Positions 1 through 64,000 of a stretch of 64,000 nt of DNA are shown piece by piece. Within the stretch, counting starts at the first letter, position 1. Every line of letters begins with the position of its first letter. The stretch is from Armatimonas rosea (GTDB lineage Bacteria; Armatimonadota; Armatimonadia; Armatimonadales; Armatimonadaceae). Position numbers and translations under genes: made by a program. The DNA is taken from the NCBI RefSeq assembly GCF_014202505.1, contig NZ_JACHGW010000003.1:558001-622000 (forward strand), written 5' to 3'. The notes beneath the pieces are model-generated. The model made no database searches. It saw only the letters and a list, made by a program, of their open reading frames with translations, and was not told where the DNA came from.

Positions 1-343
1 GGCTTCCTGCCGAGTCGGGGTGCTGGGAGCGGGCCATGGAGAAGACCCCGCGGGTGTGGGGGAGGTCGTTGAACTCCGCGCGCACCTTGTAGCCGGGACC
101 GCCCATGCCGGTGCCGGTGGGGTCGCCGCCCTGGATCATGAAGCCCTTGATGACGCGGTGGAAGATCACGCCCTCATAGAAGCCCTCGCGGGCCAGAAAG
201 ACAAAGTTATTGACGGTCTGAGGGGCTATCTCGGGGTAGAACTCCGCCGTCATCGTCCCGGCGCTGGTCTCAATGGTCGCCGTGTATTTCTTCGAGAGGT
301 CGATGGTGAACGCCGGTGCGGCGTCGTACTGTTTAGCAGACAT
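1..343 (-). CDS. Peptidyl-prolyl cis-trans isomerase, cyclophilin type (3' end cut off by window edge)
   Basis: Cyclophilins catalyse cis-trans isomerisation of X-Pro bonds during protein folding. Translating the minus strand from the ATG at 343 gives [12 protein letters not shown] followed by a cyclophilin core: [20 protein letters not shown], then [20 protein letters not shown] with the family's FHRV motif, then [19 protein letters not shown] and FSMAR. There is no signal peptide, so a cytoplasmic enzyme is likely. About 114 codons are visible; the C-terminal end, including the second half of the barrel, lies beyond base 1. A -10-like TATCCT sits seven nucleotides upstream of the ATG. Identification is firm; which paralogue it is cannot be decided. 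Confidence 0.93.
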
Positions 344-359
344 AGGTCTCAGGATACCA

Positions 360-447
360 TGAAAAATTCCCCCCCATCCCCCGCCGAGCGGGGGGGGGAA
401 TGCGGTATTTCCTTATTGTCCCCCCGCCGGGCGGGGGTTAGGGGGAG
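360..447. repeat. Paired GC-rich hairpin element (copy 1)
   Basis: Between the cyclophilin and ftsY stop lie two hairpins in opposite orientation. Each has C5, a GC/GC-bounded short loop and G5 followed by another G run. A spacer containing GGTATTTCCTT separates them. The second copy at 26690-26761 has the same order and an almost identical spacer (GGTATTTTCCTT), so this is a defined dispersed element rather than chance GC richness. It may also serve as a terminator for ftsY. Confidence 0.75.
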
Positions 448-449
448 AC

Positions 450-1343
450 CTATCCCAGCAGTGCCTCGACAAATACCTCGGGGTTGAAGGGCAGCATGTC
501 CTCTGGTCCCTCACCGACCCCTACCATCTTTACGGGAACGCCTAGCTCCTGTCGGAGCGTGATCACAATCCCCCCACGCGCCGTCCCATCGAGCTTCGCC
601 AGCACGATCCCGGTGACCCCCACGGCCTCGGTGAACTGCTTGGCCTGCGGCACGGCGTTCTGACCCGTGGTCGCATCGAGCGCCAGGAGCACCTCGTCGG
701 GCTTGCGCCCCAGCTCCTTCTCACAGATACGCCCGATCTTGCGGAGCTCCTCCATGAGGTTCAGCTTGGTGTGCAGGCGCCCCGCCGTATCGACCAGGAT
801 CAAGTCCGCGCCGCGCGTCTTGGCCGCGATAATCGCATCATGCACCACGGCAGCGGGATCGGCGTTCTCTTTCTGGCGGATCAGCTCGGCCCCGGCGCGC
901 TCCGCCCAGATTCCCAGCTGCTCGGCGGCGGCGGCGCGAAACGTGTCGCCCGCCGCGAGAATCACCTTCTTGCCCTCTTTCTTCGAGGCCCGGTAGGCCA
1001 GCTTCCCGAGGCTCGTGGTCTTGCCGACCCCGTTGACCCCCACCATGAGATAGAGAGTCGGCCCGCTCTCGGCGACCTTGAGCTTGGTGTCGCCGGCATC
1101 GCCCAGCGCCTCGGTCAGCGCGATCTTGAGACCGTCTTGGACCTCCTGCGCCGTGGACATGCGCTTGTCGCGCACCATCCCCTTGAGCCGCTCCAAGACC
1201 TGCTCCGTGGTGCGAAACGACAGGTCCGCCGCGAGGAGCGCCTCCTCGAACTCATCGAAAAGGTCATCGTCGATGCGCCCCTTCCCTGTGACCAGGGCAT
1301 CCACCGACTGAAACAAGGTCTTGAACACGCCACGTTTGAGCAT
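450..1343 (-). CDS. ftsY: Signal recognition particle receptor FtsY
   Basis: FtsY is the SRP receptor GTPase that docks ribosome-nascent chain-SRP complexes at the membrane. The 297-aa product has the N domain (about residues 5-85) and the NG GTPase domain: P-loop GVNGVGKTTSLGKLA, DTFRAAAAEQL, DTAGRLHTKLNLMEEL, and the guanine-recognition LAKLDGTARGG. The acidic A domain of E. coli FtsY is missing, as in many phyla. The start at 1343 (MLKRGVFKTLF) is preferred over an in-frame ATG at 1370 because a -10 box TATCAT lies exactly six nucleotides upstream of 1343, the leaderless arrangement seen repeatedly here. It is divergent from the toxin/antitoxin genes. Confidence 0.96.
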   Translation of the reverse strand: MLKRGVFKTLFQSVDALVTGKGRIDDDLFDEFEEALLAADLSFRTTEQVLERLKGMVRDKRMSTAQEVQDGLKIALTEALGDAGDTKLKVAESGPTLYLMVGVNGVGKTTSLGKLAYRASKKEGKKVILAAGDTFRAAAAEQLGIWAERAGAELIRQKENADPAAVVHDAIIAAKTRGADLILVDTAGRLHTKLNLMEELRKIGRICEKELGRKPDEVLLALDATTGQNAVPQAKQFTEAVGVTGIVLAKLDGTARGGIVITLRQELGVPVKMVGVGEGPEDMLPFNPEVFVEALLG

Positions 1344-1349
1344 GGGATT

Positions 1350-1385
1350 ATGATACCGCGAACCCGGCATCTGGTTTGATATAAT
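1350..1385. promoter_or_regulatory. Divergent leaderless -10 boxes for ftsY and the 1392 antitoxin
   Basis: Minus strand: TATCAT (1355-1350), six nt, then the ftsY ATG at 1343. Plus strand: TATAAT (1380-1385), six nt, then the antitoxin ATG at 1392. The two -10 boxes are only 24 bp apart, so each promoter's upstream region overlaps the other's. Transcription would start at or next to the initiation codons. Confidence 0.7.
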
Positions 1386-1391
1386 TCAGCC

Positions 1392-1622
1392 ATGGCTGCA
1401 ACACTGGAACCACCACAACTTTCGGTCATTGAGGGGCTGGAGCGCTCGATCGTTAGTAGTGCGGAGCTACTACGGCTCCTCGATCCTGTCCGGTACCGGG
1501 CGGTGGTACGCTCCCTGCTCCCTCAGCCGATTGGGGCACAAGATCACACTGCGGCACTGGAAGACCTAGATCGCTGGCTGGAGACACTTCGCCAGCAAGA
1601 TCGCGACGGTGTGGAGCCCTAA
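1392..1622 (+). CDS. Putative antitoxin of a PIN-domain toxin/antitoxin pair
   Basis: This 76-aa protein has no motif I can name. It is predicted largely alpha-helical (VIEGLERSIVSSAELLRLLD; AALEDLDRWLETLRQQDRDG) and lacks an obvious ribbon-helix-helix or AbrB DNA-binding fold. The call rests on position: it is short, promoter-proximal and ends three bases before the PIN-domain gene, the standard antitoxin-toxin order. A TATAAT box six nt before the ATG suggests a leaderless transcript. It could instead be an unrelated small helical protein co-transcribed with the toxin. Confidence 0.6.
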   Translation: MAATLEPPQLSVIEGLERSIVSSAELLRLLDPVRYRAVVRSLLPQPIGAQDHTAALEDLDRWLETLRQQDRDGVEP

Positions 1623-1625
1623 GCA

Positions 1626-2084
1626 TTGCCTGAGTATCTCCTGGACACGAATGCGTTTCGTGAGCTTCTCGTGCCCAACTCCGCTATGGCTCAGCGAATC
1701 ATGGCCAATACGGAGTCCATCTTTTTAAGTACCGTTGTGGTGCGCGAGATTCTCAGGGGCGCGATGGCCTCGATCTCGGAGGCGGAGGGGAATGCATCGC
1801 GGGGCAAGGCTTCTCTGGTACAGCGCTATGCCCTTCTTGAGCTGGTGCTTGCCCGTATTCAGCTCTTCCAAATCCTGTGTTACTCCGATGCTGCAGAGAG
1901 TCTCTACCAATCATGGCCAAAGAGTCTGCAACGAATGGGACCCAATGACTGCCGAATTGCCGCTTCGGCAGTCGTGACTGGGATCACGGTCGTCACGCGA
2001 AATACCGGGGATTTTAGTCGTATTGCGGAGCATGAAGCGCGGCTGGTCTTTGAAGACTGGGCTTCGCAACCAGCCGCACAGTAA
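1626..2084 (+). CDS. PIN-domain ribonuclease, VapC-like toxin
   Basis: VapC toxins are metal-dependent RNases that cut tRNA or rRNA. The 152-aa product starts with the PIN signature YLLDTNAFREL (first acidic residue D7), has a central EIL acidic region and ends with MGPNDCRIAASAVVTGITVVTRNTGDF, which supplies the third acidic site and the typical VVTRN strand. Translation must use a TTG at 1626, four bases after the antitoxin stop, so translational coupling is likely. It is somewhat longer than a typical 130-aa VapC. The PIN fold is clear; toxicity is inferred from the arrangement. Confidence 0.85.
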   Translation: MPEYLLDTNAFRELLVPNSAMAQRIMANTESIFLSTVVVREILRGAMASISEAEGNASRGKASLVQRYALLELVLARIQLFQILCYSDAAESLYQSWPKSLQRMGPNDCRIAASAVVTGITVVTRNTGDFSRIAEHEARLVFEDWASQPAAQ

Positions 2085-2087
2085 GCG

Positions 2088-2861
2088 CTACTTTGCCATC
2101 CAGTAATCCCCGCGGTAGACAATCCCCGGTTGCTGCTCGCTCACGGGGAGCTTGGCGGCAAACGCGGCGCGGGCGACCGCCTTGGCGTGGCCGTCGCAGA
2201 AGACAATATTGCCGAAGCCGTGGTGGCGAAAGTCCAGCGACGACGTGCACCCGTACCCCATATAGCACCAAGCGCTCGGCGGCTGGATCGTGATGGTCTC
2301 GGTGACTGCGGCGCTTGTTTTCATGCCATCTGGTGCTACTGCCGCGCTATCGGTGCGGTTGCCCGAGTCCGCAAAGAGCAGGCACTCCGCGGGGCGCGAG
2401 ATCGCCGCCTCCGTGGCAGGCTGGGGCTGCATCACCCAGCTGCCACCGACATTGACCCACTGCTCTCCGGCCAGCACGGAGCTGTAGCCGTAGCCCGTGC
2501 CACCGAGATTGGCTGGCCCCGCGTACTCCGAGCAGCGCTGGAGCGCGCCGCTCTTGAGGTAGGGGAAGATCAGCCCGCGCGTTTTGTCCAGCGGTCCGGA
2601 GAACCCGCCGCGCGCCCCAACCCAGTAGGTCTGGGAGTCGCCGTAGGAGAAGAGGGGGAGCGTGGAGTCGTAGTCTTGGGCGTACATCAGCGCCGCGAGC
2701 CCAAGCTGCTTGGTGTTGGAGAGGCAGGCGGTCTGCCGGGCCTTGCTACGCGCTTGGGCGAAGACGGGGAAGAGGATCGACGCGAGAATCGCGATAATCG
2801 CGATGACGACAAGAAGCTCGATCAGCGTAAAGGCCGCTGACCGGCGAAGAGGGAATTTCAC
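2088..2861 (-). CDS. Prepilin-type protein with DUF1559 (H-X9-DG) domain
   Basis: The N-terminus [20 protein letters not shown] is a type IV prepilin/pseudopilin signal: basic leader, F-T-L-I-E cleavage and methylation site, then a hydrophobic helix. It is followed by the pattern [20 protein letters not shown] and, near the C-terminus, [14 protein letters not shown], the H-X9-DG motif of the large DUF1559 family common in Planctomycetes, Verrucomicrobia and Armatimonadota. The 257-aa protein is probably exported and surface-associated; the function of the family is unknown. It is convergent with the PIN toxin gene, three bases apart. Confidence 0.9.
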
Positions 2862-3024
2862 AAACGTTTCTTTCTAGCCTGTTGCGCGCAGGCCGAGGGA
2901 TTTGTCGCCCCCGCTGGCGATCGGACTCGGAGCCAAGGCTCGATTACCGTTGCGCGACAGTGCCGGAATCACACCGGACTTCCCCAGAGGGCGGGAGCGG
3001 GGTCAGGGTATCACAAAATCCGGG

Positions 3025-3036
3025 TAAAATCGCTTC
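3025..3036 (+). promoter_or_regulatory. Leaderless -10 box of the pentulose kinase gene
   Basis: TAAAAT at 3025-3030, then six nt (CGCTTC) and the ATG at 3037. No Shine-Dalgarno sequence precedes the start. The 175-bp gap upstream (2862-3036) holds no other feature I can support apart from two partial GTTGCGCG repeats. Confidence 0.65.
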
Positions 3037-4632
3037 ATGGAACGATTTGTCATCGGAGTAGATGTGGGAACCGGCTCGGCGCGGGCGGGGGTTTTTGCGG
3101 TGGCCGACGGCGCACGCAAGGGGATGGCGACCCATCCGATCAAGCTATGGCGGCCCCAGCCGGAGTTTGTCGAGCAGAGCTCGGGCGATATCTGGAGCGC
3201 GGTGGGGATCGCGGTGCGCGGGGCCATGGCGCAGGCGAAAGTGGCGCCGGAGAGCGTGGTGGGGATCGGCTTTGACGCTACCTGCTCGCTGGTCGTGCTG
3301 GGCGCGGGGGACACGCCGCTGACCGTGAGCCCCAGTGGCAGCGCGGAGCAGAATGTCATTGTCTGGATGGACCACCGCGCGATTGCGGAGACCGATACCA
3401 TCAACGCCGGGAGCCACGATGTCCTGAAGTATGTTGGGGGCGCGATCTCGCCGGAGATGGAGCCGCCCAAGCTCCAGTGGCTCAAGACGCACCTGCCGGA
3501 GACCTGGGAGAAGGCGACCAAGTTCTTGGATTTAGCCGACTTTCTGACCTACAAGGCATCGGGGCAGGATGTGCGCTCGCTCTGCACCAATGTCTGCAAG
3601 TGGACCTACCTCGGCCACGAAGGGCGCTGGGACAACGAGTTTCTGGCAAGCCTCGGCCTCGACGATCCCCGGATCACGGGCAACCCCATCCGGCCACTCG
3701 GGGAGCGCATTGGGCCACTGACGGCGGAGGCGGCGGCGCACTTTGGCCTGACGACAAGCTGCTTTGTGGCGGTGGGGATTATCGATGCCCACGCGGGGGG
3801 GCTGGGGCTGCTCGGCGCGGCGGACTTAGAGAACTCTATCGCGCTGATCGGCGGGACGAGCAACTGCCACATGGCGGCCTCGAAGGAGCCGATCTTCGTC
3901 CCCGGAGTCTGGGGGCCGTACTTTGGCGCGATGGTGCCCGGCTACTGGCTCACCGAGGGCGGGCAGAGCGCGGCCGGCGCGCTGATCGACTTCGTGATCG
4001 AGGACTCCAGCGAGTACCGCGACCTGGCCTACCGGGCGGAGGCGGCGAGCACGACGGTCTATGCGCTGCTCAACACCGAGGCCCAAGAGCTCGCTGTCGC
4101 GGAGGGGCTCACCGATGTGGCCTATCTCACGCGCAACCTCCACGTCCTGGACTTCCACCTTGGCAACCGTTCCCCGTTTGCGGACCCACACGCGCGGGGC
4201 GTGGTCGAGGGGCTCTCGCTGGATCGGTCGCTGGCGCAGGACACACGACTCTATGTCGCGACCGTTCAAGCGCTGGCCTACGGCACCCGCGCGATTATCG
4301 AGGCGGCCAATGCCCAGGGCTTCACGATCTCCCAGATTGTCGCGACAGGCGGGGGAACCAAGAACCCCCTCTGGCTCCAGCAGCACGCCGATGCCTGTGG
4401 CCTGCCCATCACGCTGGGGAAAGAGCCCGAGTCGGTCCTGCTAGGCTCCGCGATCCTCGCCGCGCACGCGTCGGGGGACTACGCTACGGTCACCGAAGCC
4501 ATGACGGCCATGGGACGAGCGGGGGAGACGATCTTGCCCAACCCCGCGACCCGCGCCTTCCACGATGCGAAGTACGCCATCTGGCGGGACCTCTACGAGT
4601 CCCAGAAGCGCCACCGTGCGCTGATGGCGTAG
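3037..4632 (+). CDS. FGGY-family pentulose kinase (D-ribulokinase-like)
   Basis: FGGY kinases phosphorylate sugars with ATP in the cytoplasm. The 531-aa protein begins with the ATPase-fold phosphate-1 motif IGVDVGTGSARAGVF and carries MDHRA about 110 residues in, the DATCSLVVL region, and the C-terminal FGGY signature region ATGGGTKNPLWLQQHADACG that binds adenosine. Length and motifs match the FGGY pentulose kinase subfamily (D-ribulokinase of fungi and animals) better than bacterial AraB or XylB. The exact substrate cannot be read from sequence. The next gene starts four bases after its stop, so the two are probably co-transcribed although functionally unrelated. Confidence 0.9.
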   Translation: MERFVIGVDVGTGSARAGVFAVADGARKGMATHPIKLWRPQPEFVEQSSGDIWSAVGIAVRGAMAQAKVAPESVVGIGFDATCSLVVLGAGDTPLTVSPSGSAEQNVIVWMDHRAIAETDTINAGSHDVLKYVGGAISPEMEPPKLQWLKTHLPETWEKATKFLDLADFLTYKASGQDVRSLCTNVCKWTYLGHEGRWDNEFLASLGLDDPRITGNPIRPLGERIGPLTAEAAAHFGLTTSCFVAVGIIDAHAGGLGLLGAADLENSIALIGGTSNCHMAASKEPIFVPGVWGPYFGAMVPGYWLTEGGQSAAGALIDFVIEDSSEYRDLAYRAEAASTTVYALLNTEAQELAVAEGLTDVAYLTRNLHVLDFHLGNRSPFADPHARGVVEGLSLDRSLAQDTRLYVATVQALAYGTRAIIEAANAQGFTISQIVATGGGTKNPLWLQQHADACGLPITLGKEPESVLLGSAILAAHASGDYATVTEAMTAMGRAGETILPNPATRAFHDAKYAIWRDLYESQKRHRALMA

Positions 4633-4636
4633 GCGC

Positions 4637-7600
4637 ATGCTAACGGTCCTCAAGCAGGAGCTCCTACTCCGGTCTCGACAGGCGTCCACTTGGGGACAGT
4701 TTCTCTTTATCCTGATCGCTGCCGCGGGCTATCTCGCCAGCCAGCGCAACGACAGTGAGCTGGGGCGCGGTCTGGTCAACGCCCCGGTCTCGCTGGTGAC
4801 GATCTCTGGGATCTTCTGCCTGCTGGTCGGCCCCATTGTCGCGGCCATCGCGGGGACCGGCATCCTCCGCGACTACGAGCTCCGTGTCCACGAGCTGTTT
4901 TTCACATCGCGCTTGAAGCCTCTGCAGTACTACTTCGGGCGCTTTCTGGGGAGCTTTGTGGTCGTGGCGGCACTCTTTCTCGCCCTGCCGCTGGGGCTCT
5001 GGCTTGGGACCCACCTTCCGGGAGACACCAGCCACGTGGGGCCGTTTCGGCTCGCACCCTATCTCTTTTGCTACGGTGTGGTCCTCCTCCCCAATCTCTT
5101 GCTGACCAGCGCACTCTTCTTTGTCTGTGGGGCACTTACCCGAAGTCTCTTTGCAGTCTATGCTATCGGGGTGAGCCTCTTTGTCTGCTACGGCATTGGG
5201 GCGATGCTGGCGCTCGGGATCAAGAACCGAGCGGCGGCAGCGATTCTCGATCCCTACGGCTTGACCATGCTCTCTCTGGAGACGCAGTACTGGTCGCCCG
5301 CACAGAAAAACACGCAGCTCCCCGCTCTTGACGGCTCGCTTCTGCTCAATCGCTGTCTCTGGGCGGGGCTAGGGCTGGCTGTCTTGCTTCTGGGCAGTGC
5401 GCTCTTCCGCTTCCGGGCACAGGGGCCCGCGCGACGGCAGCGCGGCTCGATGCGAAGAGAGCGCCCGACACCACCTCCTACAACGCCGATTCCCCGTGTC
5501 GTGCCGAGGCCGTCGGCGCTCCGAAGCTTTGTCCACCTGGTACGCTTCACCACCCAGCAGCTCGTCACGAGCTGGCCCTTCTGGGTCTTCTTCGTCCTAG
5601 GGCTGATTGTGTTTTTTACGTCGGTTAACAAAGAAGATAGCCTGCTAGGGACAGCCCTGCGCCCCACGACCGTCCGCATGCTCACCGAGGTGGGCGATCT
5701 CTTCTCCGTTCTCTATGTGATCGTCGGCGTGATCTATGTCGGGGAGCTCTGCTGGCAGGATCGCCTGCTTCGGGTGGCCCCCCTGATCGACGCGCTCCCG
5801 CTCTCTCGGGCCACGGTAACCCTCGCCCGGTTTGTCGCATTGCTGGGGGCGATCTTGCTGATGGGGGTCTTCTTCTGCGGGCTGGCGATGCTCCTGCAGG
5901 TTGCCCACGGCATTGTCCCCGAGCCTCGTGCGTACCTACTAGGTGTCCTCGGTGCCCACGGGGTCACGCTGGTCTGCCTGCTGAGTATCGCGCTCTGTCT
6001 CCACTCAATCGCGCCCAATAAGTTCCTTGGGCATGTCTTGTTTCTGGTGGCGACCTTTATTCCCAGTCTCGCGGAGCTGCTAGAGCTTGAGCACCCGCTT
6101 CTGGATTTCGGCTCGGTAGGGGAGTGGCACTACTCCGACCTCGATGGGTTCTCGGCCTTTGCCCCACAGCTCCTTGGGCTGGGCGGGCACTGGCTCTTGG
6201 TCTCAGCTCTACTCCTGACGCTCACCCTACGGCTCGGGCGGCGGGTGATCGTCCCGTTTGGCGCACTGGTGGCCGCGAGCACGGCGGTGCTGCTCTACAA
6301 CTTCCATGGAGTCCATCGCTTCACGAACGCGGCCTTAGAAAACCGCGAGCGCGCCGACTACGAGCGGCTCTACGGGCCGCGCTGGCGCGAGGCGCCCCAG
6401 CCCCGTATCACGGCCGCCGACCTGGATATCACCCTCTGGCCGGAGCGCCGCGCCTTTCGGCTAGCGGGACAGTACACGCTTAAAAACACCACCCAGAAGC
6501 CCCTCACGGAGCTCTTTATCGGCTACGACAGCACGCTGGCCGTCGAGAAGCTCGCTCTGGGGCCTACTGCCCAGCGTCTTGAGAACAACACCCGGCTGGG
6601 AGTACAAATCTGGCGCTTGGCGGCCCCGCTCGCTCCGGGCCAGGAGCTGACACTGGCATTCTCTCTGCTCTGGGACAAGCCGGGGTTTGCCGCAACGGGC
6701 GCACGCATCGATATCGCGGAGAATGGGACCTTTCTCAAGAACCTCGCCCCCCGGATGGGCTACCAGCGCGATGCGGAGCTAAGCCGTGCCGCCGACCGCA
6801 AGAAGCAGAGCCTGAAGGCCCGTCCCCGGCTCCCCGACGCGCTTGCCATCCAGCGGAGCTATATCGCCTCCGATGCCGACCTCGTGGACCTCACGACCAC
6901 CGTTCGTACTGCTCCTAACCAGCGCGCCCTCGCTCCGGGAAAGCTCCAGCGCGAGTGGAGCGAGGGCGGGCGGCGCTGTTTTCGCTATGTCACGGAGCGC
7001 CCCATTCGCTACTTCTGGGCCGTGGTCTCGGGGCGCTACCTGGAGCGGACAGTCACCTGGAAGAATATCCCCATCACGGTCTACTACGATCCTCACCACC
7101 CCTGGAATGTCGAGCGCATGCTCCGGGGCGCGCAGGACACCCTGGCCTTTTGTAGCAAGAGCTACGGCCCCTACCCCTTTGCCCAGCTCCGCATTGTCGA
7201 GTTCCCGGCGCGTGGGGAGGCGATTGCGGCCCAGGCCTTTGCGGGGACGGTCCCGTTCTCCGAAGAGGGAGGGTTTATCCACCAGGTAGAGCCCGATGCG
7301 CTGGACATTCCCTTCTTTGTGACGGCGCACGAGGTGGCGCACCAGTGGTGGGGGCACCAGGTGACCGGCGCAGAGCTCCCCGGCGCGGAGCTCCTCGCGG
7401 AGTCGCTCGCGGAGTACACGGCTATCCGGGTCGCGGAGGAGGCAGGGTTCTCGGCGCAAGAGGTTTTGGAGCGCTCGTCGGACCAGTACCTCAAGGGGCG
7501 TGGGAAGGACACCGACGAAGAGCAGGCGCTGGTGACGGCACAAGGGCAGGCCTATATCAGCTACCCCAAGGGCGCTCTGGCGTTTCATGCGCTGCACTGG

Positions 7601-8074
7601 CTGGCCGGAAAGCACCTAGAGCGGTTTCTGCGCAACTACGTGCGGGTCCTGGCGTTTCGTGGGGCACCGTATCCCACGGCAGAGAACCTCGTGCTCAACT
7701 TGGAGGAGAACCTTCCCGGGGACCGGCAGCGCATCGATGAGCTCTTCCGCCAGATTGTTTTGTGTGATGTCGCGGTGGTCTCGGCGCAGTGCCAGCCCGT
7801 GCCCGGAACCCGCCGCTGGAAGACCCAGCTCACGGTGACCGCACAGAAAGTCCGCGCCGATGGGCAGGGCAACGAGAAACCCGCTCCCCTCCACGACAGT
7901 ATCGCTGTCGCACTCGATGGGGGCTCGGCCAGTGAGACGCAGTTTATCGCGCTCTCCCAGCCGCGCCAGACAGTCACGCTGGAGACCCCGTTTCGCCCGA
8001 CCTCGGTCCTGCTCGACCCCGGCTACCACCTGTTTGATCGTGTCCGGGAGAACAACCGTGGCACGGTCGAGTAG
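4637..8074 (+). CDS. ABC-2-type permease fused to M1-family metallopeptidase
   Basis: The 1145-aa protein has two halves. Residues 1 to about 590 hold some twelve hydrophobic segments arranged as two ABC-2 permease-like blocks. The C-terminal half is a gluzincin of family M1 (aminopeptidase N type): AAQAFAGTVPFSEEGG is the exopeptidase-loop region, and the zinc motif TAHEVAHQWWGH (HExxH near residue 898) is followed by LLAESLAEY with the third zinc ligand Glu. Such fusions are known next to ABC ATPases, but no ATPase gene is adjacent here. The protein would place a peptidase domain at the membrane face. Both domain assignments are firm; substrate is unknown. Confidence 0.88.
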   Translation: MLTVLKQELLLRSRQASTWGQFLFILIAAAGYLASQRNDSELGRGLVNAPVSLVTISGIFCLLVGPIVAAIAGTGILRDYELRVHELFFTSRLKPLQYYFGRFLGSFVVVAALFLALPLGLWLGTHLPGDTSHVGPFRLAPYLFCYGVVLLPNLLLTSALFFVCGALTRSLFAVYAIGVSLFVCYGIGAMLALGIKNRAAAAILDPYGLTMLSLETQYWSPAQKNTQLPALDGSLLLNRCLWAGLGLAVLLLGSALFRFRAQGPARRQRGSMRRERPTPPPTTPIPRVVPRPSALRSFVHLVRFTTQQLVTSWPFWVFFVLGLIVFFTSVNKEDSLLGTALRPTTVRMLTEVGDLFSVLYVIVGVIYVGELCWQDRLLRVAPLIDALPLSRATVTLARFVALLGAILLMGVFFCGLAMLLQVAHGIVPEPRAYLLGVLGAHGVTLVCLLSIALCLHSIAPNKFLGHVLFLVATFIPSLAELLELEHPLLDFGSVGEWHYSDLDGFSAFAPQLLGLGGHWLLVSALLLTLTLRLGRRVIVPFGALVAASTAVLLYNFHGVHRFTNAALENRERADYERLYGPRWREAPQPRITAADLDITLWPERRAFRLAGQYTLKNTTQKPLTELFIGYDSTLAVEKLALGPTAQRLENNTRLGVQIWRLAAPLAPGQELTLAFSLLWDKPGFAATGARIDIAENGTFLKNLAPRMGYQRDAELSRAADRKKQSLKARPRLPDALAIQRSYIASDADLVDLTTTVRTAPNQRALAPGKLQREWSEGGRRCFRYVTERPIRYFWAVVSGRYLERTVTWKNIPITVYYDPHHPWNVERMLRGAQDTLAFCSKSYGPYPFAQLRIVEFPARGEAIAAQAFAGTVPFSEEGGFIHQVEPDALDIPFFVTAHEVAHQWWGHQVTGAELPGAELLAESLAEYTAIRVAEEAGFSAQEVLERSSDQYLKGRGKDTDEEQALVTAQGQAYISYPKGALAFHALHWLAGKHLERFLRNYVRVLAFRGAPYPTAENLVLNLEENLPGDRQRIDELFRQIVLCDVAVVSAQCQPVPGTRRWKTQLTVTAQKVRADGQGNEKPAPLHDSIAVALDGGSASETQFIALSQPRQTVTLETPFRPTSVLLDPGYHLFDRVRENNRGTVE

Positions 8075-8090
8075 GGAAAAACCGGCATGG

Positions 8091-8116
8091 TAGAATGAGC
8101 CGGTGGAAAAGTAATG
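8091..8116 (+). promoter_or_regulatory. -10 box and possible three-codon leader ORF before the glycan cluster
   Basis: TAGAAT (8091-8096) is followed by six nt and GTG GAA AAG TAA (8103-8114). That stop overlaps the ATG of the glycosyltransferase gene as TAATG. If transcription starts at 8103, as the spacing elsewhere predicts, a leaderless minimal ORF would be coupled to the first gene of the cluster. Speculative. Confidence 0.35.
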
Positions 8117-9823
8117 GTCAATCGAGGGGCATGGATTGTCGCAATTGTTGCCGCTCTTGCGGTGCTTCTGATCAATCCGATTGCTGAGATTAGCTGGAAC
8201 GACGACTGGTGCTATGGGCGAATGGCCTATGAGTTTGCGCGTTCTGGGACGTTTGTCTATAACGGCTGGGCAGCGGCAATGGTGGGGCCTCAGGTACTCT
8301 GGGGAGCGCTCTGGATTAAACTTTTTGGCTTTTCCTTCACGGTTTTACGCTTAAGTACACTTCCTGTTTTTATTGGCTGTGGGGTTTTGCTCTATCGTCT
8401 ACACCGACGCGCTGGTATTGACGACAATCTCTCTACTCTGGGCTCGCTGGCGACCCTTCTCTCACCGATTGTTCTCCCTCTCGCGGCGTCTTTCATGACC
8501 GATATCTTCGGTCTTTTTCTTTTTCTGCTCTCCATTGTCTTCCTGCAGAACCTACAAGAGGGGACACGCGAGAAAGCGGGGCTCTGGATCGCTCTTGTGG
8601 TGCTTACCGGGCTCTTAGCGGGCGCGATTCGTCAGCTCTTCTGGCTGGTGCCGCTGGTTGCGCTGGGCTATATCGCGTGGCGGCGGCGTGAGCTGCGCGC
8701 TCTGGCGCTGGGGGGCGCGGCGGTGGCTCTTGTGGGGACGGTGGCGCTGACGCTCTGGTATACCAAGCAGCCCTATGCCCTCGGGGAGTCGGTTGTGCCG
8801 GGGATAAAGGGCATTGTCCACAACCCGGTTCCTAGCTTGCTGACCATCTTGGGGCTCTTGATGGGGGTGACACTGTTCTTATTCCCGGTCGTGAGTGCTG
8901 TGGTCCTCCCGCGCCTGGGTGGGGGAGCGGGGAAGGGGCGCCTCATCGTTGGGGTGCTGGCACTGGCGAGTGCAGGGGCGTGCTTCCTCGGAAAGTGGCT
9001 CTTTCCCTGGAGCTACAATATCTGCTCCGAGTTTGGAGTCCTACGGCCCGCCGATACCGCGCTGGGGGACCCAGAGCTCGTGCTTTCCACCCTCCCGCGC
9101 CTGGTGCTCTCGCTGGTCGCGCTCCTGAGCTCGCTCTGCGTGGTCGAGTGGGCAATCGCCGAGCGAGCCACGCTCATAAAGACCCTCCAGCGCGTCCTTG
9201 CCGCCCAGACCGAGAAGACCGACCACGGGGTGGTGATCCTGGCCCTCTACAGCGTCCCCTATCTGCTCGTCGCGCTCTCCCGTGCGGGGATTGGGATGTC
9301 TTGGGACCGCTACCTGATTCCCGTCTTCCCGCTGGTCACCATCCTCGCGCTACGGAGCCTCGCGGGGCGTGCCCTGCCCAAGGCCGCGTGGGCCGCGCTG
9401 GCGCTCTTTGGCCTCTATAGTGTCGCGGTCTCCCACGACTACCTGGCGTTTCTGCGTGCCGAGGCGACCGCGGTGCAGGCGCTGGAGAAGCGCGGCGTGC
9501 CCGCCACCCAGATCCGCGCCAACTTTGAGTTTGACTGCTGGACCGAGACCGAGCAGAAGGGCTTTATCAACGATGCCCGCATCCATAATCCCGTCGATGC
9601 CTACAGAGACCTCACCGACGAGCAGATGCGGGGCGTCTGGCCCACCAGCCAGAAAGTGCCCTGGTGGTGGCGCTTTACCCCGTCGGTGGAGGGCCGCTAC
9701 TTCGTGGTCACCACCCCCATTCCCGGCCTGATCGACACCGCCGACACGCCGATTACCTACCAGCGCTGGCTCCCCTGGACAACCGCCACGATCCGTATCC
9801 AGCAGAGCCCCACAGCAAACTAG
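8114..9823 (+). CDS. Multi-pass membrane glycosyltransferase (GT39/ArnT-like)
   Basis: The 569-aa protein has about ten to eleven hydrophobic segments starting at residue 6. An early luminal acidic motif SWNDDWCYG lies between TM1 and the next helix, as in GT-C enzymes, where an Asp-rich loop after TM1 is catalytic. A soluble C-terminal region of roughly 130 residues follows the last helix. GT-C enzymes transfer sugars from polyprenyl-phosphate donors on the outer face of the inner membrane. It is followed nine bases later by a flippase and then two GT2 genes, which supports a role in glycan or glycolipid assembly. Donor and acceptor are unknown. Confidence 0.72.
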   Translation: MVNRGAWIVAIVAALAVLLINPIAEISWNDDWCYGRMAYEFARSGTFVYNGWAAAMVGPQVLWGALWIKLFGFSFTVLRLSTLPVFIGCGVLLYRLHRRAGIDDNLSTLGSLATLLSPIVLPLAASFMTDIFGLFLFLLSIVFLQNLQEGTREKAGLWIALVVLTGLLAGAIRQLFWLVPLVALGYIAWRRRELRALALGGAAVALVGTVALTLWYTKQPYALGESVVPGIKGIVHNPVPSLLTILGLLMGVTLFLFPVVSAVVLPRLGGGAGKGRLIVGVLALASAGACFLGKWLFPWSYNICSEFGVLRPADTALGDPELVLSTLPRLVLSLVALLSSLCVVEWAIAERATLIKTLQRVLAAQTEKTDHGVVILALYSVPYLLVALSRAGIGMSWDRYLIPVFPLVTILALRSLAGRALPKAAWAALALFGLYSVAVSHDYLAFLRAEATAVQALEKRGVPATQIRANFEFDCWTETEQKGFINDARIHNPVDAYRDLTDEQMRGVWPTSQKVPWWWRFTPSVEGRYFVVTTPIPGLIDTADTPITYQRWLPWTTATIRIQQSPTAN

Positions 9824-9832
9824 GCAAGCACC

Positions 9833-11338
9833 ATGGAAACACCCTCCGATCCCACGCCTCCCCAAGACAGTAGCGACCATGTCGCCCAGGTTACCCAGAA
9901 GGCGGTAAAGGGCGCCAAGATCATGACCCTCCTGGGGTTCGGTCAGGTCTGTCTGCGCTTCTTCTCCACCAAGGCGACCTCAGTCTTTCTGACCAACCTG
10001 GACTTCGATAACTTTGGGCCTGGCTCCAAGCTGACTGGGATCGGGGGCTTTCTCTCGGATGTGGGGCTCGCGGGGGCGCTTGTGCGCAAGGGGACCGAGC
10101 CCACCGACGACGAGCTCATCACGGTCTTTCTGAGCCAGCAGCTCCTGGCAGGGCTCTTTGTGGGCGGCGTCCTAGCCTTCTTGCCACTGATCCGTACGAG
10201 CCTGCACATGAACCACACCGCGACCCTGGTGCTGCTGTTTCTGTGCTTTGGGGTCTTCCTGCAGACATTGCGCCTTATCCCGATGCTCGTGCTGGAGCGC
10301 AAGCTCAAGTTCGATGCCATCGCCCGCTGTGAGATGCTGGAGAGCGTTGTCCAAGTGCTCGTCACCATTACCATGACCCTGATGAAGTACGGGGTCTGGG
10401 CGCTGGTGGCGGGCTACTGGTCGCGTGGGATTACGGGCTTGATCGCCATCTGGATCGCCTCCCCGTGGCGCCCGCGGGGGACCTTCCGCTGGGGGATTGT
10501 CAAGGAGCTGGCCAAGTTTGGGCTCCCGTACCAGCTCAATGCCCTCATTCCCACCCTGGGCGACTTCTGGATGGTGCCCGTGCTCAAGCAGCTCCTCACC
10601 GAGGGCGCTCTGGGGTTGGTGACCTGGTCGGGGAATATCGCGTCGATCCCGATGACCATCAACAACATGCTGGTGCGGGTGGCCTACCCCGCCTACAGCC
10701 GCCTGCAGGCCGATAGCGCCGCCCTCGCCGATGCTCTCCAGAGCGCCGTGCGCCGCCTGACCGCGATCTTTGACCTGGCGATCTCCCCGTTCGTGACCCT
10801 CTGCCCGTTCTTGATTCCGTTCTTGCTCCACCCCAAGTGGGCACCCGCCGTGCCGATTGTCCAGTGGCTGTGTGTTCAGGCGGTGGTGAGCATGCTCCTG
10901 GGGACGGTCTGCTCGGTGCAGAACGCGCTGGGGAAGGCGAGCGAGCGGATGTGGGTGACGGTCGGGATGGCGGTCTTGCGCTGGGTGACCGGCTACTGGG
11001 CGATCTCACGCTTCGGGCTGGCGGGCTACGGCCCTATCGGGCTGGCGACCGGTGCGTTTGAGCTCTGGGTCTCCGGGGTGCTGGTGCGCCGCCACAACCC
11101 GCAGAGCGCGACCCTGCTGCACGATCTCTTTGGACCGCTCCTGATCTCCTGGGTGACCCTGGGGGGTGCGCTGGGGCTGGGTGAGGCTCTCGGGCACGGC
11201 GTTCTCTGGCAGAAGGCCCTGGTCGCGACCCTGGCCTGGGTGCTACTCTCCGCGCTCCGCGAGGCCCTGACACCGTTTCGGATGCTGCGTAGCGAGCTGG
11301 GACCGCTGCTCGCCCTGATCCAGCGGAAGCGATCCTAG
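9833..11338 (+). CDS. Polysaccharide flippase (Wzx/MOP superfamily)
   Basis: The 501-aa protein has the 12-14 helix layout of the MOP/Wzx oligosaccharide exporters. A hydrophilic N-terminus of about 30 residues is followed by KGAKIMTLLGFGQVCLRFFS, FGPGSKLTGIGGFLSDVGLA and GALVRKG, typical of the N-terminal domain of RfbX/PST exporters. Such proteins flip undecaprenyl-linked glycans across the inner membrane. It sits between the membrane glycosyltransferase and two GT2 genes with gaps of 9 and 3 bases, so it is almost certainly in the same operon and moves the product these enzymes build. Confidence 0.88.
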   Translation: METPSDPTPPQDSSDHVAQVTQKAVKGAKIMTLLGFGQVCLRFFSTKATSVFLTNLDFDNFGPGSKLTGIGGFLSDVGLAGALVRKGTEPTDDELITVFLSQQLLAGLFVGGVLAFLPLIRTSLHMNHTATLVLLFLCFGVFLQTLRLIPMLVLERKLKFDAIARCEMLESVVQVLVTITMTLMKYGVWALVAGYWSRGITGLIAIWIASPWRPRGTFRWGIVKELAKFGLPYQLNALIPTLGDFWMVPVLKQLLTEGALGLVTWSGNIASIPMTINNMLVRVAYPAYSRLQADSAALADALQSAVRRLTAIFDLAISPFVTLCPFLIPFLLHPKWAPAVPIVQWLCVQAVVSMLLGTVCSVQNALGKASERMWVTVGMAVLRWVTGYWAISRFGLAGYGPIGLATGAFELWVSGVLVRRHNPQSATLLHDLFGPLLISWVTLGGALGLGEALGHGVLWQKALVATLAWVLLSALREALTPFRMLRSELGPLLALIQRKRS

Positions 11339-11341
11339 CCC

Positions 11342-12316
11342 ATGTCCACTCCCCAGCCCATGCCGATCCCCGACCTGAGTGTCACGGTCATCAACCACAG
11401 CAACCCGGACTACCTCCAGGAGTGCCTGCGCTCGGTCTTCCGCGAGGCCGACGGGCTGACGCTGGAGGTGATCGTGATCGACAACGCGACCAACCAGCGC
11501 CTTGTCCCCGAGCTACGGGCGGAGTTTCCCCAGGTGCAGTGGCTCTTCAACGCGCGCTCTCTGGGGTACTCGGCCAACCACAACCAGGGGCTAAAGCTCG
11601 CGACTGGCCGCTACCTCTGCACCCTCAACGACGATACCGTGGTCCACGACCAGGCGCTGGGGAAGCTGGTTGCCTACCTCGATGCCCACCCCGAGGTCGG
11701 GATGCTGGGGCCGCGCCTGCTCAACCGCGATGGCACCATTCAAGACAGCGCCTACTACTTTCCCAGCGTGAAGAGCGTGCTGATCTCCTGGCTGACCCTT
11801 CCTGGCGGGCTGGTGCGGCTCAAGCGGCAGATGATCCACCCCGCACAGCAAGGGGAGAGCGCCGCTGAGGTGGACTGGGTGCTCGGGGCGTGCCAGGTGA
11901 TCACCCGCGCCGCCTACGAAAAAGTGGGGGGGCTGGATGAGAAGCTCGCCCCGATTGTCTACTACGAGGACACCGACTGGTGCCGGAGCTGTCATAAGGC
12001 GGGCTTTAAGATTGTCTACCTCCCCGAGGCGCGGCTCACCCACTACGGTGGCTCGAGCACGGGCGTGGACGGTGCTGAAGGTGAGGTCCGCCCCATGCCG
12101 ATGCTGCGGGAGCTCAGCGCGACCTGCATGCGCTACTTCCGAAAGCACCATGGGGTTCTTGTCACGCTCTGGCTGCAGCTACTCTTTGTGTTTGTGACAG
12201 CCTGGAACCTGGGGATGATGGGACAGTCGCGGCTTCGGCGGCGGCTCTCGGCGGCCAGCTTTAAAAATGGCCTGGCCAATGCGGTTTTTGCCTTGAAGGG
12301 TGCCCTGAACCCTTAG
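11342..12316 (+). CDS. Glycosyltransferase family 2 (rhamnosyltransferase-like)
   Basis: A GT-A fold inverting glycosyltransferase of 324 aa. Visible motifs are DLSVTVINHSNPDYLQECL at the N-terminus, VIDNAT, the nucleotide-sugar metal site TLNDDTVV (DxD-like), and the acceptor/catalytic region YYEDTDWCRSCHKAGFKIVY with the ED dyad, followed by ARLTHYGGSS. This pattern is typical of GT2 enzymes adding rhamnose-like sugars to surface polysaccharides. A C-terminal hydrophobic stretch around residues 270-290 suggests membrane association. It starts three bases after the flippase stop; the substrate is unknown. Confidence 0.88.
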   Translation: MSTPQPMPIPDLSVTVINHSNPDYLQECLRSVFREADGLTLEVIVIDNATNQRLVPELRAEFPQVQWLFNARSLGYSANHNQGLKLATGRYLCTLNDDTVVHDQALGKLVAYLDAHPEVGMLGPRLLNRDGTIQDSAYYFPSVKSVLISWLTLPGGLVRLKRQMIHPAQQGESAAEVDWVLGACQVITRAAYEKVGGLDEKLAPIVYYEDTDWCRSCHKAGFKIVYLPEARLTHYGGSSTGVDGAEGEVRPMPMLRELSATCMRYFRKHHGVLVTLWLQLLFVFVTAWNLGMMGQSRLRRRLSAASFKNGLANAVFALKGALNP

Positions 12317-12332
12317 GCGCTTGAGGAGCTTT

Positions 12333-13112
12333 ATGTCGCGAGAGACGGTTGCGGTGGTGATTCCCACCTACAATGTGGCGGCCATTATCCGGCCCACGCT
12401 GGAGAGCATTCGCTGGGCGGATGAGATCATTATTGTCGATATGTTTAGCGACGATGGGACCAAGGAGCTGGTGGAGGCCTATCCCAATGTGCGCTACTTT
12501 GGCCGCAAGGACTATATCTTCGCCAATGTCAACTACGGCATGGAGCAGGCGACCACCGACTGGGTGATCCGACTCGATAGCGACGAGGTCCTGGGGGAGG
12601 AGCTCCAGAAGGCGATCCAGGCGTTCCTCGAAAAGCCCGATCCGAGTGTCAAGACCCTGCTCTTTAGAGGGGTCCACCGCTTCTTTGGCTTCCCGAGCTA
12701 CCAGGGGGTCTACCGCGAGGAGGCGTGCTGGCGCAAGCACATGTTCCGCAAAGGGACAGCCGCCTACCCGTGCAAGGCGGAGCACGAGGATATCGAGTCC
12801 CAGGAGCCGACCCAGCGCCTGGCAGGCCACTACGACCACTTCACCAACATGACCGCCGAGGAAGTGGTCCGCAAGTTCAACTACTACACGTCCAAGGATG
12901 TCGAGCGGATGTCCGACTCCGAGCTGGAGCCCATGAGCCCCGGCAAGCTGCTCTACCGCTGCACTCGGATGTTTATCCTCTACTACTTCCAGTGGAAGGG
13001 CTACAAAGAGGGGCAGTTTGGCTTCTACACCGCGCTGTTCCGTGGGCCGATCTACACCATTATCGAGCAGGTCAAGCGCTGGGAGCGGCTGGAGAAGCAG
13101 CGCCGCGGCTAG
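12333..13112 (+). CDS. Glycosyltransferase family 2 (WaaE/KdtX-like)
   Basis: The 259-aa product opens with VAVVIPTYNVAAIIRPTLES and has DEIIIVDMFSDDGT, then the DxD metal site WVIRLDSDEVLGEEL. The layout resembles the WaaE/KdtX branch of GT2 enzymes that add glucose to lipopolysaccharide core. The ATG at 12333 is chosen over an upstream TTG at 12321 because a GAGGAG ribosome-binding site sits correctly before it. It is the last gene of the glycan cluster and overlaps the convergent regulator's stop codon by four bases. Confidence 0.86.
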   Translation: MSRETVAVVIPTYNVAAIIRPTLESIRWADEIIIVDMFSDDGTKELVEAYPNVRYFGRKDYIFANVNYGMEQATTDWVIRLDSDEVLGEELQKAIQAFLEKPDPSVKTLLFRGVHRFFGFPSYQGVYREEACWRKHMFRKGTAAYPCKAEHEDIESQEPTQRLAGHYDHFTNMTAEEVVRKFNYYTSKDVERMSDSELEPMSPGKLLYRCTRMFILYYFQWKGYKEGQFGFYTALFRGPIYTIIEQVKRWERLEKQRRG

Positions 13113-16100
13113 AGCGCGGCAAGCTGCATCGCCGGGGGGACGACGCTTCCTCTGTCCCAGGCCTCCTGCCACTGCTCTGGAGTGAGGCCCGCACGGCTGC
13201 GTGCCGTGGCCTCGTCGCGGTGGGGGTGCTCTGGCTCGACCTCGCCATGCTTCTCACGCAGACGGGACGCGCAGGCGAGGAGCTGAACCGCGAGCCGTAG
13301 CTCCCCGCGCCGGGCGACAAGACAAGCAAGCGCATCCACCGACTCTCCGCTGAAGGCCTCCAGTCCGATCTCCATCCGAACCTGAGCGCTCTCTTTGAGG
13401 GCGAGCTGGGCCTCGTTGAGGCGGCCTTGCTGGAGCCAGATCAGTCCGAGGCCGTGCTGGAGAGCCGCGATGGGGCGCTTCGCCCCCTGGCGCCGACGGA
13501 TCAGGAGCGCCTCCGAGAACGAGCGCACCGCAGCGGGGAGCCGGTTGAGCTCGCGCTGGACCAGCCCCAGGTAGTAGAGCGAGAGCGCCGCCCAGCCAGG
13601 GTCGCCCATCTCACGCCAGTGCTGGGCGCTCCGTGCGAGCTGCTCCGCGGCGTCTTCGTAGCTGTGCTCCAGAAACGAGAGGACTCCCAAGTGGTGGATC
13701 ATCGCCCCGATCCCCCCCCGGAGATTGAGGCGGGTGCGGGTGTCGAGCGCCTCCTCCATGTACTGCCGGGCGCGGGGATAGTCCTCCTGGCTCCGTGCGA
13801 TCAGCCCCAGGTTGGCACTGGTCTCCGCGACTCCCGCCTCGTCCTCAAGCTGCTGGAACAGATAGCGGCTCTCCTGGTTGTGGTACATCGCCTGGTCCAG
13901 GTGCCCCAGGTTCCAGGCTAAGTGACCTAGGCTCGCCTGGACTGCGGCCTCCCCTGCCTGGTCTCCCGCCTGGCAGAAGATCTCCAGCGCGCGCTGGTAG
14001 TGCTGTTTGGCGGCCTCGGGGCTCCCCTGGTTCCAGTGGACCAGACCCAGCACGCGCAGAGCATCCCCTTGTGCCAGTGGCGAGGCGCACTGCTCCGCAA
14101 GAGAGAGCGCGGTCTGGAGCTCGGCTTGGGCAAGAGAGAAATCACCGGTCTCGTAGGCAAGGACTCCCATCCCTAGGTGGGCTTGGAGGCGGGTGGTGGG
14201 CGCAAAGCGCTCGGCGCTCTGGAGGAGCTGGCGCAGGGTACGCAGCCCCTCGGTGCGGTAGCCACGCTCCGTCCAGAAGGGCCAGAGGTTGCCGGCAAGC
14301 TCAAGGGCAAGCTCGGGCGAGCTCTCCTGCGTATCGGCGAGGGTGAGACGGATATTGTCGTGCGCCTCTTCCAGGCTGTCGTGTGCCTGGCGGCGCTTCA
14401 CGCCGGAGCGAAAGGTGGCGGCTTTTCGTGTCTCGGCCAGGACATAGCGCAGGTAGCCCTGACGCGCGGCGCGGCCAGGCTCGCCCAGGCCCTGCTCGAT
14501 GGCGTACTCACGGACCGTCTCCAGGAGCCGGTAGCGGCCTGTCTCTGGGCTGAAGATCACCAGGGACTTGGCAACAAGCGACGAGAGAAGGGGCAGGCTC
14601 CGGGGGCAGGCGGCCTCGCTGGCGGCAAAGGAGAAGGGGCTGACGAAGGTGGCGAGCTGACGAAGCGCATCGCGCTCATCGGGGGTGAGCAGGTTCCAGC
14701 TCCAGTCCATCGCGGCGCGGAGGGTGAGCTGGGGACGAAGCGTGCTCCGGCTCCCACCGGTGAGAAGATCGAAGCGGGCATCTAGGCGCTGCCCGAGCTC
14801 CTCCAGAGAGAGCGTGTCGATCCGGGCTGCGGCCAGCTCAATCGCAAACGGGAGATCGTCGAGCTTCTGGCAGAGCTGGCGCACTAGGGGGCGATTTTCG
14901 GGGGTAAGCTCCCAGCTCTGGAGGACCTTCTGAGCGCGCACGGTAAAGAGCTGGAGCGCCTCTTCCTCCGTAAGCACGGGAACCCGCCAGAGCGACTCCT
15001 GGGCTAGTCCAAGCGGCTCGCGGCTGGTAGCGAGGAGGTGCAGGTAGGGGCACTGCGCAAGGAGTGTCTCACAGAGTGCTGCCATGTGGTTGAGGAGATG
15101 CTCACAGTTATCGAGGGCCAAGAGCACCGAGCGGGTCCGTAGCGCCTCCACCAGATCGACTGTCTCCGGGATGTCCAGGGTTGCTGCGATACGAGGAGCA
15201 ATCAGCTTGGGATCGCTTAGGGCGGCAAGATCGATCCAGGCGACCCCCTCCGGGTAGGTGCCCGCTGCTTGGAGAGACTCTAGCACGGCGACCGCTAGCC
15301 GGGTCTTGCCAACCCCCCCCATGCCCACGAGGGTCAGTAAGCGGGTCTCGTTGAGGCGCTTTGCGATCTCCTGGAGGGCCTGTTCGCGCCCAATCAGCGG
15401 GGTGGGAGGCAGGGGAAGGCGGCTTTGGCGAACCGGGGTATGGGCAGGTGCAGGCACCACAGCGTCTTTTTTCTGGCGCGTGGCGCTGCGAATCTGCTGG
15501 TAGTGTGCCAGGGTCTCCGGGGACGGCTCCAGCCGGTACTCGCGCTGTAGCCAGAGGCGGAGCTTTCGGTAGGCCTCCACGACACCCGCAGGGTCGCCCC
15601 GGTCCGCTAGGGCCGTCATGAGAGGCCGCCAGGCAGACTCACGGCCGGGATCAAGCTCGACCAGACGCTGGAGCTGTGCAATCGCCTCCTCGGGGGTCTT
15701 GGCCTGCATCGCGAGGCGCTCCAGGGCGCTGATAAACTGCTGCTGCTTCAGGCTCCGTGCCTGGAGTACCCAGTCCTCGCTCCAGCCATCGAGGAGGGGG
15801 CCCTGGTAGAGATTTACCGCGGCGAGGTCATCGCCGCGCTGGATGGCGCGCTCAAACTCCCAGAGATCGCAGGCACCGGGGGGGAGCTCTAGCTTGAGGG
15901 TATGGAGGACATCTTCGGGCTCGGTGAGGGTGGACGCATGATCGCCGAGCCGCTTGCGCAGCTCGACCAAGGTACGGCGGAGATAGAACAGCGCCCGCTC
16001 TTCGGTCGCCTCGGGCCAGAGGGTAGCTGCCAGCGAGAGACGGGCCTGGCTCCCACGGAGTACGAGGAGCGCTAGCAGGTACTCGCCCGCTTGACGGCGC

Positions 16101-16171
16101 TCCCCGGGGGGCAACGGAGCCCCCTCTGACAAGAGCTGAAAACCCTTGAAAAGCCGAAGTGTTAAAGCCAT
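13109..16171 (-). CDS. SARP/AfsR-like transcriptional regulator (BTAD, NB-ARC ATPase, TPR)
   Basis: The 1020-aa protein resembles AfsR and LuxR-type STAND regulators. It has an OmpR-type winged-helix region (about 1-90: ALTLRLFKGFQLL, LRRTLVELRKRLG), a bacterial transcriptional activator domain to about 230, an NB-ARC/STAND ATPase with Walker A VGMGGVGKTRLAV near 280 and Walker B LLALDNCEHL, and about ten tetratricopeptide repeats from 640 on. Such proteins bind direct repeats upstream of target promoters in an ATP-dependent manner. The ATG at 16171 is preferred to one at 16285 because homology begins there, which leaves three GGTAACG repeats (16190-16236) in the upstream DNA. Targets are unknown. 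Confidence 0.85.
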   Translation of the reverse strand: MALTLRLFKGFQLLSEGAPLPPGERRQAGEYLLALLVLRGSQARLSLAATLWPEATEERALFYLRRTLVELRKRLGDHASTLTEPEDVLHTLKLELPPGACDLWEFERAIQRGDDLAAVNLYQGPLLDGWSEDWVLQARSLKQQQFISALERLAMQAKTPEEAIAQLQRLVELDPGRESAWRPLMTALADRGDPAGVVEAYRKLRLWLQREYRLEPSPETLAHYQQIRSATRQKKDAVVPAPAHTPVRQSRLPLPPTPLIGREQALQEIAKRLNETRLLTLVGMGGVGKTRLAVAVLESLQAAGTYPEGVAWIDLAALSDPKLIAPRIAATLDIPETVDLVEALRTRSVLLALDNCEHLLNHMAALCETLLAQCPYLHLLATSREPLGLAQESLWRVPVLTEEEALQLFTVRAQKVLQSWELTPENRPLVRQLCQKLDDLPFAIELAAARIDTLSLEELGQRLDARFDLLTGGSRSTLRPQLTLRAAMDWSWNLLTPDERDALRQLATFVSPFSFAASEAACPRSLPLLSSLVAKSLVIFSPETGRYRLLETVREYAIEQGLGEPGRAARQGYLRYVLAETRKAATFRSGVKRRQAHDSLEEAHDNIRLTLADTQESSPELALELAGNLWPFWTERGYRTEGLRTLRQLLQSAERFAPTTRLQAHLGMGVLAYETGDFSLAQAELQTALSLAEQCASPLAQGDALRVLGLVHWNQGSPEAAKQHYQRALEIFCQAGDQAGEAAVQASLGHLAWNLGHLDQAMYHNQESRYLFQQLEDEAGVAETSANLGLIARSQEDYPRARQYMEEALDTRTRLNLRGGIGAMIHHLGVLSFLEHSYEDAAEQLARSAQHWREMGDPGWAALSLYYLGLVQRELNRLPAAVRSFSEALLIRRRQGAKRPIAALQHGLGLIWLQQGRLNEAQLALKESAQVRMEIGLEAFSGESVDALACLVARRGELRLAVQLLACASRLREKHGEVEPEHPHRDEATARSRAGLTPEQWQEAWDRGSVVPPAMQLAAL

Positions 16172-16189
16172 GCTCTTGCAGAGTTCGGC

Positions 16190-16236
16190 AACGGTAACGA
16201 AAATCCTGCGTCTTTGGTAACGCTTCTGGTAACGCT
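16190..16236. promoter_or_regulatory. Direct repeats of GGTAACG, possible operator of the SARP-like regulator
   Basis: GGTAACG occurs at 16193, 16216 and 16228. The last two belong to perfect-length 12-bp tandem repeats (T-T/C-TGGTAACGCT at 16213-16224 and 16225-16236), and the first is 23 bp away. Direct repeats spaced by one or two helical turns are the kind of site SARP activators bind. They lie just upstream of the regulator's start, so autoregulation or control of the divergent gene at 16372 is plausible. Confidence 0.5.
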
Positions 16237-16371
16237 GGTCATGGGATACTGGTGTCTGTTCGGCGACTATTAGCGACGTCTTCACTGAGGAGAGCGTGAG
16301 ATCACGGGGTGGCAGGCATCCACCAGTTTCCTATAAGCCTGCTACCTCATTTTTTTTAAAGGAGAACGACG

Positions 16372-16581
16372 ATGGTGGAAAATCAATCCCGACTGGTTTG
16401 TTTGCTACTTTCCCCACAGGAATCCGGGCTCTTACGTGCCCTGCTTGCCGAGCGCACCGACGATCGGGCGGCCCGGCAGCTCCTCGCGCGGCTCGATGCC
16501 GCAGAGAAAGCCCATCTCCTCCCCCTTCTCTCACGGGCACTGGGACACGTGGGAATCACCACGCGCCCCGTCGAGAACTAA
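16372..16581 (+). CDS. Small hypothetical protein divergent from the SARP-like regulator
   Basis: This 69-aa, helix-rich protein (LLSPQESGLLRALLAE; ARLDAAEKAHLLPLLSRALGHVG) has no cysteines beyond one near the N-terminus, no signal peptide and no motif I recognise. It has a good ribosome-binding site (AAAGGAGAA, seven nt before the ATG) and a TATAAG box at 16332-16337, so it is probably expressed with a 5' leader. Its divergent position next to a regulator with direct-repeat operators makes it a candidate target or partner. It ends three bases before the convergent purB stop. Confidence 0.6.
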   Translation: MVENQSRLVCLLLSPQESGLLRALLAERTDDRAARQLLARLDAAEKAHLLPLLSRALGHVGITTRPVEN

Positions 16582-16584
16582 ACC

Positions 16585-17946
16585 CTAGCCGAGCACCTCG
16601 CGTGCGAGCTGCTCCGCAACCCCGATGTAGCCGCCCGGGGTGAGCGCCGCCAGCCGCGCCTTATCTTCCTCCGGGAGCTCCAGCCCCGCCACAAACTCTT
16701 TCAGCCCCTCCGGGGTGATCCGTGCCCCACGGGTGAGCTCTTTCAGGCGCTCGTAGGGGTTGGGGAGGCCCGCCTTGCGCATCACGGTCTGGATCGGCTC
16801 GGCGAGCACCTCCCAGTTGGCATCCAGGTCCGCCGCCAGCCGCGCCTCGTCCACGGAGAGCTTGCGCAGGCCACGAAGCGCCGCCGTGACCGCAATCAAG
16901 GTGTGCGCCAGCCCCACACCCATGCTACGGATCGCCGACGAGTCCGAGAGGTCGCGCTGGAGCCGGGAGACCGCGAGCTTGCCCGCTAGGTGCTCAAAGA
17001 GGGCATTGGCGATCCCCACATTGGCCTCGGAGTTCTCAAAGTCGATCGGGTTCACTTTATGGGGCATGGTCGACGAGCCCACCTCGCCCTTGACCGCGCG
17101 CTGCCGGAAGACTCCCAGCGAGATATAGGTCCAGATGTCCCGGTCGAAGTCTAGCAAGATCGTGTTGAAGCGGCTGAGGCTATGAAAGAGCTCTGCCATG
17201 TAGTCGTGGGACTCGATCTGGGTGGTCAGGGGGTTGTAGGTCAGCCCCAGGCTCTCCACAAAGCGCTGCGCCAGCACGGGCCAGTTGATCTCCGGGAAGG
17301 CGCTGACATGGGCATTGAAGCAGCCCACCGCCCCGTTGAGCTTGCCCAGGTACTCCTGCTGCTTCAAGAAACGCACCTGCCGACGCCAGCGGTGGACAAA
17401 GACCGCGAGCTCCTTGCCCAGCGTGCTGGGCGAGGCGGGCTGGCCGTGGGTGCGCGAGAGCAGGGGAGTCGCGACATAGGGCCGCGCCATCTCCGCAACC
17501 GCCTCGATCAGCTCATGGATGCGGGGCAGAAGCACCTGCTCCAGCGCGTTTTTCAGCATCAGCGCATGAGAGAGGTTGTTGATATCCTCCGATGTGCAGG
17601 CAAAGTGCACCCACTCCAGCACATCGGACAGGCTTGTCTCCCCCAGGCGCTCCTTCAGGAAGTACTCCACCGCCTTGACATCGTGGTTGGTGGTGCGCTC
17701 GATATCCTTCACCAGCGTGGCATCGTCGAGGCTAAACCCCGCGATCACCCCCTCCAGAAGCGCCACTTCGGCGGGCGTAAAGGCGCGCACCTCGGCGATC
17801 TCGGGCTCCTGGGAGAGCTGCATCAGCCAGCGAATCTCTACCGTCACGCGGTACTTGATCAGGGCAAACTCAGAGGCAAAGTCGGCGAGGGGCTGGGTCT
17901 GGGCGGCGTAGCGCCCGTCGAGGGGGGAGATAGCAGTCAAGGACAT
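16585..17946 (-). CDS. purB: Adenylosuccinate lyase
   Basis: PurB catalyses two fumarate-releasing steps in purine synthesis: SAICAR to AICAR, and adenylosuccinate to AMP. At 453 aa the product matches the E. coli-type subfamily. It opens MSLTAISPLDGRYAAQTQPL and carries the superfamily signature GSSTMPHKVNPIDFENSEAN, with the catalytic Ser region in the same loop, plus LSRTHGQPASPSTLGKEL containing the catalytic His. No truncation is seen. It appears monocistronic: its 3' end abuts the small gene at 16372 and the 233-bp upstream gap leads to a plus-strand toxin/antitoxin operon. Confidence 0.96.
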   Translation of the reverse strand: MSLTAISPLDGRYAAQTQPLADFASEFALIKYRVTVEIRWLMQLSQEPEIAEVRAFTPAEVALLEGVIAGFSLDDATLVKDIERTTNHDVKAVEYFLKERLGETSLSDVLEWVHFACTSEDINNLSHALMLKNALEQVLLPRIHELIEAVAEMARPYVATPLLSRTHGQPASPSTLGKELAVFVHRWRRQVRFLKQQEYLGKLNGAVGCFNAHVSAFPEINWPVLAQRFVESLGLTYNPLTTQIESHDYMAELFHSLSRFNTILLDFDRDIWTYISLGVFRQRAVKGEVGSSTMPHKVNPIDFENSEANVGIANALFEHLAGKLAVSRLQRDLSDSSAIRSMGVGLAHTLIAVTAALRGLRKLSVDEARLAADLDANWEVLAEPIQTVMRKAGLPNPYERLKELTRGARITPEGLKEFVAGLELPEEDKARLAALTPGGYIGVAEQLAREVLG

Positions 17947-18000
17947 AACGGCTCTATCGTATCAGATATCCTGCCTACCATCTCCTCGACTCGTGCCTCG

Positions 18001-18068
18001 CCTCCCTCCTTCCCCTGTCGCTCGTCGGGTACCCACGGGGTGGCTGGGAAGAGAGACGGGGGGAGGGG
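18001..18068. repeat. GC-rich palindromic element (intergenic copy of the PSD1-type family)
   Basis: CTCCTTCCCCTG on the left is answered by GAAGAGAGACGGGGGGAGGGG on the right, with a GGGTACCC-containing centre. The right arm matches the right arm of the 96-bp element inside the PSD1 gene (38966-38992), apart from a short internal deletion. Its right end runs directly into the TACAAT box at 18070-18075. Confidence 0.6.
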
Positions 18069-18179
18069 TACAATGGCGGCTATGACATTGAAGAGTTCAG
18101 GCCGAATGCGAAACACCGCCCGTTTACCCGTCCGATACCACGCGGCGATATAACAGAAAGAACAGGAGGTTTGAGGAAG

Positions 18180-18416
18180 ATGCCACAGACATTAGAGGAG
18201 CGCGTGACGCTCTTGGAGCAAGAGGTGAAGGAGCTCCGACGAACACAGAAACCGGCAAACTCAGAAAAGGGCAATAATCGCTGGGTGAATGCCATCTTTG
18301 GTGCGTTCAAGGAGGACCCACTTTTTGAGGAAGCGGTGAAAGCCGGCGAGGAGTACCGCAAGGCGCAGATTCCTGACTACATGAAGGACGATACCTCCCC
18401 CCATGTACCTTCTTGA
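18180..18416 (+). CDS. Putative antitoxin, VapB-position coiled-coil protein
   Basis: The 78-aa product has an N-terminal heptad-like helix (LEERVTLLEQEVKELRRTQ, residues 4-22) followed by a polar linker and FKEDPLFEEAVKAGEEYRKA. It carries no recognisable DNA-binding domain but resembles short coiled-coil proteins found before VapC toxins. The ATG at 18180 is chosen because an AGGAGGT ribosome-binding site lies ten bases upstream. Its last 14 bases overlap the VapC start, implying coupled translation. A TACAAT box at 18070-18075 gives a transcript that begins near a 23-codon ORF at 18082-18153. Confidence 0.7.
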   Translation: MPQTLEERVTLLEQEVKELRRTQKPANSEKGNNRWVNAIFGAFKEDPLFEEAVKAGEEYRKAQIPDYMKDDTSPHVPS

Positions 18417-18837
18417 CACCGATCATATTACGCTCCTTGCACGTAGCGGCGAGGAAGGCGAGCGTATCCGGCAGCGCGTTTTGTTAGCCCCAGAGGGGGA
18501 GGTCTCCGCAAGTATCGTCAGCTACGAGGAGCAGATGCGTGGGTGGTTGGCGCAGCTTAACCGAATCAGTGCCGTCAATCAGCAAGCGATCTACTACACA
18601 CGACTAGAGGAGAACCTGCGTTTCTACAATCAGATTCCGCTGATCTCATTCGATACAGCCGTGGTAGAGCAGTTTCAGGCACTCTGGGTACAGCGTATTC
18701 GGATTGGAACGATGGATCTGAAAATCGCGGCAACGGCTCTGGCACACGATGCAACCCTGCTGACACGCAATGCAAAAGATTTCTCCAAAGTGCCTGGCCT
18801 ACGCCTCGAAGACTGGAGCATTGGGCTGCCGGAATAG
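18403..18837 (+). CDS. vapC: PIN-domain ribonuclease, VapC-family toxin
   Basis: A 144-aa PIN-domain protein: N-terminal MYLLDTDHITLLAR (first catalytic Asp), central VSYEEQMRGW with the conserved Glu, and C-terminal RIGTMDLKIAATALAHDATLLTRNAKDF, the canonical third and fourth acidic residues and LLTRN strand. VapC toxins cleave structured RNA such as initiator tRNA or the sarcin-ricin loop. It overlaps the upstream antitoxin by 14 bases. This is the second PIN module in the window and is not closely similar to the first. Confidence 0.9.
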   Translation: MYLLDTDHITLLARSGEEGERIRQRVLLAPEGEVSASIVSYEEQMRGWLAQLNRISAVNQQAIYYTRLEENLRFYNQIPLISFDTAVVEQFQALWVQRIRIGTMDLKIAATALAHDATLLTRNAKDFSKVPGLRLEDWSIGLPE

Positions 18838-18861
18838 GACGCCCATCCATGGGTCTTACTG

Positions 18862-18898
18862 GGCGCGAAGCGCCGCTCGTACCTGCTTCGTGGGCAGG
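18862..18898. repeat. Double hairpin after the vapC gene
   Basis: Two adjacent stem-loops, GGCGC-GAA-GCGCC (18862-18874) and CCTGC-TTCGTGG-GCAGG (18882-18898), fill the convergent gap between vapC and proA. Neither has a U tract. A REP-like or bidirectional 3'-end structure is the simplest reading. Confidence 0.5.
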
Positions 18899-20104
18899 CT
18901 ATCCCCGCACTAAGTAATCCCCCGAGCCGACCCATTTGTAGGTCGTGAGCGCCTCCAGCCCCATCGGGCCGCGGGCGTGGAGCTTCTGGGTGGAGATGGC
19001 GACCTCTGCTCCAAGGCCAAACTGCCCGCCGTCGTTGAAGCCCGTGGAGCAGTTGACAAACACCGCGGCGGAGTCGATCTCCGCGATAAAGCGGGCGGCG
19101 TTGGTGTCGCTCTGGGTGAGAATCCCATCGGTGTGCTGCGACGAGTGCGCCTGGATATGCACGATGGCGTCGTCGAGGCCGGCGACCACTTTAATCCCCA
19201 GAGTCAGGCTCATCCACTCCGTGTCGAACTCGTCCTCGACAAAGCGCACGCCCCGCTCGGCCAGCGCGGCCTTAGCTTTAGGCAGAAACGTCTCTGCGAG
19301 GGCTTCGTGGACCAGCAGCGTGTCCAGAGAGTTGCAGACACTCGGGCGGCGGCACTTGGCGTTGACAATCACGGGAATTGCCTTTTCCAGGTCGGCGCTC
19401 TCGTCTACGAAGAGGTGACAGACCCCGATTCCGCCGATAATTACCGGGATCGTGCTGTTTTGTCGGCAGAAGTCGTGGAGGCTGGCCCCGCCGCGGGGGA
19501 TGATCATGTCCACGTATTGGTGCATTTGTAAGAGCTCGCTCACCAGCGCACGATCCGGGCTCGCGATCAGCTGCACGGCGTTCTCCGGCAGGGCCTCGGC
19601 CATCGCCACGACGAGCGCCGTGTTGGTACGCAGGGTCTCCGAGCCGCCCCGCAGGATCGCCGCATTGCCGGTCTTGAGCGCCAGGCTGGCGATATCGACC
19701 GTCACATTGGGCCGCGCCTCGTAGATCACGCCGAGGACACCCAGGGGGACACGCTTTTGGTAGAGCGAGAGGCCACTCGGAAGCAGCTTCTGGTTAAAGA
19801 CCTCGCCCACCGGATCGGGGAGGGTGGCGACCGCACGGACGTCCCCCACGACCGCCGCAAGACGGCCGTCTGCCAGAGAGAGCCGGTCGAGGAGCGCAGC
19901 GGTGGTGCCCCGCTCCCGCGCCTCGGTGAGGTCGGCGGCGTTGGCCTGTAAGATCTCGGGGCTATGGCGCTCCACGGCCTCGGCGAGGGCGAGCAGGAGC
20001 GCGTTTTTCTGATCCGTGGTAAGGAGGGCGAGCTGGCGGGACGCGGCCTTTGCAGCGGCTCCCAGAGCGGGAAGATTGGGACGAGAGGGGAGATCGGCGG
20101 ACAC
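18899..20104 (-). CDS. proA: Gamma-glutamyl phosphate reductase
   Basis: ProA reduces gamma-glutamyl phosphate to glutamate semialdehyde with NADPH, the second step of proline synthesis. The 401-aa product shows [20 protein letters not shown], the catalytic-cysteine region [20 protein letters not shown], and the C-terminal [20 protein letters not shown] and [16 protein letters not shown] motifs of the GPR family. The GTG at 20104 is used; a TAGCAT box lies exactly six nt upstream, and no Shine-Dalgarno sequence is present, so the mRNA is probably leaderless. proB is not in the window. Confidence 0.95.
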
Positions 20105-20116
20105 GGTGCTATGCTA
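20105..20116 (-). promoter_or_regulatory. Leaderless -10 box of proA
   Basis: On the minus strand TAGCAT (20116-20111) is followed by six nt and the GTG start at 20104. Confidence 0.55.
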
Positions 20117-20134
20117 CCACACCGGCCCCGACCC

Positions 20135-20161
20135 AAAAAAAAGCCTGGCAACCCGCCAGGC
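20135..20161 (-). terminator. Intrinsic terminator immediately upstream of the proA promoter
   Basis: Read on the minus strand, a 7-bp GCCTGGC/GCCAGGC stem with a five-base loop is followed by eight U residues (20142-20135). It lies about 20 bp upstream of the proA -10 box and points toward proA. No minus-strand gene precedes it closely, so it may insulate proA from read-through or act on an upstream start. Confidence 0.7.
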
Positions 20162-20288
20162 GAGAAAAATGGGCCGTCAGCACCCTACAGTCTAGCAAGG
20201 AAGCGCTGGCATTTCGTTGGCAAGCGAATCCGCCGAAACGTGGATTTGCCTGGTCGCGCGCTCGCCTAAACTAAGCGTGGAGGACATG

Positions 20289-20792
20289 ATGATCTACTAC
20301 GTAACAGGAGACATTCTTAAGACAAAGGCAGCGGCTCTGGCCCATGGAGTCGCGCCCAACGATGACTGCAAGTCCGGGCTCGCACTGGCGCTCCGTGAGC
20401 AGTGGCCGGCGATGTACAGCGACCTGCGGCACTACTACCGCGCCTTTCACCCCAAGCCCGGGACTCTCTGGGTCTGGAGCGGGGTGGGGGGAGTGCGGAT
20501 TGTGAACCTCTTTACCCAGGAGCCCGCCCCCGAGGACACCCACGCGCATCCGGGGAAGGCACACTTAGAAGATGTCAACCATGCGCTTCGCGAGCTGGCG
20601 AAGCTCATCCATGAGGAAAAACTCGCCAGTGTGGCTCTGCCGCGCCTTGCGACCGGGGTCGGGAAGCTGGCCTGGAAGGATGTCAAGGCACTGATCGAGA
20701 AGCACCTGGGGCCGCTCCACACCCCGATCTATGTCTATGAGGAGTACCAGCCCGGGGTGGCGGCAGAGGAGCCTGGAGTTTCGGTATCATAG
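20289..20792 (+). CDS. Macrodomain protein (DarG/TARG1-like)
   Basis: Macrodomains bind ADP-ribose and many hydrolyse it from proteins or DNA. The 167-aa product begins MIYYVTGDILKTKAAALAHG, then GLALALREQWPAMYSDLR, VRIVNLFTQEP, LASVALPRLATGVGKLAWKD: the order and spacing fit the ALC1/TARG1/DarG branch, where a conserved Lys and an Asp act. The second of two adjacent ATGs (20289) gives better spacing to GGAGG. No DarT partner is adjacent, so it is not an evident DarTG module. It is followed after five bases by the molybdopterin oxidoreductase gene and probably co-transcribed. Confidence 0.82.
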   Translation: MIYYVTGDILKTKAAALAHGVAPNDDCKSGLALALREQWPAMYSDLRHYYRAFHPKPGTLWVWSGVGGVRIVNLFTQEPAPEDTHAHPGKAHLEDVNHALRELAKLIHEEKLASVALPRLATGVGKLAWKDVKALIEKHLGPLHTPIYVYEEYQPGVAAEEPGVSVS

Positions 20793-20797
20793 GAGGC

Positions 20798-21511
20798 ATG
20801 TCAGCCACCCCCGATTCTAAGCTTCAGGGAGAGACCCCACCCGGCCCGGACGATGCCCCCGCCGGGGTGCAGGTCTCTCCCGATCTCTACCGCTCCAACC
20901 GGATTCCCCCGAACCAGAGCCGGACAAAGAAGTGGCCGGTTCTGGACACGGGCATCCATCCCAAGCCGCTCGCGCCCGACGAGGTCACTCTAGAGCTCTA
21001 CGGCGAGGTCGAGGTGCCACGGCTCTTTACCTGGGCGGAGCTCCAGGCGCTCCCACGGGCACGGGTCGCGGCGGACATGCACTGTGTCACGCGCTGGTCG
21101 CGCCTGGGAAACCTCTGGGAGGGGGTGAGCACGCGGACTCTGGTCGAGCAGCTTCAGCTCAAGCCGAGCGCGAAGTTTGTCATGGTCTATGGGCGCGATG
21201 AGGTGACCTTCTTCCGGGGCGGCTCGGCGACCTGGTGCACGAACCTGCCGCTGGAGTACTTCCTCCACGACGACTGCCTGGTGGCGTGGAGCCACGACGG
21301 CGAGCCGCTGAGCAATGAGCACGGCGGGCCGCTCCGGCTGGTTGTCCCCAAGCTCTATGCCTGGAAGTCCGCCAAGTGGGTGAGCGCGATTGAGTTTCGA
21401 GAGAGCGACTCTCCGGGCTACTGGGAGAAAGGCGGCTACCACATGCTCGGCGACCCGTGGAAAGAGCAGCGCTTTCGGTTCAGCGACGATGGCGAGGAGA
21501 GCGAGAGATGA
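20798..21511 (+). CDS. Sulfite oxidase-like molybdopterin-dependent oxidoreductase
   Basis: The 237-aa protein is a single oxidoreductase molybdopterin-binding domain of the YuiH/YedY type. The molybdenum-ligating Cys is in AADMHCVTRWSRLGN (near residue 89). Other family features are GVSTRTLVEQL, the DCLVAWSHDGEPLSNEHGGP loop contacting the cofactor and LVVPKLYAWKSAKWV. No twin-arginine signal is present, so unlike YedY (MsrP) it is probably cytoplasmic. The C-terminal dimerisation domain of sulfite oxidases is absent. It overlaps the aminotransferase start by four bases (ATGA). Physiological substrate is unknown. Confidence 0.9.
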   Translation: MSATPDSKLQGETPPGPDDAPAGVQVSPDLYRSNRIPPNQSRTKKWPVLDTGIHPKPLAPDEVTLELYGEVEVPRLFTWAELQALPRARVAADMHCVTRWSRLGNLWEGVSTRTLVEQLQLKPSAKFVMVYGRDEVTFFRGGSATWCTNLPLEYFLHDDCLVAWSHDGEPLSNEHGGPLRLVVPKLYAWKSAKWVSAIEFRESDSPGYWEKGGYHMLGDPWKEQRFRFSDDGEESER

Positions 21512-22626
21512 CCCTAGACGAGTTTCGTGCACAGTTCCCGAGTGTGCAAAAGGGAGTGCATCTCAACCACGCCGGAATGGGCCCGATACCTTTGGTGGCA
21601 TCCGCGGCCGTGGCACAAGCGCTCACGGAGCTGGCCGATGGCGATGGCATGATGGCCTTTCGTGCCCACTTGGCGCGCCAGAGCCGGCTACGGGAGGCAC
21701 TCGCCCGGCTGATGAATGTCTCGGTGGAGGGAGTCGCTCTCACGCGCAACACCAGCCATGGCCTCACGATCGCCGCGCAGGCGATCCCGTTCTTGCCCGG
21801 CGAGAATGTCGTGGTGGGGGAGTGTGAGTACCCATCGGTGGTCTACCCCTGGCAAGCCCAGGCAGTCCGCGGGGTCGAGACCCGGATCGTCCCCTGCCCG
21901 GATGGTCTGCTCTCCGAGGATGCGCTCATGGCGGCCTGCGACTCCAGCACCCGCGCCCTGGCCGTGAGCTGGGTGCAGTGGGGGACCGGGCAGCGCATGG
22001 ACCTGGAGCGGCTGGGAGAGTTTTGTCAGCAGCGCAATATCTGGTTTGTCGTGGATGTCATCCAGGGCCTCGGAGCGCTCACGTGCGACCTGAGTGCTTG
22101 TGGCGCCGATATCGCGGCGGGGGGCTGTCACAAGTGGCTGCTCGCCCCCGCGGGGATTGGACCGCTCTATATCAAGCCGTCGCGCCTCGGGGAGCTCTTA
22201 CCCACCAATGTCGGGTGGAACTGGGTCAACAACCCCTTTACCTGGGACCGGCTGCGCTTTGACGATACCCGGCCACGTGCGGATCGGTTCGAGGAGGGGA
22301 GCCCCGCGATCCTGGCAACCGCGGCACTGGAGGCGACTGTCGCACTGCTGGAGTCTGTGGGAATGGAGGTGATTGGGGAGCGTGTCCATGCAAATGCGGA
22401 GGCACTTCGGAGTGGACTGCGTGCGCGTGGGATGGAGGTCTGTCCCACCGATCATCAGAGTGGCATTGTCGCCTTCCGCCACCCGAGCTTGGCCAATGAG
22501 GCCCTCCTTGCTCAGCTCGATGCCCAGCGCATCTGGGCAGCCGTTCGCTGTGGCTGGGTACGATTTTCGCCCCATGGCTATACATCAAGCAACGATATAG
22601 AGCACGCATTAAATGTGATGGAGTAG
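21508..22626 (+). CDS. Class V aminotransferase (cysteine desulfurase/isopenicillin epimerase-like)
   Basis: A 372-aa PLP-dependent fold-type I enzyme. The PLP-lysine is in AAGGCHKWLLAPAGIGPLYI, the cofactor Asp region in WFVVDVIQGLGAL, and GVALTRNTSHGLTIAAQAIPF is the phosphate-binding segment. It belongs with selenocysteine lyase/isopenicillin N epimerase-like enzymes; a desulfurase-type catalytic Cys loop is not obvious, so it may act as an aminotransferase, lyase or epimerase. Start at 21508 is set by the ATGA overlap with the preceding oxidoreductase gene. It is the last gene before the AT-rich MITE-like region. Confidence 0.85.
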   Translation: MTLDEFRAQFPSVQKGVHLNHAGMGPIPLVASAAVAQALTELADGDGMMAFRAHLARQSRLREALARLMNVSVEGVALTRNTSHGLTIAAQAIPFLPGENVVVGECEYPSVVYPWQAQAVRGVETRIVPCPDGLLSEDALMAACDSSTRALAVSWVQWGTGQRMDLERLGEFCQQRNIWFVVDVIQGLGALTCDLSACGADIAAGGCHKWLLAPAGIGPLYIKPSRLGELLPTNVGWNWVNNPFTWDRLRFDDTRPRADRFEEGSPAILATAALEATVALLESVGMEVIGERVHANAEALRSGLRARGMEVCPTDHQSGIVAFRHPSLANEALLAQLDAQRIWAAVRCGWVRFSPHGYTSSNDIEHALNVME

Positions 22627-22714
22627 AGAGATAATGATATTTTAATACCGTGCGAATTAAGTATAAACATCAGTTGAATATTGGTATTTGGGAAACAAGG
22701 TAACACTCAATGAA

Positions 22715-22865
22715 TAGAGGTTATACCGATTCAAGTCCGAAAGGGATTCCTGACGACGTTCACAACTAATTGCATTTATTCACCCCTCTCAGTCAGGCTA
22801 GGAAGTGCAATTACTATCAACAAATATCATGATATGAACAACCTGCTGAATCGGTATAACGTCTA
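22715..22865. mobile_element. MITE-like element with terminal inverted repeats in AT-rich DNA
   Basis: GTTATACCGATTCA at 22720-22733 is perfectly inverted at 22847-22860. The match extends outward as TAGA-G/C, giving 19-bp ends with one mismatch. A second internal inversion pairs TAATTGCA with TGCAATTA. The whole 22627-22888 gap is far more AT-rich than its neighbours and has no gene. This looks like a non-autonomous insertion about 150 bp long; no transposase is present and no clear target duplication is visible. Confidence 0.65.
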
Positions 22866-22888
22866 ATGACAAGCTAATCGACCAGAGC

Positions 22889-23164
22889 GTGCTCGAAGCC
22901 GCCGCACCCGTGATCCGAACTATCGCCCACCCGCTCCGCTTGCGGATCCTCGACTACCTCGACCACCAAGGAGCCAGCAATGTCTCCCAGATTGTCGCGG
23001 TCTGCGATGCGGAGCAGGCCGTGGTGAGCCAGCAGCTCCGTATCCTGAAAGACCAGGGAATTCTCTCCAACCGCCGCGAGGGTAACTTCGTGTTCTACGA
23101 GCTCAAGGACCGCTCGGTACTCTTTTTGCTGGGGTGTATTCGCAACCACCAATGTGCTGTATAA
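22889..23164 (+). CDS. ArsR-family winged-helix regulator
   Basis: A 91-aa winged helix-turn-helix protein: IRTIAHPLRLRILDYLDHQG, then VSQIVAVCDAEQAVVSQQLR as the recognition helix region and LKDQGILSNRREGNFVFYEL as the wing. The LAHPLRL..L and QSxVSxHLxxL-like pattern is that of ArsR/SmtB repressors. One Cys lies in the turn and one near the C-terminus (GCIRNHQC). The GTG at 22889 is the only standard start after an in-frame stop that lies inside the MITE-like element's right end, so the insertion may have removed the original start. The exporter gene follows nine bases later and is the likely target. Confidence 0.82.
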   Translation: MLEAAAPVIRTIAHPLRLRILDYLDHQGASNVSQIVAVCDAEQAVVSQQLRILKDQGILSNRREGNFVFYELKDRSVLFLLGCIRNHQCAV

Positions 23165-23173
23165 AGAGAGGAC

Positions 23174-23950
23174 ATGATCTCTCTTGAATCCGGGCTAGCG
23201 CTGGTTGTCTTTGCCATGGCAACCGGGCTGGCTCTGGGAACTCTGGGAGCGGGGGGGGCAATTCTTGCCCTCCCCGCTTTCACGTATGCCGCTCACCTGC
23301 CCCAGCGCGAGGCGAGCGCAACCAGCCTCCTGGTCGTGGGCACGGCGGCCCTGATCGGGGGACTTCTTACCCTGGTGCGCTGCCGCAAGAACCCCGATGA
23401 GCCCCGGCCGGACTTCAAAGTCGCGCTTCCGTTTCTACTCAGTGGGCTCGTGGGGGCGTGGTGTGGTGCCAAGGCCTCGAAGCTTGTCCCCGAGCTCGCC
23501 CTCAAGTTGCTGTTTGGCGCGATTGTCCTCGCCGCCGCCGAGGCAATGTACCTACGTGCGATGTCCCCCAAGGCTGCCCCGTCGCGGCGTGCGCTCCCGC
23601 TCTGGCTGGGGCCGCTCCTCGGGGGGCTTGTCGGGCTGATGACCGGGCTGGTTGGAGTCGGAGGCGGGTTTATGATCGTCCCCGCTCTCACCGTGATGGG
23701 GAAGCTCTCCCTCAAGCAAGCCTCAGCGACCTCAGTGTGGATTATCGCGGGCAATGCCGCGGCGGCACTGGTGGGCTATGTGGGCCATGTCCACATCGCC
23801 TGGGGGCTCGCCGGAGCCTTTCTCGCGGTCACCCTGATCGCCATGCAGGTAGGGCAGAGCCTTGCCCGGCGGGCAAACCCCAAGGTGCTTCAGCTGACCT
23901 TTGCCGGTTTCTTGCTGGTGATCGGGGCCCTGACCCTACTAAAGCACTAG
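23174..23950 (+). CDS. TauE/SafE (TSUP) family sulfite/organosulfur exporter
   Basis: The 258-aa membrane protein has eight predicted helices in two repeats of about 120 residues, with GLALGTLGAGGAILALPAF and its counterpart GLMTGLVGVGGGFMIVPAL as the internally repeated loops typical of TSUP transporters. Members export sulfite, sulfoacetate or related sulfur compounds. It follows an ArsR regulator by nine bases with a usable AGAGAGGA ribosome-binding site. The nearby sulfite-oxidase-like protein suggests, but does not prove, a sulfur role. Confidence 0.88.
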   Translation: MISLESGLALVVFAMATGLALGTLGAGGAILALPAFTYAAHLPQREASATSLLVVGTAALIGGLLTLVRCRKNPDEPRPDFKVALPFLLSGLVGAWCGAKASKLVPELALKLLFGAIVLAAAEAMYLRAMSPKAAPSRRALPLWLGPLLGGLVGLMTGLVGVGGGFMIVPALTVMGKLSLKQASATSVWIIAGNAAAALVGYVGHVHIAWGLAGAFLAVTLIAMQVGQSLARRANPKVLQLTFAGFLLVIGALTLLKH

Positions 23951-23968
23951 GAGCGATAGCCAAGACAC

Positions 23969-24742
23969 ATGCCACCGATCTTTATGGGGACGATGGGCTG
24001 GTCCTACCCGGACTGGCGCGGTCCGTTCTATGCCCTGGGAACCCCGGACGCCCGCCTGCTCGCCGAGTACGCGACGGTCTTTGACGCCATCGAGCTCGAT
24101 ACCACGTTCTATGCCCCGCCTCGTGAGACCGCGCTGGCGCAGTGGGACCGGCTCACCCCCGCTGGCTTCTTCTTCTCGGCAAAGGTTCCCAAGCTCATCA
24201 CCCACGAGCGCCGCTTGGTCGGACCCGCCGCGGGGAAAGAGGCACGAGACTTTGGCCGGCTGATGCAGGCGGGGCTGGGCGCAAAACTGGGCCGCCTTGT
24301 CCTCCAGCTTCCTCCCGACTTTGGCCCCGGCGAGGCACGCAATCTCCTCACCTTCGCCGATACCCTAGCCGAGCACACGCTCCCGATCACGGTCGAGCTG
24401 CGCGAGAGTGGCTGGCTACAGACCGAGATCGCCGCGCAGCTTGCGGAGCGGGGGATGCAGCTGGCCACCACGGATCGTGTCGCCGTGCCAGGAGCGCCCC
24501 TGACCTACCTGCGCCTTCTCGGGGAAGAAAATAGTGTCGAGCGCTTCGACCAGCGGGCGCTCCCCCGCGACACGGAGCTAGACCACTGGGCGGAGCAGCT
24601 ACGAGCCGCCGCCGGCCCGGTCTTTGTCCATGTCCGTAACTACTACGAAGGCCACGCCCCCGCAACCCTGATCGAGCTGCGCCGCCGCCTCGGGCTCTCG
24701 CTTCCCACACCGCCCGGCCAGCAGCAGATGAGCTTGTTTTAG
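23969..24742 (+). CDS. DUF72 (YecE-like) protein
   Basis: The 257-aa protein is a TIM-barrel DUF72 member: GTMGWSYPDWRGPFY at the N-terminus, FDAIELDTTFYAPPRETALAQW, FFFSAKVPKLITHER, and VFVHVRNYYEGHAPATLIEL near the end. Their biochemical role is not established. The last seven residues are QQQMSLF, similar to the QLxLF sliding-clamp-binding peptide, an unexpected possible link to DNA metabolism. It lies 18 bases after the exporter gene and is followed by a palindromic repeat. Confidence 0.85.
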   Translation: MPPIFMGTMGWSYPDWRGPFYALGTPDARLLAEYATVFDAIELDTTFYAPPRETALAQWDRLTPAGFFFSAKVPKLITHERRLVGPAAGKEARDFGRLMQAGLGAKLGRLVLQLPPDFGPGEARNLLTFADTLAEHTLPITVELRESGWLQTEIAAQLAERGMQLATTDRVAVPGAPLTYLRLLGEENSVERFDQRALPRDTELDHWAEQLRAAAGPVFVHVRNYYEGHAPATLIELRRRLGLSLPTPPGQQQMSLF

Positions 24743-24870
24743 GGGCCGGGGGCCGGGGATTGGAAATCCCCGGCACAAAGGGAGGAGCGCCCCGTGGGCG
24801 CAGAATCCATGGTGTTCCGCGCGTCCTCGGGACGCTCCCCCCCTTCTGCCGGGGATTTCCAATCCCCGGC
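24743..24870. repeat. Palindromic repeat with 23-bp inverted ends (family B, copy 1)
   Basis: GCCGGGGATTGGAAATCCCC plus GGC (24752-24774) is perfectly inverted at 24848-24870, and each end is itself a hairpin. The interior contains GCGTCCTCGGGACGCTC (24821-24837), which is repeated in inverted form at 30508-30524. The right end supplies the last base of the stop codon of the CBS-domain gene. Confidence 0.8.
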
Positions 24871-25226
24871 TAACCCAGCTCCGCGCGGGTGATAACCCCC
24901 TTGTAGACATTGCCAGCCACCACGGGAAGCGCAGGGGCACCCTTGCGCTCCAGAGCTGCCAGAGCCTCTTGCGTGGTCGTCTCTGGTGAGAGAGGGCGGG
25001 TGGGGCGCACGTACGGCCCGACTTGCAGAGTGGCGCGGTCAGCCCCGGCAGGAATCAGCGAAGACTCCAGCATGGCGGCATTGAGAATGCCCATGTACAT
25101 CTCATCGCCCACGAGAACGACAGTCTGAAGTGGGTCGGCTTCCAGGAGGGCAATGGCCTCATCGAGGCTGGTCTGGGGATCGATCACGGGGACGCTGCGA
25201 AGCGTGGCATCGGCAAGTGTGCTCAT
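24870..25226 (-). CDS. CBS-domain pair protein
   Basis: This 118-aa protein consists of two CBS motifs and little else. The first covers VPVIDPQTSLDEAIALLEAD through VVLVGDEMYMGILNAAML (residues 12-53); the second PYVRPTRPLSPETTTQEALA through LPVVAGNVYKGVITRAEL (residues 70-116). Stand-alone CBS pairs bind adenosyl ligands and regulate partner proteins; the partner here is unknown. Its stop codon lies at the edge of the family B repeat, which may have trimmed the natural C-terminus. Confidence 0.85.
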   Translation of the reverse strand: MSTLADATLRSVPVIDPQTSLDEAIALLEADPLQTVVLVGDEMYMGILNAAMLESSLIPAGADRATLQVGPYVRPTRPLSPETTTQEALAALERKGAPALPVVAGNVYKGVITRAELG

Positions 25227-25302
25227 GGGCTAACGTTCGCGATTTTTGGGCGTTTTTCCTGCAACCCGTAACCGTAGCTGCGGGGGGAGCGTTCTAATTC
25301 CT

Positions 25303-26685
25303 ATGAACAAGGTAAAAAAAGCACTCGCGCTGGGCTGTGGCACGAGCCTCGCGCTCTTGGTCGGGCTGGGTGGGACTCTCTGGATTCGGGGCAATGCCGC
25401 GCCGGAGTACACCCTCCCCGAGTGGAAAGTCCCGACACCCAACGCCTACGACACGCTCACCGAGGCAAAGAAGCTCGAAGTCAGCAAGCTCGGAAAGGCA
25501 GCCATCAATCCCGAAGCGCACTACGACAAGAAAGCGCAAAAATATATCTATCCCCTGGGGCCGCTGGACGATAGAAAGGCCTTGCTGGAGAAGAACCAGC
25601 CCGCCATCGCCAAGCTACGCGAAGCGCTGACCCAAGAGTTCGCTACTCCCCGGAAACCGGGCGATATCCAGGCACTTGCCGATAACTTCCCTCACTTCGC
25701 AGAGTTTCGGGAGCTAGCCCGGCTTCTGATGTTTGCCAGCCGAACCTACGCGGACTTGGGGCAAAACGACGAAGCGAGCCGGTGCGCTTTGGATGCGATC
25801 ACGCTGGGGGCTCTCGTCTCGCACCGAAGCCAGCTCATCGGGAACCTGGTTGGCGTCGCCTGCGAGGCAATCGGGCGAAAAGTGCTCTGGGAGCGGGTGG
25901 ATGCGCTCGATGCAAAGACCGCCCGGGCTGCTGTCGCGCGGCTCGAAGCGCTGGAGCCGACCCGCTATTCCTTTGAGAATGTGCTCCTCAATGAGCGCGA
26001 CTTCAACCAGGCTAATACCTACGTGAACTTCAAAAATTCTAACGCCTGGCAGTACACCTCGTCGTACTTTTCCCAAATCGACGAGGCGCAAACTGTGACC
26101 GGGGCCATGATGGGGGAGGAGCCAGAGAAGCCCAGCGCACTGGACCGGGCGAAACTGCTTGGCACACAGGTATGGATGACCGGGCAGTTTGTCTGGCAGA
26201 CCAAAAAGGTCATCTTTGCCGAGAGTGGGCGCTACATGACCGAGCTGGCCGCGCAGAGCAAGCTCCCCTACGATCCCAAGCGTCCCGGTCCGCGCATGCC
26301 CACCGACCCGATCAACCAGCTGATCCTACCCGTCTTCCAGCAAGCCGGCCAAAAAGACACCGCGACCCGCGCGGAGACGGCACTGGCACGGGTCTACCTT
26401 GCCCTGCGTGCGTATCGGTTAGAAAAAGGCGAGTATCCGTCAACTCTTGCGGAGCTTGTTAGCGCGGACTATCTCAAAGCCCTTCCCGACGATCCCTATG
26501 CGATGCGCTTTGGGCAGCCCTTTGGCTACCGGCGTGAGGCGGGCGATACGTTCACACTCTGGTCCTGCGGCCCCGATGGCGACGATGACAACGGGCGGGC
26601 GATCAAGAAAGGCGATGGAACGGTAAGCCGCTATGTCCAGACCAACGACGAGGGCGATCTGGTGGCGCGGGTCAATACGTACTAG
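25303..26685 (+). CDS. Membrane-anchored hypothetical protein with a pseudopilin-like C-terminus
   Basis: The 460-aa protein has a lysine-led hydrophobic helix at residues 7-27 (ALALGCGTSLALLVGLGGTL), so it is anchored with the rest outside the cytoplasm. A long helical region follows. Residues from about 375 (RVYLALRAYRLEKGEYPSTL) through GYRREAGDTFTLWSCGPDGDDDNG resemble the C-terminal part of type II secretion pseudopilin G, including an acidic calcium-site-like loop, but no prepilin signal is present. The ATG at 25303 is chosen over upstream in-frame codons because the hydrophobic anchor starts there. Function unknown. Confidence 0.7.
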   Translation: MNKVKKALALGCGTSLALLVGLGGTLWIRGNAAPEYTLPEWKVPTPNAYDTLTEAKKLEVSKLGKAAINPEAHYDKKAQKYIYPLGPLDDRKALLEKNQPAIAKLREALTQEFATPRKPGDIQALADNFPHFAEFRELARLLMFASRTYADLGQNDEASRCALDAITLGALVSHRSQLIGNLVGVACEAIGRKVLWERVDALDAKTARAAVARLEALEPTRYSFENVLLNERDFNQANTYVNFKNSNAWQYTSSYFSQIDEAQTVTGAMMGEEPEKPSALDRAKLLGTQVWMTGQFVWQTKKVIFAESGRYMTELAAQSKLPYDPKRPGPRMPTDPINQLILPVFQQAGQKDTATRAETALARVYLALRAYRLEKGEYPSTLAELVSADYLKALPDDPYAMRFGQPFGYRREAGDTFTLWSCGPDGDDDNGRAIKKGDGTVSRYVQTNDEGDLVARVNTY

Positions 26686-26689
26686 CCTC

Positions 26690-26761
26690 CTGACCCCCAC
26701 GCGTGGGGGAACTGAGAGGTATTTTCCTTGTGTCTCCCCCACCTGTGGGGGGTGGGGGGCC
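26690..26761. repeat. Paired GC-rich hairpin element (copy 2)
   Basis: Between convergent genes, CCCCCAC-GC-GTGGGGG (26695-26711 region) and CCCCCAC-CT-GTGGGGGG face opposite ways across a spacer GAGAGGTATTTTCCTTGTGTC. Order and spacer match copy 1 at 360-447. Confidence 0.75.
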
Positions 26762-26976
26762 TACGCGATCCAGGCACCCTCGGGCTGGTCGGGGCGGTAG
26801 CTGACTCCTACGTAGTCCCCGACAAAGCGGCTCTCGGCGGGGGTCGGGGTGGGGGACGTAAACTCAATGGCTTGGCCGCGGTGGGTCGCAAAGCGCACAC
26901 GGGCATAGAGCGCGGCGTCGCGCTCGACAAAGGCAATCAGCACTCCGGTTGCGGATAGCGGGTTCATAGCTCTCAT
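26761..26976 (-). CDS. Small hypothetical protein, DUF3592-like C-terminus
   Basis: This 71-aa protein ends FVGDYVGVSYRPDQPEGAWI, which resembles the C-terminal strand pattern of DUF3592 proteins (G-x-x-V-x-V-x-Y-x-P-x-x-P). The earlier half (SATGVLIAFVERDAALYARV) would be the preceding beta strands. Unlike full DUF3592 members it has no flanking membrane helices. The ATG at 26976 is supported by a GATAAT box six nt upstream. Weak but consistent evidence that it is a real gene. Confidence 0.55.
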   Translation of the reverse strand: MRAMNPLSATGVLIAFVERDAALYARVRFATHRGQAIEFTSPTPTPAESRFVGDYVGVSYRPDQPEGAWIA

Positions 26977-26992
26977 GCCGGGATTATCGGCA

Positions 26993-27031
26993 GAAAAAAG
27001 AAAAACCTCCCCCGCAGGTTTGCAGGGGAGG
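26993..27031 (-). terminator. Intrinsic terminator of the rpsL-rpsG-fusA operon
   Basis: On the minus strand CCTCCCC (27031-27025) pairs with GGGGAGG (27012-27006), followed by UUUUU-C-UUUUUU. It lies about 20 bases after the fusA stop, so no tuf gene follows in this operon. Confidence 0.9.
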
Positions 27032-27051
27032 CGCTGGGTGAGAGACTCGGA

Positions 27052-29211
27052 CTACTCCTCGTCGCCCTTGCCCTTACGACCAGACTTGGCCATGATCTCC
27101 TCCGCGACGTTGCGCGGAACCTCTTCGTAGTGCGAAGGCTCCATCGTCGAGGAGGCGCGGCCCTGGGTCATCGAGCGAAGGTCGCTGATGTAGCCAAACA
27201 TCTCCGAGAGCGGCACTTTCGCCTTGACGGCGCGGATGCCACCCATCAGGGTCTCTTGCGACTCGATCATGCCACGGCGGCGGTTGAGGTCACCGATCAC
27301 GTCCCCGAGGAACTGATCCGGGGTCACGGCCTCCACCGACATGATGGGCTCCAGAATGACAGGCTGTGCCTTGCGCATTCCGCCACGCATCGCCATACGG
27401 CCCGCCTCACGGAACGAGATCTCGTCCGAGTCGACGTCGTGGTAGGAACCGTCGATGACGGTCGCCTTGACATCCACCACCGGGTAGCCTGCCAGGACGC
27501 CGTGCACCAGAGCCGCCTCACAGCCCTTCTGGACCGCGGGGATGAACTCGCGCGGGATCGCACCACCGACCACCTTGTTGATAAACTCGAAGCCCTTACC
27601 CTGCTCGTTGGCCTCAACGATCAGCGTACAGTCGCCGAACTTACCCTTACCACCGGTCTGCTTCTTGAACAGACCGCGCTCGGTCGTGCTACCCTTGATG
27701 GTCTCACGGTAGGCAACCTGGGGCGTCCCCTGGTTGGCCTCGACCTTGAACTCGCGCTTCATGCGGTCCACCAGGATCTCCAGGTGAAGCTCGCCCATAC
27801 CACGGATGATGGTCTGGCCGGTCTCCTGGTCGGTGAACGTGCGGAAGGTCGGGTCCTCGGCGGAGAGCCGCTGGAGGGCGACACCCATCTTGTCCTGGTC
27901 GGCCTTGGTCTTCGGCTCGATGCTCATCTCAATGACGGGCTCGGGGAAGCTCATGGACTCCAGGATGATCGGCTTCTTCTCATCGGCCAGCGTATCTCCG
28001 GTCGTGGTGTCCGAGAGACCCACGGCTGCGGCGATATCGCCCGAGTACACCACATCGATCTCCTCACGCTTGTTGGCGTGCATCTGAAGGATGCGGCTGA
28101 CGCGCTCTTTCTTGCCCTTGGTCGCGTTGTAGATGTAGCTACCCTTGGTGAGGGTGCCCGAGTACACACGGAAGAAGGTCAGGTTCCCGACGTGCGGGTC
28201 GTTCATGAGCTTGAAGGCCAGCGCGGAGAAGGGCTCATTGTCGCCCGGCTTGCGCTCGTCCTCGGCCAGAGTGTCCGGATTGATCCCCGGAACGGCCTCG
28301 ACATCCACCGGAGACGGCAGGTAGTAGATGACCGCATCGAGCATGGACTGGACGCCCTTGTTCTTGAACGCGGAGCCACAGATCATCGGGGTGATCTCCA
28401 TGGACAGTGTCCCCTTGCGGATCGCTGCACGGATCTCGTCGATGGTGAGCTCCTCGCCCTCCAGGTACTTCTCCATCAGGGCCTCGTCGATGGTCGCGGC
28501 CTCTTCCACCAGAAGAGCGCGGTACTCATCGACCTGGTCGCGCATGTCGGCCGGGATCGGCACTTCCAGCGGCTTCTTGCCGAAGTCGTCGGAGTAGTTG
28601 TAGGCCTTCATGGTGATCAGATCGACAATGCCCTTGAAGTCCGCCTCAGCGCCGATGGGGAGCTGAAGGGGCACGGGCTTGGCACCGAGGCGATCCTTGA
28701 CCTGCTTGACAACCGTGAGGAAGTCAGCACCGGCGCGGTCCATCTTGTTGACGAAGGCAACGCGAGGCACCTTGTACTTGTTGGCCTGGCGCCAGACGGT
28801 CTCGGACTGGGGCTGCACACCACCCACGGCGCAGAACACCGCGACCGCGCCATCTAGGACGCGCATCGAGCGCTCAACCTCGACCGTGAAGTCGACGTGG
28901 CCAGGGGTGTCGATGATGTTGATACGGTGCGTGTTCTTACGCGCCCCATCATCGAACTTCTTCTTGTCCTCGGCTTCGTCGTAGCCATCCAGACCCCAGA
29001 AACAAGTGGTCGCCGCGGAGGTAATCGTGATACCGCGCTCGCGCTCTTGCTCCATCCAGTCCATGGTAGCGGTGCCGTCGTGCACTTCACCGATCTTGTA
29101 GTTGACGCCGGTGTAGAGCAGGACGCGCTCTGTGGTCGTGGTCTTGCCCGCATCGATGTGTGCTGCAATACCGATATTTCGCGTGTTTTCGAGAGAGTAT
29201 TCTCTGGCCAT
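27052..29211 (-). CDS. fusA: Elongation factor G
   Basis: EF-G is the GTPase that drives ribosomal translocation and, with RRF, ribosome recycling. The 719-aa product has G1 [16 protein letters not shown]3 [16 protein letters not shown]4 VNKMDRAG and the C-terminal domains IV and V in full length, for example [20 protein letters not shown]. It is a housekeeping type EF-G rather than a spaced-out paralogue, judged by its position after rpsL and rpsG. The gap to rpsG is 107 nt and contains a strong hairpin. A ribosome-binding site GGAAGGAAACAGG precedes the ATG. Confidence 0.98.
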
Positions 29212-29270
29212 TTTTCCTGTTTCCTTCCGACGAACTGCCCTACTTGACTACAGAACGCCAGACAGCGAAA

Positions 29271-29300
29271 CGCCGCCTGGCCTTTTCGGTCCAGGCGGCG
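29271..29300 (-). other. Stable hairpin between rpsG and fusA
   Basis: CGCCGCCTGG and CCAGGCGGCG form a perfect 10-bp stem with a ten-base loop. It is followed on the minus strand by UUU only, so it is at most a weak terminator. It could act as an mRNA processing site or attenuator that sets the fusA/rpsG ratio. Confidence 0.6.
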
Positions 29301-29318
29301 AGGGCTTTGTTAAGCCAC

Positions 29319-29789
29319 CTAGAACCGATAGTGGGAGAATGCCTTGTTGGCCTCAGCCATCTTAAAGCCTTCTTCACGCCGACGAACCGCGCCGCCCTGC
29401 TTGTTGGCAGCGTCGAGGATCTCGGCAGAGAGCTTGTCCACCATGCTGCGGCCATTGCGGCGGCGAGCAAAGGTGATCATCCAGCGAATGCCAACCGCCT
29501 CTTTACGGGGCGACTTGACCTCGACAGGAACCTGGTAGGTCGCGCCACCGACGCGGCGGGGCTTGACCTCGACCACGGGCATGACATTGCGAAGGGCCTC
29601 ATTGAAGACCTCGATACCAGGACGACCGGCGCGGGCCTCAACCTTCTCCAGGGCCGAGTAGAAGATCTTCTCAGCGACCGACTTCTTGCCATCCAGCATG
29701 AGTCGGTTGATGAAGCGGGAGACCATGATCTGATTGTAGATAGGATCCGGCGCGATAACGCGGCGGGGTGCAGGACCTTTGCGTGGCAT
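29319..29789 (-). CDS. rpsG: 30S ribosomal protein S7
   Basis: S7 nucleates assembly of the 30S head domain and contacts the mRNA exit and E-site tRNA. The 156-aa product matches the usual length and reads MPRKGPAPRRVIAPDPIYNQ, FINRLMLDGKKSVAEKIFYS, RRVGGATYQVPVEVKSPRKE, RWMITFARRRNGRSMVDKLS. The start lies only three bases after the rpsL stop, so the S12-S7 intergenic regulatory structure known from E. coli cannot exist here in that form. Confidence 0.98.
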   Translation of the reverse strand: MPRKGPAPRRVIAPDPIYNQIMVSRFINRLMLDGKKSVAEKIFYSALEKVEARAGRPGIEVFNEALRNVMPVVEVKPRRVGGATYQVPVEVKSPRKEAVGIRWMITFARRRNGRSMVDKLSAEILDAANKQGGAVRRREEGFKMAEANKAFSHYRF

Positions 29790-29792
29790 AGA

Positions 29793-30200
29793 TTATTTCT
29801 TTCCTTTCGCGGGTGCTGCAGCCTGACCGGGCTTGGGACGCTTGGTGCCGTACTTGCTGCGGCTGGACTTGCGGTCCTTGGTGCCCTGGGTATCCAGGGT
29901 GCCACGCAGGATGTGGTAGCGCACACCCGGCAGGTCCTTGACACGACCGCCACGGATCATGACGACGGAGTGCTCCTGCAGGTTGTGGCCGATTCCCGGC
30001 ACGTAGGCGGTAACTTCGATTCCATTGGTAAGGCGCACACGGGCGATCTTACGCAGCGCCGAGTTAGGCTTCTTGGGGGTCTGGGTACGGACCACGACAC
30101 AGACGCCGCGCTTCTGGGGGTTTCCCTGCATCGCGGGCGACTTGCTCTTTTTCACAACAGGCTTGCGCCCCTTGCGGACTAGCTGACTAATTGTTGGCAT
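29793..30200 (-). CDS. rpsL: 30S ribosomal protein S12
   Basis: S12 sits at the decoding centre. The 135-aa product carries the invariant [11 protein letters not shown] and [13 protein letters not shown] loops, with both lysines that, when mutated in other bacteria, give streptomycin resistance, so the gene looks wild-type there. [20 protein letters not shown] opens the protein; a basic Ala/Lys/Pro tail of about 12 residues extends the C-terminus. First gene of the operon, about 230 nt downstream of its promoter, with a CAGGAG ribosome-binding site. Confidence 0.98.
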
Positions 30201-30265
30201 AAACGGCCTTTAAGCTCCTGAGTTCAATTCACTGCCGCTGGGAAGCGGACAGAGGAATGCTTTCT

Positions 30266-30287
30266 GCGGGGCAAACAAAAACCCCGC
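30266..30287 (-). other. Stem-loop in the rpsL leader
   Basis: GCGGGG and CCCCGC pair across a ten-base loop that is U-rich on the transcribed strand. It is a candidate regulatory structure in the roughly 230-nt 5' leader; no known ribosomal-protein leader motif is recognised. The remaining leader, 30288-30433, holds nothing I can identify. Confidence 0.4.
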
Positions 30288-30440
30288 GAATTCGACGCAA
30301 TCGTCACACGCAGGGCAGGGGAAGGGGTTCGATGAAAAGCGAGTTATTGCTTCGTCTTGCCGACTCCAACCTCCTCCGCGCTTGCGGTGCAAATCTTGTC
30401 GTGCCTGGCGACGGCCTCACCTGCGCCAGACAACCTGAAC

Positions 30441-30469
30441 AGCATACCGCGATTTTAAGAGGCTGTCAA
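30441..30469 (-). promoter_or_regulatory. Sigma70-type promoter of the rpsL-rpsG-fusA operon
   Basis: On the minus strand TTGACA (30469-30464), 17 bp, TATGCT (30446-30441): a consensus -35 and a near-consensus -10 with ideal spacing, the strongest promoter in the window. Transcription would begin near 30434. Confidence 0.85.
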
Positions 30470-30484
30470 CCACTGTGTGGGCGA

Positions 30485-30598
30485 TGAATTGCCCGGCACA
30501 CGGGAGAGAGCGTCCCGAGGACGCGCCTAAGCGAAGCGCTCCCTGCGTCCACGGGACGCTCCCAAAAACGTGAGGCGGGGGATTTCAACCCCCGACAG
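30485..30598. repeat. Palindromic repeat (family B, copy 2)
   Basis: CCCGGCACACGGGAGAGAGCG at the left matches CCCGGCACA-AAGGGAGGAGCG of copy 1 (24770-24788). GAGCGTCCCGAGGACGC (30508-30524) is the exact reverse complement of 24821-24837. The right end is the hairpin CGGGGGATTTCAACCCCCG (about 30577-30595). The end overlaps the 3' end of the next gene and supplies its stop codon. Confidence 0.75.
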
Positions 30599-30890
30599 TG
30601 AAGCCCACGGCCTGCTGGCCTGCCGCGCTGGTCCAGTAGGCTTCGTGGATGGTCTCGGCGGCGAGCCTGAAGATCGGGGTTGACTCTAGCTCGGGGGAGA
30701 GCGTGAGATTGCCCGCGGCGAGGGTGTCTAGAAACGCGGCGTACTCAGCGGCGCGGGGGGCGAGTTCGTGGGTGAGCAGGTCTTCCACAAAGGCCACCGC
30801 TCCAGCATCGGTGCCACCCGGCGCGTCGTCCGGGGGGATCACGAGGTCGGCGAAGGCGGCAAGGGTCGTGCGCTGGGTCTCGGTGAGCAT
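30585..30890 (-). CDS. Gluconate 2-dehydrogenase subunit 3-like protein, short
   Basis: The 101-aa product begins MLTETQRTTLAAFADLVIPP, the hallmark of the gluconate 2-dehydrogenase subunit 3 family (small subunit of membrane oxidoreductases, often secreted by the Tat pathway). It lacks the usual leader and is shorter than many members. Its last residues and stop codon are read out of the family B palindromic repeat, so the natural C-terminus may have been replaced. No GMC-type large subunit is adjacent, which leaves its partner unknown. It is separated from the membrane-protein gene by 14 bases. Confidence 0.7.
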   Translation of the reverse strand: MLTETQRTTLAAFADLVIPPDDAPGGTDAGAVAFVEDLLTHELAPRAAEYAAFLDTLAAGNLTLSPELESTPIFRLAAETIHEAYWTSAAGQQAVGFTVGG

Positions 30891-30904
30891 GCCCTACGTT
30901 TCGC

Positions 30905-31318
30905 TTACTCGTCGGTCTCTTCCTGCATGCCGAGCCAGCGTCCCAGGAAAAAATATCCCGTGGCAACCACCAGAAGAAACGCCGCGAGCAGGAGGTTCAG
31001 GCTGCGGACCTCTGGGAGTCGGGCCTGCCAGAGCCCTAGCCCCATCAGGATAAGAAGGCAGAGCGTGGCCAAGAAGAGACCCAGCCGTGCCAGGGGCCGG
31101 TGACGAAGCAAGGCGAGTAGCCCGCCAAAGCCGCAGCAGAGTGCCTGGGTCACCCAGAGCGCGTGCGTGAGGTTGCCAAAAGTCGTGCGCTCGTGGCCCA
31201 ATAGGAGAAAGAACAGCGCGGTCAAGACCCCCCACACCAGGGTCAGCGAGGCCGCGACCCGCTCACCGAGAGAGCGTCTGTGCCGCCTCTCTGTGCTTGA
31301 TTTTTGCTGTTGCATCAT
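30905..31318 (-). CDS. Four-helix membrane protein
   Basis: The 137-aa protein has a basic N-terminus (ERRHRRSLGERVAAS) and four hydrophobic segments: about 22-40 (LTLVWGVLTALFFLLLG), 50-67, 75-95 and 105-125 (LNLLLAAFLLVVATGYFFLG). It ends in an acidic tail EETDE, so both ends are probably cytoplasmic. I recognise no family. Its ATG overlaps the macrodomain stop (ATGA), indicating translational coupling, so the two proteins are expected to be made together. Confidence 0.7.
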   Translation of the reverse strand: MMQQQKSSTERRHRRSLGERVAASLTLVWGVLTALFFLLLGHERTTFGNLTHALWVTQALCCGFGGLLALLRHRPLARLGLFLATLCLLILMGLGLWQARLPEVRSLNLLLAAFLLVVATGYFFLGRWLGMQEETDE

Positions 31319-31863
31319 GCTAGCCGCTCCAGCGCATCGGCATAGATCCCGAGCGCCTGTGGCTGCTCGTCGGGGTAGAGCACGAGACGCACGAGGGTGA
31401 AGGTGTGTTCCTCGTGAAGAAGAAAGTCGCGGATGGCGGCGAGGGCGAGGGGAGCGGCGGCGCGGAGAGGCCAGTTGAAGGCACCCGTACCGATCGAGGG
31501 AAACGAGAGCGTTGTCAGGCCACTGTCGGCGGCGAGGCGAAGGCTCTCACGATAGGCGCTACCGAGCAGGTCGCACTCGATCTCATCGCCGGTCTCGTAG
31601 ACGGGGCCGACCGCATGGACCACCCAAGGTGCCTTGAGCCGAAAACCCGGTGTCAAGACCGCCCCGCCAATCGGGCAGGCCCCGATCGTCCGGCAGAGCG
31701 CCAGGAGCTCTGGGCCGGCTTTAAAGTGAATCGCCCCATCGGTGCCTTGGCCTCCGCCTAGGTCCCAGTGTGCCGCCGTCACGACCGCCTCCGTCGTCTG
31801 CTCCGCGATATCGCCCTCAATCAGCTCGAAGCGTGTCTTGCCAAGTTGTGTGGCTGTCGTCAT
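31315..31863 (-). CDS. Macrodomain protein with altered active-site motif
   Basis: The 182-aa product has the macrodomain order RFELIEGDIAEQTTEAVV, then TAAHWDLGGGQGTDGAIHFK, CPIGGAVLTPGF, VVHAVGPVYETGDEIECDLL and LSFPSIGTGAFNWPL. In MacroD/YmdB-type hydrolases the second segment reads NAAN-x-x-L-x-GGGGVDGAIH; here both asparagines of NAAN are replaced (TAAH) while the glycine-rich loop is kept. ADP-ribose binding is likely; hydrolysis less certain. The ATG at 31863 follows a GGAGAG ribosome-binding site. It is coupled to a membrane-protein gene. Confidence 0.85.
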   Translation of the reverse strand: MTTATQLGKTRFELIEGDIAEQTTEAVVTAAHWDLGGGQGTDGAIHFKAGPELLALCRTIGACPIGGAVLTPGFRLKAPWVVHAVGPVYETGDEIECDLLGSAYRESLRLAADSGLTTLSFPSIGTGAFNWPLRAAAPLALAAIRDFLLHEEHTFTLVRLVLYPDEQPQALGIYADALERLA

Positions 31864-31884
31864 GTGCTCTCCACGCACGAAAGA

Positions 31885-33369
31885 CTACCGGAGAGGGTTC
31901 TGGGACTCCCGCTTGCGAAGCTCATCGAGCTGCTTGATACGGGCCTTGTCCCCCGACTTGCGCAGGCGCTGCTCCAGGACCACGGACTTACTGATGCGGA
32001 TAAACCGGAACCAGCGGGCGTCCTCGATATCCTGGGCGTAGCTGGCCTTACTCGCGGCATCCACCTGGCGACGGACCAGGGAGAGCTCGGTGAGCTGGGT
32101 GGGGTTCTCCTCCAGGTAGGTTAGCGCTTTCTCCACGGCCTCTTTCCACTCCTCGGGGGAGGCGCGGCGCGTGGCCAGCGACGGAAACCGCTGGAAGAGG
32201 TCCTGGCGGGCGGTGGCGTAGCGCTTCTGCGTCTCGGGGCTGAGGCGGATTCCGGTGGAACTGCTGGGACGAAGGTCGCGGTCCAGGAGCTTCTGGAAGT
32301 GCTCGTAGGCGACCTTAACCCGGTCGTCGCCCTGGGCGCTCTCGCCCAGCTTCTCGCTGAGGCCCTCCAGCGCCGCACGCTGCGCCGGTGTTGCGGACTT
32401 GAGGATCTCGGCCCACGAGACCTCGGTCAGCTCCTTGTCCTCCGTCCACGGGACAAAGCGGCGCAGGAAGACATCGCTTGTGGCGACCGGGACATCGATC
32501 GACTCCTCGTTGATCTGGGTCCAGGCAAAGGCCTCGTCCATCCCCACCTTACCGTCTTTGTTGTAGTCGGGCTGCACGGACTTGCGGCCCAGGCGGTCCT
32601 TGCCCGTGAGCGCGGCGAAGAAGTAGCTGGTGAAGTCGTGGTACTCCTCCTCCTCGACCTCGGGGGTACAGCCTGCCGCCTCGCGCTCCTTGACGGTCGC
32701 AAAGAAGCCACAGAACGGTCGGTCCACCAGCTCGCCCTTCGGGTTACCGTCGGTGAAGAGCAGGTTGCCAAAGGCACCGGAGAAGCACTGCACCATCACC
32801 ATCGTGACCGGGCGGTTGGCCGGGAGCTTTCCGAGGTAGCCCGCGAGGTCCTTGGTGGTCAGGTGGGCGTTACCCCAGAGATCGTAGTGGTTGTTGTCGC
32901 GTGGGTCATTGTCGACCGTGCGCACTCCCTGGCCTGGGGAGCCATGGCCCGTGAAGTAGAGCAGGAGCGGGTTCTTGTCCTTCTCCGCCGCGAGCTTGTC
33001 AAAGAGCCCCGAGACCGTGTCTGGGGTCGTGGGGCCATCGCGGCGGGGAACATCGCTGTTGCGGTACTGCAGAAACGGTGCCCCCTTGGCAGGGCGTGGC
33101 CCATCCCCAAAGAGCGTCCGCAGGGCCTTCTGCGCCTCGGTCTTGGTGGCGAGAAACTGCACGATCGGGGTGTCGGCCTGGCCATCGGCAAAGAGAATGG
33201 TCTCGTCGACGCGGGTAGGCAGGAGGCTATGGACATAGCGCACATTGCTCTCAATGGCGACCTGGTTGTACTGCGGCGAGGGGCCCCCCCCAAAGATCAC
33301 GCAGCGCAGGGGTGCGGGTGCAGAGGCCAGGGCGGCCAGGGTGACAAGGGCAAAGATTGGTGCAGCCAT
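31885..33369 (-). CDS. Secreted C13/caspase-like cysteine peptidase with EF-hand
   Basis: The 494-aa protein has a signal peptide (APIFALVTLAALASA). A caspase-like fold follows: LRCVIFGGG strand, NPLLLYFTGHGSPGQG with catalytic His (H142) and VTMVMVQCFSGAF with catalytic Cys (C195), as in legumain-type (C13) and related clan CD peptidases. At residues 268-279, DYNKDGKVGMDE is a complete 12-residue EF-hand loop (D, N, D, E at positions 1, 3, 5, 12), pointing to calcium control. The C-terminal 200 residues are charged helices without a known domain. Clan CD assignment is strong; substrate and role are unknown. Confidence 0.8.
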   Translation of the reverse strand: MAAPIFALVTLAALASAPAPLRCVIFGGGPSPQYNQVAIESNVRYVHSLLPTRVDETILFADGQADTPIVQFLATKTEAQKALRTLFGDGPRPAKGAPFLQYRNSDVPRRDGPTTPDTVSGLFDKLAAEKDKNPLLLYFTGHGSPGQGVRTVDNDPRDNNHYDLWGNAHLTTKDLAGYLGKLPANRPVTMVMVQCFSGAFGNLLFTDGNPKGELVDRPFCGFFATVKEREAAGCTPEVEEEEYHDFTSYFFAALTGKDRLGRKSVQPDYNKDGKVGMDEAFAWTQINEESIDVPVATSDVFLRRFVPWTEDKELTEVSWAEILKSATPAQRAALEGLSEKLGESAQGDDRVKVAYEHFQKLLDRDLRPSSSTGIRLSPETQKRYATARQDLFQRFPSLATRRASPEEWKEAVEKALTYLEENPTQLTELSLVRRQVDAASKASYAQDIEDARWFRFIRISKSVVLEQRLRKSGDKARIKQLDELRKRESQNPLR

Positions 33370-33422
33370 TCCGCATTTTATCGTGTTTCTGCCCCCTTTT
33401 ATTACATTCCCCCCGCGGTGCC

Positions 33423-33749
33423 TCAGTCCCCTTCAAAGCGAAGGTAGCTCACGTCCGGGTTTTCCTTGCACTGGAGAAAGGCTTCCTTGAGGTCGCTTGC
33501 CACTTTCAAGAGCTCACCTGAGATCACTCCCTGAAGCTGGTCGACTTCCAAGATCAGACGATCCATCTGGTAGGGGGTAAAGATGGTCCATCCATAAGGA
33601 TCAATGGTTCTCAGTACAACAGCGCCCTCGGCCTGCTCCGTTGCCAAAAACTCTAAAAAGAGCGCAAACGCGTCGGGGTTCTCGTAGTCGTCCGAGCCCA
33701 CGGGCAAGATGCCCTTGCGTGTGTGAATTGCCGCGTCGATTCCATGCAT
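33423..33749 (-). CDS. Small hypothetical protein
   Basis: A 108-aa acidic cytoplasmic protein (GILPVGSDDYENPDAFALFL; YGWTIFTPYQMDRLILEVDQ; GELLKVASDLKEAFLQCKEN). No signal peptide, membrane segment or familiar motif is present. A GGAGGA ribosome-binding site lies before the ATG, and it begins 11 bases after the cupin gene's stop, so it is probably the second gene of a two-gene operon. No function can be proposed. Confidence 0.65.
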   Translation of the reverse strand: MHGIDAAIHTRKGILPVGSDDYENPDAFALFLEFLATEQAEGAVVLRTIDPYGWTIFTPYQMDRLILEVDQLQGVISGELLKVASDLKEAFLQCKENPDVSYLRFEGD

Positions 33750-33760
33750 CTTTGATCCTC

Positions 33761-34696
33761 CTAGAGCGAGGGCATTCGTCCACCGGGGAGGACAAACTTA
33801 ATCCCGAGGGTACGCAGATAGGTCTGTAGCCCCGCGTCCTGCATGGGCAGCAGGTGCGCCTCGCGGCCGGACTCGTTGTAGTGGGCGTGCCAGTAGCCGG
33901 GCGGGGTGATAAACGACGAGAACGGCTTCCAGTCTACTTTTACGGGGTCGAGGATCTCGCCTTTCTCGTTGATCTTGGTGCCGACCAGGGTGTAGCAGCC
34001 CGGGTCGCAGTCCAAGATCAGGTCCAGGGCGACCGACTCGTGGCGGTGCGGGAGCTGGATGGCGTTGACGGGAAGCACGCCCAGCATCGCCCAGAGCGTG
34101 TGGGTGATGGTGAGGGTCTGGTCCATGGCCTTGTTGGCAAGTAGCACGCTGATGCGGCTGCGGTTGATGGCATCGCCCTCGCTCTTGGCCTGTGCCAGCG
34201 CGGCGAGCGAGTCCTCGGCGGTGAAGAGGGTCGGGGCGAAGCGCGGGGTGTCGGCGATCGCGCCCAGATAGCGCAGGAGGGGCTCGTCGTGGACCAGGTA
34301 GAGCGCGGCGTCTTGCTCGGCGCTGTGGTGGGTCTCCTTGCCTGTCGGGAGCACCACAAAGTCGCCGGTCTTCCAGGGGATCTCAAGGTCATCGAAGCGG
34401 GTGCTGCCCTTGCCACGCATGACATAGTAGAGCTGCGAGGTCGCGTTGAAGCGGAGCGTCAGGCTCTCGCCGGGCAGGATATGGACAAAGTTGGCACAGA
34501 GCGCCGGGCTGGTCGCGGGGCCGTCGCACCGTAGCGCATCGCTCACATCCAGGGGAATAAGCTGTGTCGGGCCGCTCTCGTGGAGGGAGCTCGGAAAGTC
34601 CGCGTAGGGAATCTTGGAGATCGTCCCCGACCCAATCGGATCGGCGGCCTTGGTGTACTCGAAGTAGAGACCGTTCTCGGTCAGGCTCGTTTGCAT
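33761..34696 (-). CDS. Bicupin protein (gentisate dioxygenase-like fold)
   Basis: The 311-aa protein has two cupin barrels. The first (about 65-150) holds FVHILPGESLTLRFNATSQL, YYVMRGKGSTRFDD, and FVVLPTGKETHHSAEQD; the second (about 200-290) holds NAIQLPHRHESVALDLILD with an H-x-H-type metal site and ITPPGYWHAHYNES. Bicupins of this layout include gentisate 1,2-dioxygenases, but I cannot confirm that activity. It is divergent from the Gfo/Idh/MocA gene with only 39 bp between start codons. Confidence 0.72.
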   Translation of the reverse strand: MQTSLTENGLYFEYTKAADPIGSGTISKIPYADFPSSLHESGPTQLIPLDVSDALRCDGPATSPALCANFVHILPGESLTLRFNATSQLYYVMRGKGSTRFDDLEIPWKTGDFVVLPTGKETHHSAEQDAALYLVHDEPLLRYLGAIADTPRFAPTLFTAEDSLAALAQAKSEGDAINRSRISVLLANKAMDQTLTITHTLWAMLGVLPVNAIQLPHRHESVALDLILDCDPGCYTLVGTKINEKGEILDPVKVDWKPFSSFITPPGYWHAHYNESGREAHLLPMQDAGLQTYLRTLGIKFVLPGGRMPSL

Positions 34697-34705
34697 GATA
34701 GGGCT

Positions 34706-34735
34706 ATTTTAGCCGACGTTTGCTATAATTCCCCT
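34706..34735. promoter_or_regulatory. Divergent -10 boxes between cupin and Gfo/Idh/MocA genes
   Basis: Plus strand: extended -10 TGC-TATAAT (34724-34729), six nt, then ATG at 34736, a leaderless arrangement. Minus strand: TAAAAT (34711-34706), nine nt before the cupin ATG at 34696. The two promoters overlap, so the genes may be co-regulated. Confidence 0.65.
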
Positions 34736-35797
34736 ATGTTCAAAGTCGCCATTATCGGCACCGGCCTGCCGTGGAAAACCGAGGGATCGACGGGGTTTGG
34801 GATGAGCCGTGCCCATGCTCCTGGCTATGTCAAGTCCGGCAAGTGTGAGATTGTCGCCCTCGCCGACCTCAAAGAGGCCAACATGGCTGCCTTCAATGTG
34901 GAGCTCTGCGAGGGAAAGGCACGCCAGTACACCGACTACCACGCGATGCTCGCGGCGGAGAGGCCCGATATTGTCTCGATTGCGACCTGGCCGCACCTCC
35001 ACGCCGAGATGGTGATCGCTGCCGCGGACGCCGGGGTGAGGGCGATCCACTGCGAGAAACCGATGGCGGGGACCTTTGGGGAGGCACGGCGCATGGCAGC
35101 GGTCTGTGCGGAGCGTGGGGTGCAGCTGACCTTCAACCATCAGCGCCGCCACCTGCCCACGTTTCAGACCGCAAAGCGCCTTCTCGCCGAGCGAGCGATT
35201 GGGGAGCTGACCCGGCTGGAAGGGAGCTGCTCCAATATGCTGGACTGGGGGACACACTGGCTCAATATGTTCCAGATGCTCAATGGCGAGTCCACGCCAG
35301 TCTGGGTGATGGGGCAGGTGGACTACCGCAAGCCGCACCAGGTCTACGGCGTGATCCACGACACCGACGGCATGTGCCTGGTCGGCTATGAGAACGGGGT
35401 CCATGGCCTGCTCTGCACCGGAGAGACTGCGGAGAAGGCAGTCGGGTGTGCGATCAAGGCGATTGGCACCGAGGGCACCCTGGAGATCCACAACACCGCG
35501 CCCCACCTGCGCCTGCGCAAGGGGAGCGTGCTCGAAGAGTGGACCGGGCCGGAGACCGAGGGCGGCCTGCACGGCAACTTTGCGAATCACGACAATGTGG
35601 TGGACTTGGTCAACGCGCTGGAGAGTGGCACCAAACCCCTCTGCGACGTGAGCAATGCCCTGGCGACCACGGAGATTATCTACGCCTGCTACGAGTCGGC
35701 GCGGCGGCGGGGGCGGATCGAGCTACCGCTGACCATCGACGATCACCCGCTGGCGGAGCTGGTTCAGAGCGGGGCCTATCCCGCAACCGCTCCTTGA
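34736..35797 (+). CDS. Gfo/Idh/MocA-family oxidoreductase
   Basis: NAD(P)-dependent sugar or cyclitol dehydrogenases of this family have an N-terminal Rossmann fold and a C-terminal alpha/beta domain. The 353-aa product shows FKVAIIGTGLPWKTEGSTGF, PDIVSIATWPHLHAEMVIAA, the conserved AIHCEKPMAGTFGEAR with the catalytic EKP lysine, and LTFNHQRRHLPTFQTAKRLL. The GxGxxG-type loop is longer than usual (GTGLPWKTEG). The substrate is unknown; pairing with a cupin suggests carbohydrate metabolism. Confidence 0.9.
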   Translation: MFKVAIIGTGLPWKTEGSTGFGMSRAHAPGYVKSGKCEIVALADLKEANMAAFNVELCEGKARQYTDYHAMLAAERPDIVSIATWPHLHAEMVIAAADAGVRAIHCEKPMAGTFGEARRMAAVCAERGVQLTFNHQRRHLPTFQTAKRLLAERAIGELTRLEGSCSNMLDWGTHWLNMFQMLNGESTPVWVMGQVDYRKPHQVYGVIHDTDGMCLVGYENGVHGLLCTGETAEKAVGCAIKAIGTEGTLEIHNTAPHLRLRKGSVLEEWTGPETEGGLHGNFANHDNVVDLVNALESGTKPLCDVSNALATTEIIYACYESARRRGRIELPLTIDDHPLAELVQSGAYPATAP

Positions 35798-35800
35798 AGG

Positions 35801-35829
35801 TATAGTGTGAGGTAAGGATCAAAGAAACT
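35801..35829 (+). promoter_or_regulatory. -10 box and ribosome-binding site of the lipoprotein gene
   Basis: TATAGT (35801-35806) lies right after the upstream stop codon, and AAGGA precedes the ATG at 35830. This is a conventional leadered start, in contrast to many neighbours. Confidence 0.5.
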
Positions 35830-36321
35830 ATGCGACGAAACCTAATTTTTGTGAGCGCACTGGCGCTTCTGGCGGGCTGCTCCTCTGGGACCGTGACTCC
35901 GCAGATCAACCTCCCGACCGTGGAGCAGCTCCGTGCTGTCCCCGTGAGTGTTGGGGTGGCGAGCAAGACCCTCAAGGGCCAGACCGCCCTCTGGCGGAAC
36001 ATGATGCCCGTTGTCACTCTGGCAGGCGAGCCTGCACCCACACGCCCCTTGATCGTCTCTGTCACGGTCAAGTCGGAGGACAACGCCGCGGTTCCAGGGG
36101 GACTTCAGGCGCAGCGTGTCACGGTCACCAATGGCACCGATGTCTGGACCTCGACTACCCTAGAGCTCCGCAGCGACGAGACCTCCTTTGGTGCGATTGT
36201 CCGCGACGGCCCCGAGTGGGCGATTGGCTCCCAGGTCGATGTGGTCGTGGACTTCAAAGACAGCTCGGGCGGGGTCTATCAGCTCCGCGCCGTCGGCCAG
36301 ATCGTCCAGGGCGCGTTCTAG
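35830..36321 (+). CDS. Putative lipoprotein
   Basis: The 163-aa product has a type II signal peptide: RRNLIFVSALALLAGC, with LLAGC as the lipobox and Cys16 as the lipidated residue. The mature part is beta-rich (VSVTVKSEDNAAVPGG; VWTSTTLELRSDETSFG; SQVDVVVDFKDSSGGVYQLR) and resembles an immunoglobulin-like or FixH-like sandwich, but I cannot assign a family. It is expected at the cell envelope. A hairpin at 36339-36363 ends the transcript. Confidence 0.75.
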   Translation: MRRNLIFVSALALLAGCSSGTVTPQINLPTVEQLRAVPVSVGVASKTLKGQTALWRNMMPVVTLAGEPAPTRPLIVSVTVKSEDNAAVPGGLQAQRVTVTNGTDVWTSTTLELRSDETSFGAIVRDGPEWAIGSQVDVVVDFKDSSGGVYQLRAVGQIVQGAF

Positions 36322-36338
36322 TCTCGCCCTAGTTAGTG

Positions 36339-36363
36339 ATCGCCCCGGTTAGAGCGGGGCGAT
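36339..36363 (+). terminator. Hairpin terminator between convergent genes
   Basis: ATCGCCCCG and CGGGGCGAT form a 9-bp stem with a seven-base loop, followed by TAGTTTG on the plus strand. The stem's far end overlaps the stop codon of the convergent PSD1 gene, so it may work in both directions. Confidence 0.7.
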
Positions 36364-39300
36364 TAGTTTGTCAGTGCTTCATCCAAGTTAAGGAGCACGT
36401 TGCCCACCACCGTCCAGGCTGCAAGCACTCCCGGGTCCTCGCCGGGCTGTACCGTGATAATGGCATCGCGCAGGAGCGCGAGGGCATCACTGGGGTGCTT
36501 GCGGAACTCTGAGAGGGTCTCGGTGAAGAGGGCGCGGAGGCGTCTTTCTTCCTGAGCTGTGGGCTTGCGCGCGAGGAGGCGCGCAAAGCCCACACCCAGC
36601 CCCTGCTTTGCCATGCGCCTTCCCAGTGCTCCGGCGGCTTCGACAAACACCGGATCGTTGAGGGTGATGAGGGCTTGGAGCGGGGTGTTGGTCCGAATCC
36701 GCCGCACCAGGCAGACCTCACCACTGCCGCCGTCGAAGGTCGTGAGCATCGGGTGGGGGCTGGTGCGGCGCAGGAACGTGTAGAGGCCACGTCGCCAGCG
36801 GTCCTCACCCGGGCTCGTCTCCCACTTCATCCCCGAGTAGGTCACTTTCCAGAGCCCCGCCGGCTGGGGAGGGAAGACACTTGGGCCACCGAGCTTGTTA
36901 CTGAGGAGCCCCGCCGCCGCGAGGGCCTGGTCGCGGATTACCTCGGCGGGGAGGCGGAAGCGTGGGCCGCGGGAGAGAAGCCGGTTGCGTGGGTCCTTGG
37001 CGAGTGTCTCCTTGGTCGTGGTCGAGGCCTGCTGGTAGGTCTGGCTCAGGACCAGGGTCTTAAGGAGCTTCTTCACCGACCAGTGACAGTCTCTCTGGAA
37101 GTGCAGGGCGAGCCAGTCCAGGAGCTCAGGGTGCGATGGTGGTGCGCCTTGGGTCCCAAAGTCCTCTTCGGTCTCCACCAGTCCCACGCCAAAGAGCCTG
37201 GCCCAGTAGCGGTTGACCTGCACGCGGGCCGTGAGCGGGTTCTCGGGGGAGACCAGCCAGCGGGCGGCATGGAGGCGTGTGGGTGCCCCCCCCGCCCCCG
37301 CAAGCGGGGGAGCCAGTGAGGGGAGGAGTGCTGGGGTGACGACCTCACCAGGGTCGAGGAAGTTGCCGCGCGTGTGGAGACGCGTGACCCGCTGCCTTCC
37401 GGGGGGGAGCTCGCGGTAGATCGGCGTGGCGGGGATCGAGCGCTCCAGGCGGGCTTGCTCGTTTTGCAGGCTCTCCAGCTCCGCGAAGCGCTGCGGGTTG
37501 GTCTGCTTGAGATAGGCCTCGTCGCGCTCCGCAGCGGTGAGCGAGAGGCTGGGGGAGAGAAGCGCCCGGTCCGCGCCGCTCACCGAGAGCCGGAAGCAGC
37601 CCACGGCGAGATTCGGATAGTTCTGGGTGAGGCGCACCTCCAGCGTCCCGCCCGCCGCGACCAGAGGCTCTGCTAGCTCAAAGACCGCCACGTGCGGCTC
37701 GGCGTTCTTAGGAGACCAGGCCCAGCCCGTATCCTCCTTGCCGTCGATGGCATTGGCGACCGGCCAGCCCCCTTGCTCAAAGTCCGCGCGGGCATTCTTC
37801 AAGAGGAGCGGCTTGTCCTGGTAGCGCACGGTCAGCTCGGAGACCACCGCGTTCTGGTCGTCCCGGTTGCGGCCCGGCCCACCATTGGGGAGTGTGGGGT
37901 CTTTGAGCACCTCTAGCCGAAGCCCGGTGACCGTCCCCGCGGGCAGGCTCAGGCTCAGCGTGTAGGCCTCTTTTTCCGCCCGTGCCCCGGAGACCAGAAA
38001 GGCCCCGTCGGCGCGCGTTGCCAGCCTGGCCCCGCTGCTCGCCGAGGCCGTTTTAAGGGCGAGGGGGCTCCAGAGGTTCTGCTTGGCCAGCGCCGCCTCC
38101 CAGGTAGTGCGCTCCGGCGACGGCTTCGCGGCGTCGGCATGGATCGCGGCGAGCTGGGCCTTGAGGGCGGCCAGGCGCTTGGTGGTCGCCTCGGTCGCGA
38201 TCGCCTTGGTTGGGGCGTCGTCGTAGCGGTCGGCGTCCTCGGTCTGGTTGAAGATCGCGTAGAACCGGTAGTAGTCCTTCTGGCTGATCGGATCGTACTT
38301 GTGGGTGTGGCACTTGGCGCAGCCGAGAGTAAGCCCCATCCAGACCTGCCCGGTCGTGTCCACCCGGTCTTTTACCGCGATCTGCCGGAACTCTTCGTCG
38401 TCGGTGCCGCCTTCGTCGTTGGTGGGCGTGTTGCGGTGAAACGCGGTCGCCAGAATCTGGGAGTCCGTGGCGTTGGGGATCAGGTCGCCGGCGAGCTGCT
38501 CGATCGTGAACTGGTCGAAGGGCATGTCGGCGTTGAAGGCATCGATCACCCAGTCCCGCCAGCGCCACATGGTCCGGGGCAGGTCTTTCTCGTAGCCCTT
38601 CGTGTCGGCGTAGCGTGCCAGGTCCAGCCAGAGCCGCGCCCAGTGCTCGCCGTAGCTTGGGGACGCCAGTAGCTCCTCGACGAGCTTGGCATAGGCATCG
38701 GGGTGCGTGTCCTTGACAAAGGCCTCGACCCGCTCGGGCGTGGGCGGCAGGCCGGTCAGGTCCAGGCTCACCCGCCGGATCAGTGTCCGCCGGTCCGCGG
38801 GCGGCGCGGGCGTGAGGTTCTCTTTAGCAAGGCGAGCGCGAATGAAGAGGTCGATGGGGGACGATTGGGCATCCCTTGCATCCCTCCCCGGTTTGACATC
38901 CCTCCCCCCGGCCCCCTCCCTTCCCCTGAGACCCGACTTCGTCCCCGCGAAGCGGGAAACAGAGCGAAGGGAGGGGGACGGGGGGAGGGATGCCGATGCC
39001 GGTTTCACAAACGACCAGTGCTGCTCGTACTTGCCGCCCTCGCCGATCCAGCGCATCAGAAGGGTTTTCTCCGCGGCCGTGAGCGTGTGCCCGCTCCCGG
39101 CGGGGGGCATCTGGAGAGAGTCGGTGCGCCGGAGGCGCTGGGCGAGCGGGCTGGCGAGAATATCGCCGCCGACCACCGCACGATTGGGCAGGTCCAGGCG
39201 CAGGTTGGCCTTGCGGGCGCTCTCATCAAACCCGTGGCAGGCGTAGCAGTTCTTCGCGAGGAGCGGCTGCACCTGGCGGAACGCGATGGGGGCTTTTTGC

Positions 39301-39368
39301 GGGGGCTGCGCTGCCTTACCCGGCGCAAGGGCGATACAGACCAGAGGCAGGAGTGCCAGACTCTTCAT
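36363..39368 (-). CDS. PSD1-type protein: cytochrome-like (PSCyt1), DUF1549 and DUF1553 domains
   Basis: The 1001-aa protein has a signal peptide, then PLLAKNCYACHGFDESARKA, a CxxCH haem site (C41, C44, H45), followed by PSCyt2/DUF1549 (TLIRRVSLDLTGLPPTPERV; YGEHWARLWLDLARYADTKG) and C-terminal DUF1553 (RWLVSPENPLTARVQVNRYW; RRIRTNTPLQALITLNDPVF). Such proteins abound in Planctomycetes; a role in polysaccharide breakdown is only suspected. Linkers contain two sequences encoded by GC palindromes (38897-38992 and 37285-37310). The usual partner DUF1501 gene is absent. A TAAAAT box six nt before the ATG suggests a leaderless message. Confidence 0.9.
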   Translation of the reverse strand: MKSLALLPLVCIALAPGKAAQPPQKAPIAFRQVQPLLAKNCYACHGFDESARKANLRLDLPNRAVVGGDILASPLAQRLRRTDSLQMPPAGSGHTLTAAEKTLLMRWIGEGGKYEQHWSFVKPASASLPPSPSLRSVSRFAGTKSGLRGREGAGGRDVKPGRDARDAQSSPIDLFIRARLAKENLTPAPPADRRTLIRRVSLDLTGLPPTPERVEAFVKDTHPDAYAKLVEELLASPSYGEHWARLWLDLARYADTKGYEKDLPRTMWRWRDWVIDAFNADMPFDQFTIEQLAGDLIPNATDSQILATAFHRNTPTNDEGGTDDEEFRQIAVKDRVDTTGQVWMGLTLGCAKCHTHKYDPISQKDYYRFYAIFNQTEDADRYDDAPTKAIATEATTKRLAALKAQLAAIHADAAKPSPERTTWEAALAKQNLWSPLALKTASASSGARLATRADGAFLVSGARAEKEAYTLSLSLPAGTVTGLRLEVLKDPTLPNGGPGRNRDDQNAVVSELTVRYQDKPLLLKNARADFEQGGWPVANAIDGKEDTGWAWSPKNAEPHVAVFELAEPLVAAGGTLEVRLTQNYPNLAVGCFRLSVSGADRALLSPSLSLTAAERDEAYLKQTNPQRFAELESLQNEQARLERSIPATPIYRELPPGRQRVTRLHTRGNFLDPGEVVTPALLPSLAPPLAGAGGAPTRLHAARWLVSPENPLTARVQVNRYWARLFGVGLVETEEDFGTQGAPPSHPELLDWLALHFQRDCHWSVKKLLKTLVLSQTYQQASTTTKETLAKDPRNRLLSRGPRFRLPAEVIRDQALAAAGLLSNKLGGPSVFPPQPAGLWKVTYSGMKWETSPGEDRWRRGLYTFLRRTSPHPMLTTFDGGSGEVCLVRRIRTNTPLQALITLNDPVFVEAAGALGRRMAKQGLGVGFARLLARKPTAQEERRLRALFTETLSEFRKHPSDALALLRDAIITVQPGEDPGVLAAWTVVGNVLLNLDEALTN
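37285..37310. repeat. Hairpin element inside the PSD1 coding sequence
   Basis: CCCCCGC-AA-GCGGGGG (37295-37310) with a further C run matches the intergenic consensus CCCCC-RC-NN-GY-GGGGG-NN-GGGGG seen at 43071 and 62583. It encodes a Pro/Gly/Ala-rich linker (PPLAGAGGAP) before the conserved RWLVSPENP motif. Confidence 0.65.
38897..38992. repeat. 96-bp palindromic element inserted in frame in the PSD1 gene
   Basis: 27-bp arms (38897-38923 and 38966-38992) match in inverted orientation with one mismatch; the centre forms a second hairpin around CGCGAAGCGGG. The length is 32 codons exactly. It encodes a basic Gly/Arg/Ser-rich stretch between WSFVKP and PIDLFIRARL, a linker between the haem domain and DUF1549. 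An intergenic relative lies at 18001-18068. Confidence 0.8.
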
Positions 39369-39380
39369 GGGGCTATTTTA
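39369..39380 (-). promoter_or_regulatory. Leaderless -10 box of the PSD1 gene
   Basis: Minus strand TAAAAT (39380-39375), six nt, ATG at 39368. The box overlaps the stop codon of the upstream MFS gene, so the two genes are adjacent but can be transcribed separately. Confidence 0.6.
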
Positions 39381-40544
39381 GCCGGTTTTTGGCGCGGGTG
39401 GGTTGCTCTCGGGGACGCGGGTAATGAGATAGAGGGCACCGAGCACGCCGACAGCGCTCATGGCGACAAACATCGCGCTGAAGCCGTAGCGCTCAGCGAG
39501 CCAGCCACAGAGCGCGGGGGAGACCGAGAGCGCGATCCCCGAGGTGGCGGTCATCATCGCCTGGGTCGTCCCACGCTGGGAGTCGGTGACACAGTCATTG
39601 ACATAGACCACTGCGAGGGTTCCCACGATCCCGTAGTTCAGCCCATGGAGCGCCTGGATGGCCATGACAGTCGCGGGGCTGGTGGCGAGGGTGTAGAGCA
39701 GTAGGCGCACGGGCATGAGGCAGAACGCCAAGACCAGCGCGGGCTTTCGTCCATTGCGGTCGGTCCATTTTCCCACCTGGCTCATCACCAGCACCTCGCA
39801 CACGACCCCCGCGGCAAACATCAGCGAGATCTGGCGCGGCGCAGCCCCCAGGGATTTCATAAAGAGCGAGAGATACGACGATGCCCCGTAGAGTGCGAAC
39901 TGGTAGAGAAAGTAAGCAAAAAAGAAGTGCTTAAGCCCCCTCCCCCCGCCGCTTAGACGGCGACCCCCTCCGGCAATCGCTCGTTCCTCGCTGCGAAGGG
40001 GGACGGAACTTGATGGAGCTAGTTTTGTGTCGGGGACGATGAGGGAGATGGCGGCGATGAGGAAGAAAAGCAGGGGGCCGTAGGTGAAGACCGGGGCAAG
40101 GTCGGTGCGGGACATGCCTGGCGACGGGGAGAGCAGGAAGCCGGTGACGACACAGACACAGATGTAGCCGACACTCCCCCAGACACGGTACTTGGCATAG
40201 GCCGCCCCCCCGCCCTCCGTGGTTGCCAGCCGCCCCACGAGCACCCCCCCGACCGTGTTGAGGTACTGGAGCCCATTGGTCCCGAGTGCCGTCAGGAGCA
40301 GAAAGGGCCAGAAGCCATCGGCGAGGCGGAAGAGGAGATAGGCGACCCCTGCCAGAAGCGCCGTGGCGACCATCAGGGGGCGTCGGGCATCGAGGCGGTC
40401 TGAGAGGCGGCCTAAGAGGGGCTGAATCAGAACGGCGATCACCGTGCCAAGGCCCGCCAGGAGCCCGATCTGCGCCTTATCCAACCCCGAGGCGGCGTAG
40501 TAGGGCGAGGTAAACGGTTGTAAGAACCCAAACGACCCGGTCAC
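39378..40544 (-). CDS. Major facilitator superfamily transporter
   Basis: A 388-aa, 12-helix MFS protein. GRLSDRLDARRPLMVATALL is the signature A-type motif in the loop after TM2, and KWTDRNGRKPALVLAFCLMP is its counterpart in the second half. The TM6-TM7 loop contains APSSSVPLRSEERAIAGGGR plus further Gly/Arg residues encoded by a palindromic element. The GTG at 40544 falls inside TM1; the frame stays open to 40631 (including RKIALALCLFL), so the real start may be a nonstandard codon upstream. It resembles sugar or aromatic-acid transporters; substrate unknown. Confidence 0.82.
   Translation of the reverse strand: MTGSFGFLQPFTSPYYAASGLDKAQIGLLAGLGTVIAVLIQPLLGRLSDRLDARRPLMVATALLAGVAYLLFRLADGFWPFLLLTALGTNGLQYLNTVGGVLVGRLATTEGGGAAYAKYRVWGSVGYICVCVVTGFLLSPSPGMSRTDLAPVFTYGPLLFFLIAAISLIVPDTKLAPSSSVPLRSEERAIAGGGRRLSGGGRGLKHFFFAYFLYQFALYGASSYLSLFMKSLGAAPRQISLMFAAGVVCEVLVMSQVGKWTDRNGRKPALVLAFCLMPVRLLLYTLATSPATVMAIQALHGLNYGIVGTLAVVYVNDCVTDSQRGTTQAMMTATSGIALSVSPALCGWLAERYGFSAMFVAMSAVGVLGALYLITRVPESNPPAPKTG
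39935..40002. repeat. Palindromic element inside the MFS transporter gene
   Basis: CGCCG-CTTAGA-CGGCG (39947-39962) and a larger stem made of CCCCCT (39964-39969) with AGGGGG (39996-40002 region) form nested hairpins. The segment encodes the low-complexity cytoplasmic loop between TM6 and TM7. Base composition and C/G runs match the other palindromes. Confidence 0.6.
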
Positions 40545-40631
40545 CAGAAAGAGGCACAGCGCCAGAGCTATTTTACGCCAGCGGGGAACTGCTTGTGGGG
40601 AGTCAGGATTCAGAAGAGAGCTTCTCAGTGT

Positions 40632-41543
40632 CTAGCCCTTCTCTAAGAGCGTATCGCCGACACCGGAGGTGACTTTGATCTGCACCGTGCCCCCGCGTCC
40701 CAGTGTGCCGGTGAGAAGCCCGCCCGTGTCGCCGACCGAGCGGGGGCGGCGGGTGAGGTTGAAGTCCGAGCGGAACTTCCCGGACTGGGTGCTGACGGTC
40801 GCATCGCCCTTGACATTGCCAGGGATTCGCACTTGAACGCTGCCCACCCCCGCCGAGGCGCTGAGGCTCTGCTTCGGAATGGACTTGAGCTGGGCAAGGA
40901 TGCCGCCTACCTGGGTCTGGAGCGCCACACGGTTGGCCGCTGCGGTCTCCAGCGTCGCGCGCACCGAGCCAACACGCAGGGTTGCCTGAAGGTCGTTGAA
41001 GGAGCCACTGACCTCAAGGTCGCCGGTATCCATCCCGATCATGGTTCCGCCCTTGACCACCTTGAGGTTATCGAGCTTGACCAGCCCCGTGCCACTCTTG
41101 ATCGTCAGTGCCGTCAGCTCCCCCGCGATCTCGGTCGTCCCCACGAGCAGGCTACTAGAGAGGCGGAGCCCCGCGGGGATATGGATCTCGATATCGAGCT
41201 CGACCTCGGGGGCGTCTTCCGTGAACCGCTCACGCCGCAGGTCCTCGGGGATCACATCGTCGAGCACCAGCGTCCCGCCCTCGTTGAGGCAGGTAGGGAC
41301 GGTCTCCTTGAGCTTGAGCTGGGCGGTGGGCTTGTCCTTGGCCCGGATGGTTCGGGTCGCGCGGATCTGGATCTCGTTTTTCCGATCCGTGTCGATCTTG
41401 ATGGTCCCCACGACCCCTTTGAGCGCAAGCCCGACAATCCCCTGGGCGGGGAACTCCCACTTGTACTCTTTCTTCTCCTCGGTCGTGGCGTGTGCGAGGG
41501 AGGTGGTGATTAGAAAACAGGCGACAGTGGCAAAAGCTCTCAT
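40632..41543 (-). CDS. Secreted beta-helical protein (DUF4097-like)
   Basis: The 303-aa protein has a signal peptide (FATVACFLITTSLAHA) and then repeated short beta strands separated by turns: GTIKIDTDRKNEIQIRATR, DIEIHIPAGLRLSSSLLVGT, ITIKSGTGLVKLDNLKV, GMDTGDLEVSGSFNDL, GSVQVRIPGNVKGDATVSTQ. This periodic pattern of G-D-V-x-V turns is typical of DUF4097 putative adhesins. A TACACT box with an AAGGA ribosome-binding site precedes the start, a conventional leader. Function unknown; likely envelope or extracellular. Confidence 0.75.
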   Translation of the reverse strand: MRAFATVACFLITTSLAHATTEEKKEYKWEFPAQGIVGLALKGVVGTIKIDTDRKNEIQIRATRTIRAKDKPTAQLKLKETVPTCLNEGGTLVLDDVIPEDLRRERFTEDAPEVELDIEIHIPAGLRLSSSLLVGTTEIAGELTALTIKSGTGLVKLDNLKVVKGGTMIGMDTGDLEVSGSFNDLQATLRVGSVRATLETAAANRVALQTQVGGILAQLKSIPKQSLSASAGVGSVQVRIPGNVKGDATVSTQSGKFRSDFNLTRRPRSVGDTGGLLTGTLGRGGTVQIKVTSGVGDTLLEKG

Positions 41544-41555
41544 GGGTGATTTTCC

Positions 41556-42299
41556 TTAGTGTATCAGAACGTGGCCCAGGACATAGGCTGTGACCGCTCC
41601 AACGAGGGTGGCTAGTATATTTACGGCATCGTTACGCATCCAGTTCACCCCGCGTGTCGGTTTTCCCTGTGGAATTTCACTCCAGCGCTTTTTCTGTTCA
41701 TCCCACCACTGCGCCTGGAGGGTCGCGCCGAGCACCGAGTCCACCAGCGCGCCCAGAAAACCGGCCAGGGTGACCGTGAGAAAGAGCCCCCCCCGTCCCC
41801 ATAAACACGGGAGCCCACCGATAAGCGCTGCGCCTGCTAGAGCGGCCAGGGTCCCTAGCACCGAGACCGCCCCCGACTCGCCTGGCTCTGCGGGGGCAAG
41901 GGTGGTGATGCGCCGTGGCTTGCCCCCAAAGAGGGAGCCCAGCTCCGTGGCCCAGGTGTCGGCGTTGGCGGCGGCCAAGGCTCCCAGCATCGCCTCCGGC
42001 TGGCCCAGAAGGGCACAGAGTGCCGCGATCCCTCCGTTGGCGAGCACTTGCCAGGCATCGCGCTGGCCGGGCTTCTCAAAGCCGAGCTTGTCTTTCTTGC
42101 GCTTGCCTAGCTTCGAGAGCGCGGTAGAGGTCCCAAAGAACGTCAGCAGTGCTCCCGCCGCCAGCCAGCCGCCAAACGCGAGGTGGCAGAAGCCCACACC
42201 CGCCGCCGCAACCGCGCCCGAGAGGGTGAGGGCACGCACGCGCCACGCGAGAAAGCCCATCAGCGGCGCACCGATCGTGGCAGCAAGAAGGGGAGTCAT
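41556..42299 (-). CDS. DUF92 family membrane protein (VTE6-like)
   Basis: The 247-aa protein has six or more hydrophobic helices and the DUF92 motifs GFCHLAFGGWLAAGALLTFF, KRDKLGFEKPGQRDAWQVLANG, AAANADTWATELGSL, GFLGALVDSVLGATLQAQWW and NWMRNDAVNILATL. Plant and cyanobacterial relatives (VTE6) phosphorylate phytyl phosphate for tocopherol synthesis, so a polyprenyl-phosphate kinase role is possible, but no isoprenoid genes are adjacent. It is followed 12 bases later by the DUF4097-like gene. Confidence 0.88.
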   Translation of the reverse strand: MTPLLAATIGAPLMGFLAWRVRALTLSGAVAAAGVGFCHLAFGGWLAAGALLTFFGTSTALSKLGKRKKDKLGFEKPGQRDAWQVLANGGIAALCALLGQPEAMLGALAAANADTWATELGSLFGGKPRRITTLAPAEPGESGAVSVLGTLAALAGAALIGGLPCLWGRGGLFLTVTLAGFLGALVDSVLGATLQAQWWDEQKKRWSEIPQGKPTRGVNWMRNDAVNILATLVGAVTAYVLGHVLIH

Positions 42300-42308
42300 C
42301 TTTTAGAT

Positions 42309-42472
42309 CGCCCCCATATGAATCGCCCCGATGAACCGGGGCGTCTTGCTATCGTCGCAGGCTCCGACACAAAGGCCTTTGGCCATAGGGCTTTCTCATG
42401 GCCGGAGGCCTTCGTGTCGCGTAGCGACAGCAAGACGCTCCCGTTCATGGGAGCGATTACGGATGGGAGCGC
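42309..42472. repeat. Long imperfect palindrome of about 164 bp
   Basis: The outer arms (42309-42358 and 42419-42472) align over about 50 bases, including GCGTCTTGCT against AGCAAGACGC. The inner arms GACACAAAGGCCTTTGGCCAT (42366-42386) and ATGGCCGGAGGCCTTCGTGT (42398 onward) leave an 11-base centre. Smaller hairpins (CGCCCCG/CGGGGCG and CGCTCCC/GGGAGCG) sit near both outer ends. It separates two minus-strand genes and has no coding capacity I can support. Confidence 0.8.
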
Positions 42473-42474
42473 TC

Positions 42475-43062
42475 CTAACGAAATGCAAGCCATACAATAA
42501 CCAAGAGGGGAAGGTCGGCGGCGAGGGCATGGAGCAAGATCGCATCCCCCAGGGTTTTTGTCTTCTCCACGACCTCGCCGAGCGCGAAGCCGATTGCCAT
42601 TACGCCTAGAACGGCGAGGGGGGCGACCCAGAGCGGGGCGATCAGAAAGATCGGGAGGCTATGCCACGCCCCAAAGAGGAGTGCAGTGTAGAGGGGGCCG
42701 TGGGGGCGCAGTGCGCTTCGCCAGAAAAGCTCTTCGACTAGCGGGTTGCCGATCAGGAAGTAGGGAAAGAGCCACCCAAAGCTGGCAGGCGTAATGCCAA
42801 CCCCCGCGAGGCGCTCGGTCAAGAGCGCGGCGGGCAGGAGCCACTTGCCCAAGAGCTGGTAGAGGCCGACGAGAACAAGATTACTGGCGAGAGCAACCCC
42901 GAGATGGACTCGGAGCGGCCACTTGGGCTTGAGCGAGCAGGAAAAGCCGCCGAGCCGCTTGGTGCCGTAGAGGCAGACACTGGCGTAGAAGAGAAACGCC
43001 AGAAACGCGGAGTGAAAGACAAAAAGGCCCGCCGCGACGGCGGGCCAGGGGAGCAAGGCCAA
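42475..43062 (-). CDS. CPBP-family intramembrane metalloprotease
   Basis: CPBP (Abi/CAAX) proteins are membrane glutamic-type proteases. The C-terminal half has the motifs PLVEELFWRSALRPHGP (EExxxR), TALLFGAWHSLPIFL (FxxxH) and DAILLHALAADL (HxxxB-like). About six hydrophobic helices are present in roughly 195 aa. No ATG fits; TTG codons at 43068, 43062 and 43056 follow a GGGGGAAG sequence and 43062 is taken as the likely start. Codons 6-12 or so coincide with the perfect terminator hairpin of the upstream ABC ATPase gene, so RNA structure and coding share bases. Confidence 0.78.
   Translation of the reverse strand: MALLPWPAVAAGLFVFHSAFLAFLFYASVCLYGTKRLGGFSCSLKPKWPLRVHLGVALASNLVLVGLYQLLGKWLLPAALLTERLAGVGITPASFGWLFPYFLIGNPLVEELFWRSALRPHGPLYTALLFGAWHSLPIFLIAPLWVAPLAVLGVMAIGFALGEVVEKTKTLGDAILLHALAADLPLLVIVWLAFR
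43021..43046 (-). terminator. Intrinsic terminator of the MsmK-like gene, inside the CPBP coding region
   Basis: On the minus strand GGCCCGCCG (43046-43038), a three-base loop, CGGCGGGCC, then UUUUU (43025-43021): a perfect 9-bp stem plus U tract. It lies about 60 bases after the ABC ATPase stop codon and within the first codons of the CPBP reading frame. Confidence 0.85.
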
Positions 43063-43070
43063 TCCCAAAC

Positions 43071-43095
43071 TTCCCCCACGTGTGGGGGCTAGGGG
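43071..43095. repeat. Single hairpin element
   Basis: CCCCCAC-GT-GTGGGGG-CT-AGGGGG fits the consensus CCCCC-RC-NN-GY-GGGGG-NN-GGGGG. On the minus strand it ends in GGGGGAAG, which may serve as the ribosome-binding site of the CPBP gene. Confidence 0.65.
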
Positions 43096-43102
43096 GCTGG
43101 GG

Positions 43103-44260
<1,158 letters not shown>

Positions 44261-44292
44261 AATTGTCCTGCGAGGAGTATAACCTAGTCCGC

Positions 44293-44859
44293 CTACTTCG
44301 GCAACAAGGCCGCCACAGAGATTTGCGCATCGGGCTTTGCCAGCGGCGCTGCACTCTGGGTATCGTCGTAGAGGTGCGTGCTGCGGTAGATCGTCCCGTG
44401 TGGCTCCCGTCGCACCTCCAGTGTCCGGGCGTTGATGTCTAGAATCCAATACTCCGCGATCCCTGCCTCCGCGTAGACCTCGGACTTGAGCCCCTTGTCA
44501 AAAGCGAGCGTGGAGTCTGAAATCTCCATCACCAAGAGCACGTCGTGCTCTGTCGGATGCTCCGTGTAGTCGTCGGGCTGGCCAATGATGATAGCGATGT
44601 CGGGTTCAGGCTCCCCATCTGTCGAGAGACCAATCGGAACCTGTGATTGTACATGGTTGGTCTCTCCAAGAGCAGTTTGAATGACTTGTTCCGATTTCAC
44701 TACAGCGGTGGCGTGTGGGCGGTTCATAGGCGTTTTGAGATAGATCTCTCCTCGGATGAGCTCTACTTTGGGACTCGTGCCAAAGAGCCCCAGCTCCACC
44801 GCTTGGTGGTAGGTCTCACGGGTCCAGTGCCAGGTTGCGGGTTCTTTGGTGGCGCTCAT
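44293..44859 (-). CDS. Uma2-family (DUF820) putative endonuclease
   Basis: Uma2 proteins have a PD-(D/E)xK nuclease fold and are abundant in cyanobacteria and a few other phyla. The 188-aa product has VELIRGEIYLKTPMNRPHAT, GEPEPDIAIIIG with the conserved Asp, LLVMEISDSTLAFDKGLKSE (E-x-S/K catalytic strand) and YAEAGIAEYWILDINARTLE. Function is unknown. A TATAAT box exactly six nt before the ATG indicates a leaderless transcript. A second Uma2 gene lies at 56109-56738. Confidence 0.9.
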   Translation of the reverse strand: MSATKEPATWHWTRETYHQAVELGLFGTSPKVELIRGEIYLKTPMNRPHATAVVKSEQVIQTALGETNHVQSQVPIGLSTDGEPEPDIAIIIGQPDDYTEHPTEHDVLLVMEISDSTLAFDKGLKSEVYAEAGIAEYWILDINARTLEVRREPHGTIYRSTHLYDDTQSAAPLAKPDAQISVAALLPK

Positions 44860-44871
44860 GAGGAAATTATA
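44860..44871 (-). promoter_or_regulatory. Leaderless -10 box of the Uma2 gene
   Basis: Minus strand TATAAT (44871-44866), six nt (TTCCTC), ATG at 44859. Confidence 0.65.
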
Positions 44872-44889
44872 CCGCTGGCTGGAATGACG

Positions 44890-45300
44890 CTACTTCGCTG
44901 AGGACTTCTCGGGCCACAGTGCGACCGCAAGGCAGACCGCTGCGAGGGCCACTTGTGGGACGATGCTCTTGACCTCGCGGCCGTGGGTGCCGGGGCCTTG
45001 GTGGGTGGGGAAAACCATCGCGCTTGTCGGTATCAGCCCGACTCGGGCGGCGATATTCTCCGTGTCGGGGGAGACCGCGCCCATCGCCCCGATAGCCTCG
45101 GGCGACGTGAGGCCCTTGCGCCAGATAATCAGCCCCATCGCCAGGGCTAAGAGCGGTGCTTCTTGCTGGGGTTTGAGGTCCCGGTGGGGGATCAGGTCGC
45201 AGATGGCGTGCGACGCCACCCCGGCACCAAACGCCTTGCTCTCGTGGCCGATAATGCGTCCCAGCGCCGCCCCGACCGCGGCATGCACCCAGGCCATCAT
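44890..45300 (-). CDS. Small membrane protein, DUF457-like metal-dependent hydrolase fold
   Basis: The 136-aa protein begins WVHAAVGAALGRIIGHESKA and has GAGVASHAICDLIPHRDLKP, with the spaced His and Asp residues seen in DUF457/YdjM-type membrane-bound hydrolases. Hydrophobic stretches at about 45-60 and near the C-terminus (VPQVALAAVCLAVAL) suggest membrane insertion. It is shorter than typical members. It begins three bases before the lytic transglycosylase stop, so both genes are probably transcribed together. The activity is unproven. Confidence 0.6.
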   Translation of the reverse strand: MMAWVHAAVGAALGRIIGHESKAFGAGVASHAICDLIPHRDLKPQQEAPLLALAMGLIIWRKGLTSPEAIGAMGAVSPDTENIAARVGLIPTSAMVFPTHQGPGTHGREVKSIVPQVALAAVCLAVALWPEKSSAK

Positions 45301-45303
45301 GGC

Positions 45304-46425
45304 TTAGCGAATCCCACAGAGCTCTTTATAGATGCGGATGATCTTCTTGACATAGCCCTGGGTCTCTCGGTACGGGGGGACACCGCCGTACTTCTTGACC
45401 GCCCCTTCCCCGGCATTGTAGGAAGCCAGTGTCAGGATCAGCTGCTCCAAGGTAGCGTCGGTGTAGTTGGGCGACTTGCTAAACTTCACCAAGCGCTCCT
45501 TGAGCAGGTAGGTTCCCCCGGCGATATTTTGGATCGGGTCGTAGGGGTTGGTGAGCTTGAGGCGCTCGACCTCGTCGGGCATGAGCTGGATCAAGCCCAT
45601 CGCCCCGGCGTGGCTACGCTCCTGCACCTTGAAGTCCGACTCGGCTATCACGGTGGCGACAATGAGCCGCGGGTCCATGTCGAGTTCCTCGGAGTAGCGC
45701 AGGATGGCGTAGGTGATCTGGTCGGCCTGCGCCTCGGAGAGGCGCTTGTTGTGGCGCTTGATGTAGTCGCGGTAGGCGGGAAAGACCGCGCGGGCATTGG
45801 GCGAGAGGTCTTCGTAGCGGGCAGGGCCGACCACGATCTGCTTCTTGCCTGCCACCGGCTTCACGGGAAGCGAGCGCGAGGTCAGCGCACCACGGGGGGG
45901 AGTGGCCGCCTGAACCCGCTGGCGCTCAAACTCACGCTGGCGCTCCTGCTCAAGCTGCTTGCGCCACGCTGCCTTTTGCTCTTGCTCGGCCTTCCAGCGT
46001 GCCTCAAGCGCCCCGATATCCAGCGCAGAGGCCACGGCGAGCACCTCGAGCTCCGGCGTGCCGATCACATTGGCGTTCTCTTCCGTGTCCGTGACAATGC
46101 AGAGCGCACGAACCACAGCCCCCGGCTGGAGCCAGGTGGGAACGAGCGACATGCGCAGGGTGAGGCTATCGGTGTTGTTGGTGTTGAGCAGGAGCAGGGC
46201 ACTGGAGTCGCTGGAAGTAGAGGTCGCGGTCCCGGAGACTGTCCCCTCAATCTCAAAGGCCTTACCACGGTAGGCACCGGGGTTCTCGCGCACCTTCTCC
46301 AGGGTCAGGCCCCAGACAATCGGGGAGGCACGGCGCTGCGCCAGGTACTGACTGGTTGGGGAGACACTCTGCTGGGCCCGCACCGGCCCAAGCAAGACAA
46401 AGACACCGCACAGGAGTAGGCCCAT
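45304..46425 (-). CDS. Soluble lytic transglycosylase (SLT domain)
   Basis: These enzymes cleave peptidoglycan between MurNAc and GlcNAc. The 373-aa protein has a signal peptide (MGLLLCGVFVLLGPVRAQ), an N-terminal OB-like beta domain (about 40-135), a coiled, Gln/Arg-rich linker, and the SLT domain from about 245: VIAESDFKVQERSHAGAMGL contains the catalytic Glu, followed by GLIQLMPDEVERL, GGTYLLKERLVKF and LASYNAGEGAVKKYGG. The ATG at 46425 lies two bases past the tRNA-Ser 3' end; longer reading into the tRNA is rejected. Confidence 0.92.
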   Translation of the reverse strand: MGLLLCGVFVLLGPVRAQQSVSPTSQYLAQRRASPIVWGLTLEKVRENPGAYRGKAFEIEGTVSGTATSTSSDSSALLLLNTNNTDSLTLRMSLVPTWLQPGAVVRALCIVTDTEENANVIGTPELEVLAVASALDIGALEARWKAEQEQKAAWRKQLEQERQREFERQRVQAATPPRGALTSRSLPVKPVAGKKQIVVGPARYEDLSPNARAVFPAYRDYIKRHNKRLSEAQADQITYAILRYSEELDMDPRLIVATVIAESDFKVQERSHAGAMGLIQLMPDEVERLKLTNPYDPIQNIAGGTYLLKERLVKFSKSPNYTDATLEQLILTLASYNAGEGAVKKYGGVPPYRETQGYVKKIIRIYKELCGIR

Positions 46426-46426
46426 A

Positions 46427-46514
46427 CGGAGAGTCCGGGATTCGAACCCGGGGTAGGGGTTAAGCCTACAACGGTTTAGCAAACCGTCGCTTTCGACCAC
46501 TCAGCCAACTCTCC
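46427..46514 (-). tRNA. tRNA-Ser (anticodon GCU)
   Basis: Minus strand, 88 bases: acceptor GGAGAGT pairs with ACTCTCC, discriminator G. The D arm, the long variable arm expected of tRNA-Ser (around TAGGCTTAACCCCTA) and the T arm CCGGG-TTCGAATC-CCGG are all present. The anticodon loop TTTGCTAAA gives GCU, reading AGC and AGU serine codons. CCA is not encoded. The next gene's ATG starts one base after the discriminator. Confidence 0.95.
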
Positions 46515-46553
46515 TGATCATAGGAATCTGCTCCTGTTCGGTGTCGCGCCCGT

Positions 46554-46581
46554 ATTCTACCAGATTTCCAGCGTCCTGCAA
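46554..46581 (-). promoter_or_regulatory. Promoter of tRNA-Ser and the lytic transglycosylase gene
   Basis: Minus strand TTGCAG (46581-46576), 16 bp, TAGAAT (46559-46554); start expected near 46547, about 32 bases before the tRNA 5' end. Confidence 0.65.
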
Positions 46582-46686
46582 CTCCCGGACGCCTCGCCTC
46601 CCAGGAACTTTTTGATTTCCGTAATGTCTAGTGTAGCGGCGGCGTAGGCGCGCCACTACCATCCACTTCAGGGAGCAATTCGTTTT

Positions 46687-47259
46687 ATGTTGAACCGACG
46701 TGCGTATATCGGACTTGCTGCGGGGCTGACCGGGGCACTTGCCCTCGGGCTCAATGCCTCCGCCAAGCGTGGTCCTCTCAAGATCGGGGAGGTGGTCAAG
46801 GCCCCCGTTCTCCGCGATATCGCCAGCGACAAGCCGCTGGATTTGGCCAGCTACAAAGGGAAAAAAGTGGTCGTGGGGATCTTTGTGCAGAAGAACTGCG
46901 GGACCACCTGGAAGTACTACGGCAAGATGGGCGAGATAATCGCCAAGTTCAAGGCCAAGGGAGTTGAGGTGGTTGGCATCCACAGCAGCCAGGGCGAGAC
47001 CGACGACATGATGCTCTCGGACCTGCAGTCCAAGAACCTCAACATTCCCCTGCTCGACGATAAGAAAGACCAGGCACTCATGAAGCTTGTGGGGGCGAAC
47101 TGCACCCCGACCTTTGTGGTGATCGACAAAGACAGCAAGCTGCGCTACTTCGGTTCGTACGATAAGTATGGCAGTGCACCCAACTATGTTCCGGACGCAC
47201 TAAATGCAATCCTCGCGGGCAAGCCAGTTAAGATGGCACAGACCCGCGCCTTTGGCTGA
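46687..47259 (+). CDS. Exported redoxin (AhpC/TSA-like thioredoxin-fold protein)
   Basis: The 190-aa product has an N-terminal export signal (RRAYIGLAAGLTGALALGLN) with a twin arginine, and then a thioredoxin fold: VVVGIFVQKNCGTTWKYYGK with a single Cys in place of a CxxC pair, GVEVVGIHSSQGETDD, NCTPTFVVIDKDSKLRYFGS with a second Cys before the cis-Pro motif. The layout matches redoxins that form a disulfide between distant cysteines. It lies directly upstream of the candidate selenoprotein, also redoxin-like, but a perfect terminator separates them. Confidence 0.83.
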   Translation: MLNRRAYIGLAAGLTGALALGLNASAKRGPLKIGEVVKAPVLRDIASDKPLDLASYKGKKVVVGIFVQKNCGTTWKYYGKMGEIIAKFKAKGVEVVGIHSSQGETDDMMLSDLQSKNLNIPLLDDKKDQALMKLVGANCTPTFVVIDKDSKLRYFGSYDKYGSAPNYVPDALNAILAGKPVKMAQTRAFG

Positions 47260-47314
47260 GGGCTCTAAGAACTACCGCTCGTGAAGCGGTGCAAGACTCC
47301 TCTACGGAAGGTGG

Positions 47315-47360
47315 ACGTAAAACAGGCGGTGGGCTAGAGTGCCCACCGCCTGTTTTACGT
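47315..47360. terminator. Perfect 20-bp stem, bidirectional terminator
   Basis: ACGTAAAACAGGCGGTGGGC (47315-47334) is exactly inverted at 47341-47360 around a six-base loop. Read either way it ends in GCCUGUUUUACGU. It terminates the redoxin transcript and touches the -10 box of the next gene. Confidence 0.85.
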
Positions 47361-47372
47361 TATACTGCGCCT
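47361..47372 (+). promoter_or_regulatory. Leaderless -10 box of the candidate selenoprotein gene
   Basis: TATACT (47361-47366), six nt (GCGCCT), ATG at 47373. It abuts the terminator stem, so the -35 region would lie inside the hairpin sequence. No -10-like box or ribosome-binding site precedes the GTG at 47583. Confidence 0.65.
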
Positions 47373-48353
47373 ATGGAACTGACTCAGGAGCAGGTGGCCC
47401 AGCTTGCACAGGCATGGCAGCCGACACCCCAGGAGCGACGCTGGGAGAGCATTGGCTGGGTGGAGTCGCTCACCGAGGCGCTCACGCTCGGGCAGAAGAG
47501 TAAGCGCCTGATCTTTCTCTTCACCCTCGATGGCCGGATGCAGCGGGGACGCTGCTGAGGGGGCGCTTTTGCGACACGGGCCGTGTCGTTTAACAATGAG
47601 AAGATAGTCGCCGCCCTCAACTCTCTGACGGTGCCTGTCTATCTCTCCAACGATCTGGTGGTCGGGGACGAGCGCAGCGCCCTGACACGCATCCACCAGG
47701 AAGGCTACCGCAAGAAGCTCTCGGTGGGGACGGTTCACTGCTTTATTCTTGCCCCCGATGGTGCCCTCCTCGACACGATCCACGTGGCACTGGCGAGTCC
47801 CCAGCGGATCTTGGAGGCGGTGGAGAGGGCCGCACGGGAGCAAAAGATCGTGCCAGGGAGCCCCCTGGTCCCGGCACACCCCCTCTCGCTTCCCCCGGCA
47901 CCCCGTGGCGGCCTGCGCCTCCACATTGTTGCCCGTTATCTTGAGCGCAAGCCCGACGGCTCGCTCGGGCTTGTCACGGGCGCGGGAGGCAACTGGAGCG
48001 CGCTTCCCGGTGAGGACTGGCTCACGCTGAGCCCGACTGAAGCCAAGGCACTTCGGACGGGGGAGCGCCTCCAAGCGGAGCGCCTGCTCACGCACTTCTA
48101 CCCCCCGACCGAGAACAACGACCTGACGAAGAATCGCTTTGTGGAGCTGAGCTGGAAAAGCGAGCCGCTCCCAGATGGCATCCTGCGCCTGCGCGGCTCC
48201 CTTGTCCTCAAGCACTCTTTCTACAGCCGCGACGATCAAAACACGGCGCAGGCGGAGTGGGTGGGGTATGCCGACAGCAAGACACTCACCCTGGTGACCA
48301 CCAAGGCGACCTACAATAACCAGCCCTACGCGGTCGCGGTGACCACTACTTAG
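47373..48353 (+). CDS. Candidate selenoprotein: redoxin-like protein with in-frame UGA (Sec62)
   Basis: From the ATG at 47373 the frame runs 61 codons to a UGA at 47556-47558 and continues, with no other stop, to 48353 (326 residues if UGA is decoded). The UGA follows a Cys codon: DGRMQRGRC-U-GGAFATRA. Flanking segments form a thioredoxin-like pattern: RLIFLFTLDG strand before, helix EKIVAALNSL and strand VPVYLSNDL after, then GTVHCFILAPDGALLDTI as the late hairpin; the C-terminal 170 residues are a beta-rich domain of unknown family. A stem-loop just after the UGA resembles a bacterial SECIS. The downstream part has no start with a ribosome-binding site. Alternatives are a nonsense-mutated gene or sequencing error. 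Confidence 0.65.
47571..47589 (+). other. SECIS-like hairpin after the UGA
   Basis: CGACACG (47572-47578) pairs with CGTGTCG (47582-47588), extendable by a G-U pair, with loop GGC or, if one pair opens, GGGCC. The loop begins 20 nt after the UGA and starts with G, as bacterial SECIS models require. Confidence 0.55.
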
Positions 48354-48987
48354 GACTGCGGGGGAGCTCGGTGAGGTTAAGGTTGCGGAACCAGACCTCG
48401 CCGCCGTGCTCCTGGAGCAGGATCTTTCCGGGCTTGGTGCCAAAGTCGGGCTGGTTCTTGAACTTGCTCTTGGCCAGCGCCTCGTTCCACTCCGGGGAGC
48501 CCAGCACCACCTCGGCGGTCTTCTTGCCGTTTAGGTAGTGGGTGATCTTTTTCTCCTTGACCACGATCCGGCTCTGGTTCCACTCACCTGCTGGCTTGGG
48601 GAGCACCTTCGGGTCCGCGGCAAAGAGATCGTAGATGCTCCCGACCGAGTGCTTGCCGTGGTTGTCGCCCGCGCCGGCTGCGTCGATCAGCTGGTACTCG
48701 ATCCCGACCATGCTATTGCCGTACTTGCCGAAGTGGTACTTTAGCCCCGAGTTGGTCCCCGGCGCGACCTTCCACTCAAAGCTGAGATCGAAGCTGTCGT
48801 AGGTCTTCTCCGTGACAATATCCATCGCGCGGGTCGCCCGGTGCAGGGTGCCGTCGGCGACCTCCCAGCCCGAGGCAATGGGCTTGCCCGCGACCGTGGT
48901 CCAGCCGGTGAGAGTCTTGCCATCAAAGAGTGGGGTGGGGTCGGCGGCGAGAAAGAGCGCGGCCCCCAGTGCCAGTAGTGCTTTCAT
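48346..48987 (-). CDS. DUF1080 (3-keto-disaccharide hydrolase-type) secreted protein
   Basis: The 213-aa protein has a signal peptide (KALLALGAALFLAADP) followed by the DUF1080 fold: PLFDGKTLTGWTTVAG, GWEVADGTLHRATR, YDSFDLSFEWKVAPGTNSGL, KYHFGKYGNSMVGIEYQLID, and near the end GKILLQEHGGEVWFRNLNL. The domain is a lectin-like beta sandwich; some members hydrolyse 3-keto-glycosides. It overlaps the convergent selenoprotein candidate by eight bases at the 3' end and is divergent from the HD gene. Confidence 0.93.
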   Translation of the reverse strand: MKALLALGAALFLAADPTPLFDGKTLTGWTTVAGKPIASGWEVADGTLHRATRAMDIVTEKTYDSFDLSFEWKVAPGTNSGLKYHFGKYGNSMVGIEYQLIDAAGAGDNHGKHSVGSIYDLFAADPKVLPKPAGEWNQSRIVVKEKKITHYLNGKKTAEVVLGSPEWNEALAKSKFKNQPDFGTKPGKILLQEHGGEVWFRNLNLTELPRSPK

Positions 48988-49037
48988 GCTCCCAGTGTAC
49001 CGGAAAAAAAGCCTGAGAAAGCGAGTACAATGGGCCT
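48988..49037. promoter_or_regulatory. Back-to-back leaderless promoters of DUF1080 and HD genes
   Basis: Minus strand TACACT (48999-48994), six nt, ATG at 48987. Plus strand TACAAT (49026-49031), six nt, ATG at 49038. Only 50 bp separate the two start codons, which must hold both complete promoters. Confidence 0.7.
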
Positions 49038-49568
49038 ATGTGGTCGTCCGATCTTGTCCAGCGCGCCCTGCGGGTGGCCGCGCAAGCCCACCAAGGCCAG
49101 ACCGTCCCCGGGACAAACCTGCCGTACCTGCTCCATATCACCCAAGTGGCGGCCGAGGTCATGGCGGTGGCCGGAGCGCCCGAGACGGATTGTACGCTTG
49201 CGGTTCTCTGTGCCCTGCTCCACGACACGCTGGAAGATACCTCCCTCACGGAGGCGGAGCTGGAGGCCGAGTTCGGTCCCGCAGTTCTGGCAGGGGTGAA
49301 GGCGCTGACCAAGGACGATACCCTTCCAAAAACCGAGCGCATGGCCGATAGCCTGCGCCGGATTCAGGCACAGCCGCCACAGGTTGCCTGGGTGAAGCTA
49401 GCGGACCGGATCACCAACCTGCAGGTCCCTCCGAGCCACTGGAGCGCGGAGAAGATCGCTGCCTACCGCGACGAAGCCCAGAAGATTCTGGCGGCGCTGG
49501 GCGGCTCACATGCGGGGCTCGCGGACCGGCTGGAGGCCAAGATCGCGACGTACCCGCCTAAGGCTTGA
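49038..49568 (+). CDS. HD-domain hydrolase (MESH1/SpoT-like)
   Basis: A 176-aa stand-alone HD phosphohydrolase resembling the hydrolase half of RelA/SpoT. Motifs are AAQAHQGQTVPGTNLPYLLH (first His and H-I-T), LCALLHDTLEDTSLTEAELE (HD...ED metal site), KDDTLPKTERMADSL and VKLADRITNLQVPPSHW. Such small alarmone hydrolases can degrade ppGpp, but substrate is not proven. It ends immediately before the stop codon of the convergent reductase-like gene, with no spacer between them. Confidence 0.88.
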   Translation: MWSSDLVQRALRVAAQAHQGQTVPGTNLPYLLHITQVAAEVMAVAGAPETDCTLAVLCALLHDTLEDTSLTEAELEAEFGPAVLAGVKALTKDDTLPKTERMADSLRRIQAQPPQVAWVKLADRITNLQVPPSHWSAEKIAAYRDEAQKILAALGGSHAGLADRLEAKIATYPPKA

Positions 49569-50687
49569 TCAGCCTAGCTTACGGCCTGCCGCGAGGCGCA
49601 CGGCGGCGATTGTCTCCGCCGTGACAGCCTCTTCAAAGGAGCGGAAGCCGGCCAGCTCAAAGCCGTGTTTCTTGGCGAGCCGCCAGGTCTCCTCCACTTG
49701 CGCCACACTCACGGTCTTGCCAAGGGTGAAGCTCTCGTAGCGGCCCTCTAGGGCCAGCATCATGGTCTCGGACATGCAGGCGTAGGCGGTGCCGGGAGGA
49801 AAGCCAAAGGAGAAGAGCTCACCGGGGCGATCGACACCTTTTTTATCGGTTTTGGTGGCGGTGAAGCTGCCCGGAATCTGGACACACCCGCCCTCAATTA
49901 CCAGGACATCGTTGCGCTCCTTGGCCACGCGGACGCTCACATCGCGCGGGCGGGCGACATCGCAGACCACGGCGCCGCGCTTGAGGTGCTGGGGCAGGAT
50001 GATCGCATCGGCGGCACTGGTGACCGTCACGATCACATCCGCATCGCGCAGACCCTCCTCGACCGAGCTTGTCACCTGTACGGACTTGCCACCCCGCTCG
50101 GTGACCTCTCGGGCGACTGGCTTGAGGCGCTCGGTATCTCGCCCTACCAAGGTGATCTTCGCGGCATGAGGGGCCAGCAGGAGCGCGCTGGTATGGCCGA
50201 TACTGCCGCTCGCCCCAACAATGGCGACATGGGCGGAGTCAAAGGGCGTCCCCATCAGCTCCGCGCCCTTGATCGCTCCCTCGACCGCAGTCGCGACCGT
50301 GTAGGAGTTGCCGGTGGTGACGGCGAGCTTGGTGCGCTGGGCGAGCGTGATCCCGCCATCGCCGGCGACACTGGTGAGGGCCCCGAGCCCGATAATCTTG
50401 GCCCCGAGCCGCTCGGCGTGCTCGCAGCACAGCAAGAGCTTGGCATAGACCTGCTCCGGGGGGAGGTTGAGGAGCTGGTGCGGCGAGAGGGGGCAGGCGA
50501 TAAACCAGCCCTCCGCCTCGACTCCTGTTGCCGAGCGAATGCCCGTCAGGTGCGCCACCGGCTGGGGCGACATCTGGCGCAAGAGTGCGGCCAGCAGTGG
50601 CTCGGGGAGGTGCTGCGCGACCGGGAACTTGCGGCTCAGGTCTTTACGGACATCGATGGGGTGAATGATGAAAGCGAATCGCTCCAT
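49569..50687 (-). CDS. Acyl-ACP reductase-like (cyanobacterial AAR-type) NAD(P)-binding protein
   Basis: The 372-aa protein aligns by eye along its length with the long-chain acyl-ACP reductase family of cyanobacteria: N-terminal FAFIIHPIDVRKDLSRKFPV, GAKIIGLGALTSVAGDGG, VTTGNSYTVATAVEGAIKGA, a Rossmann motif AIVGASGSIGHTSALLLA, and CMSETMMLALEGRYESFTLG near the end. AAR makes fatty aldehydes for alkane synthesis; no aldehyde-deformylating oxygenase gene is nearby, so the product may differ. A TAGAAT box lies six nt before the ATG. Confidence 0.75.
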   Translation of the reverse strand: MERFAFIIHPIDVRKDLSRKFPVAQHLPEPLLAALLRQMSPQPVAHLTGIRSATGVEAEGWFIACPLSPHQLLNLPPEQVYAKLLLCCEHAERLGAKIIGLGALTSVAGDGGITLAQRTKLAVTTGNSYTVATAVEGAIKGAELMGTPFDSAHVAIVGASGSIGHTSALLLAPHAAKITLVGRDTERLKPVAREVTERGGKSVQVTSSVEEGLRDADVIVTVTSAADAIILPQHLKRGAVVCDVARPRDVSVRVAKERNDVLVIEGGCVQIPGSFTATKTDKKGVDRPGELFSFGFPPGTAYACMSETMMLALEGRYESFTLGKTVSVAQVEETWRLAKKHGFELAGFRSFEEAVTAETIAAVRLAAGRKLG

Positions 50688-50699
50688 GGTCTCATTCTA
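50688..50699 (-). promoter_or_regulatory. Leaderless -10 box of the AAR-like gene
   Basis: Minus strand TAGAAT (50699-50694), six nt (GAGACC), ATG at 50687. Confidence 0.6.
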
Positions 50700-50718
50700 C
50701 CCGAACGAAACACGGCCT

Positions 50719-51672
50719 CTAATTTTTAGTGCTCACTTGTATCTGAGACTCCGTGACCGTGAAGACAGTCCGGCTGGAGTCGCGGGCGGTAAAGCGTGCC
50801 GTAAAGTGCGCTCCCGTGCGGCTAAGGGCCAGATACGGGCCGATAAGCGAGCGCTGCGCCTGGGCCTGCACCTCGGGGCGAAGCCCAAGAGACTCGATCG
50901 AGACCGCCTCGCCGCTGGGGATTGCGGTGTTGCTAATGAGGGCTTTTTGTAGCTCGTGGGCGACCTCACGGCAGGTGTCCCGGCGCTGGCTATCGGTGGT
51001 GAGGAGAGTCCCCGCGCCCATGATGCCGAGCTTACTCAAGAGGGTATCCAGCGGCCACCAGACCACGCGCTCAAGCCCGGCGAGCGAGCCCTGCTTGACG
51101 GAGTAGCGTCCCAGCGACGAGCCACTCTCCACGGAGAGGCCCTGCTCGGCATGGATATGGAAGCTGCCGGCCTTCTGGAAGACCTTGCCCGCGCCCGTGA
51201 CAAAGCCGGTGGTGAAGCGGGAGGGGGCATAGACAAGAGCGGAGCCCTGGACCAGCTGGAACTGGCGCTGGCCCGTGCCATCGCGAAAGGCATCGCTCTG
51301 GAGCAGGCGGAGCTGGCTCTGGGGCTCGAGCTGGACAACCGTGCCGTCGGGGAAGGCGAGGGTGGCACTGCCGATCGTATCGGTGGTGAGGGTGTCGCCA
51401 ATGCCCAGGCTCTGCCCGATAAAGCTGGGAGCGGGGGCGCTCTTGCCGCTGGCGGTCTGGAGGGTGGAGCTGGGGGTGAAGGCGGCGACAGCAGCACTGC
51501 CATGGGAGATATCCCGGCGGGCTCCATCCAGGAGCAGGACGGTCACGATAATTAAGGCGGTGATCTTACCGATCTGTGCCAAGTAGTCGCGTGCGGCTTG
51601 CTGTCGCCAGCCTCCCAGCCGATTTCGCCAGTGTTGCTCCTCGTAGTTGGCAGCATCTTGCAACAGGCTCAT
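50719..51672 (-). CDS. FecR-domain membrane protein
   Basis: The 317-aa protein has a cytoplasmic N-terminus of about 35 residues, one hydrophobic helix (IGKITALIIVTVLLLDG) and an extracytoplasmic FecR-like region: IGQSLGIGDTLTTDTIGSAT, LAFPDGTVVQLEPQSQLRLL, GSALVYAPSRF, then a C-terminal helix-rich segment and a final beta region (HFTARFTARDSSRTVFTV). FecR domains relay signals to sigma factors, but no sigma gene is adjacent. It has an AAGGAGA ribosome-binding site and a promoter TTGCAA-17-CATACT divergent from hspR. Confidence 0.75.
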   Translation of the reverse strand: MSLLQDAANYEEQHWRNRLGGWRQQAARDYLAQIGKITALIIVTVLLLDGARRDISHGSAAVAAFTPSSTLQTASGKSAPAPSFIGQSLGIGDTLTTDTIGSATLAFPDGTVVQLEPQSQLRLLQSDAFRDGTGQRQFQLVQGSALVYAPSRFTTGFVTGAGKVFQKAGSFHIHAEQGLSVESGSSLGRYSVKQGSLAGLERVVWWPLDTLLSKLGIMGAGTLLTTDSQRRDTCREVAHELQKALISNTAIPSGEAVSIESLGLRPEVQAQAQRSLIGPYLALSRTGAHFTARFTARDSSRTVFTVTESQIQVSTKN

Positions 51673-51705
51673 CTCACAGTTCTCCTTCTCGTGATATGAC
51701 AGTTT

Positions 51706-51778
51706 AGTATGCCTTTTGCTTCAAAGGGTTGCAAGCGGGTTAAAAAATATTGCGATCTTTACGGAAGTAACCTATAAT
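51706..51778. promoter_or_regulatory. Divergent promoters of the FecR gene and the hspR-rpoZ-dnaK-dnaJ operon
   Basis: Plus: TTGCGA (51750-51755), 17 bp, TATAAT (51773-51778), start near 51785. Minus: TTGCAA (51734-51729), 17 bp, CATACT (51711-51706). The imperfect inverted repeat GCTTCAA-N-TTGCAAGC (51718-51736) lies between them and overlaps the minus -35, a possible HspR site, though it is not a textbook HAIR element. Confidence 0.65.
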
Positions 51779-51817
51779 ATACACTGCGATTTTTGTGTCC
51801 ACGATTTTTTGAAACCC

Positions 51818-52129
51818 ATGCCGCATAACGAAAACGAGCCGGTCTATGTCATCAGTGTGGCAGCCCGCCTCGCGGGCCTGCCTTGCTGGGTCTTGCGGGT
51901 GCTGGATCAGGAAGGGATCGTTGTCCCTCGCCGTACGGACTCCAACCGGCGGCTCTACTCCGACTCCGATATCGTGACTCTCGCGCGGGTGCGGCACCTG
52001 ACCGAGGAGCGCGGTGTCAATATCGCCGGAGTCAAGGTGATCCTCGAGCTGGAACAAGAGCGGGTCGTGGAGCAAGAGCGCACAGAAAGTAATCAACAAA
52101 ATGATCTACCCATCCCCCGACAAGATTGA
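51818..52129 (+). CDS. hspR: Heat-shock regulator HspR (MerR family)
   Basis: HspR is a MerR-type repressor of heat-shock genes known from Actinobacteria and a few other phyla. The 103-aa product starts PHNENEPVYVISVAARLAGL, then the recognition region VLRVLDQEGIVVPRRTDSNR RLYSDSDI and VRHLTEERGVNIAGVKVILE, followed by a Glu/Gln/Arg coiled tail. The PVYVISVAA opening and GVNIAGVKVILEL are highly typical. It is first in the operon, whereas Streptomyces places hspR last after dnaK, grpE and dnaJ. It overlaps rpoZ by 29 bases. Confidence 0.9.
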   Translation: MPHNENEPVYVISVAARLAGLPCWVLRVLDQEGIVVPRRTDSNRRLYSDSDIVTLARVRHLTEERGVNIAGVKVILELEQERVVEQERTESNQQNDLPIPRQD

Positions 52130-52559
52130 CAAGCAGATAGATAGTAAGTACGCCCTCGTGGTGCTGGCCGCCAAGCGCGCCAAGCAGCTCAAGGAAGGGA
52201 GCCGCCCGCGCCTGGCAACCGACTCCACCAACTCCCTGACCATCGCGCTGGAAGAGATTGCCGAGGGGAAGGTCCAGTACAAGTTCGATGAGCAGTCGCT
52301 GGCGGGACGTGAGGCGATCGCAGATCAGCAGGCCGTGATCGGAGCGCGCGACATCGAGGTGGATATCGATCCGCTGGCCCTGCCCGACGAGGACATCCTG
52401 CGCCAGGCGGCACGTGAGCTGGGCGGCGATCTGGACAACGACGATAAGAACCTCCTGGGCGACGACGACGAGGGCAGCGATATGCTGGTCGACGAAGAGC
52501 CGGAAGAGGAAGAGCCGCTGATCATGCCCGATGATGAGACTGAGGGGTCTGAAATCTAG
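52101..52559 (+). CDS. rpoZ: RNA polymerase omega subunit with acidic tail
   Basis: Omega helps fold and hold the beta-prime subunit. The first 65 residues are canonical: IYPSPDKIDKQIDSKYALVV, LAAKRAKQLKEGSRPRL, NSLTIALEEIAEGKVQY. The remaining 85 residues form an unusual extension that becomes strongly acidic (DNDDKNLLGDDDEGSD; EEPEEEEPLIMPDDETEGSE). At 152 aa it is about twice as long as the minimal subunit. Placement inside the heat-shock operon is unusual; rpoZ normally follows gmk. The ATG lies within the hspR coding end. Confidence 0.88.
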   Translation: MIYPSPDKIDKQIDSKYALVVLAAKRAKQLKEGSRPRLATDSTNSLTIALEEIAEGKVQYKFDEQSLAGREAIADQQAVIGARDIEVDIDPLALPDEDILRQAARELGGDLDNDDKNLLGDDDEGSDMLVDEEPEEEEPLIMPDDETEGSEI

Positions 52560-52583
52560 TCTCGGGGGCTAGCGGTACTAACT

Positions 52584-54419
52584 ATGGGCCGTATCGTCGG
52601 GATTGACCTGGGAACCACCAACTCGGTGGTTGCCGTTCTAGAAGCCGGTGAGCCAACCGTGATCACTCTCACGGAAGGCTCCCGGCTCTGTCCGTCTGTG
52701 GTGGGCTTTACCCGCGACGGCGAGCGCCTCGTGGGGCAGCTGGCCAAGCGTCAGGCGGTCACCAACCCCGAGCAGACCTTCTCGTCGATCAAGCGCCACA
52801 TGGGCTCGGACTTTCGGGTCTTTGCCGACAGCACGGCCTACTCCGCACCCGAGATCAGCGCCATGATCCTCCAGAAGCTCAAGGCCGATGCCGAGGCGTA
52901 CTTGGGAGAGCCCGTGGACCGCGCCGTGATCACGGTGCCCGCTTACTTCAACGACGGCCAGCGCCAGGCCACCAAAGACGCTGGCCAGATCGCGGGGCTC
53001 GAAGTCCTGCGGATCATCAACGAGCCCACCGCCGCCGCGCTCGCCTACGGCCTCGAAAAGACCGAGGCTCAGACCATCCTTGTCTGGGACCTGGGGGGCG
53101 GGACCTTCGATGTCTCGATCCTCGAGATGGGCGAGGGGGTCTTTGAGGTCAAGGCGACCTGCGGCGACACACGCCTCGGCGGCGATGACTGGGACGATGC
53201 CATTGTCGCCTGGCTCGTGGCGGAATTTAAGAGCGCTCACGAGATCGACCTCACCGACGACCGCCTGGCACAGCAGCGCCTGAAAGAGGCCGCGGAGAAG
53301 GCCAAGATCGAGCTCTCCGCCATGCTCAATACATCGATCAACCTTCCGTTTCTGAGCCAGAGCGCCGACGGCCCGCTCCACTTGGAGAAGTCCCTGACCC
53401 GCGCGCACTTTGAAAACATCACCACGGACCTGCGCGACCGGATGCGCGATCCCACCTACCAGGCCCTCAACGATGCCAAGCTCGCCCCCAACCAGATCGA
53501 TAAAGTGGTCTTGGTGGGCGGCTCCACACGGATGCCCGCGGTCCAGGACATGGTGCGGGAGATCTTCCACAAAGACCCCTTCAAGGGCATGAACCCCGAC
53601 GAGGTGGTCGCGGCGGGGGCTGCGATCCAGGCGGGGATGCTGGCGGGAGAGCTCACCGGGCTGGTCTTGCTGGATGTGACCCCCCTCTCGCTGGGGATAG
53701 AGACCCTGGGGGGCGTGATGACACGTCTGATCCCGCGCAATACGACCGTGCCGACGAGCAAGACCGAGATCTTCACCACCGCCACCGAGGGCCAGAGCGC
53801 GGTCGAGATCCATATCCTCCAGGGCGAGCGGGAGATGGCCACCGACAACAAGAGCCTGGGCAAGTTCCTGCTGAGTGGGATCGCGCCCGCCCCCCGCGGC
53901 GTCCCCCAGATCGAGGTCTTCTTTGATATCGATGCCAGCGGAATCCTCCATGTCTCCGCCAAGGACAAGGCCACGGGCCACGCCCAGCAAGTCGTGATCA
54001 CGGTCGCCTCGGGCCTCTCGCAGGAGGAGATCTCACGCATGGTCACCGAGGCCGCGAGCTACGCCGCCAGCGACCTGCAGCGCCGAGAGCTCCAAGAGGC
54101 GCGCAACCACGCCGACACCGCGCTCTACCATGCCCGAAAGCTGGTGGCTACTGATGGGCCGCCGGTCGAGGGACACATCCAGACGATGGTCCAGAGCGCG
54201 ATCGAGGCCCTGGATGCCTCCGTCCGTGAGGCGGACTTGATGACCCTGATCTCACAGACCCACTATCTCAATGATGCGATGTTTGCCTTCTCACAGGCAC
54301 GTGTCGAGGCCACGCCCGCAGCGGACCAGTCCGACGAGCCAGAGCCGATGACCCCTGTGATGCCCCCGTTAAAACCTGAAAGTGAACTCCAAGGAGATAC
54401 CGAGAACGATGCCGACTGA
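52584..54419 (+). CDS. dnaK: Molecular chaperone DnaK (Hsp70)
   Basis: DnaK is the ATP-dependent Hsp70 chaperone. The 611-aa product has phosphate-1 [55 protein letters not shown], the [20 protein letters not shown] loop, [17 protein letters not shown] and substrate-domain [19 protein letters not shown]. It is slightly shorter than E. coli DnaK (638) mainly in the C-terminal lid. No grpE lies between dnaK and dnaJ, so the exchange factor must be encoded elsewhere. dnaJ overlaps its last 11 bases. Confidence 0.98.
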
Positions 54420-55572
54420 GAGCAAGCGCGACTACTACGAGGTGCTAGGAATTGAGCGTAGTGCGAGCGCCGACGAGATCAAGAAAGCCTACCGACAGCT
54501 TGCGCGCAAGTGGCACCCCGATGTGAACCAAGGGGATGCGACCGCCGAAGAGCGCTTTAAAGAAGTTGCCGAGGCCTACGAGGTGCTCTCCGATGCCCAG
54601 AAACGGGGCGCCTACGACCGCTTTGGGCACGCCGCAGCCTCCGGGGGAGGTCCCGGTGGTGGCTTTGGCGGCTTCGATGGCTTTGGTGGCGGCGGCGGTG
54701 GCCTCGACGATATCCTCAATGCCTTCTTTGGCGGTGGGGGCGGCGGGCGCAGGACCGGGCCACAGCGGGGCGATGACCTCAAGTATGAGCTCTCCATTAC
54801 CCTGGAAGAGGCGCTCAAGGGCGGGGAGAAGACTATCTCCGTCCCGCGCACCGAGAACTGTGAGACCTGTGGGGGCAATGGCGCGGCACCCGGCACCAAG
54901 CCCGATACCTGTGTCCAGTGTGGAGGAACCGGTGCGACCCGCCAGGTGCAGCAGACCATTCTAGGCACGGTGCAGACAAGTGTCACCTGTCCGCGCTGCC
55001 AGGGCCGCGGGAGCGTGGTGAAGAGCCCGTGTGGCGGCTGTGCCGGCCGCGGAAAGGTTCGCAGGACCCGTGAGCTCAAGGTTCCGATTCCCCCGGGTGT
55101 CGATGATGGGATGCAGATGCCCGTCCGCGGCGAGGGTGAGGCAGGCAACCTTGGGGGGCCTCCGGGTGATCTCTATGTCTTCTTCGCGGTCAAGGAGCAC
55201 GAGCGTTTTGAGCGGGATGGGATCGAGCTCTATGTCTCCCAGCCCCTCTCGTTTGTGCAAGCGACCCTGGGCGACACGATCTCGGTGACCACGCTGGCAG
55301 GGGAGAGCGTCTCCCTGACTATACCCGAGGGGACACAGAACGGGACACGCTTCAAGCTGCGCGGCCACGGGATGCCCAATATCCGCCAGCGCAACCAGAA
55401 GGGCGATCTGACGGTCGTGATCGCGGTCCAAGTGCCCACCAAGCTAAACGATGAGCAAAAGAAGACCCTGCGCCACTTCGCTGAGCTACGCGGGGAGATC
55501 GCCGGTCAGACCCCCGATGACAACAGCAAGGGGCTCTGGGAGCGCATCAAGCACGCCGTCAAGGGGGACTAA
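54409..55572 (+). CDS. dnaJ: Chaperone protein DnaJ (Hsp40)
   Basis: DnaJ delivers substrates to DnaK and stimulates its ATPase. The 387-aa product has the J domain (residues 9-72: [20 protein letters not shown], with HPD in WHPDVNQG), a Gly/Phe-rich region, four zinc-finger repeats [32 protein letters not shown], and C-terminal substrate domains with [20 protein letters not shown]. The start at 54409 is chosen because it gives the standard J-domain N-terminus and overlaps dnaK by 11 bases. It is the last gene of the operon. Confidence 0.97.
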
Positions 55573-55574
55573 AC

Positions 55575-55650
55575 GCCGCCGGTTTGAAACCGACGTCTGC
55601 AGTGGCTTCGTTCCTCAGCCGCAAAGCCCGTGCCGGGCTGACCGCAGGTA
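55575..55650. repeat. Palindromic intergenic repeat after dnaJ
   Basis: CCGGTTTGAAACCG (55579-55592) is a self-complementary core like the GGGGATTTCAACCCC core of family B, followed by TGGCTTCGTTCCTCAGCC and GCCCGTGCCGGGC hairpins. No poly-U tract is present. It ends next to the stop of the convergent small gene. Confidence 0.6.
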
Positions 55651-55651
55651 G

Positions 55652-55870
55652 TTAACGTCGACGAAAGAGGGGAAGTATTAGCACAATAATCAAAACTGCC
55701 CCAGGGATACTGAAATACAGGAGTTGAGGTGTTGGGTCTGACCACTTGTCCATATTGACGGTTCGGTTGTAATACGGCGGCCCGGAGCCGTAGGCTTCGT
55801 CATAAGTCCCCCAAAGGGTCAGGAGGGTGAAGAAAAAAAATCCCAGTGCCGCGACAGCTCTCCAATGCAT
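55652..55870 (-). CDS. Small two-helix membrane protein
   Basis: The 72-aa product has a hydrophobic N-terminal segment (AVAALGFFFFTLLTLWG) that may be a signal anchor, a polar central loop (DEAYGSGPPYYNRTVNMDKW), and a second helix near the C-terminus (SIPGAVLIIVLILPLF) ending in RRR. It probably spans the membrane twice. No family is recognised and no partner is evident. It is separated by two bases from the stop-to-start boundary of the Cys-motif gene. Confidence 0.55.
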   Translation of the reverse strand: MHWRAVAALGFFFFTLLTLWGTYDEAYGSGPPYYNRTVNMDKWSDPTPQLLYFSIPGAVLIIVLILPLFRRR

Positions 55871-55872
55871 TT

Positions 55873-56103
55873 TTAGCCCTCAGAAAGTTCGGTCTGTATA
55901 TCGGCCCAGCGTCGCTCCTGCGGCGTTGGGCCGCTCCATTTTCGGCGGTGTCCACACATCCAGCACGAGCAGTTTTGTAGGTGCTCAAAGTTCTTGCGTG
56001 CCCAGCTCTCCAGTCCACGGCCCGTGTAGAGGCGAATCGCACGCCGAAGCCGCCGCGCACGGTGGTGGCGGCGGAGGGCGCGTTTGGAGGGGGGAGGTGG
56101 CAT
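55873..56103 (-). CDS. Small conserved-type protein with CSCWMCG motif
   Basis: The 76-aa, very basic product (RRHHRARRLRRAIRLYTGRG) ends its central part with NCSCWMCGHRRKWSGPTPQERR. The C-x-C-x-x-C-G arrangement followed by a short basic stretch and T-x-Q-E is one I recall from small conserved bacterial proteins of unknown function and may bind zinc or nucleic acid. It lies between the small membrane protein and Uma2 genes on the same strand. Real gene likely; role unknown. Confidence 0.65.
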   Translation of the reverse strand: MPPPPSKRALRRHHRARRLRRAIRLYTGRGLESWARKNFEHLQNCSCWMCGHRRKWSGPTPQERRWADIQTELSEG

Positions 56104-56108
56104 GGAGG

Positions 56109-56738
56109 CTACACCGTGTCGGGGTCGATACCTAGCTCGCGGAGCTTGGCGGCAAGGCGATCCCGTTCCTGGGAGAGCGTGGCACCATCAACAAAACGGC
56201 GACCGTTGGGATGGTAGATCTCGAGGGGAGCGGGTGGATCGGGGACCATAAAACGAATCCCCATGCGCGGACTGGTGAGCTCGCTGGTAAACTCTGCAAC
56301 ACGCAACTTGCCATCACGGCGCTGCCAGGCAGAGAAGTCGTAGGTGTCTGGGTTGTAGATGTAGTACTCCTCAATCCCATACTCTTCGTAGAACTCAAAC
56401 TTGCGCGCCATCTCTAGGAGGGTGTTGCCGGGCGAGAGAATCTCAAAGGCGATCTGAGGGGCAACCCCTGCCTCTTCCCACTGTTTGTAGCTCCCGCGAT
56501 CCGCTTTTGGGCGCCCAAAGACTACCATGACATCGGGTGCTTGTCTGATTTTTGGCTGTCCTTCAACGGGATACCAGAGCAGATCCCCCGCGATAAAGAC
56601 ATCGGCTTGGGTTGCATAGAGTGCGTCTAGCCCGATCTTGCAGAGCATGATCCAGTGAAGCTGCTTGGTATTATCGGCCATGGGGTTTCCATCACTATCG
56701 GGGTAGTGGACCGGGGAAGAGGTGAGTGTGGTCATCAT
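56109..56738 (-). CDS. Uma2-family (DUF820) putative endonuclease
   Basis: The 209-aa product is the second Uma2 member here. Motifs: DVFIAGDLLWYPVEGQPKIR, APDVMVVFGRPKADRGSYKQ with the conserved Asp, APQIAFEILSPGNTLLEMAR (catalytic E-x-L/K strand) and YEEYGIEEYYIYNPDTYDFS. A C-terminal helix (LSQERDRLAAKLRELGIDPD) follows, common in the family. Ribosome-binding site AGGAAAGGA precedes the start, unlike the leaderless Uma2 gene at 44293. Sequence differs considerably from that copy. Confidence 0.88.
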   Translation of the reverse strand: MMTTLTSSPVHYPDSDGNPMADNTKQLHWIMLCKIGLDALYATQADVFIAGDLLWYPVEGQPKIRQAPDVMVVFGRPKADRGSYKQWEEAGVAPQIAFEILSPGNTLLEMARKFEFYEEYGIEEYYIYNPDTYDFSAWQRRDGKLRVAEFTSELTSPRMGIRFMVPDPPAPLEIYHPNGRRFVDGATLSQERDRLAAKLRELGIDPDTV

Positions 56739-56752
56739 GGTGCATCCTTTCC

Positions 56753-59176
56753 TCAGGTCTCAAACACTCCGGTCTTGCCGAACATGCCGTCGAGGTCGTC
56801 GCGGGCGATCAGGATATCGCGGGGCTTGGCACCATCGAGGGCACCGACAATGCCACGCTGTTCCATTAGGTCCACGAGGCGGGCGGCGCGGGTGTAGCCG
56901 ATCTTGAAGCGGCGCTGGAGCATCGACGTGCTGGCGCTGCCGCCGGTCACGACAAGCCGCACCGCGCTCTCAAAGAGATCATCGTCGGCCTCCCCCTCGC
57001 CGGAGTCGTCGTCGCCGGTGGACAGCGAGAGCGTCGAGGGCAGGACATCGAAGTTGGGGGTGCCCTGCTCCTTGAGGTAGTTCACCAGGGACTCCGTGTC
57101 GTGCTCGCTCACGAAGCAGCCCTGGATACGATACGGCTTACCGGCATCGATGGGCATAAACAGCATGTCGCCGCGCCCTATGAGCCGATCGGCACCGGTC
57201 TGGTCGAGAATCGTGCGAGAGTCCACGGCGGAGTTCATGGCAAAGGCGATTCGGCTGGAGATATTGGCCTTGATGGTCCCCGTAATCACGTTCACCGACG
57301 GTCGCTGGGTGGCGATCACCAGGTGAATCCCCGTGGCGCGGGCGAGCTGGGCGAGACGGCAGATACTGGTCTCGATCTCCGGGCCGCTGGTCATCATCAG
57401 GTCCGCGAGCTCATCGACAATGATCACCCAATAGGGAATCCGCTCAGCCTCCTCGACCTTGGCGTTGTAGCCTTCCAGATTGCGCGTCCCCAGCTTGGCG
57501 AACTTGTCGTAGCGGGTCTCCATCTCGCGCAGGGCCTGCTTAAAGAGCGACGGTGCCTGCTTGACATTGGTGATCACCGGCGACGCCAGGTGCGGGATGC
57601 CTTCGTAGAGGGAGAGCTCGACTTTCTTGGGGTCGATCATCAGCAGCTTGAGCTCACGGGGGGAGTTGCGGTAGAGAAGCGAGGTGATCAGCGCATTGAG
57701 CCCGACGGACTTCCCCGAGCCCGTGGAGCCCGCGATCAGCAGGTGCGGCATCTTGGCGAGGTCCGCGACTTTCACGGCGCCGGTCACATCGCGGCCCAGC
57801 ACAAAGGTCAGCTTGCCCGGGGCATTGACAAACTCAGGTGCTTCCAGACACTCGCGGATGCTCACGCCGCGCGGCTTGGCGTTGGGGACCTCAAGGCCAA
57901 TGGCGGACTTTCCAGGAATGGGGGCCTCGACACGGACATCGATGGCGGCGAGGGCCATGGCGATATTGTCCGCGAGGGAGACAATCTTGCTGACCTTGAT
58001 GCCACGCTCCAGCGCGATCTCGTAGCGGGTGATGGTCGGGCCGTAGGCCACATCGGCGACATCGGCCCCGATCCCAAAGTCCTCGAGGGTCTGGAGGATG
58101 ATCTGGCGGCGCTCCTCGCTCTCCCCATCGGCGACATTGGCGGGGGCGGGTGGCGACGGTGCCATGAGCGCGGTGGGAGGCAGCACGAAGGCGGCCATCC
58201 CCGGACGGGGTTCTCCACGTGTGGGGACGGCGGGGGCAAGCACGGGCACGACCGGCGTTGTCGGCTCCTCGTCTTCGTCTTCTTCCAGTGTCGCGGCGGG
58301 GCGTGGGCTCGGGGCGGGCGCTTCTGGCTTCTCCTTGCGGAAGGAGAAGAGAGTCGGCTGGCTGCGTGGTGGCGCGTCGGTGGTGGGCTCGTCGAGCTCT
58401 AGGTCGTCGTCGAGGGGCTCGGGTGTCGTGCGCTTAAAGACACTGGGCGGGGGCTGGACCAGCGGCTTGCGCTCCGTGGGAGCGGCGGCGGGCTTCTTGC
58501 GTGCTTTCTCCACCGCCTCTTTGGCCTGCGCTGTGGCTGCCTCTTTTCCCTTGCCGGTCCACTCGGCGATAAAGCGCTCGACCGGGCCCAGGAGCGAGGG
58601 GAGCGGGACATCGACCAGGAACAGAATCCCGATCCCCACCAGGGCGACAAAGACCACGTGGGCACCAAAGACTCCTACCAGCATCCGCAGCAGCCAGGAG
58701 ACCCCGCCGCCGAGGTAGCCGCCGCCATTGACCAGGTTGTCGGTGAGGAAGTGGTAGGCCAGCTTCATCCCCCCGACCCGGCCCAGGTGCCACCAGGCGA
58801 TAAAGAGCACGTAGAGCGCCCCGAGCGCGCCCATGTTGTCGAACGAGCGGCTCTTCCCGATGGCGAGCATCCCGCCCAGCGCGAGCAAGACAAAGGGGAA
58901 GACCCAGGCCCCGACCCCCGACAAAAGGTAGAAGCCATGGACCACGGTGCGCCCCAGGAAGTTGTCCCCGGAGTTGGTTCCCGCGCCAAGGAGGGTGGCC
59001 AGCAGGATCAGCCCGAGGGCGCAGAGCGCGATCCCCCAGGTGTCGTAGGCAAAACGGGTGTTGGTGCGTGTCTTGCGCGGTGCCGTGTTCGTGTTGCGCG
59101 GGGGGCGCGGCTTGCGCGGCGTGTTGGAGCCACGCGGGGAGCTGGAGTCACGCGGTGTGGTCTGAGTCGTAGCCAT
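56753..59176 (-). CDS. ftsK: DNA translocase FtsK/SpoIIIE
   Basis: FtsK pumps DNA through the closing septum. The 807-aa product has four N-terminal membrane helices (about 45-190: WGIALCALGLILLATLLGAG, VGAWVFPFVLLALGGMLAIG), a Pro/Glu/Thr-rich linker, and the motor with GKSAIGLEVPNAKPRGVSIR, Walker A IAGSTGSGKSVGLNALI near residue 482, Walker B YWVIIVDELADLMM, ATQRPSVNVITGTIKANISS, and a C-terminal gamma winged helix (ASTSMLQRRFKIGYTRAARL). The start MATTQTT at 59176 is chosen over one at 59239. The linker may hold a remnant hairpin at 58204-58225. Confidence 0.95.
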   Translation of the reverse strand: MATTQTTPRDSSSPRGSNTPRKPRPPRNTNTAPRKTRTNTRFAYDTWGIALCALGLILLATLLGAGTNSGDNFLGRTVVHGFYLLSGVGAWVFPFVLLALGGMLAIGKSRSFDNMGALGALYVLFIAWWHLGRVGGMKLAYHFLTDNLVNGGGYLGGGVSWLLRMLVGVFGAHVVFVALVGIGILFLVDVPLPSLLGPVERFIAEWTGKGKEAATAQAKEAVEKARKKPAAAPTERKPLVQPPPSVFKRTTPEPLDDDLELDEPTTDAPPRSQPTLFSFRKEKPEAPAPSPRPAATLEEDEDEEPTTPVVPVLAPAVPTRGEPRPGMAAFVLPPTALMAPSPPAPANVADGESEERRQIILQTLEDFGIGADVADVAYGPTITRYEIALERGIKVSKIVSLADNIAMALAAIDVRVEAPIPGKSAIGLEVPNAKPRGVSIRECLEAPEFVNAPGKLTFVLGRDVTGAVKVADLAKMPHLLIAGSTGSGKSVGLNALITSLLYRNSPRELKLLMIDPKKVELSLYEGIPHLASPVITNVKQAPSLFKQALREMETRYDKFAKLGTRNLEGYNAKVEEAERIPYWVIIVDELADLMMTSGPEIETSICRLAQLARATGIHLVIATQRPSVNVITGTIKANISSRIAFAMNSAVDSRTILDQTGADRLIGRGDMLFMPIDAGKPYRIQGCFVSEHDTESLVNYLKEQGTPNFDVLPSTLSLSTGDDDSGEGEADDDLFESAVRLVVTGGSASTSMLQRRFKIGYTRAARLVDLMEQRGIVGALDGAKPRDILIARDDLDGMFGKTGVFET

Positions 59177-59253
59177 CGGTCTGGATATTTTACCAGCAAT
59201 AGCTACGCAGGGCTTGTGATAGTGCCAGAAGTTATGCACCGAGAAGAAAACTA

Positions 59254-59282
59254 TTGCTAGAGGAGGTTGCCTATGATAAACT
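59254..59282 (+). promoter_or_regulatory. Promoter of the rpsB-tsf-pyrH-frr operon
   Basis: TTGCTA (59254-59259), 17 bp, TAAACT (59277-59282); start near 59289, giving a leader of about 118 nt before rpsB. Confidence 0.55.
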
Positions 59283-59303
59283 GCGAAGGTTTCGCAAGTG
59301 TCT

Positions 59304-59328
59304 GGCGCGGTAGCTGCCGCGCCTTTTT
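59304..59328 (+). terminator. Terminator-like hairpin in the rpsB leader (candidate attenuator)
   Basis: GGCGCGG-TAGCTG-CCGCGCC followed by UUUUU lies between the promoter and rpsB. A smaller hairpin TGCGAA-GGT-TTCGCA precedes it (59282-59296). Placement suggests attenuation control, possibly by S2 itself as in other bacteria. Confidence 0.65.
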
Positions 59329-59406
59329 AACGCCACACCCACCGCAAATCTCGGTCCCAAAAGGGCGCGTGGTGGGGGGGAGAAACCGAGAAGGAATACG
59401 CAAGCT

Positions 59407-60321
59407 ATGGCCACAATCGCCATGAAAGACCTGCTTGAGGCAGGCGTCCACTTTGGTCACCAGACCCGTCGCTGGAACCCCAAGATGAAGCGCTACATCT
59501 ACGGGAGCCGCAATGGAATCTACATCATCGACCTGCACCAGAGCCTGAAGCTCTTCGATGATGCCCAGAAGTTTATCCAGGACATTGTCGCCGACGGTGG
59601 CACGATCCTCTTTGTCGGAACCAAGAAGCAGGCCTCCGATGCCGTACAGGAAGCGGCTGTTCGTTCCCGCCAGTACTTTGTCAACCAGCGCTGGCTGGGG
59701 GGCATGCTCACCAACTTCACCACGATCCAGAAGCGGATCGCACGCCTTCGCCAGCTCAAAGAGATGACCGAAGACGGCACCCTGCTGCGCCTCACCAAGA
59801 AGGAGGCCGCCCTCCTGACCGAGGAGTACGAGAAGCTGGAGCGCTACCTGGGCGGTATCAAGGACATGCCCCGCATCCCCTCCTGCCTCTTTGTCGTGGA
59901 CCTGAAGAAGGAGCATATCGCTGTTCAAGAGGCCAAGGCGCTCGGTATCCCGATTGTCGCCATTGTCGATACGAACTGCGATCCCGACGATGTGGACTAC
60001 ATTATCCCGGGCAACGACGATGCCATTCGCGCCATCAAGCTGATCACCAACAAGATCGCCGAGGCCATTGTCGAGATCAAGCAAGAGGAGTGGGACGAGG
60101 TTCCCTCCGGTGACCTGGCCGCCGCCTTTGGTGTCGATGCCGCTGCTGCGGACCGTGTGCGCCAGCTGGAAGAGGACGAGAAGGGCATCGATGTCGACTA
60201 CGACAACGAGGGCAAGCCTGTGATCGCCGATGTGGCGGACCTCTTCGCCGATGCGCTGGAGGCCGAGGCTACCCCCGAGGTCGCGCCTGCTGCTGAGGAA
60301 GCCGCACCCGAGGCCGAGTAG
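59407..60321 (+). CDS. rpsB: 30S ribosomal protein S2, extended C-terminus
   Basis: S2 is one of the last proteins joined to the 30S subunit. The 304-aa product is longer than E. coli S2 (241 aa): residues 1-235 are canonical ([60 protein letters not shown]), followed by about 65 acidic, Ala/Glu-rich residues ([20 protein letters not shown]). The acidic extension resembles the tail found on omega in this genome. First gene of the operon; the next gene follows after a 102-nt spacer with a hairpin. Confidence 0.97.
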
Positions 60322-60365
60322 TCTTTTAACGAAACGCCCCCTCTCGGGCGATAGAGTTTTCCGCG

Positions 60366-60390
60366 AGGGTAGGGCAACAATCCTACCCTT
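60366..60390 (+). terminator. Hairpin between rpsB and tsf (weak terminator or attenuator)
   Basis: AGGGTAGG (60366-60373) and CCTACCCT (60382-60389) form an 8-bp stem with an eight-base loop, followed by UUGCUCU. It could reduce transcription from rpsB into tsf. Confidence 0.55.
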
Positions 60391-60423
60391 TGCTCTGTGA
60401 CAACGAAAGGAACACGTACAGAA

Positions 60424-61290
60424 ATGGCGGCAATTACAGCGGGCATGGTCGCGCAGCTCCGCGAGCGCACCGGCCTTGGGATGATGGAGTGTAAGAAGGC
60501 ACTGGGCGAGACCGACGGTGACCTGGAGGCGGCGGTCGAGCTGCTGCGCAAGAAGGGTGTCAAGGATAAGGGCGACCGTGTGGCGGGTGAGGGGCTGATC
60601 ATGGCCTACATCACCGACGGTGGCACGGATGGCGCTCTGGTCGAGCTCAACTCCGAGACCGACTTTGTGGCGCGCAACGATGACTTCAAGGGCCTTGCAC
60701 GCTTGCTGGCCGAGAAGACCGCGGTTGGGAAGGGCAACACCCCCGACGAGGTCCTGGCAGACCCGGGTCTGAAGGCGTTCTACGACGAGACCGTGCGCAC
60801 GATCGGCGAGAAGATTGTCTTTGGCCGCCTGACCCGCTTCAATGCTGCTGCCGGCAACACGCTGGTGAGCTATGTCCACAACCCGGGTGGGCCCCAGACC
60901 GACGGTGGCAAGATCGGGGTGATGGTGGAGCTCTCGGGCGAGAATGTCGAGGAACTCGGCCGCGAGATCGCGATGCATATCTCCTTCGCCAAGCCGCGCT
61001 TCCTGTCCTCTGAGGATGTGGATGCGGCGACAATCGAGAAGGAGACCAAGATCCTGACCGAGCAGACCGCCGCCGATCCCAAGATGGCGGGCAAGCCGGC
61101 GCAGGTGATCGAGGGCGCGGTCAAGGGCCGCCTCAATAAGTTCCTGGGCGAGATCGTCCTACTGAACCAGCCCTACATCCGCGACGATAAAAAGACGGTG
61201 GCGCAGCTGGTGAAGGAGACCCCGGGCGCTGCTCTGGTGCGCTTTGCCTTCTTCCAGGTCGGCGAGGCCGTCAAGAAGGCGGAAGGGTAA
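60424..61290 (+). CDS. tsf: Elongation factor Ts
   Basis: EF-Ts exchanges GDP for GTP on EF-Tu. The 288-aa product matches the family length and starts AAITAGMVAQLRERTGLGMM ECKKALGETDGDLEAAVELL, the conserved N-terminal module that contacts EF-Tu, then GALVELNSETDFVARNDDFK and VAMHISFAKPRFLS-type core residues (EIAMHISFAKPRFLSSEDVD). The ATG at 60424 follows an AAAGGA ribosome-binding site, better than an in-frame GTG 27 bases earlier. Confidence 0.97.
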   Translation: MAAITAGMVAQLRERTGLGMMECKKALGETDGDLEAAVELLRKKGVKDKGDRVAGEGLIMAYITDGGTDGALVELNSETDFVARNDDFKGLARLLAEKTAVGKGNTPDEVLADPGLKAFYDETVRTIGEKIVFGRLTRFNAAAGNTLVSYVHNPGGPQTDGGKIGVMVELSGENVEELGREIAMHISFAKPRFLSSEDVDAATIEKETKILTEQTAADPKMAGKPAQVIEGAVKGRLNKFLGEIVLLNQPYIRDDKKTVAQLVKETPGAALVRFAFFQVGEAVKKAEG

Positions 61291-62579
<1,289 letters not shown>

Positions 62580-62582
62580 CTT

Positions 62583-62606
62583 GCCCCCGGCCCCCACAAG
62601 TGGGGG
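62583..62606. repeat. Single hairpin element after frr
   Basis: On the minus strand CCCCCAC-TT-GTGGGGG-CC-GGGGG fits the consensus seen at 43071 and 37285. It sits between the frr stop and its terminator. Confidence 0.65.
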
Positions 62607-62620
62607 AGAGAACAGGAAAG

Positions 62621-62652
62621 AGCCCGATTCCGACTACGGAGTCGGGCTTTTT
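62621..62652 (+). terminator. Intrinsic terminator of the rpsB-tsf-pyrH-frr operon
   Basis: A 12-bp stem AGCCCGATTCCG / CGGAGTCGGGCT (one G-U pair) with a four-base loop and UUUUU. It may also stop the convergent gene, since A residues precede it. Confidence 0.92.
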
Positions 62653-62659
62653 GTTCGCT

Positions 62660-64000
62660 CTACCCAGTGACGCGGGGACTCCCGAGAATCCGCGTCTCCC
62701 CTTTCTTGAGAGTGAGCGTCACCGGCTTGCTACCGGGTTTCATCACCACGTCGACGGGGCCGTCTTTCACGGCGTGAATGGCGAGAAGTGGCCCATTGGC
62801 AAAGACCACGGCTTCGGTCTGGACATAAAAGTGGACTTTCGCTTGGCGAGCCGCGGTGCGGAGATCCTCTGTGCTGGTGCCACGTTCATTCAGAAAATAG
62901 ATCACCTTGCCTTTTGCGGCACGCTCCAGGGCGGCACGCCGCTCGGGGAGAAGCGCTTGGCTTAACACCACGACAAGTAACTTGGCCGGACAGCGGCCTG
63001 CCAGGACATCGTCGAGCAAGTACTGGCCGTAGGGCGCTCCGACCAGCCCGAGGGCCTTGCGCGTTGTGGAGAGCGGTGCGTTTTGAGCGGCGTTGGGGGA
63101 GAGTCCATAGACGGCGGTTTCATCGAGCACGAGGGCGATCTCGGGGCGAAACGGCGTGGGGTGGGCGAGGAAGTAGTCGTCCCAGGCGACGAATTTTCGC
63201 AGCTCCTCCCAGAGCTTGGGATCGTCGAACCAGCCCGTGCCCGGCAGGTCCATCCACCAAGTCGCGTGGTTGCGGCAGGCGTTCTGCGCCAGGTTGCGCC
63301 GCAGAATCCCGAGCGTGTTTTCGACGGTGTCCGCGCCCGAGTCCCAGCCGGGGAAGGTTCGCTCTTTGGCGAGGTAGGTGCGGGTATCGTCCTCGTTGAG
63401 CCAGAGCTTTCCGGTGGCCAGAACACTCTCCGCGGCGCTCATCACCGGGCCAACCCCACCGACACTGCGCTCGAAGTAGGAAAATGGGCCGCAGAGGATA
63501 TCCACGGCGGGCGAGGCAAGTAGCTTGTGGAGCGCGTAGTGGCCGCTGTTGGCCGGGCCGCTGGGCATGGGGGCGAACTCAAAGCCGTAGCCGTAGAAGA
63601 GGAGGGAGAGCTTCTTGCCCTTACTGGCTTTTCGGACCGCGCTTGCCATCGCGAGGGCCGCATCGGCGATGCTCTCGGAGAGGAAGCGGTGGAAGTCGAT
63701 CACCGTGGGCGAGGGGGTCTTGGCCTTGCGCTCGGCGGGTGTGGGGACGGGGGCGGGCGGGAGCTTTTGTGCGGCTCGCCAGGCGTCCCAGGCAGTGCGA
63801 TCACAGGCCGCGTAGCCCGGGAGCGCACCGGTCCAGGAGTCCATCCAGAACCACTCGCCGGTGTTCTGGCCCGTGGGGTGATAGCCAATCACGCGCTCAC
63901 CAAACATCGCTTCCAGGTGTGTCACCAGCGCCGCCAGCCGCTCGGCACCGTCGCGCTGGTAGGCCACCGATGCCGCGCTTGCCATCCCTCCGCCGTGGGC
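62660..64000 (-). CDS. Beta-galactosidase-like (GH42-like) protein, N-terminus beyond the window
   Basis: The frame is open to the right edge (the five codons before the first ATG at 63985 are coding), so the protein starts outside the window; about 446 residues are visible. Features fit a GH42-like or related (beta/alpha)8 enzyme: RDGAERLAALVTHLEAMFGE followed by RVIGYHPTGQNTGEWFWMDS with a Glu at the likely acid/base position, ACDRTAWDAWRAAQKL, then a trimerisation-like domain (IALVLDETAVYGLSP; YLLDDVLAGRCPAKLLVVVL) and a beta C-terminal domain (PVTLTLKKGETRILG). The family call is moderate; substrate unknown. Confidence 0.65.
   Translation of the reverse strand, partial: AHGGGMASAASVAYQRDGAERLAALVTHLEAMFGERVIGYHPTGQNTGEWFWMDSWTGALPGYAACDRTAWDAWRAAQKLPPAPVPTPAERKAKTPSPTVIDFHRFLSESIADAALAMASAVRKASKGKKLSLLFYGYGFEFAPMPSGPANSGHYALHKLLASPAVDILCGPFSYFERSVGGVGPVMSAAESVLATGKLWLNEDDTRTYLAKERTFPGWDSGADTVENTLGILRRNLAQNACRNHATWWMDLPGTGWFDDPKLWEELRKFVAWDDYFLAHPTPFRPEIALVLDETAVYGLSPNAAQNAPLSTTRKALGLVGAPYGQYLLDDVLAGRCPAKLLVVVLSQALLPERRAALERAAKGKVIYFLNERGTSTEDLRTAARQAKVHFYVQTEAVVFANGPLLAIHAVKDGPVDVVMKPGSKPVTLTLKKGETRILGSPRVTG

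What the first reader, a model, noticed from the sequence alone, without database searches (positions are those of the whole stretch)
47373..48353. Candidate selenoprotein: Cys-UGA in a redoxin-like gene with a SECIS-like hairpin
One frame runs from a well-placed leaderless ATG (47373) through a single UGA (47556-47558) to 48353. The UGA follows a Cys codon (RGRC-U-GG) at the turn after the first beta strand of a thioredoxin-like pattern, where redox residues belong. A 7-bp stem-loop with G first in its loop begins 14 nt after the UGA, the geometry of bacterial SECIS elements. The part after the UGA has no promoter or ribosome-binding site of its own, so the halves are best read as one gene. 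I know no described selenoprotein family with this context. Selenium genes (selA, selB, selC, selD) are not in this window.
Basis: partly seen in the sequence, partly recalled or inferred. Interest (0 to 1): 0.9.

Follow-up and report, generated by a model that had tools for sequence, protein, structure and literature searches.

The report
New thioredoxin-fold selenoprotein family in Armatimonadota
This gene makes a redox protein that contains the rare 21st amino acid selenocysteine, placed where the genetic code normally says stop; it belongs to a large and, as far as I can find, undescribed family of such proteins in one bacterial phylum.

Summary
Window 47373-48353 (+) is one gene read through a single in-frame UGA (47556-47558, Sec62). 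The genome carries selA, selB, a UCA-anticodon tRNA-Sec and selD, which is itself a Sec form. In 61 related genomes all 13 homologues (63% to 25% identity) have exactly one in-frame TGA. In 291 genomes of the phylum plus three Acidobacteria MAGs I found 73 distinct Sec-coding sequences, all with the TGA in the same alignment column. A hairpin 18-24 nt downstream in most members has a G[G/U] loop, compensatory base changes, and is stronger than protein coding alone would give (p = 0.003 for this gene). Coding selection spans the UGA (dN/dS about 0.2 on both sides). AlphaFold predicts a thioredoxin-like domain (pLDDT 93.5) with Sec62 at the first-Cys position of CxxC, plus a beta-rich C-terminal domain of unassigned fold. 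The partner Cys precedes the Sec (CU or CxU), the +3 Cys is missing, and the cis-Pro is lost. Nearest named family is VPGUxxT, far below its cut-off. It is absent from a 2026 catalogue of 119 families, probably because Cys forms are rare. Best mechanism: a thiol-recycled selenol peroxidase or oxidoreductase. The reaction and substrate are inferred only.

The parts
47373..48353 (+). Selenoprotein gene, 326 aa read with UGA = Sec
47556..47558 (+). In-frame UGA, Sec62 (GRC-U-GGAF)
   Evidence: conserved as TGA in all nine subfamily A members and 73 distinct sequences of the family
47571..47589 (+). SECIS hairpin, 8 bp, loop GGC, loop begins 20 nt after the UGA
   Evidence: identical stem in the sister species and compensatory changes in L004
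47553..47555 (+). Cys61 codon (TGC), proposed resolving partner of Sec62
   Evidence: invariant in subfamily A; in subfamily B the Cys is at -2
47436..47852 (+). Thioredoxin-like domain, residues about 22-160
   Evidence: AlphaFold model pLDDT 93.5; Z 13.0 to a Thioredox_DsbH domain protein, 2.5 A over 126 residues
47862..48350 (+). Beta-rich C-terminal domain, residues 164-326, no clear known fold
   Evidence: best Z 6.6
47358..47365 (+). Conserved GTTATACT, -10-like element next to the ATG (leaderless mRNA)
   Evidence: kept in the sister species with the same spacing
47318..47357 (+). Terminator-like hairpin of the upstream redoxin gene
   Evidence: sequence differs in the sister species but still forms an inverted repeat followed by T

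Best explanation
A genuine selenoprotein. The ribosome, with SelB, Sec-tRNA(UCA) and the SECIS hairpin at 47571-47589, reads UGA 47556-47558 as selenocysteine 62 and makes a 326-residue two-domain protein. Sec62 sits at the N-terminal end of the first helix of a thioredoxin-like domain, the place of the nucleophilic first Cys of CxxC. The usual resolving Cys at +3 is Ala (Gly in subfamily B), and the only nearby thiol is the Cys just before the Sec (-1 here, -2 in subfamily B). The cis-proline is replaced by Val (Gln in most of subfamily B). The mechanism I think most likely: Sec62 attacks a peroxide or disulfide substrate, and Cys61 resolves the product as a vicinal selenenylsulfide (as in the Gly-Cys-Sec-Gly tail of mammalian thioredoxin reductase), which a cellular thiol system then reduces. 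The C-terminal beta-rich domain would choose the substrate or partner. Shown by sequence evidence: Sec coding, SECIS, fold, position of the Sec. Inferred: catalysis, selenenylsulfide, substrate. The confidence below is for the selenoprotein claim; for redox catalysis of this sort I give about 0.55.
For: Sec machinery in the own genome: selB 356.6 bits (cut-off 242), tRNA-Sec 61.6 bits (cut-off 47) with UCA anticodon, selA 506.7 bits, selD 372.3 bits with its own Sec, motif UASK. All 13 homologues in 61 genomes have one TGA. Across the phylum plus Acidobacteria, 73 distinct sequences have TGA in that alignment column. TGA homologues co-occur with selB: 45 of 51 against 96 of 240 other genomes, Fisher p = 1e-10. 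SECIS hairpins stronger than synonymous codings (mean -6.9 against -2.2 kcal/mol; this gene p = 0.003), with 6 of 8 pairs changing on both sides in 18 sequences. dN/dS 0.20 before and 0.25 after the TGA. Sec/Cys exchange in subfamily C: one Sec form (L107), nine Cys forms; L107 aligns at 34-39% identity with eight of them, E 1e-54 to 1e-69. Fold.
Against: No protein or 75Se evidence. Most members are not independent, being related within one phylum. SECIS-like hairpins are weak in some subfamily B members: 33 of 73 are not under 0.05 one by one. One Acidobacterial genome with a subfamily A gene has no selB over the cut-off, and six Armatimonadota MAGs with a TGA homologue lack selB; these six are fragmented or incomplete. 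Nothing computed here tests the catalytic step, and the missing cis-Pro and +3 Cys would also fit a metal-binding role.
Confidence: 0.96

Rival explanations
1. The protein is a selenoprotein, but the Cys-Sec pair binds a soft metal or metalloid (for example copper, mercury or arsenite) as a chaperone or detoxification protein and does not catalyse redox turnover.
For: Catalogued CU-motif selenoproteins include metal-related families such as MbdU, SaoL and HgcA (PMC13188914). The cis-Pro position is never Pro in 64 members. No +3 Cys.
Against: The fold matches oxidoreductases (DsbH, DsbD gamma domain, AGR), the gene upstream is a redoxin, and no metal transport or resistance gene lies beside it in the neighbourhoods that I read.
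Confidence: 0.2
2. UGA is a true stop and the downstream part is translated separately or is a decayed pseudogene.
For: A GTG at 47583 could start a 256-residue ORF after the UGA.
Against: Constraint across the UGA is continuous (dN/dS 0.20 and 0.25); TGA rather than other stops is kept in 73 homologues; the GTG start would cut off the active-site loop and first beta strand of the modelled domain; the SECIS covaries.
Confidence: 0.02
3. TGA is read as another amino acid (Trp code) or by generic readthrough.
For: The frame is open apart from TGA.
Against: Exactly one TGA per homologue at one column, always the redox position, with a SECIS after it; Cys replaces it in homologues; tRNA-Sec and selB are present.
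Confidence: 0.01

Closest known systems
VPGUxxT family thioredoxin-like (seleno)protein, NCBIfam NF041382 / NF041383 (hypothetical protein OS_HP5)
   Same: Thioredoxin-like domain at the N-terminus, Sec at the first-Cys position of CxxC (gapless spacing to a Cys relative, L157: VPGCAGC), similar length.
   Different: 15.4 bits against a cut-off of 350 for this protein; best of 64 members E 3.9e-6. Motif GRCUGGA or GCTUNNG instead of VPGUxxT; Cys before the Sec; no Thr at +3.
Trx7/PDZ domain (seleno)protein, NF041199
   Same: Thioredoxin_7-like domain, Sec at the active site.
   Different: CxxU motif and PDZ domain; one of 64 members matches, at E 9e-4.
DsbH / Thioredox_DsbH (DUF255), DsbD gamma domain and AGR proteins
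   Same: Same fold, Z 10.9-13.0, rmsd 2.4-3.2 A over 111-126 residues.
   Different: No catalogued Sec form among these; bacterial members use CxxC; extra C-terminal domain here.
Mammalian thioredoxin reductase C-terminus (Gly-Cys-Sec-Gly)
   Same: Vicinal Cys-Sec pair (from my own knowledge).
   Different: Unrelated protein; there the pair sits on a flexible tail, here at the first helix of a thioredoxin fold.

Membership tests
Bacterial selenoprotein | In-frame UGA conserved in homologues at a functional site | tested here: met
Bacterial selenoprotein | SECIS hairpin downstream of the UGA fitting the bSECIS model | tested here: met
   model from PMC13188914
Bacterial selenoprotein | selA, selB, selC, selD in the genome | tested here: met
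Bacterial selenoprotein | Cys homologues aligned at the Sec | tested here: met
   subfamily C (L094-L101, L106 Cys; L107 Sec) and L088; none found inside subfamily A
Bacterial selenoprotein | Selenium in the product | not testable with these tools
   needs 75Se or mass spectrometry
Thioredoxin-like fold | Fold with active site at the N-terminus of the first helix | tested here: met
   helix 63-72 begins just after residue 62
Thioredoxin / DsbD-type oxidoreductase | CxxC (or UxxC / CxxU) and cis-Pro | tested here: not met
   +3 is Ala or Gly, cis-Pro position Val or Gln
VPGUxxT family (NF041382, NF041383) | Score over the curated cut-off | tested here: not met
   15.4 bits against 350; 0 of 61 genomes over the cut-off
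VPGUxxT family (NF041382, NF041383) | VPGU motif with Thr at +3 | tested here: not met
   GRCUGGA here
Trx7/PDZ selenoprotein (NF041199) | Score over cut-off, CxxU motif | tested here: not met
   no Cys at -3

The most novel reading that the evidence does not exclude
A phylum-wide selenoprotein superfamily that is close to Sec-obligate. In its two main clades Cys almost never replaces Sec, and the few members without Sec look decayed (Ser or Asp at the site). It uses a Cys-before-Sec pair on a thioredoxin fold without +3 Cys or cis-Pro, for a reaction that sulfur does not support well. Cys/Sec-pair search methods would have missed it for that reason.
Probability: 0.5. Interest if true: 0.75.

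Novelty: new variant of a known kind. Interest (0 to 1): 0.62.

Why it matters
It adds what looks like a new and numerous selenoprotein family, in a phylum for which my literature searches found no described selenoprotein work. Standard annotation would cut such genes at the UGA. [quoted passage not shown] The SECIS occurs in several registers among homologues, which is useful for studying how SelB tolerates distance.

Tried and rejected
Ordinary truncated gene or pseudogene: rejected by constraint across the TGA and TGA conservation. Sequencing error: rejected, since independent genomes agree. A known catalogue family: the 119-row table of PMC13188914 has none with this motif, and NCBIfam and Pfam give no hit over cut-off. 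Literature searches for Armatimonadetes/Armatimonadota/Fimbriimonas selenoproteins and for the motif strings gave no description; only open-licence PMC is held. The profile alignment put the Sec at the second Cys of one CxxC relative (L103) and at the first of another (L104); gapless spacing to strand and helix, read by eye, supports the first. No PDB sequence relative. The C-terminal domain has no clear fold match: best Z 6.6, START/lipocalin-like, within the range of common arrangements. No plasmid or viral relatives. Subfamily A is rare in Acidobacteriota (1 of 396 sampled). The A1 alignment was too divergent for the genome-contig scan. VPGUxxT type 1 was sought in Acidobacteriota to compare active sites; only one partial match, below cut-off, was found.

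Full report
Observation. The frame 47373-48353 (+) is open except for one TGA at 47556-47558. The product is 326 residues with U62 in GRC-U-GGAF. A hairpin, GCGACACG-GGC-CGTGTCGT, lies at 47571-47589; its loop starts 20 nt after the UGA with GG. This fits the bacterial SECIS constraints given in PMC13188914. Folding of the 65 nt from the UGA gives z = -2.97 against dinucleotide shuffles. Keeping the peptide and re-drawing synonymous codons gives a hairpin this strong with p = 0.003.

Sec machinery. The own genome has selB (356.6 bits, cut-off 242), selA (506.7), selD (372.3, itself with an in-frame TGA, motif CAGUASK) and tRNA-Sec (61.6 bits, cut-off 47; ARAGORN anticodon tca). So the genome can make and insert Sec.

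Homologues. In 61 relatives, 13 matches in 9 genomes, from 63% to 25% identity, all carry exactly one TGA in the frame. Across 291 genomes of the phylum, 66 have a profile match. After reading each locus and removing duplicates there are 89 distinct sequences covering the Sec column: 73 with TGA, the rest with Cys, Ser or Asp. Two of the Cys rows (L103, L104) are ordinary CxxC thioredoxin-like proteins. Named relatives are Armatimonadetes MAGs, one MAG deposited as Actinomycetota whose genome falls in the same phylum here, and three Acidobacteria MAGs. Subfamily A (GRCUGGAF; nine distinct members including this gene) is always TGA. Subfamily B, mostly GHPxGCTUNNG, is nearly always TGA. Subfamily C has nine Cys forms (such as PCANARTLRATLF) and one Sec form (CUTNARTLRAVLF, L107); L107 aligns over nearly its full length at 34-39% identity with eight of the Cys forms (E 1e-54 to 1e-69) and over 147 residues with the ninth, L106. 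On a tree the non-Sec labels are clustered, and the Ser/Asp rows are long branches, which suggests decay; that step is inference.

Co-occurrence. Of 51 genomes with a TGA homologue, 45 have selB over the cut-off, against 96 of the other 240 (Fisher p = 1e-10). The six exceptions are fragmented or incomplete MAGs, and one of them (G010) has a tRNA-Sec of 68.3 bits. Genomes are related, so the p-value overstates independence.

SECIS evolution. The hairpin occurs in several registers among homologues, most often with the loop centre at 20-21, 23-24 or 25.5 nt after the UGA, with a G[G/U] loop. In 18 sequences of one register, 6 of 8 pairs show changes on both sides; covariation score 0.427 against 0.188 in shuffles and at most 0.177 when slid. 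A second register of 15 sequences gives 2 of 8 pairs. Over 73 members the observed mean is -6.9 kcal/mol against -2.2 for synonymous re-codings; 40 of 73 are below p = 0.05 one by one. In the subfamily A members of the window's register, L004 differs from this gene by compensatory changes in the stem.

Selection and expression. Between this genome and its sister species dN/dS is 0.20 before and 0.25 after the TGA (synonymous sites near saturation), with third codon positions changing most. GTTATACT lies just before the ATG in both species, while the preceding terminator hairpin differs in sequence but still forms a hairpin. This supports a leaderless single-gene transcript behind a redoxin gene (46687-47259) that is also upstream in the sister species.

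Structure. AlphaFold2 with a 64-sequence alignment gives pLDDT 93.5, pTM 0.89. Residues 22-160 are thioredoxin-like: Z 13.0, rmsd 2.5 A over 126 residues to a Thioredox_DsbH protein, and Z 10.9-12.7 to AGR3, DsbH and the DsbD gamma domain. The strand 46-52, the loop with U62 and the helix 63-72 form the usual active site. Gapless spacing to CxxC relatives (L103; L157, VPGCAGC) puts U62 at the first Cys, the nucleophilic one (read by eye). The +3 residue is Ala or Gly, a Cys stands at -1 (A) or -2 (B), and the cis-Pro position is Val or Gln. The C-terminal domain (164-326, pLDDT 92.0 alone) is beta-rich with no clear match, best Z 6.6. Several relatives begin with a hydrophobic signal-like stretch (L003, L004, L005), while this gene and its sister start directly at MEL, so the cellular place may differ; inferred from sequence only.

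How it likely works. Sec62 is the attacking selenol; Cys61 is the only nearby thiol and could resolve to a vicinal selenenylsulfide, then reduced by a thioredoxin-type system. That makes a peroxidase or disulfide/sulfenate reductase the most likely role (about 0.5-0.6 for redox catalysis of this sort, about 0.2 for a metal-binding role). The confidence of 0.96 is for the selenoprotein claim, not for the catalytic step.

Comparison. The nearest named family is VPGUxxT (15.4 bits against cut-off 350 for this protein; best member of 64 at E 3.9e-6), whose Sec sits at the same place but with another motif and no Cys before it. It fails the membership test. A 2026 catalogue of 119 prokaryotic families lists nothing with this motif. 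The authors of deep-Sep state that selenoproteins without Cys homologues may be missed (PMC12013277), which fits this family. I file it as a new family of thioredoxin-fold selenoproteins: a new variant of a known kind.

Noticed in passing
window 2908-2997 (-): AdoCbl-II (cobalamin) riboswitch match, 37.0 bits, just over the gathering score of 36.5.
   Followed up: no
window 46687-47259 (+): Redoxin/AhpC-TSA-like gene directly upstream, also upstream of the selenoprotein gene in the sister species L148, separated by a terminator hairpin that differs in sequence but still pairs.
   Followed up: partly
L045 and L159: The genome's own selD is a Sec form (CAGUASK), a second selenoprotein gene of this genome.
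   Followed up: yes
L089, L091, L092, L093: Paralogues in which the Sec site is Ser or Asp and the partner Cys is also lost; probably non-redox descendants.
   Followed up: partly
L144: A divergent member (ERCUGFAS) with a second in-frame TGA near the C-terminal end; a true stop or a second Sec.
   Followed up: no
L061, L132, L135, L136, L142: Matches reported with one TAG besides the TGA; probably the profile match runs past the true stop.
   Followed up: no
L152 6001-6839: The Bryobacterales member of subfamily A is split between two frames after the Sec; frameshift or assembly error.
   Followed up: no
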